This document shows positions 1 through 16,997 of a stretch of DNA of 16,997 nt, piece after piece. Position numbers and translations under genes: made by a program. The stretch is from Candidatus Desantisiibacteriota bacterium (lineage in GTDB: Bacteria; JACRDZ01). Position 1 is the stretch's first letter; each line of letters opens with the position of its first letter. Below the pieces are notes generated by a model. That model was not told the origin of the DNA. It did not search any database and was given only the letters and a program-made list of their open reading frames with translations. The stretch spans positions 1 through 16,997 of the forward strand of contig JACQWU010000145.1 in NCBI GenBank assembly GCA_016209155.1, read 5' to 3'.

Positions 1-324
1 CATAGAACCTTTGAAAATTGCTCTTGCTTTTTTATAAGCGCTGCCAGGACGCATCCAATTATTAGTTGGACCTGTATCATCTTTCTTTTTTGTGCAGATA
101 TAGGTGAGATGTTCTGTGCGTGCAACATCATTTGCCGCGGTGCGGTGAAGGAAACAACCCGGCAGTTTTTCATCATTCAAAGGAATAAGTTCACCGCTTG
201 AAACTGCCTCTTTTTCTAATTGCGCTTTTTGTTCGTTTGAGCCGGTAATCCAAACCACTTCATCCGGCTGGCAAATTTCCACGCATGATTTTATCCACGA
301 TTCCAATTCTTTAGGTTTATTCAT
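1..324 (-). CDS. pckG: Phosphoenolpyruvate carboxykinase (GTP), N-terminal part, cut by window edge
   Basis: Cytosolic enzyme interconverting oxaloacetate plus GTP with phosphoenolpyruvate, CO2 and GDP, at the entry to gluconeogenesis. Only the first 108 codons are inside the window, against about 600 residues for the family. The segment matches the GTP-PEPCK N-terminal domain: an opening like ELESWIKSCVEICQPDEVVW, the RTAANDVARTE block (residues 61-71, the region holding a substrate-binding arginine in this family) and GPTNNWM (85-91), a hallmark of the GTP-dependent rather than ATP-dependent class. The start is the ATG at 324, the first ATG before the homology begins; no clear Shine-Dalgarno precedes it. 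The gene diverges from the lipoprotein gene at 517 and looks richer in GC than its neighbours, as often seen for a conserved, well-expressed gene. Family identity is confident; completeness cannot be judged. Confidence 0.9.
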   Translation of the reverse strand, partial: MNKPKELESWIKSCVEICQPDEVVWITGSNEQKAQLEKEAVSSGELIPLNDEKLPGCFLHRTAANDVARTEHLTYICTKKKDDTGPTNNWMRPGSAYKKARAIFKGSM

Positions 325-396
325 AATTTATAAATTTTATCCGATATTATTTACGAATTTTAATCTTTTATAACACTACAGTTTCATAATTTATTG

Positions 397-425
397 ATAT
401 TAATATTATTTTTTGTCTTTGTCAA
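397..425 (-). promoter_or_regulatory. Putative sigma-70 type promoter of pckG
   Basis: On the minus strand a perfect -35 TTGACA (425-420) is followed after 17 bases by TAATAT (402-397), four of six matches to the -10 consensus. It would give a leader of about 65 nt before the ATG at 324. In such AT-rich DNA the -10 is weak evidence; the perfect -35 with ideal spacing is the stronger point. Confidence 0.45.
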
Positions 426-449
426 ATAATTAATTAATCAAAAAAATTC

Positions 450-478
450 TTGACTCCTCTACTTTTATATGGTTAAAT
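450..478 (+). promoter_or_regulatory. Putative sigma-70 type promoter of the NlpC/P60 lipoprotein gene
   Basis: TTGACT (450-455), a 17-base spacer, then TTAAAT (473-478). Transcription would begin near 485, leaving about 30 nt before the ATG at 517. It lies back to back with the putative pckG promoter, so this 192-bp intergenic region appears to serve two divergent genes. Confidence 0.35.
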
Positions 479-516
479 TAAATATAAAAAAGACAACAAA
501 ATTTGATTAAAAACCA

Positions 517-1893
517 ATGAAAAATAAACTGCTGATTATTATTTTATGTCTCTTTGCAACATCCTGCCATCATAGAGAAATTTTTTATTACGGCGCACCT
601 ACTCAACTTCCCGGGGTAATAAAAGATATGAAAACTCCCGGATTCTGGATCAGTAAAATTCAATATCCTGATAAAATTTTATTAAATGAAAACGAAATAA
701 AAGATTTGAATTTAAGTATTATTGAAAAATCTGAAGCTTTGAAGGATATCGGCAAATTTGATACAACAATAAAAAATGATGACATAAAAAACAAGATTAT
801 CGAATTGTTTGATTATAGTAAAAACGAAGATTTATATATAGTTACAGGTGAAAATAGCAAAAAAATAACAGCAAAATATTATAAGAATATATTAAAAAAT
901 ATGGATACAGGAAACATTTCCGATAAAGTTTTTGTAAAATTCGGTATAATAAACCATTATTCAAACCAGAGGTATATTCCCACTAATGACCAATTAAACG
1001 ATATCCCGGGAGAATTATTTTTTGACCAAATCCAGATTAGCGGCCTTGATGTTGGAACACCTGCCGCTGTTCTCCATGAAAGCCTTGATAAAAATTGGTT
1101 TTTTATTTGTTCCCCTATTGCGACTTTTGGATGGATAGAAAAAAAATATATTAATCTTTGCAATAAAAAGGAAATGGATTCCTATATCAATCCTGAAAAT
1201 TTCATAATATCTGTTGAACCAAAAACTGAAATTTTTCTTAATAAAGAAAGAACTAATTATTATGACTATGTAAAAATGGGGACAAAACTTCCATATAAAG
1301 TAATAGATAATTCTGACATAATCGAAATCCTGCTCCCGTCATCCGATGAAAACAGTAACTTTAAAATAATCAGCGGATTTGTGCAAAAGAACAGAATAAA
1401 TTTTGGTTATATCCCATACACACAAAGAAATATAATTGAACAGGCATTTAAATTATTGAATACACCTTACGGCTGGGGTGATATGTTTGGAGAACAGGAT
1501 TGCTCGCGTTTCATTTGCGAAATATTCGCAAGTTTCGGTATAATCCTGCCGAGAAATTCCGGGGATCAGGCAAAAACAGGAAATATCTGCGGAGAATTTA
1601 ATGAAGAAACACCTGTTAACGAAAAATTAAATGTAATAAAAGAAAAAGTCCTGCCTGGGGTAACTTTATTAAGAAGGAATGGGCATATCATGCTATATCT
1701 GGGATTATGCAATGATAAACCCTATATTATCCACGATACATGGGCATACTCAAAAAAATTGGGATTTAAAGAAGAAACCATTTTAATAAACAAAGTGGTT
1801 GTAACAGATTTATTTCTTCTTGGCGAAAACACAAAATCAGGTTCTCCAATTGAAAAAATTAACGTTATAACTAATATCTTACTGCCTGATTAA
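517..1893 (+). CDS. NlpC/P60 family cell-wall endopeptidase lipoprotein with SH3b domains
   Basis: Probably a murein-cleaving cysteine peptidase anchored to a membrane by a lipid. The 458-residue protein begins with a basic, hydrophobic signal and a lipobox-like ATS-C ending at Cys17. The middle (about 130-295) resembles the paired bacterial SH3 domains that precede the catalytic domain in the multi-domain C40 peptidases with an N-terminal stabilising domain. The catalytic NlpC/P60 domain (about 305-435) shows TPYGWGD, then DCSRF with Cys329 as nucleophile, NGHIMLYLG with His390, and His406 in YIIHD as the third polar residue. All three catalytic positions are present, so it should be active, cutting gamma-D-Glu-diamino-acid or similar peptide bonds in recycled or turned-over murein. 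No strong Shine-Dalgarno is visible, but the signal peptide fixes this start. It converges on queA with only 12 bp between them. Confidence 0.88.
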   Translation: MKNKLLIIILCLFATSCHHREIFYYGAPTQLPGVIKDMKTPGFWISKIQYPDKILLNENEIKDLNLSIIEKSEALKDIGKFDTTIKNDDIKNKIIELFDYSKNEDLYIVTGENSKKITAKYYKNILKNMDTGNISDKVFVKFGIINHYSNQRYIPTNDQLNDIPGELFFDQIQISGLDVGTPAAVLHESLDKNWFFICSPIATFGWIEKKYINLCNKKEMDSYINPENFIISVEPKTEIFLNKERTNYYDYVKMGTKLPYKVIDNSDIIEILLPSSDENSNFKIISGFVQKNRINFGYIPYTQRNIIEQAFKLLNTPYGWGDMFGEQDCSRFICEIFASFGIILPRNSGDQAKTGNICGEFNEETPVNEKLNVIKEKVLPGVTLLRRNGHIMLYLGLCNDKPYIIHDTWAYSKKLGFKEETILINKVVVTDLFLLGENTKSGSPIEKINVITNILLPD

Positions 1894-1905
1894 TATATAA
1901 AAATC

Positions 1906-2937
1906 TTATATTATAAGCATAGCATCCCCATAGCTGTAAAAACGATATTTCTCGCGGATGGCTTCTTTATATGCTTCAAGTATAAACTCGCGGCCTGCGA
2001 ATGCGGATATTAGCATGAGTAAGGTTGAACGGGGCAGATGAAAATTTGTAATTATTCTATCAACGATCTTAAAATCATAGCCGGGATAAATAAAAAGGTT
2101 TGTTTCTCCTTCCCTTTCTTTGACAATTCCATCACCAATAGCGCATGTCTCCAGCACTCTTGCTGCGGTTGTTCCTGTTGCAAACACATGTTTATTATTC
2201 ATTTTCGCAGTATTTATTATGTCTCTTGCATTTTTTCTTAATCTATAGGATTCGCTGTTCATTGTATGCTTTTCAATATCCTCAACTTCAACCGGAGCAA
2301 AAGTCCCATATCCGACATGAAGCATTATGTATGCAAGGGAAACTCCCTTTTCCTCTATCTGTTTAATCAATTCATCAGAGAAATGCAGTCCTGCTGTCGG
2401 AGCCGCTATAGAACCTTCATTTCGGGCAAATACTGTCTGGTATCTTTCCCTGTCCTCCGGCTCGCTTTCACGCTTAATATATGGGGGGAGAGGTGTTTTA
2501 CCCAATACTTCAAGAACATCCTGAAATTTTCCTTTATAAGTAAATTTAATAACGTGCTGGCCCTTTTCCATTTTCGCTATTATCACAGCTTTAAGAATGC
2601 TATCTTCAAATATAATATTTGTGCCTAAATCAACCTTACGCGAAGGTTTAACAAGCGCAATCCATACATTTTTATCTACTTTTTTTAAAAGAAGAAATTC
2701 TATAAATGCTCCTGTATCTTCTTTTTTCCCGATAAGCCTTGCAGGCATTACTTTGGTGTTGTTTAGGACAAGAACATCTTCCGGTTTTAAATATTCAAGA
2801 ATATCTTTAAAACTTTTGTGCTCAATAGTTTTGGACATACGATTAACAATCATAAGTCTTGATTCATCTCTTTTAGGATTTGGATATTGCGCAATTAATT
2901 CTTCCGGCAGTTCAAAATCAAAATCTTCAATACGCAT
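1906..2937 (-). CDS. queA: S-adenosylmethionine:tRNA ribosyltransferase-isomerase QueA
   Basis: Cytosolic enzyme that transfers and isomerises the ribosyl part of S-adenosylmethionine onto 7-aminomethyl-7-deazaguanine at the wobble base of tRNAs with GUN anticodons, giving epoxyqueuosine in the queuosine pathway. Its 343 residues are a normal family length. Visible signatures are the opening DFDFELPEELIAQYP, NNTKVMPARL (59-68), AAPTAGLHF (178-186), HVGYGTF (207-213), TGTTAARVLE (254-263), NFHLPRSTLLML (298-309) and the YSYGDAMLI end. The ATG at 2937 has a GAGG motif about 7 bases upstream and matches the conserved N-terminus. It lies 24 bp downstream of the murE relic in the same direction, so both are probably on one transcript. 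In contrast to murE it looks complete, so queA may have kept the promoter of a decaying upstream gene. Confidence 0.95.
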   Translation of the reverse strand: MRIEDFDFELPEELIAQYPNPKRDESRLMIVNRMSKTIEHKSFKDILEYLKPEDVLVLNNTKVMPARLIGKKEDTGAFIEFLLLKKVDKNVWIALVKPSRKVDLGTNIIFEDSILKAVIIAKMEKGQHVIKFTYKGKFQDVLEVLGKTPLPPYIKRESEPEDRERYQTVFARNEGSIAAPTAGLHFSDELIKQIEEKGVSLAYIMLHVGYGTFAPVEVEDIEKHTMNSESYRLRKNARDIINTAKMNNKHVFATGTTAARVLETCAIGDGIVKEREGETNLFIYPGYDFKIVDRIITNFHLPRSTLLMLISAFAGREFILEAYKEAIREKYRFYSYGDAMLII

Positions 2938-2961
2938 AAACTAGCCTCAACTTTCATAGTA

Positions 2962-3354
2962 TTATCTTTTCAGATTCTCGAAATATTTTATCACAACTTC
3001 TTTGTCACTGAATTCAATCACTTTATCTTTAAAAATCTGTTTGGTCTCATGACCTTTTCCGGCGATCAATACAAAATCCCCCTGGTTTGCAATACTTAAA
3101 GCTTTTTCAATTGCTTTTTTACGATCAATTATTTTTATATAACATCCTTTTTTATCTTTAGGTATGCCGGCTATAATTTCTCCGGCAATTTTATCAGGAT
3201 CTTCAGAATGTGGGTCATCAGATGTAATTATCACATAATCGCTGTAAGTAACAGCTATCTTCCCCATTTCCGGACGCTTAAATTTATCTCTGTCACCGGT
3301 TGCACCAAATACCAAAATTATCCTGCCGAGGGAAAGAAATTTTGCCGTTTCCAA
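2962..3354 (-). pseudogene. murE: MurE C-terminal fragment (UDP-MurNAc-tripeptide synthetase), separated from its N-terminal part
   Basis: This 130-codon open frame holds the end of the MurE central domain and its C-terminal ligase domain. Visible are GRIILVFGATGDRDKFKRP, like the GG.GDRD.GKRP block of Mur ligases, then SDYVIITSDDPHSEDP and LIAGKGHETKQI near the end, all MurE-specific. The diamino-acid recognition motif, usually DNPR in meso-diaminopimelate enzymes, reads DDPH here. The frame is -1 relative to the upstream fragment and overlaps it by 37 nt. Its first codon is TTG within homologous sequence, with no Shine-Dalgarno, so independent translation is unlikely. The preceding family segment of about 50 residues with the DYAHTPDAL motif is absent. 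I read this as the 3' part of a broken gene. Confidence 0.8.
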
Positions 3355-4127
3355 CCGACAGCAGCCATTATATTGTATACATTAAACATTCCTATTAATT
3401 TAACCTTACAATCGATAGCACCTTTCGGTGTAATTAAAGATAAAGAAGTTCCGTCAGCGCAAATTGATACATTAAAAGCGACAATATCACTTCCTCTTGA
3501 AAAACCATACGTAATTATTTTTTTACCGCATTTAACTAAATTATCGGAAAAAGGATCATCCTTATTAATCACTGCAATCCCATCGGATTCTAAATAATGA
3601 CAAAAAAGCTCTTGCTTGGCTTTTCCATATTCCTCCATTGTTTTATGATAATCCAGATGATCATGAGTAAGATTCGTAAAAATCGCTATTTTAAACTGAC
3701 TTCCCCAAACTCTTTTTTGCGCAAGAGCATGTGATGACACTTCTGCCACTACATACTCCACTTTGTTTTCAACCATTTTAGTTAAAAGGGATTGAAATTC
3801 AACGGGATCGGGAGTTGTATATTTTGGTGAAAATTTTTCCTCACCGATTTTATTATAAATAGTTCCAATAATTCCGGATTTTTTGCCGGCAACATTCAAA
3901 ATAGATTCCAATATATAAGAGGTAGTGGTTTTTCCATTAGTCCCTGTTCCCTTTTTAATCGCATTTTCTATATAATCATTACCATCAGAAGTATCCCCTT
4001 TAACAGCAACAAAAATTCCCCCCGGAAGTACCTGGCGTGAATCATGGGCAACTGATGTAAACTTCACATTAGGATCTCCCCTAACCGCCTTTATTTCAAT
4101 TGTCTTTACCAAATCACCAAGAATCAT
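3318..4127 (-). pseudogene. murE: MurE N-terminal and central-domain fragment with internal deletion and frameshift
   Basis: MurE normally adds the third amino acid (usually meso-diaminopimelate) to UDP-MurNAc-L-Ala-D-Glu in the cytosol. The fragment starts well, with an ATG at 4127 behind AAGGA and VKFTSVAHDSRQVLPGGIFVA (21-41), the UDP-binding domain. At residue 60 the text jumps from NAIKKG straight to the P-loop TGTNGKTTT (61-69). The family normally has about 55 residues between these points, so most of the end of domain 1 is missing. The central domain continues normally with TTPDP (104-108), EVSSHAL (129-135), TNLTHDHLDYH (151-161) and FNVYNIMAAVG (248-258), then runs into 11 unrelated residues and a stop. 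Together with the downstream fragment about 390 residues remain of an expected 480-500. Deletion within a real gene and assembly collapse are both possible. It precedes queA in an apparent operon. Confidence 0.8.
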
Positions 4128-4169
4128 CCCTCGTCCTTTTCTTCATTCATTGCTATTTTTAACCCTCGT

Positions 4170-4198
4170 ATGTTACATTTTTTATTTTAGAAATTCAA
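4170..4198 (-). promoter_or_regulatory. Putative promoter upstream of the murE relic
   Basis: On the minus strand TTGAAT (4198-4193), a 17-base spacer and TAACAT (4175-4170) lie about 43 bases before the murE ATG at 4127. If real, it would now mainly drive queA. Both hexamers are imperfect and the region is AT rich, so this is tentative. Confidence 0.3.
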
Positions 4199-4203
4199 GC
4201 GAA

Positions 4204-4229
4204 AATTGTTTTTGGGAATTGTTTTTGGG
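4204..4229 (+). repeat. Two tandem copies of a 13-bp unit
   Basis: AATTGTTTTTGGG occurs twice head to tail (4204-4216 and 4217-4229) without mismatch. It lies at the murE-proximal end of the gene-free segment 4128-4577, just upstream of the putative murE promoter. It looks like a simple replication-slippage duplication. Confidence 0.8.
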
Positions 4230-4272
4230 ATTTACGAAATATGTATTTGTAATATATGTATTATACAATGGG

Positions 4273-4300
4273 ATTGCTTCGCCGCTTCGCTCCTCGCAAT
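4273..4300. repeat. Short GC-rich imperfect palindrome with ATTGC/GCAAT ends
   Basis: A 28-bp element bounded by ATTGC (4273-4277) and GCAAT (4296-4300), with inner GCTTCGCCGCTTCGC. It stands out as a GC island in very AT-rich intergenic DNA. From memory, similar elements reading GCTTCGCTCCTCGCAATGAC are common interspersed repeats in many bacterial genomes; that resemblance needs a search. It sits in the same gene-free block as three other repeat elements. Confidence 0.6.
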
Positions 4301-4322
4301 GACTTTTTAAGCAGCCCCTAAA

Positions 4323-4397
4323 AAAATGCGGGTAAAGCCCATAGGTAATTACGATTACAGCATCGCAGTCAGGAGACTGCTCCTACCAGCTCCTACC
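4323..4397 (-). repeat. GTAGGAG-type palindromic repeat, intergenic copy
   Basis: Read on the minus strand this unit begins with two copies of GGTAGGAGC (4397-4389 and 4387-4379), goes through a perfect hairpin GCAGTC-TCCT-GACTGC (4380-4365) and GCGATG, and ends in a second hairpin, ATGGGC-TTTA-CCCGCAT (4342-4326). The same order, GTAGGAG then a spacer then ATGGGC-loop-GCC-ATT, recurs inside the dnaK tail at 13357-13398. The first hairpin recurs with compensatory changes at 15419-15434. These shared parts indicate a REP-like repeat family, probably moved in trans, since no transposase lies nearby. Confidence 0.65.
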
Positions 4398-4411
4398 TGC
4401 CCTTATAAATT

Positions 4412-4445
4412 TTCATGCTCCTTTGTGCTAATTTGTTGGCATGAA
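4412..4445. repeat. 7-bp inverted repeat with 20-nt loop
   Basis: TTCATGC (4412-4418) and GCATGAA (4439-4445) are perfect inverted repeats around a 20-nt loop. There is no T tract at either end, so it does not look like an intrinsic terminator. It is probably another piece of the intergenic repeat mosaic. Confidence 0.4.
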
Positions 4446-4532
4446 CGTTTCATTATAAAAATTTGAGATAATTTATAATCACTTGCTATATAAGACTTAT
4501 TTGCTAAAATCAAATTACATAACTTAATACCT

Positions 4533-4565
4533 ATGGCCAAACGCCATTGTCATTGCAATTGTGGC
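4533..4565. repeat. GGCCAAACGCC hairpin element next to the sensor kinase stop
   Basis: The stretch from ATGGCCAAACGCCATTG to GCAATTGTGGC contains a small hairpin (GGC-CAAAC-GCC) and then CATTGCAATTG. It resembles the ATGGGCAAAAGCCATTGCAAT stretch in the dnaK tail (13378-13398) and the GGGTAAAGCCCAT part of the intergenic repeat (4330-4342), so it may be a partial copy of that family. It starts 12 bp after the sensor kinase stop codon, a common site for REP-like elements. Confidence 0.4.
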
Positions 4566-4577
4566 TAAGTAATTAAA

Positions 4578-7500
4578 TTATATCTTTATTGGAATGATAA
4601 AAGAGAATGTACTGCCTTCTCCTATTTTGCTTTTCACCCATATTTTTCCTTCATGTAATTCAATATAAAGCTTAGATATAGAAAGTCCTATTCCCATGCC
4701 GCTATATTTGCGTATGATTGAGTTATCAACTTGATAAAATTTTTCAAATATTTTTTCATGCTCTTCTGGTGCAATCCCTATGCCTGTATCAGTAATATCA
4801 ATTTGAATAAAATCGTTTTTAATTTTCATGAGTTTTATTTTTATTTTCCCGTTTATGTCAGTAAATTTTATTGCATTTTCTAAAAGATTAATAATAACAC
4901 GTGCTATTTTTTTATTATCAGCATTAATTATAATTGGCTCATCAGGTAATTCCAGTGCGATTATTATTTTTTTTACTTCTGTTTTTAATTTTAAAGATAC
5001 GGCAATTTCTTTAATTAATTCATTAATATTAAAACTTACTAATTTAAGCTTCTCACCTTTTGAAACTATTTTTGCATAATTTATTAAGTTTTCTATTAAA
5101 GATTTAATATGTTCTGTCTTTTTTTGCGTAATTTTCAGTTGATTCTCAACAACAACATCTAAATGTCCCGAAGTGTTGGATAAAATCAAATCGATATAAC
5201 CTTTAATTACTGTAAGCGGTGTATTTAGTTCATGAGAGATATTGGATAAAAAATTATCTTTCATTTTATCCAGAGTTTTCAACTCTTGATTTGTTTCAAA
5301 TAATTCCTTATAAAGTAATGCATTTTCCATTGATATTGCTATTTGAGAACATAAAAGCTTTAATATTTCAATTCTTTCTTTAGTAAAAGCATATGTAATA
5401 AGATTATTTTCGAGATACAGGATTGCTAAAATATGCGATTGTTTAAGAATAGGAATACACAAAATAGATTTTGGTTTATTTTTTAATATATACTTATCCG
5501 GGTAAAAAGCATTTTTAATACCCGCATCATCTATTATTACATCTTCTAATGTATGTTTCACATAGTTTATTATATTTTTTGGGATATTCGAATATTTATC
5601 TAAAACCGTATTGTTAATTATTTCAATTTCCGTATTATTTATATTGCAAACTGCGGTCACATATAATTCATCACTTTTGCTTATAATAATTATACCTTTT
5701 TCAGCACCTGCATTTTCCATAATTATATACATCAAAGTTTTAATAAGTTTATCAAAAAATATCTGTTTACCCCAGGTGACCACTTTTACATTTGCTCCCC
5801 ATTTAATATAACACTCTATTGCTCTTCCAATATATACACCAGCGGTAATATTTCTGCCATTTTTAAGATAAAATTTACCTGCAAGCTCATAACCAAGCGC
5901 TTCTTCATGAATAAATTCATTTTTATTTGCCATCTCAATTGCCTGATCATACAATTTTATCGCAATATTTTTTTTATTTTTTAACCGGGATAATTCTGCT
6001 TTAATAAGCAGATATTTATGCTTAAAGTTTTCGGGACAATATTTTGTCCATTCTTTTAATTTATCCAAATTCGCATTTAACTTTTTTTCATATCTATCTT
6101 TATCAGATTCAGGTAAAATATAAAAATTTGCTATTACTATTAATGAATAATAAAAAACTGCTATTACTTCCGTATAAATCCCCGGAGCACTTTGAAAATA
6201 TTTTTCTCCATCAGATGCATGAATAAATGCTTCTTTATCATTTCCAAGAATGTAATTTAACATTAATTTCCATGCATAGCATTCTGTTTTTAATACTAAA
6301 GGTTCTTCTTTTTGTACTGATTTAATAAAAAAATTATCCTGATCAAATTCTTGATTTATCTGTTTAAAAGGATCACCGGGTAAATCCGTTAGTTTAACAA
6401 CAATGTTTGCCTCATTCAAATAAAAATATTTTACATTTTCATCTTTGTTGGTTTTTATGAAATCTAATGAAGTTTGCATATTATTATAGATATCATGCAA
6501 ATTATCACCTTTTGAAATACTAATAAGATTTATGCCTACAGAGCTGAATGTTGCAAATATAATATCCCCAACTTTTAATCCATAATCATAAGCTTCTTTC
6601 ATATATTTCAAAGATGTCCTTAGATGCAATTTCCAATGTGAGACATGCCCTCCGAATATTTCATATAATTTTGGTATCTGGTTTATATTTTTAAATTTGT
6701 CATTTAAGCTTAATGCTAATTGAGCAAATTTATATCCTGTTTCAATATCATGGGCAACGCCCATAAGCATTAAGGCATAAAGCATATTTGCATAAGAGGA
6801 AAATGACGAATTCCCATATTTCAAAGAAATATTTACTACTTTTAATATAGAAAGTGAAAATAATTTATGATTAGATAAATAGGAAGTTATACTTAGATCA
6901 ATTAATATTTTAATTATAATTAATTTTTCAGGATCATTCAATTCCTTAGAATTTATTATATCTTCAACTTTTCTTTTACCAATATTTTTCTTTACTTTAT
7001 TAAATTCATTTACAATCTCATTGTCCTCCGGAAATTCCGGTAAATTTAAATTGAATAATTTTAATGCCTCGATGCCGATTCTGTTTGCCTCACTGAATTT
7101 TCCCCTGCTTGAATATAATTTAATTTTGAGATTTAGGAGTTCACCTTTTTCAAATTTTGTTTTTGATCTTTTAAAAATGTTTTCAAAAAGTTTTTCAGCT
7201 TCATCAAAATTACCTGTTAGAAAATAACATTCGCATTCAATTGAATAAAGTGAGTAACACAATATGTAATTTTCATTCCAGTTTTTTTCATTTATTAAGG
7301 AAATACCAAATTGCACATATTTCAATGCAGAAAGATAAGCATTAGATTGTTTTGCCTTTTCCGCAGCTTTCAAATTAATTTCCGCAGCTTTTATTTTTTC
7401 TTCCGGTAGAGTTATAAGATCAAGAGCAAAATTAAGATGAGTTGCAATATCAAAATATTTTTCGGATAATTCATTTTTTGGTGTTTTTTGATAAATCAGG

Positions 7501-9575
7501 TTTCCAATTTTTAAGTGTATTCCTTTTTTTTCTTTTTCTGAAATAAGAATATTGATAGATTCTGCAATTTTATCATGATAAAATTTAAAATAATTGCTAA
7601 AGTTTAGGATGAGACCTTCCTTAATTGCCATTGTTAAATCTGCGTAAGTTTTTTCAATAGTATTGTTATATACGGAAGATAAAGTTTCAATATCGAATTG
7701 ATCTCCAAAACATGCCGCATATTCAAGACATTTTATGGTTTCATCCGGAAGTTTTTTGATTTTCTCAACCATCAGATCAACAATATTATCTGAAAATATC
7801 AAATTTTTATTTCTTTCAATATCAATAAAACATTCAAATCCAATTAATTTATTTTTATAAAGATTGTATAAATATTGATAAATAAAAAATGGATTTCCGT
7901 TGGTTTTTTTATTTATAAAATCCACAAAGTCATTAATCTGATTTTTTTCACATTCAAATGCGTCTCCTATCAACTGGGCAATATATTTTAGTTCCAGCGG
8001 TTTTAATTCTATTTTGTTAATTTGCATAACTTTTTCAACAATTTCATTTATTGTATTAAAAAGAATATGCGATTTGTCTACCTCATTATCTCTATATGCT
8101 CCGATTAATAATAAATATTTCACACTCGATTCTGATATTAAAAATTTTATAAGATTAAGACTTGCAGAATCAATCCATTGAAGATCATCTAAAAAAATAA
8201 TTAAAGGAGATTTATTTGAAGTAAATGTACTGATAAAATTTTTCAAAACAAAATTGAATCTAATATGGGTTTCGATTGGATTTAAAGGCATTATTGGCTG
8301 TTGTTTTCCAATAAGCATTTCCAGTTCCGGAATTATGTCAATAATAATTTGTCCGTTTATATCTAAAATTTTCGAAATTTTTTCTTTCCATATTTCAATT
8401 TCCTGTTCACTTTCTGAGAGTATCCTTTTTATAATTTCTCTAAATACAAGAATCAATCCGCTATAAGGAATGGTTTTAGTTATCTCATCAAATTTTCCTG
8501 ATGCAAAATAAACATTTTCATCATAAATGGAATTAAAAGCTTCATTAATTAAAGTGGTTTTACCGATACCCGGCGGTCCGGAAATTAAAATTAATTCGGT
8601 ATTACCTGATTTTGTCTTTTCGAAAATATTCCTGATAAGTTCAATTTCCTGTTTACGTCCATATATTTTATGATGGATATCAAATCTTGCAGGAATATCT
8701 TTTTGGCCAAGCGAAAATAATTCGATTTTATTATTTTTTATGTAATTATTTAAACATACCAGTAAATCATTTCTTAATCCTTCCGCATTACAATATCTTT
8801 CTTCCGGTATTTTAGATGTTAATTTTTGAATCAAATTAATTATCATTTCCGGTATATCAAAGTATAAATCTGAATCAAATTTAATAGATTTAGCCAAATG
8901 AGAATGAATAATTTCAAGGGTATCATCGGATACAAAAGGGGCATAGCCTGTCAGCATTTCATAAGAAATAATGCCAAGTGAATAAAAATCTGTTTTATAA
9001 TCAACTAAACGTTTTATTCTCCCGGTCTGTTCAGGGGAAATATAAGGAAGTGTATATTTAATAATTTTTTCATTAAACATAGAAATATTTTTTATATACT
9101 GAATTTGAGGAATACCATAATGAATTACATTAATATTATTCTTTTCATTTATTAGAATATTGTATGGTGTAAGATGGTTATGAAAAATATCAATATTATG
9201 TAATGTATTTAATTTTTCCGATATATTAAAGGCAACTTCAAGAAATGTTTTAACATCAAAAGAAGTATTTTTTTCAATATATGATTTCAGAGTTATCCCG
9301 TCAAAATACTCCATAATTATGATTACTTCATAATTATTATCAATTATTTCATTGATTCCTAATAACTCTGATTGTGGATTATTTTTTAAAAAATTATATT
9401 CATATTTAAGTTTTGCAATATAATTTTGCCAAAAATATAATTTTTTATAAATTGAGATTAAAGCTTTTTTGCGAATATCAGAATTTAGATGAGCAGAATA
9501 TGTAGATACAAAAACAAGTTCGCTTACTTTTTTATCTAAAGTATAATTAGAAATATTTTTCATTATAATATTCAC
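4578..9575 (-). CDS. Multi-domain sensor: kinase-like domain, AAA ATPase, TPR-like region, GAF, histidine kinase
   Basis: A 1665-residue cytosolic signalling protein with no membrane segment seen. (1) A Ser/Thr-kinase-like fold (about 10-275) keeps YISPEQTGR (178-186) and DFYSLGIISYE, but the VAIK lysine position appears to be Ser41, HRD reads HNH (132-134) and DFG reads HYG (152-154), so it is probably a pseudokinase. (2) An AAA_16/STAND-like ATPase has Walker A GPPGIGKT (333-340) and Walker B LIIFLDD (Asp463-464). (3) A long helical, TPR-like region spans about 660-1250. (4) A GAF domain spans about 1277-1415. (5) A histidine kinase shows SHELNTPL with phospho-acceptor His1448, N-box Asn1567, DTGIGIAP from Asp1596 and GMGIGLSI (1626-1633), all intact. 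There is no receiver domain, so a separate response regulator is expected. Translation may begin at GTG 9575 or ATG 9563; neither has a good Shine-Dalgarno. This architecture is known from cyanobacteria, Leptospira and myxobacteria. Its DNA is the most AT-rich of the window. Confidence 0.88.
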   Translation of the reverse strand: MNIIMKNISNYTLDKKVSELVFVSTYSAHLNSDIRKKALISIYKKLYFWQNYIAKLKYEYNFLKNNPQSELLGINEIIDNNYEVIIIMEYFDGITLKSYIEKNTSFDVKTFLEVAFNISEKLNTLHNIDIFHNHLTPYNILINEKNNINVIHYGIPQIQYIKNISMFNEKIIKYTLPYISPEQTGRIKRLVDYKTDFYSLGIISYEMLTGYAPFVSDDTLEIIHSHLAKSIKFDSDLYFDIPEMIINLIQKLTSKIPEERYCNAEGLRNDLLVCLNNYIKNNKIELFSLGQKDIPARFDIHHKIYGRKQEIELIRNIFEKTKSGNTELILISGPPGIGKTTLINEAFNSIYDENVYFASGKFDEITKTIPYSGLILVFREIIKRILSESEQEIEIWKEKISKILDINGQIIIDIIPELEMLIGKQQPIMPLNPIETHIRFNFVLKNFISTFTSNKSPLIIFLDDLQWIDSASLNLIKFLISESSVKYLLLIGAYRDNEVDKSHILFNTINEIVEKVMQINKIELKPLELKYIAQLIGDAFECEKNQINDFVDFINKKTNGNPFFIYQYLYNLYKNKLIGFECFIDIERNKNLIFSDNIVDLMVEKIKKLPDETIKCLEYAACFGDQFDIETLSSVYNNTIEKTYADLTMAIKEGLILNFSNYFKFYHDKIAESINILISEKEKKGIHLKIGNLIYQKTPKNELSEKYFDIATHLNFALDLITLPEEKIKAAEINLKAAEKAKQSNAYLSALKYVQFGISLINEKNWNENYILCYSLYSIECECYFLTGNFDEAEKLFENIFKRSKTKFEKGELLNLKIKLYSSRGKFSEANRIGIEALKLFNLNLPEFPEDNEIVNEFNKVKKNIGKRKVEDIINSKELNDPEKLIIIKILIDLSITSYLSNHKLFSLSILKVVNISLKYGNSSFSSYANMLYALMLMGVAHDIETGYKFAQLALSLNDKFKNINQIPKLYEIFGGHVSHWKLHLRTSLKYMKEAYDYGLKVGDIIFATFSSVGINLISISKGDNLHDIYNNMQTSLDFIKTNKDENVKYFYLNEANIVVKLTDLPGDPFKQINQEFDQDNFFIKSVQKEEPLVLKTECYAWKLMLNYILGNDKEAFIHASDGEKYFQSAPGIYTEVIAVFYYSLIVIANFYILPESDKDRYEKKLNANLDKLKEWTKYCPENFKHKYLLIKAELSRLKNKKNIAIKLYDQAIEMANKNEFIHEEALGYELAGKFYLKNGRNITAGVYIGRAIECYIKWGANVKVVTWGKQIFFDKLIKTLMYIIMENAGAEKGIIIISKSDELYVTAVCNINNTEIEIINNTVLDKYSNIPKNIINYVKHTLEDVIIDDAGIKNAFYPDKYILKNKPKSILCIPILKQSHILAILYLENNLITYAFTKERIEILKLLCSQIAISMENALLYKELFETNQELKTLDKMKDNFLSNISHELNTPLTVIKGYIDLILSNTSGHLDVVVENQLKITQKKTEHIKSLIENLINYAKIVSKGEKLKLVSFNINELIKEIAVSLKLKTEVKKIIIALELPDEPIIINADNKKIARVIINLLENAIKFTDINGKIKIKLMKIKNDFIQIDITDTGIGIAPEEHEKIFEKFYQVDNSIIRKYSGMGIGLSISKLYIELHEGKIWVKSKIGEGSTFSFIIPIKI

Positions 9576-9688
9576 TTTTAATAAATAAGGAATCCTGCGG
9601 TAGAGACTGTAATGTAATGGAATTTCCCCCCAGATTGAAATTCTTTAATATTATATTATAACATATATATATATATTTAGCATTATAC

Positions 9689-9717
9689 GGTATATGGAAT
9701 TATTAATTCGCTGTCAA
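9689..9717 (-). promoter_or_regulatory. Putative promoter of the sensor kinase gene
   Basis: Minus-strand TTGACA (9717-9712), 17 bases, then TATACC (9694-9689). A perfect TATAAT lies slightly further on (9687-9682) but 24 bases from the -35, so the exact -10 is uncertain. The leader would exceed 100 nt. The -35 is only 8 bp from the -35 of the hrcA promoter on the other strand. Confidence 0.4.
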
Positions 9718-9725
9718 AAATTCCC

Positions 9726-9754
9726 TTGACAAATAAAATTCATAATGATAAATT
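9726..9754 (+). promoter_or_regulatory. Promoter of the hrcA-grpE-dnaK-dnaJ operon
   Basis: TTGACA (9726-9731), a 17-base spacer and TAAATT (9749-9754) directly abut the CIRCE operator. This is the usual geometry for housekeeping-sigma promoters repressed by HrcA. Transcription would start inside or at the edge of CIRCE. Confidence 0.65.
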
Positions 9755-9755
9755 A

Positions 9756-9782
9756 TTAGCACTCTAATAATGTGAGTGCTAA
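9756..9782. promoter_or_regulatory. CIRCE operator, HrcA binding site
   Basis: A perfect consensus element: TTAGCACTC (9756-9764), nine bases, then GAGTGCTAA (9774-9782). HrcA, encoded 100 bp downstream, binds this repeat when folded with GroEL help and represses transcription; heat stress relieves it. The operator lies right after the -10 box of the operon promoter, so binding should block initiation. It is the only CIRCE found in the window. Confidence 0.97.
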
Positions 9783-9882
9783 AATGAAGATACCCCGCAC
9801 TAAGCTGTGAGTAATCTTCTATCCCTGATAGGAATTATTTATTGTATATTTTAGTATGTTTATTAATAGTTAAGGTTAAAAA
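9783..9882 (+). other. 100-nt leader between CIRCE and hrcA with a possible stem-loop
   Basis: GAAGAT (9786-9791) can pair with ATCTTC (9814-9819), enclosing an inner CAC/GTG pairing (9798-9800 with 9807-9809), making an interrupted stem-loop in the 5' leader. The rest is AT rich with no open frame. The hairpin may affect leader stability, but nothing in the sequence proves a function. The remainder of the 9576-9882 gap holds the divergent promoters and a short AT dinucleotide run near 9662-9676. Confidence 0.3.
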
Positions 9883-10944
9883 ATGGATTTATGTTTAGAT
9901 GAACGAAGCAAAAAAATATTTCAGGCAATAGTTCAGAATTATATTAAGACAGCCGAACCTGTTGGATCGCGTACTATTGCACGACACTATAATTTAGGAA
10001 TAAGTCCTGCTACAATACGTAATGTAATGAATGATCTTGAAGAAATGGGATTAATTACACAACCTCATACTTCAGCAGGAAGAATACCAACTCATAAAGG
10101 CTATAGATTTTATGTGGACAGCCTTATGGAACGGTCTAAACTTACAAAACATGAAGAAGAAAATATACAGATTAAATATAATGATAAAACTAATGAATAT
10201 ACTGATGAAATTTTTCATTTAACATCAAAATTATTATCAGCGATTTCAAATTATGCGGGAGTTGCTATTGCTCCGATAACTTCAAAAAGCAAAATAAAAA
10301 AAATAGAATTTATTAATGTTTCTTCAAAAAAAATATTAATGATATTAATTACTGATTCTAATCAGGTGAAAAATAAAATTATTGATATTAGTGAAGAAAT
10401 ATCATCGGATGAACTTCATATTATATCTAAAATGTTCACCGATAAACTAAAAGATTCATCTTTATATGAAATCCGTAATAGTATTAAAAATGAAATTCTA
10501 TTAGCTAATAAATTTGAAATAAATAAACCTGAGTATAATGAATTATTTAAAAAGACTATACATTTTGCAGAAAGCTGTTTGAATATTGAAGTTGATAAAG
10601 ATATTTATCTTGAAGGAGCGGCAAATATACTTAAACATCCTGAATTTTCCAAAATAAACAAAACAAAGGATCTTATTAAATTGTTTGAGGAAAAAAAGGA
10701 TTTGTTTAAAATTGTTGCCAGAACCGTGGAAACTGATGGGGCAAAAGTATATATAGGGGAAGAGAATAATATATCGGAAATGAATAATTGCAGTGTGGTT
10801 ATATGTTCATATAAAGTGAAAAACCTCCCCGGCGGCATTATTGGAATAATCGGCCCTACCAGGATGAAATATGGTAAAATTTTTTCTATTGTTGAATATA
10901 CATCTTTTCAACTTGAAAATATTCTTAAACTTTTGATTGATTGA
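9883..10944 (+). CDS. hrcA: Heat-inducible transcription repressor HrcA
   Basis: DNA-binding repressor of class I heat-shock genes through CIRCE. The 353 residues are normal for the family. The N-terminal winged helix (about 1-80) shows AEPVGSRTIA (24-33), the recognition helix SPATIRNVMNDLEEMG (41-56) and PHTSAGRIPTHKGYRFYVD (61-79), all family hallmarks. The GAF-like dimerisation core follows, with IYLEGAANIL and the C-terminal signature IGIIGPTRMKYGKIFSIVEY. The ATG at 9883 starts directly before the conserved DERSKKIFQAIVQNYI; only a weak AAGG precedes it, suggesting modest translation as fits a repressor. It is first in the operon, 26 bp ahead of grpE, so it is autoregulated by the CIRCE at 9756-9782. 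No truncation or missing motif is visible, unlike grpE and dnaK further down. Confidence 0.96.
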   Translation: MDLCLDERSKKIFQAIVQNYIKTAEPVGSRTIARHYNLGISPATIRNVMNDLEEMGLITQPHTSAGRIPTHKGYRFYVDSLMERSKLTKHEEENIQIKYNDKTNEYTDEIFHLTSKLLSAISNYAGVAIAPITSKSKIKKIEFINVSSKKILMILITDSNQVKNKIIDISEEISSDELHIISKMFTDKLKDSSLYEIRNSIKNEILLANKFEINKPEYNELFKKTIHFAESCLNIEVDKDIYLEGAANILKHPEFSKINKTKDLIKLFEEKKDLFKIVARTVETDGAKVYIGEENNISEMNNCSVVICSYKVKNLPGGIIGIIGPTRMKYGKIFSIVEYTSFQLENILKLLID

Positions 10945-10970
10945 TAAAAGTGAAGGAGGTATAGGTTATA

Positions 10971-11624
10971 ATGACAAATAAACATCATCATAATAATACA
11001 CAAGAAAATAAAGATTTCGGACATCCTAATGCTCAGGAATCCGTTGAAAATACTGCAGATAAAAATGAGGAAGAAAAAATTGGAGAAAATATCAAATTAT
11101 CATATATTGAGAAAATAAATGAACTTGAAAAAAAAATAAAAGAAAAAGAAAGTGAAATTTCTAATTTAAAGGATAAAGATTTGCGGCTTCATGCTGAATT
11201 TGATAATTTTCGTAAAAGAACAATAAGGGAAAAAGAAGAATTAAGTCAATATGCTCATGAGAAATTAATAGAACAAATGCTGCCTATTTTGGAGGAGCAA
11301 AATCAAAAATTCAAAAATTTTATTGATGGTATTAATATGAGTTATAAAAGCTTAAAAAATGTATTTGAGAAAGAAGGACTAAAAGAAATAGATACATGCG
11401 GGCAATCTTTTAACCCTGCTATACATGAAGCGATTCAAATAGTAGAATGTCAGGATCATCCTGATGAAAATATTATTGAACAGATACAAAAAGGATATTG
11501 TCTCGGCAATAGGATTTTACGCCATCCAAAAGTGAAAGTTGCAAAAAATATTAATAATAATATAGATATAAAAGAAACAGAAGAAGAATCATCATCTTCT
11601 GATATTGATAAATCTGTTTCATAA
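10971..11624 (+). CDS. grpE: Nucleotide exchange factor GrpE, probably with a small internal deletion
   Basis: Cytosolic co-chaperone that releases ADP from DnaK. The 217 residues comprise an acidic, poorly conserved N-terminus, a coiled-coil stalk (about 42-100) with LRLHAEFDNFRKRTIREKEE, a four-helix region and the beta-wing with FNPAIHEAI (147-155), IQKGYCLGNRILRHPKVKVA (172-191). A strong AAGGAGGT (10953-10960) ten bases before the ATG sets the start. One oddity: after EQMLPIL (101-107) the family normally has DNxERAL and some further residues before the GI.M.YKSL helix. Here EEQNQKFKNF comes directly, about ten residues shorter than usual, in frame. The lost part lies in the helix bundle that mediates dimerisation, so a folded but altered dimer, or an assembly collapse of about 30 bp, are both possible. 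Identity is certain. Confidence 0.93.
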   Translation: MTNKHHHNNTQENKDFGHPNAQESVENTADKNEEEKIGENIKLSYIEKINELEKKIKEKESEISNLKDKDLRLHAEFDNFRKRTIREKEELSQYAHEKLIEQMLPILEEQNQKFKNFIDGINMSYKSLKNVFEKEGLKEIDTCGQSFNPAIHEAIQIVECQDHPDENIIEQIQKGYCLGNRILRHPKVKVAKNINNNIDIKETEEESSSSDIDKSVS

Positions 11625-11667
11625 AACAAAAATAATAAATTTCACAATTTAAAGGAGGAATAAAGTT

Positions 11668-13353
11668 ATGTCAAAAATTATTGGAATAGATTTGGGAACT
11701 TCTAACTCTGCCGCAGCAGCTATGGAAGGAGGGAAACCTACAATCATTCCTTCTGCTGAAGGGACTTCTGTCGGAGGAAAGGCTTTTCCATCTTATGTGG
11801 CTTTTACTTCAAAAGGAGAACTTTTAATCGGTGAACCGGCACGGCGTCAGGCTGTAACTAACCCTGAGGGAACTATTATTGCTAATAAAAGGAAAATGGG
11901 AACAGCACATAAATATAATATTTACGGAAAAGAATACACTCCTGAACAAATATCAGCTCATATTTTGCAAAAAATTAAAAGAGATGCCGAGTCTTTTCTG
12001 GGTGATAAAATCGAAAAAGCTGTTGTTACAGTTCCGGCATATTTTGACGATCACCAGCGTCAGGCCACAAAAGATGCAGGGAAAATTGCAGGGCTTGATA
12101 TCATACGTATTATAAACGAACCTACTGCCGCATCACTTGCATATGGGATAGATAAATCTACTAAAGAGCAAAAAATACTCGTGTTTGATCTTGGTGGAGG
12201 TACACTTGATGTAACAATAATGGATTTTGGACAGGGAGTATTTGAAGTTATTTCCACTTCAGGCGATACGCTCTTAGGCGGAACTGATATGGATAATGCT
12301 CTGATAAATTATGTATGTGATGATTTTAAGAACAATACAAATATTGATCTTCGAAAAGATAAAATGGCTATGCAGCGTGTTAGAGAAGCTGTGGAAAAAG
12401 CGAAAATAGAACTTTCAAACGTTATTGAGACAGAAATAAATCTTCCATTTATAAGCGCAACAAATGAAGGGCCACAACATCTTGCAATGAAATTACGAAG
12501 AGCTAAACTGGAAGAATTAATTGCTCCCATTATAGATCGATGTTCTAAGCCGATTGATAATGCCTTAAAAGATGCTAAGCTTACACCGGATAATATTGAT
12601 AAAATAATTATGGTCGGCGGTCCGACCCGTATGCCGATTGTACAAAAATTTCTTGAAGATCATGTAGGAAAAAAGATTGAACGCGGTGTTGACCCGATGG
12701 AATGTGTGGCTATGGGCGCTGCAATTCAGGCTGCAATTCTTCAAGGTGACATTAAAGATGTTTTGCTTTTAGATGTTACTCCTCTTTCACTGGGGATTGA
12801 AACTCTCGGCGGAGTGTTTACTAAATTAATTGAAAGAAATACCACAATCCCAACCCGTAAAAGCCAGATATTTTCTACTGCATCTGATAATCAGCCGGCA
12901 GTAAGCATTCATGTTCTTCAGGGAGAAAGAGAAATGGCCTCTTACAATAAAACTCTCGGAAGATTTGATCTCGTCGGCATTCCTCCAGCCCCGAGAGGTA
13001 TACCGCAGATTGAAGTTACTTTTGATATAGACGCAAACGGGATTGTACATGTATCGGCAAAAGATCTTGGTACCGGAAAAGAGCAAAAAATACGAATTGA
13101 AAGCTCAAGCGGTTTATCAAAAGAGGATATTGATAAAATGGTTAAAGATGCTGAGTCGCATGCGGCACAGGATAAAAAAAGAAAAGAAGAAGTTGAGATA
13201 CGCAATCAAGGAGATACACTGGTTTATACAGTTGAAAAATCCTTAAAAGAGTATGGCGATAAAATTAGTGCTGAAGATAAAACAAAAATTGAAAATAGTA
13301 AGATTGATAGAAGTTCTCCTTTAAATATTTTAGGTGAGGATGTCCAGTGGTAA
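11668..13353 (+). CDS. dnaK: Chaperone DnaK (Hsp70) with damaged helical lid and missing native C-terminus
   Basis: ATP-driven chaperone acting with DnaJ and GrpE. The nucleotide-binding domain (1-363) is complete: [13 protein letters not shown] (5-17), [10 protein letters not shown] (151-160), [12 protein letters not shown] (172-183) and VGGPTRMP (316-323), then linker [13 protein letters not shown] from 364. The beta substrate-binding domain is normal ([37 protein letters not shown]). AAAGGAGG (11651-11658) supports the ATG at 11668. The protein stops at residue 561, whereas relatives have about 600-640. After EDKTKIEN (536-543) helix C of the lid appears to be missing, the text jumps to [12 protein letters not shown]-like helix D sequence and then ends. 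The typical acidic tail DADFEVVDDDKK is found downstream in another frame (13428-13475). The domain lacks the roughly 25-residue insert of Gram-negative DnaKs. ATPase and peptide binding may survive; lid closure should be impaired. Confidence 0.93.
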
Positions 13354-13356
13354 AAA

Positions 13357-13420
13357 AGTAGGAGGACACGCTTGTGAATGGGCAAAAGCCATTGCAATCA
13401 GCTACCTTGCTTCCAGCTGT
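13357..13420 (+). repeat. GTAGGAG-type repeat inserted in the dnaK 3' region
   Basis: Begins with GTAGGAG (13358-13364), continues with a degenerate CAC-GCTT-GTG hairpin (13367-13376), then ATGGGCAAAAGCCATTGCAAT (13378-13398 overall) and a CAGCT/AGCTG inverted repeat (13399-13403 with 13415-13419). The order GTAGGAG, spacer, ATGGGC-loop-GCC-ATT matches the minus-strand reading of the intergenic repeat at 4323-4397. It lies between the dnaK stop and the out-of-frame coding tail, so it very probably inserted into dnaK or replaced part of it. Borders are approximate; no target duplication could be defined. Confidence 0.55.
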
Positions 13421-13475
13421 AAAAGATGCTGATTTTGAAGTAGTAGATGACGATAAAAAAGATGATAAAAAATAA
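13421..13475 (+). pseudogene. dnaK: Detached DnaK C-terminal acidic tail
   Basis: The frame ending at the TAA of 13473-13475 reads VKDADFEVVDDDKKDDKK, the standard acidic DnaK terminus. It is offset by -1 from the dnaK frame. A TAG at 13359-13361 in this frame lies after the dnaK stop at 13351, so no single frameshift before that stop could join them. No start codon or ribosome site precedes it. It is a remnant showing that the ancestral gene extended to about 13475. Confidence 0.75.
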
Positions 13476-13528
13476 TGAATAATATATAAATGTGTTATAA
13501 TTATTTGTGTATTATCAAAAACAATAAT

Positions 13529-13535
13529 AGGAGAG
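13529..13535 (+). promoter_or_regulatory. Shine-Dalgarno fixing a TTG start for dnaJ
   Basis: AGGAGAG ends nine bases before the TTG at 13545. No in-frame ATG lies before the conserved QDYYELLG, so TTG initiation is the best reading. Confidence 0.8.
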
Positions 13536-13544
13536 AAATAAGCA

Positions 13545-14672
13545 TTGGCTATTAAACAGGATTACTATGAATTACTGGGGATAAATAAAAATGCTTCTCC
13601 AGATGAAATAAAACGGGCATATCGCGGCCTTGCAATGCAATATCATCCGGATAAAAATCCGAATAATAATCAAAGTGAAGAAAAATTTAAACTGATTAAT
13701 GAAGCATATGAAATATTAAGTGATCCACAAAAACGCTCATATTATGATCAGTTTGGACATACCGGTCCGGGATTAGGGAATAATTTCTCGCAGGAAGGTT
13801 TCTCCGAATTTACAGATTTCAATGAAGTTTTTGGAGATATTTTTTCTAATTTTTTTGGAGGCACATCAACCAGCGGAAGACGCCGTCAATCATCACAACG
13901 CGGTTCTGACCTTCAGCTTGAATTAAAAATATCTTTTATGGAAGCATGTTTCGGTGTTGAAAAAGTCATTGAATTAAATCATATGAAAATATGTAAGTCC
14001 TGCGGCGGAACCGGTGCTCTTGATGAAAAAAGTATAGAGACGTGTAAACATTGTCACGGGACAGGACAGGTAAGACATTCTCAAGGATTTATTACTTTTA
14101 GCTCTACATGCACATATTGCAGGGGCGCAGGAAAAACAATAACAAATTTATGTCCTAAATGCCGCGGCGGCAGAAAAATATCTGAAACAACTAAAATTAA
14201 TGTAAAAATTCCGGCGGGGATTGATACCGGATCAAAAATAAAAATTTCTGGTGAAGGTGATTCAGGTTATGGAGGAGCTGATAATGGAGATCTTTATATA
14301 TTAATAAATGTAAAAGATCATCCTATTTTCCGGCGTGATGATACTGATATTTATTGCGAAGTACCAATAAGTTTTACACAAGCCGCTCTTGGAGCTGAAA
14401 TTGAAATACCAACCTTAAACGGTAATGATCTTTTAAAAATACCTGCGGGGACACAAAACGGAAAAGTTTTCAGGTTTAAGGGTAAGGGAGTACCTATTAT
14501 TAATGGCTTTGGCAGAGGTGACCAAAATATAAAAATAGTAATTGAAACTCCGACCAAACTTACATCAAAACAAAAAGAACTGCTTAAACAATTCGCACAG
14601 GAAGAAGAGGAAACCAACAACCCGATAAGAAAAGGTTTTCTTGATAAAGTCAAAGATATATTTCAAAAATAA
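13545..14672 (+). CDS. dnaJ: Chaperone protein DnaJ (Hsp40, type A)
   Basis: Cytosolic co-chaperone that delivers unfolded proteins to DnaK and stimulates its ATPase. The 375 residues have the full type A layout: J-domain (about 5-70) with the catalytic HPD at 34-36, a Gly/Phe-rich stretch (about 71-110), four zinc-binding repeats and the C-terminal peptide-binding and dimerisation domains with DNGDLYILINVKDHPIFRRD. The zinc motifs are CKSCGGTG (150-157), CKHCHGTG (167-174), CTYCRGAG (189-196) and CPKCRGGR (203-210). The last replaces the final Gly by Arg but keeps both cysteines, so zinc binding should be intact. Translation starts at TTG behind AGGAGAG. It is last in the hrcA operon, 69 bp after the detached dnaK tail, and converges on the MBL gene with four bp between the stops. 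No damage is visible. Confidence 0.96.
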   Translation: MAIKQDYYELLGINKNASPDEIKRAYRGLAMQYHPDKNPNNNQSEEKFKLINEAYEILSDPQKRSYYDQFGHTGPGLGNNFSQEGFSEFTDFNEVFGDIFSNFFGGTSTSGRRRQSSQRGSDLQLELKISFMEACFGVEKVIELNHMKICKSCGGTGALDEKSIETCKHCHGTGQVRHSQGFITFSSTCTYCRGAGKTITNLCPKCRGGRKISETTKINVKIPAGIDTGSKIKISGEGDSGYGGADNGDLYILINVKDHPIFRRDDTDIYCEVPISFTQAALGAEIEIPTLNGNDLLKIPAGTQNGKVFRFKGKGVPIINGFGRGDQNIKIVIETPTKLTSKQKELLKQFAQEEEETNNPIRKGFLDKVKDIFQK

Positions 14673-14676
14673 TTTT

Positions 14677-15387
14677 TTATACCTTATGCCCATGCGGGTG
14701 GGATGATAGATATTTTATTATATTTCTCCCTTCCCTGAGCACATGCCCGTCACCGAGACATAAATATTCAAAGTCTAATACTTGAAGACGTTTAATGGAA
14801 TCAAGAGCGGAATGACTATCCCAAAATGAAGACAAGAAAACTTTATTCTCTTTATATTCAATTAAATCACCTGTAAAAAGGATATCATTGTATAGGTAAG
14901 AGGCGCTGCCTTCAGTATGTCCGGGAGTATGAATTATATAGAGGCAAAAATCTTCAAATGTTAATTTGGTATTATCTAAAAGATCATTTATTGATTTTTT
15001 AGTATACGGAGCGAAAATAAAATTACCGAATGAAGGTTTTTGTTTTCCTTTTTTTTCACCTGAAATAAATGGAATTTCTTTTTGCTGAGCATAAATTCTG
15101 GCATCAGGGAAAGCATCATTTCCCGCTATCTGTTCAAAATGGTAATGAGTATTAAAAATAAGTTTAACATCCTTTGGACGCAAATTTATTTGTTTCAGAG
15201 CTTCTATAACTATTTTAGCCGCTGAATCACCTGTGGAATCAATTAATACTGCACCGCTATGTATTTTTATTATATACGATGCACCTTTTTTCTGCTGCCA
15301 TGACAAAAATACATTTGGAGCTATTTTTTTTATAATATCTTTTTGCTGATCAAAAATTATTTCATATTTTAACGGATAAATAGACAA
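14677..15387 (-). CDS. Metallo-beta-lactamase-fold protein with altered HxHxDH motif
   Basis: A soluble 236-residue protein of the MBL-fold hydrolase superfamily; the substrate is unknown. Family landmarks are VLIDSTGD (47-54), NTHYHFEQIAGN (79-90), HTPGHTEGSASY (153-164), FTGDLI (171-176) and CLGDGH (210-215). In active members the first metal motif is HxHxDH; here it reads H81-Y-H83-F-E85-Q86, so both residues that normally hold the second metal are replaced. The remaining ligands His156, Asp174 and His215 are kept. It may bind one metal, use another chemistry or be inactive. The start is TTG at 15387, chosen because GGAGGT (15398-15393) lies five bases upstream. It lies 58 bp downstream of the SpoIIE-type gene in the same direction, so they are probably cotranscribed. 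It could be related to glyoxalase II-like or flavin-independent hydrolases, but I would not assign a reaction. Confidence 0.82.
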   Translation of the reverse strand: MSIYPLKYEIIFDQQKDIIKKIAPNVFLSWQQKKGASYIIKIHSGAVLIDSTGDSAAKIVIEALKQINLRPKDVKLIFNTHYHFEQIAGNDAFPDARIYAQQKEIPFISGEKKGKQKPSFGNFIFAPYTKKSINDLLDNTKLTFEDFCLYIIHTPGHTEGSASYLYNDILFTGDLIEYKENKVFLSSFWDSHSALDSIKRLQVLDFEYLCLGDGHVLREGRNIIKYLSSHPHGHKV

Positions 15388-15392
15388 ATTTT

Positions 15393-15398
15393 ACCTCC
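15393..15398 (-). promoter_or_regulatory. Shine-Dalgarno fixing a TTG start for the MBL gene
   Basis: Minus-strand GGAGGT lies five bases before the TTG at 15387. No nearby in-frame ATG offers a better choice. Confidence 0.7.
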
Positions 15399-15416
15399 AT
15401 TAACCTTTATTTAAAA

Positions 15417-15441
15417 TCGCAATCCGGAGATTGCCCCTTGC
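15417..15441. repeat. Palindromic repeat, third copy of the TCGCARTC hairpin family
   Basis: TCGCAATC-CGGA-GATTGCCCCT forms a perfect 6-bp stem (15419-15424 with 15429-15434). It aligns with TCGCAGTC-AGGA-GACTGCTCCT at 4363-4383. The stem differs by a G-C to A-T swap on both arms, so pairing is conserved. It lies in the 58-bp gap between the SpoIIE-type stop and the MBL ribosome site. It has no following T run, so it is unlikely to be a strong terminator, but it could protect or separate mRNA segments. Confidence 0.6.
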
Positions 15442-15445
15442 AACC

Positions 15446-16997
15446 TTATTTTTTATCATTACATTTGTCCGCAGAAGGTATAAATTTTAGCATTGACACT
15501 TCTGTTCCCTTGCATGGATCCATATCAAACTTTACTTCATCCATAAAACCTTTTATTAGTAATAATCCCCTGCCATGGTCTGAAAATATCACTGATTTAT
15601 CACGCGGATCTTTTATTTTGTTTATATCAAATCCCTTGCCATGGTCACGTACGCATACAATCAATTTATCTTTTTCAATTTGGTAATAAATACCCACCCA
15701 ATCATCTCTATCAAAATCAGTTCCATATGTTATTGCATTTATAACCGCTTCTTTAATCGCAATCATCCATTCCGAAGCAGTATCAGTGTCAAAACCTACA
15801 ACAAGGGCCAACTCTTCATTTATTATATCTACAATAAAAATGTAATCAAGCATTGCTTTTAAATTTAATTTTAAAATTTTTGAATTATTATTTTGCTCCG
15901 AAGGAGTATCTTCTAATGATCTTTTAAGAAAAATATTTTCAACATCAATTTCCTCAAAATTTATTTTCTCTGAAATTATATTTTTATCTTTCATTGCTTT
16001 TAAAACTCGTATTGCTGCTTTATGCACAATAGAGCTAAACCATTTATCCATATAGGTTATTACCATTTTTTCCGTTAAAGCATTTCTGCATACATCCGTG
16101 CATGTATAGGTCTCATCTTCTTTCTTGAAATTAATATCAATAACTAATAAAGCAATATCATCTTTTAATTTATTCTGACCGCTGAAACGTATAACTTCAT
16201 TATAAATAGCATCTTTTATCTCTCCGCATGGTTTTGAAATATTTTTAAACACCGTACGGATGAATCTTTCCTCACCAAAGCAATCATGCTTATGATTGCT
16301 TGCTTCAATTATTCCATCAGTGTAAAGAATTAAAAGGTCTTCATTCTGAAGCTGAATTGTGTTTTCATGATAAGTTGAATTATGAAAAATACCCAAAAGC
16401 AAATCACCTGTTTTAAGTGTTTCAAATGTTCCTGTATTGCGATGAAAAAGATAAGCGGGATCGTGACCGGCATTGGAATAAGTCAGCATAAAATTCTTTT
16501 TATTAATTACTCCATAAAATAAAGTTATAAATATATCGGAATATGCTTTATTGTCTGCAATAATTAGTTCGTTAAGTTCGCTCAATACTTTTTGAGGGAA
16601 AACTTTATCAATAGCTTCTATTTTTATAAAACTGCGCACCATAACCATCAATAGACTTGCCGGAATATCTTTACCTGAAACGTCTCCTATAGTAACAGCC
16701 AGTAAATCTTTTTCTTTAATATCAATTACATCGCAATAATCTCCGCCCATTTCCTTGGCTGGAACTGATAAAAATTCTAAATCAAGGCCGGTAACGTAAG
16801 GCATTTTTTTTGGCAGAAGCTGAATCTGAATCTCACGTGCCATTTCCATTTGATGATCAATACTCTTTTTAGCGATTGAGACTTGTAATAATTGGCTATT
16901 TTCAATAGCAGTAGCTGCCTGGCTTGCAAGAATTATTAAAAGCTTCATGTCATTTTCAGTAAATGCATCATTTGAGCTTTTATTATTTACATTCAAA
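15446..16997 (-). CDS. SpoIIE/PP2C-type phosphatase fused to an RsbW-like ATPase, N-terminus outside window
   Basis: Signalling protein of the partner-switching type. Within the 516 visible residues: the end of a GAF domain (LIILASQAATAIENSQLL, about 20-37), a linker helix with AREIQIQLLP (53-62), then a SpoIIE phosphatase domain (about 75-290) with KEMGGDYCD (81-89, metal-binding Asp86), IGDVSGKD (103-110), YSNAGHDPA (173-181), LYTDGIIEA (224-232) and LKDDIALLV (277-285). All acidic metal ligands expected are present. About 110 poorly conserved residues follow, then a HATPase_c_2 domain with EAVINAITYG (416-425, N-box Asn420), VRDHGKGFD (449-457) and DHGRGLLLI (473-481). Such proteins usually dephosphorylate an anti-sigma antagonist; the ATPase resembles the kinases that phosphorylate it. 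No antagonist or sigma factor gene is in view. The frame is open to the window edge and the GAF is cut, so the TTG at 16996 is not the real start. Confidence 0.88.
   Translation of the reverse strand, partial: LNVNNKSSNDAFTENDMKLLIILASQAATAIENSQLLQVSIAKKSIDHQMEMAREIQIQLLPKKMPYVTGLDLEFLSVPAKEMGGDYCDVIDIKEKDLLAVTIGDVSGKDIPASLLMVMVRSFIKIEAIDKVFPQKVLSELNELIIADNKAYSDIFITLFYGVINKKNFMLTYSNAGHDPAYLFHRNTGTFETLKTGDLLLGIFHNSTYHENTIQLQNEDLLILYTDGIIEASNHKHDCFGEERFIRTVFKNISKPCGEIKDAIYNEVIRFSGQNKLKDDIALLVIDINFKKEDETYTCTDVCRNALTEKMVITYMDKWFSSIVHKAAIRVLKAMKDKNIISEKINFEEIDVENIFLKRSLEDTPSEQNNNSKILKLNLKAMLDYIFIVDIINEELALVVGFDTDTASEWMIAIKEAVINAITYGTDFDRDDWVGIYYQIEKDKLIVCVRDHGKGFDINKIKDPRDKSVIFSDHGRGLLLIKGFMDEVKFDMDPCKGTEVSMLKFIPSADKCNDKK

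Follow-up and report, generated by a model that had tools for sequence, protein, structure and literature searches.

A kinase-fold domain without its three catalytic residues in a STAND-ATPase/GAF/histidine-kinase sensor of a Candidatus Desantisiibacteriota bacterium

Does the N-terminal kinase-like domain of a giant bacterial sensor still act as a kinase, and, if not, what might it be kept for? This question is raised by a protein of 1661 aa encoded in a stretch of 16,997 nucleotides from a Candidatus Desantisiibacteriota bacterium (assembly GCA_016209155.1, contig JACQWU010000145.1; hereafter the window), whose N-terminal domain was described in an initial annotation as a pseudokinase that may control an AAA ATPase and an intact histidine kinase in the same chain. 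The gene starts at an ATG at position 9563 (an alternative in-frame GTG lies at 9575), and Pfam gave the domain order, from the N to the C terminus, as protein kinase, AAA_16 (STAND-like; E 1.3e-37), a helical/TPR-like region to which TPR models match weakly (E 0.0096 and 0.049), GAF (E 4.1e-08), HisKA and HATPase_c. The 19-residue hydropathy profile peaked at 1.98 (residues 1133-1151), in a single borderline stretch that lies within the helical region. The architecture is single-copy in its genome (a bin that is 78.8% complete, in 352 contigs), and no response regulator adjoins the gene. The features of the sensor, in window coordinates, are the following:

4578..9563, minus strand: whole sensor gene, 1661 aa (ORF list and Pfam)
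8694..9563, minus strand: pseudokinase domain, residues 1-290 (Pfam Pkinase, AlphaFold2 and VIA)
9453..9455, minus strand: Ser37 at the beta-3 VAIK lysine position, within ALISIY at 9447-9464 (alignment columns and predicted strand)
9159..9182, minus strand: HNHLTPYN in place of HRDxxxxN; His130 stands at the catalytic Asp position, and H128 and N135 are kept
9114..9122, minus strand: HYG in place of DFG; His148 stands at the metal-binding Asp position
9018..9038, minus strand: SPEQTGR of the APE region, kept (motif reading and alignment)
8973..8990, minus strand: DFYSLG of the alpha-F region, kept (motif reading and alignment)
8553..8582, minus strand: Walker A of the AAA ATPase, SGPPGIGKTT, intact (GPPGIGKT at residue 329)
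8175..8192, minus strand: Walker B of the AAA ATPase, LDDLQW, intact (DDLQW at residue 459)
5214..5237, minus strand: H-box of the histidine kinase, SHELNTPL, intact (SHELN at residue 1443)
4680..4889, minus strand: N, G1, F and G2 boxes of the histidine kinase, NLLENAIKFT, DTGIGI, FEKF and GMGIGLS, intact (NLLENAIKF at residue 1559, DTGIGI at 1592, FEKF at 1606, GMGIGL at 1622)

First, the fold of the domain was found to be that of a kinase. A chance likeness to kinases was ruled out by the Pfam Pkinase match (E = 3.5e-26) and by the VIA match to the solved structure of PknB (Z 27, 253 aligned, rmsd 2.6); PknA scored a Z of about 27 too, and the matches to both structures span about 255 residues. 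The structure prediction that had been suggested as a check on the initial reading, made with AlphaFold2 from 40 aligned sequences, gave a kinase fold as well (mean pLDDT 84.3, pTM 0.86). The near-invariant columns of the family were kept to different degrees along the domain (4 of 10 in the N-lobe, 10 of 17 in the catalytic region and 39 of 52 in the C-lobe), and the structural motifs SPEQTGR and DFYSLG were retained where they had originally been placed, on the minus strand.

Second, we found that the loss of all three catalytic signatures, as originally claimed, holds in profile HMM and MAFFT alignments: Ser37 (codon TCA), His130 (CAT) and His148 (CAT) fall on the columns of the VAIK Lys, the HRD Asp and the DFG Asp, each of these residues being 90-100% conserved among relatives whose catalytic set is intact. 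The serine, numbered 41 in the initial annotation, is the same residue, since 41 counts from the GTG and 37 from the ATG; it lies within the predicted beta-3 strand (residues 29-40 in the AlphaFold2 model). On the other hand, H128 of HRD, the loop residue N135, the DFG Gly and a Glu at the alpha-C position are retained, so that three catalytic side chains have been lost rather than whole motifs. Inspection by eye revealed no Lys in beta strands 1-3 that takes the VAIK position (residues 5-42), and the catalytic loop was free of acidic residues beyond H128 (residues 119-155); the family alignment, the other check that had been suggested, did not relocate the catalytic Asp and Lys elsewhere in the pseudokinase domain. 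With the fold kept, the three catalytic residues gone and no migrated Lys or Asp, the reading of the domain as a pseudokinase is borne out; the histidine kinase is intact, as had been stated, and so are the AAA motifs. Judging from its sequence, the domain would most likely lack productive ATP binding, and we infer that both catalysis and nucleotide binding are absent from it.

The sensor belongs to a family that has already been described. CP1 kinases, a family in a classification of 42 that also sets residue constraints for each, are joined to the COG3899 predicted ATPase, often together with GAF or PAS, and lack transmembrane regions; about 40% of the family are pseudokinases (PMC12599244, a 2025 review). 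The window sensor has a kinase-fold domain according to Pfam, AlphaFold2 and VIA, a fused COG3899-type ATPase, as judged by the AAA_16 match and by alignment through the AAA domain with CP1-type relatives, and a GAF domain. None of the VAIK Lys, HRD Asp and DFG Asp expected of a catalytic Ser/Thr kinase is present, whereas both Walker A and Walker B of the NOD, as expected of a STAND NTPase, and the H-box His with the N, G1, F and G2 boxes of a sensor histidine kinase are found. The protein is a further example of the known, pseudokinase-rich CP1 family, and its sole unusual feature is the double-His pocket. A similar case is Leptospira interrogans Q8F6Y5, a CP1 member in which all three motifs are degraded (KILR / Hnqigpss / WLG; PMC12599244) and which likewise combines a kinase fold with a COG3899-type ATPase and GAF; compared with Q8F6Y5 and the CP1 family, the window sensor differs in its Ser/His/His replacements and its complete C-terminal histidine kinase. 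The nearest sequence neighbours are cyanobacterial cbSTKIII / HstK-type proteins (Ser/Thr kinase - GAF - histidine kinase; PMC2176072), which show the same domain order and up to 42% identity over kinase and AAA but are mostly intact KD kinases (HKDIKPxN ... DFS/DFG). No kinase activity was seen for SpkE, in which the HRD Asp is missing along with other residues (PMC2176072). The fungal proteins Chk1, Mak2 and Mak3 (S_Tkc - AAA_16 - GAF - HK - REC; PMC9069115, PMC5383687) have the same N-terminal order, a likeness judged by domain order, but they are eukaryotic and carry a receiver domain; hyphal formation was impaired in Chk1 without S_Tkc and AAA (PMC9069115, PMC5383687).

How unusual the replacements are was assessed in a census of 172 distinct, aligned CP1-type kinase domains that retain PE[QR]TG and the AAA domain, taken from the matches listed in a scan of named genomes and from searches of about 820 further genomes. 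A single-protein scan of genome contigs returned no relative, and relatives were reached by using an alignment of the C-lobe and AAA as the query. Among the 172 rows, 130 were intact at the three residues, 40 had lost at least one of them and two were masked or truncated and could not be judged. The HRD Asp was the residue most often lost in the degenerate rows and the Lys the least often, the latter being kept at the VAIK column in 161 of the 172. No homologue with the same His replacements occurred among these rows (about 820 genomes and the matches listed from one scan), where the window stood alone both in having His at either Asp position and in having Ser at the VAIK Lys. Complete loss is rare, yet it is not unique to the window, because five other rows (L278, L281, L285, L287 and L288) have no alignable Lys, have lost the HRD Asp and show no Asp at DFG. 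The initial statement that a recognisable kinase core is usual among relatives of this architecture was true of the cyanobacteria-rich samples (116 of 124 intact), a label based on the titles of named loci and on sequence likeness, but not of the other samples. Specifically, degenerate rows made up 8 of the 124 assessable ones in the best-hit and cyanobacteria-like samples, against 32 of 46 when the wider sample was taken together with four extra genomes and with the phylum of one sampled genome (G055); as the samples were not random, the overall degenerate percentage is no measure of frequency. A second pseudokinase type, with LGNLNPDx for HRDxxxxN and no alignable N-lobe Lys, was observed in the phylum of G055, where it spans several families (L278, L280, L281 and L291), and one proteobacterial protein (L116) had a tandem pair of kinase domains preceding the AAA domain.

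Loss of catalytic residues appears to have occurred repeatedly. On a tree of 86 rows built with the catalytic columns left out, a minimum of 14 switches between intact and degenerate had to be assumed (for the HRD Asp, 12), a rough count because most inner branches are poorly supported. The window grouped with an intact Spirochaetes protein and with a clade reading xGGxKPHN, at support values of 74-84 that are not firm. This clade (L021, from the phylum of the window, L197-L199, L273 and L274) shares the CP1 architecture with the window; however, its HRD Asp is replaced by Gly rather than His, the Lys is kept and some members keep the DFG Asp. The tree did not show a single vertical pseudokinase lineage in the phylum: the window groups only weakly (74) with the protein of its phylum mate G003 (L021), and the latter is nearer to another phylum. 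In the kinase, L021 shares 69% identity with proteins of that other phylum, a small one, and far less with the window sensor; its proximity to L197-L199 suggests horizontal transfer of the xGGxKPHN pseudokinase type. Walker A was intact in 39 of the 40 degenerate CP1 kinases, and thus the ATPase outlasts kinase activity. A reading suggested by this is that the ATPase acts as the conserved switch, with the kinase fold as a module around it. Relatives that have repeatedly lost the HRD Asp while keeping the ATPase point to a non-catalytic role, possibly general in the CP1 family.

We consider that the domain is probably a CP1-type pseudokinase that serves as a non-catalytic docking or allosteric module of the STAND-ATPase/GAF/histidine-kinase sensor. 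An unlikely alternative is that it is a non-contributing evolutionary remnant, with function carried by the AAA, GAF and histidine kinase domains. No N-lobe in the sample is more diverged than that of the window sensor (mean identity 0.18), and the kinase as a whole is the most diverged relative to its own AAA domain (z = -6.2), which could also be a sign of decay; moreover, an invariant Gly of the activation segment is replaced by Tyr. However, the frame is open across 290 codons, the kinase fold is predicted with confidence and the signature columns of the C-lobe are retained. In addition, the kinase domain of the related xGGxKPHN clade is, judged by codon comparison of L197 and L198 (kinase, dN 0.024 and dS 0.23; AAA, dN 0.027 and dS 0.21), under purifying selection at a dN/dS of about 0.1; the sample contained no close relative of the window gene for a selection estimate of its own.

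Residual or altered catalysis, in the form of nucleotide binding or another transfer reaction with unusual residues, as in SelO or SidJ, seems a good deal less probable still. The retention of N135, of the Gly that follows HY and of the alpha-C Glu would be compatible with it, and pseudokinases with other activities are known (PMC12599244), but Ser replaces a lysine that most degenerate CP1 relatives keep, and neither the migrated Lys in beta strands 1-3 nor the acidic residue after H128 was found. A slender chance may also be given to the Ser/His/His pocket as a new site, in which His130, His148 and N135, with H128 near in sequence, would bind a transition metal or another ligand and make the pseudokinase itself the sensor; in the alignment, His130, His148 and N135 occupy the positions where kinases hold the catalytic base and the metal. 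It is hardly credible that faulty sequencing or assembly of the metagenome bin gave rise to the replaced residues, even though the neighbouring murE and dnaK appear broken and hint at local faults or real lesions in it, since the three substitutions are separate and lie within one open frame, residues beside them have changed too (HNHLTPYN, IHYGI), and no large gaps interrupt the alignment of the domain from one end to the other.

If the domain is a docking or allosteric module, STAND proteins offer an analogy from which a scheme can be drawn, MalT, a STAND switch with a TPR sensor, being an example (PMC6468293). The resting sensor would be autoinhibited around an ADP-bound, STAND-like AAA core, with the pseudokinase alongside in a docking or allosteric role. 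If a partner or ligand bound to the pseudokinase, the helical region or GAF, autoinhibition would be released, upon which the core might switch from the ADP to the ATP form and multimerise, the C-terminal histidine kinases would cluster and autophosphorylate, and the phosphate would be handed to an unlinked response regulator. The partner, the ligand, the oligomerisation, the order of events and the output are what we infer from this analogy. The original proposal that the pseudokinase senses a ligand or partner and controls both the AAA ATPase and the histidine kinase is plausible. Because the lysine is gone, unlike in most degenerate CP1 relatives, and the ATPase and histidine kinase are intact, the protein offers a clean test of whether the kinase module of these large sensors can do without catalysis. 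To our knowledge, hardly any bacterial pseudokinases have been examined by experiment.

Several neighbouring loci in the window also deserve mention. An exact CIRCE element, TTAGCACTC-N9-GAGTGCTAA, was found at 9756-9782 (0 in 200 shuffles), upstream of hrcA-grpE-dnaK-dnaJ, in the intergenic stretch that separates these genes from the divergently oriented sensor gene. The dnaK gene has an early stop (13310-13475), and beyond it a sequence ending in DDDKKDDKK resembles the lost C-terminal tail, lying in a different frame or behind a stop. On the other side of the sensor, murE (2962-4127) consists of two overlapping ORFs in different frames, with internal segments apparently missing; its split appears to be a frameshift with a deletion, or an assembly fault. 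Finally, a SpoIIE-type phosphatase fused to an anti-sigma-like HATPase (15446-16996), cut by the end of the window, lies on the same strand as a gene for a metallo-beta-lactamase-fold protein.
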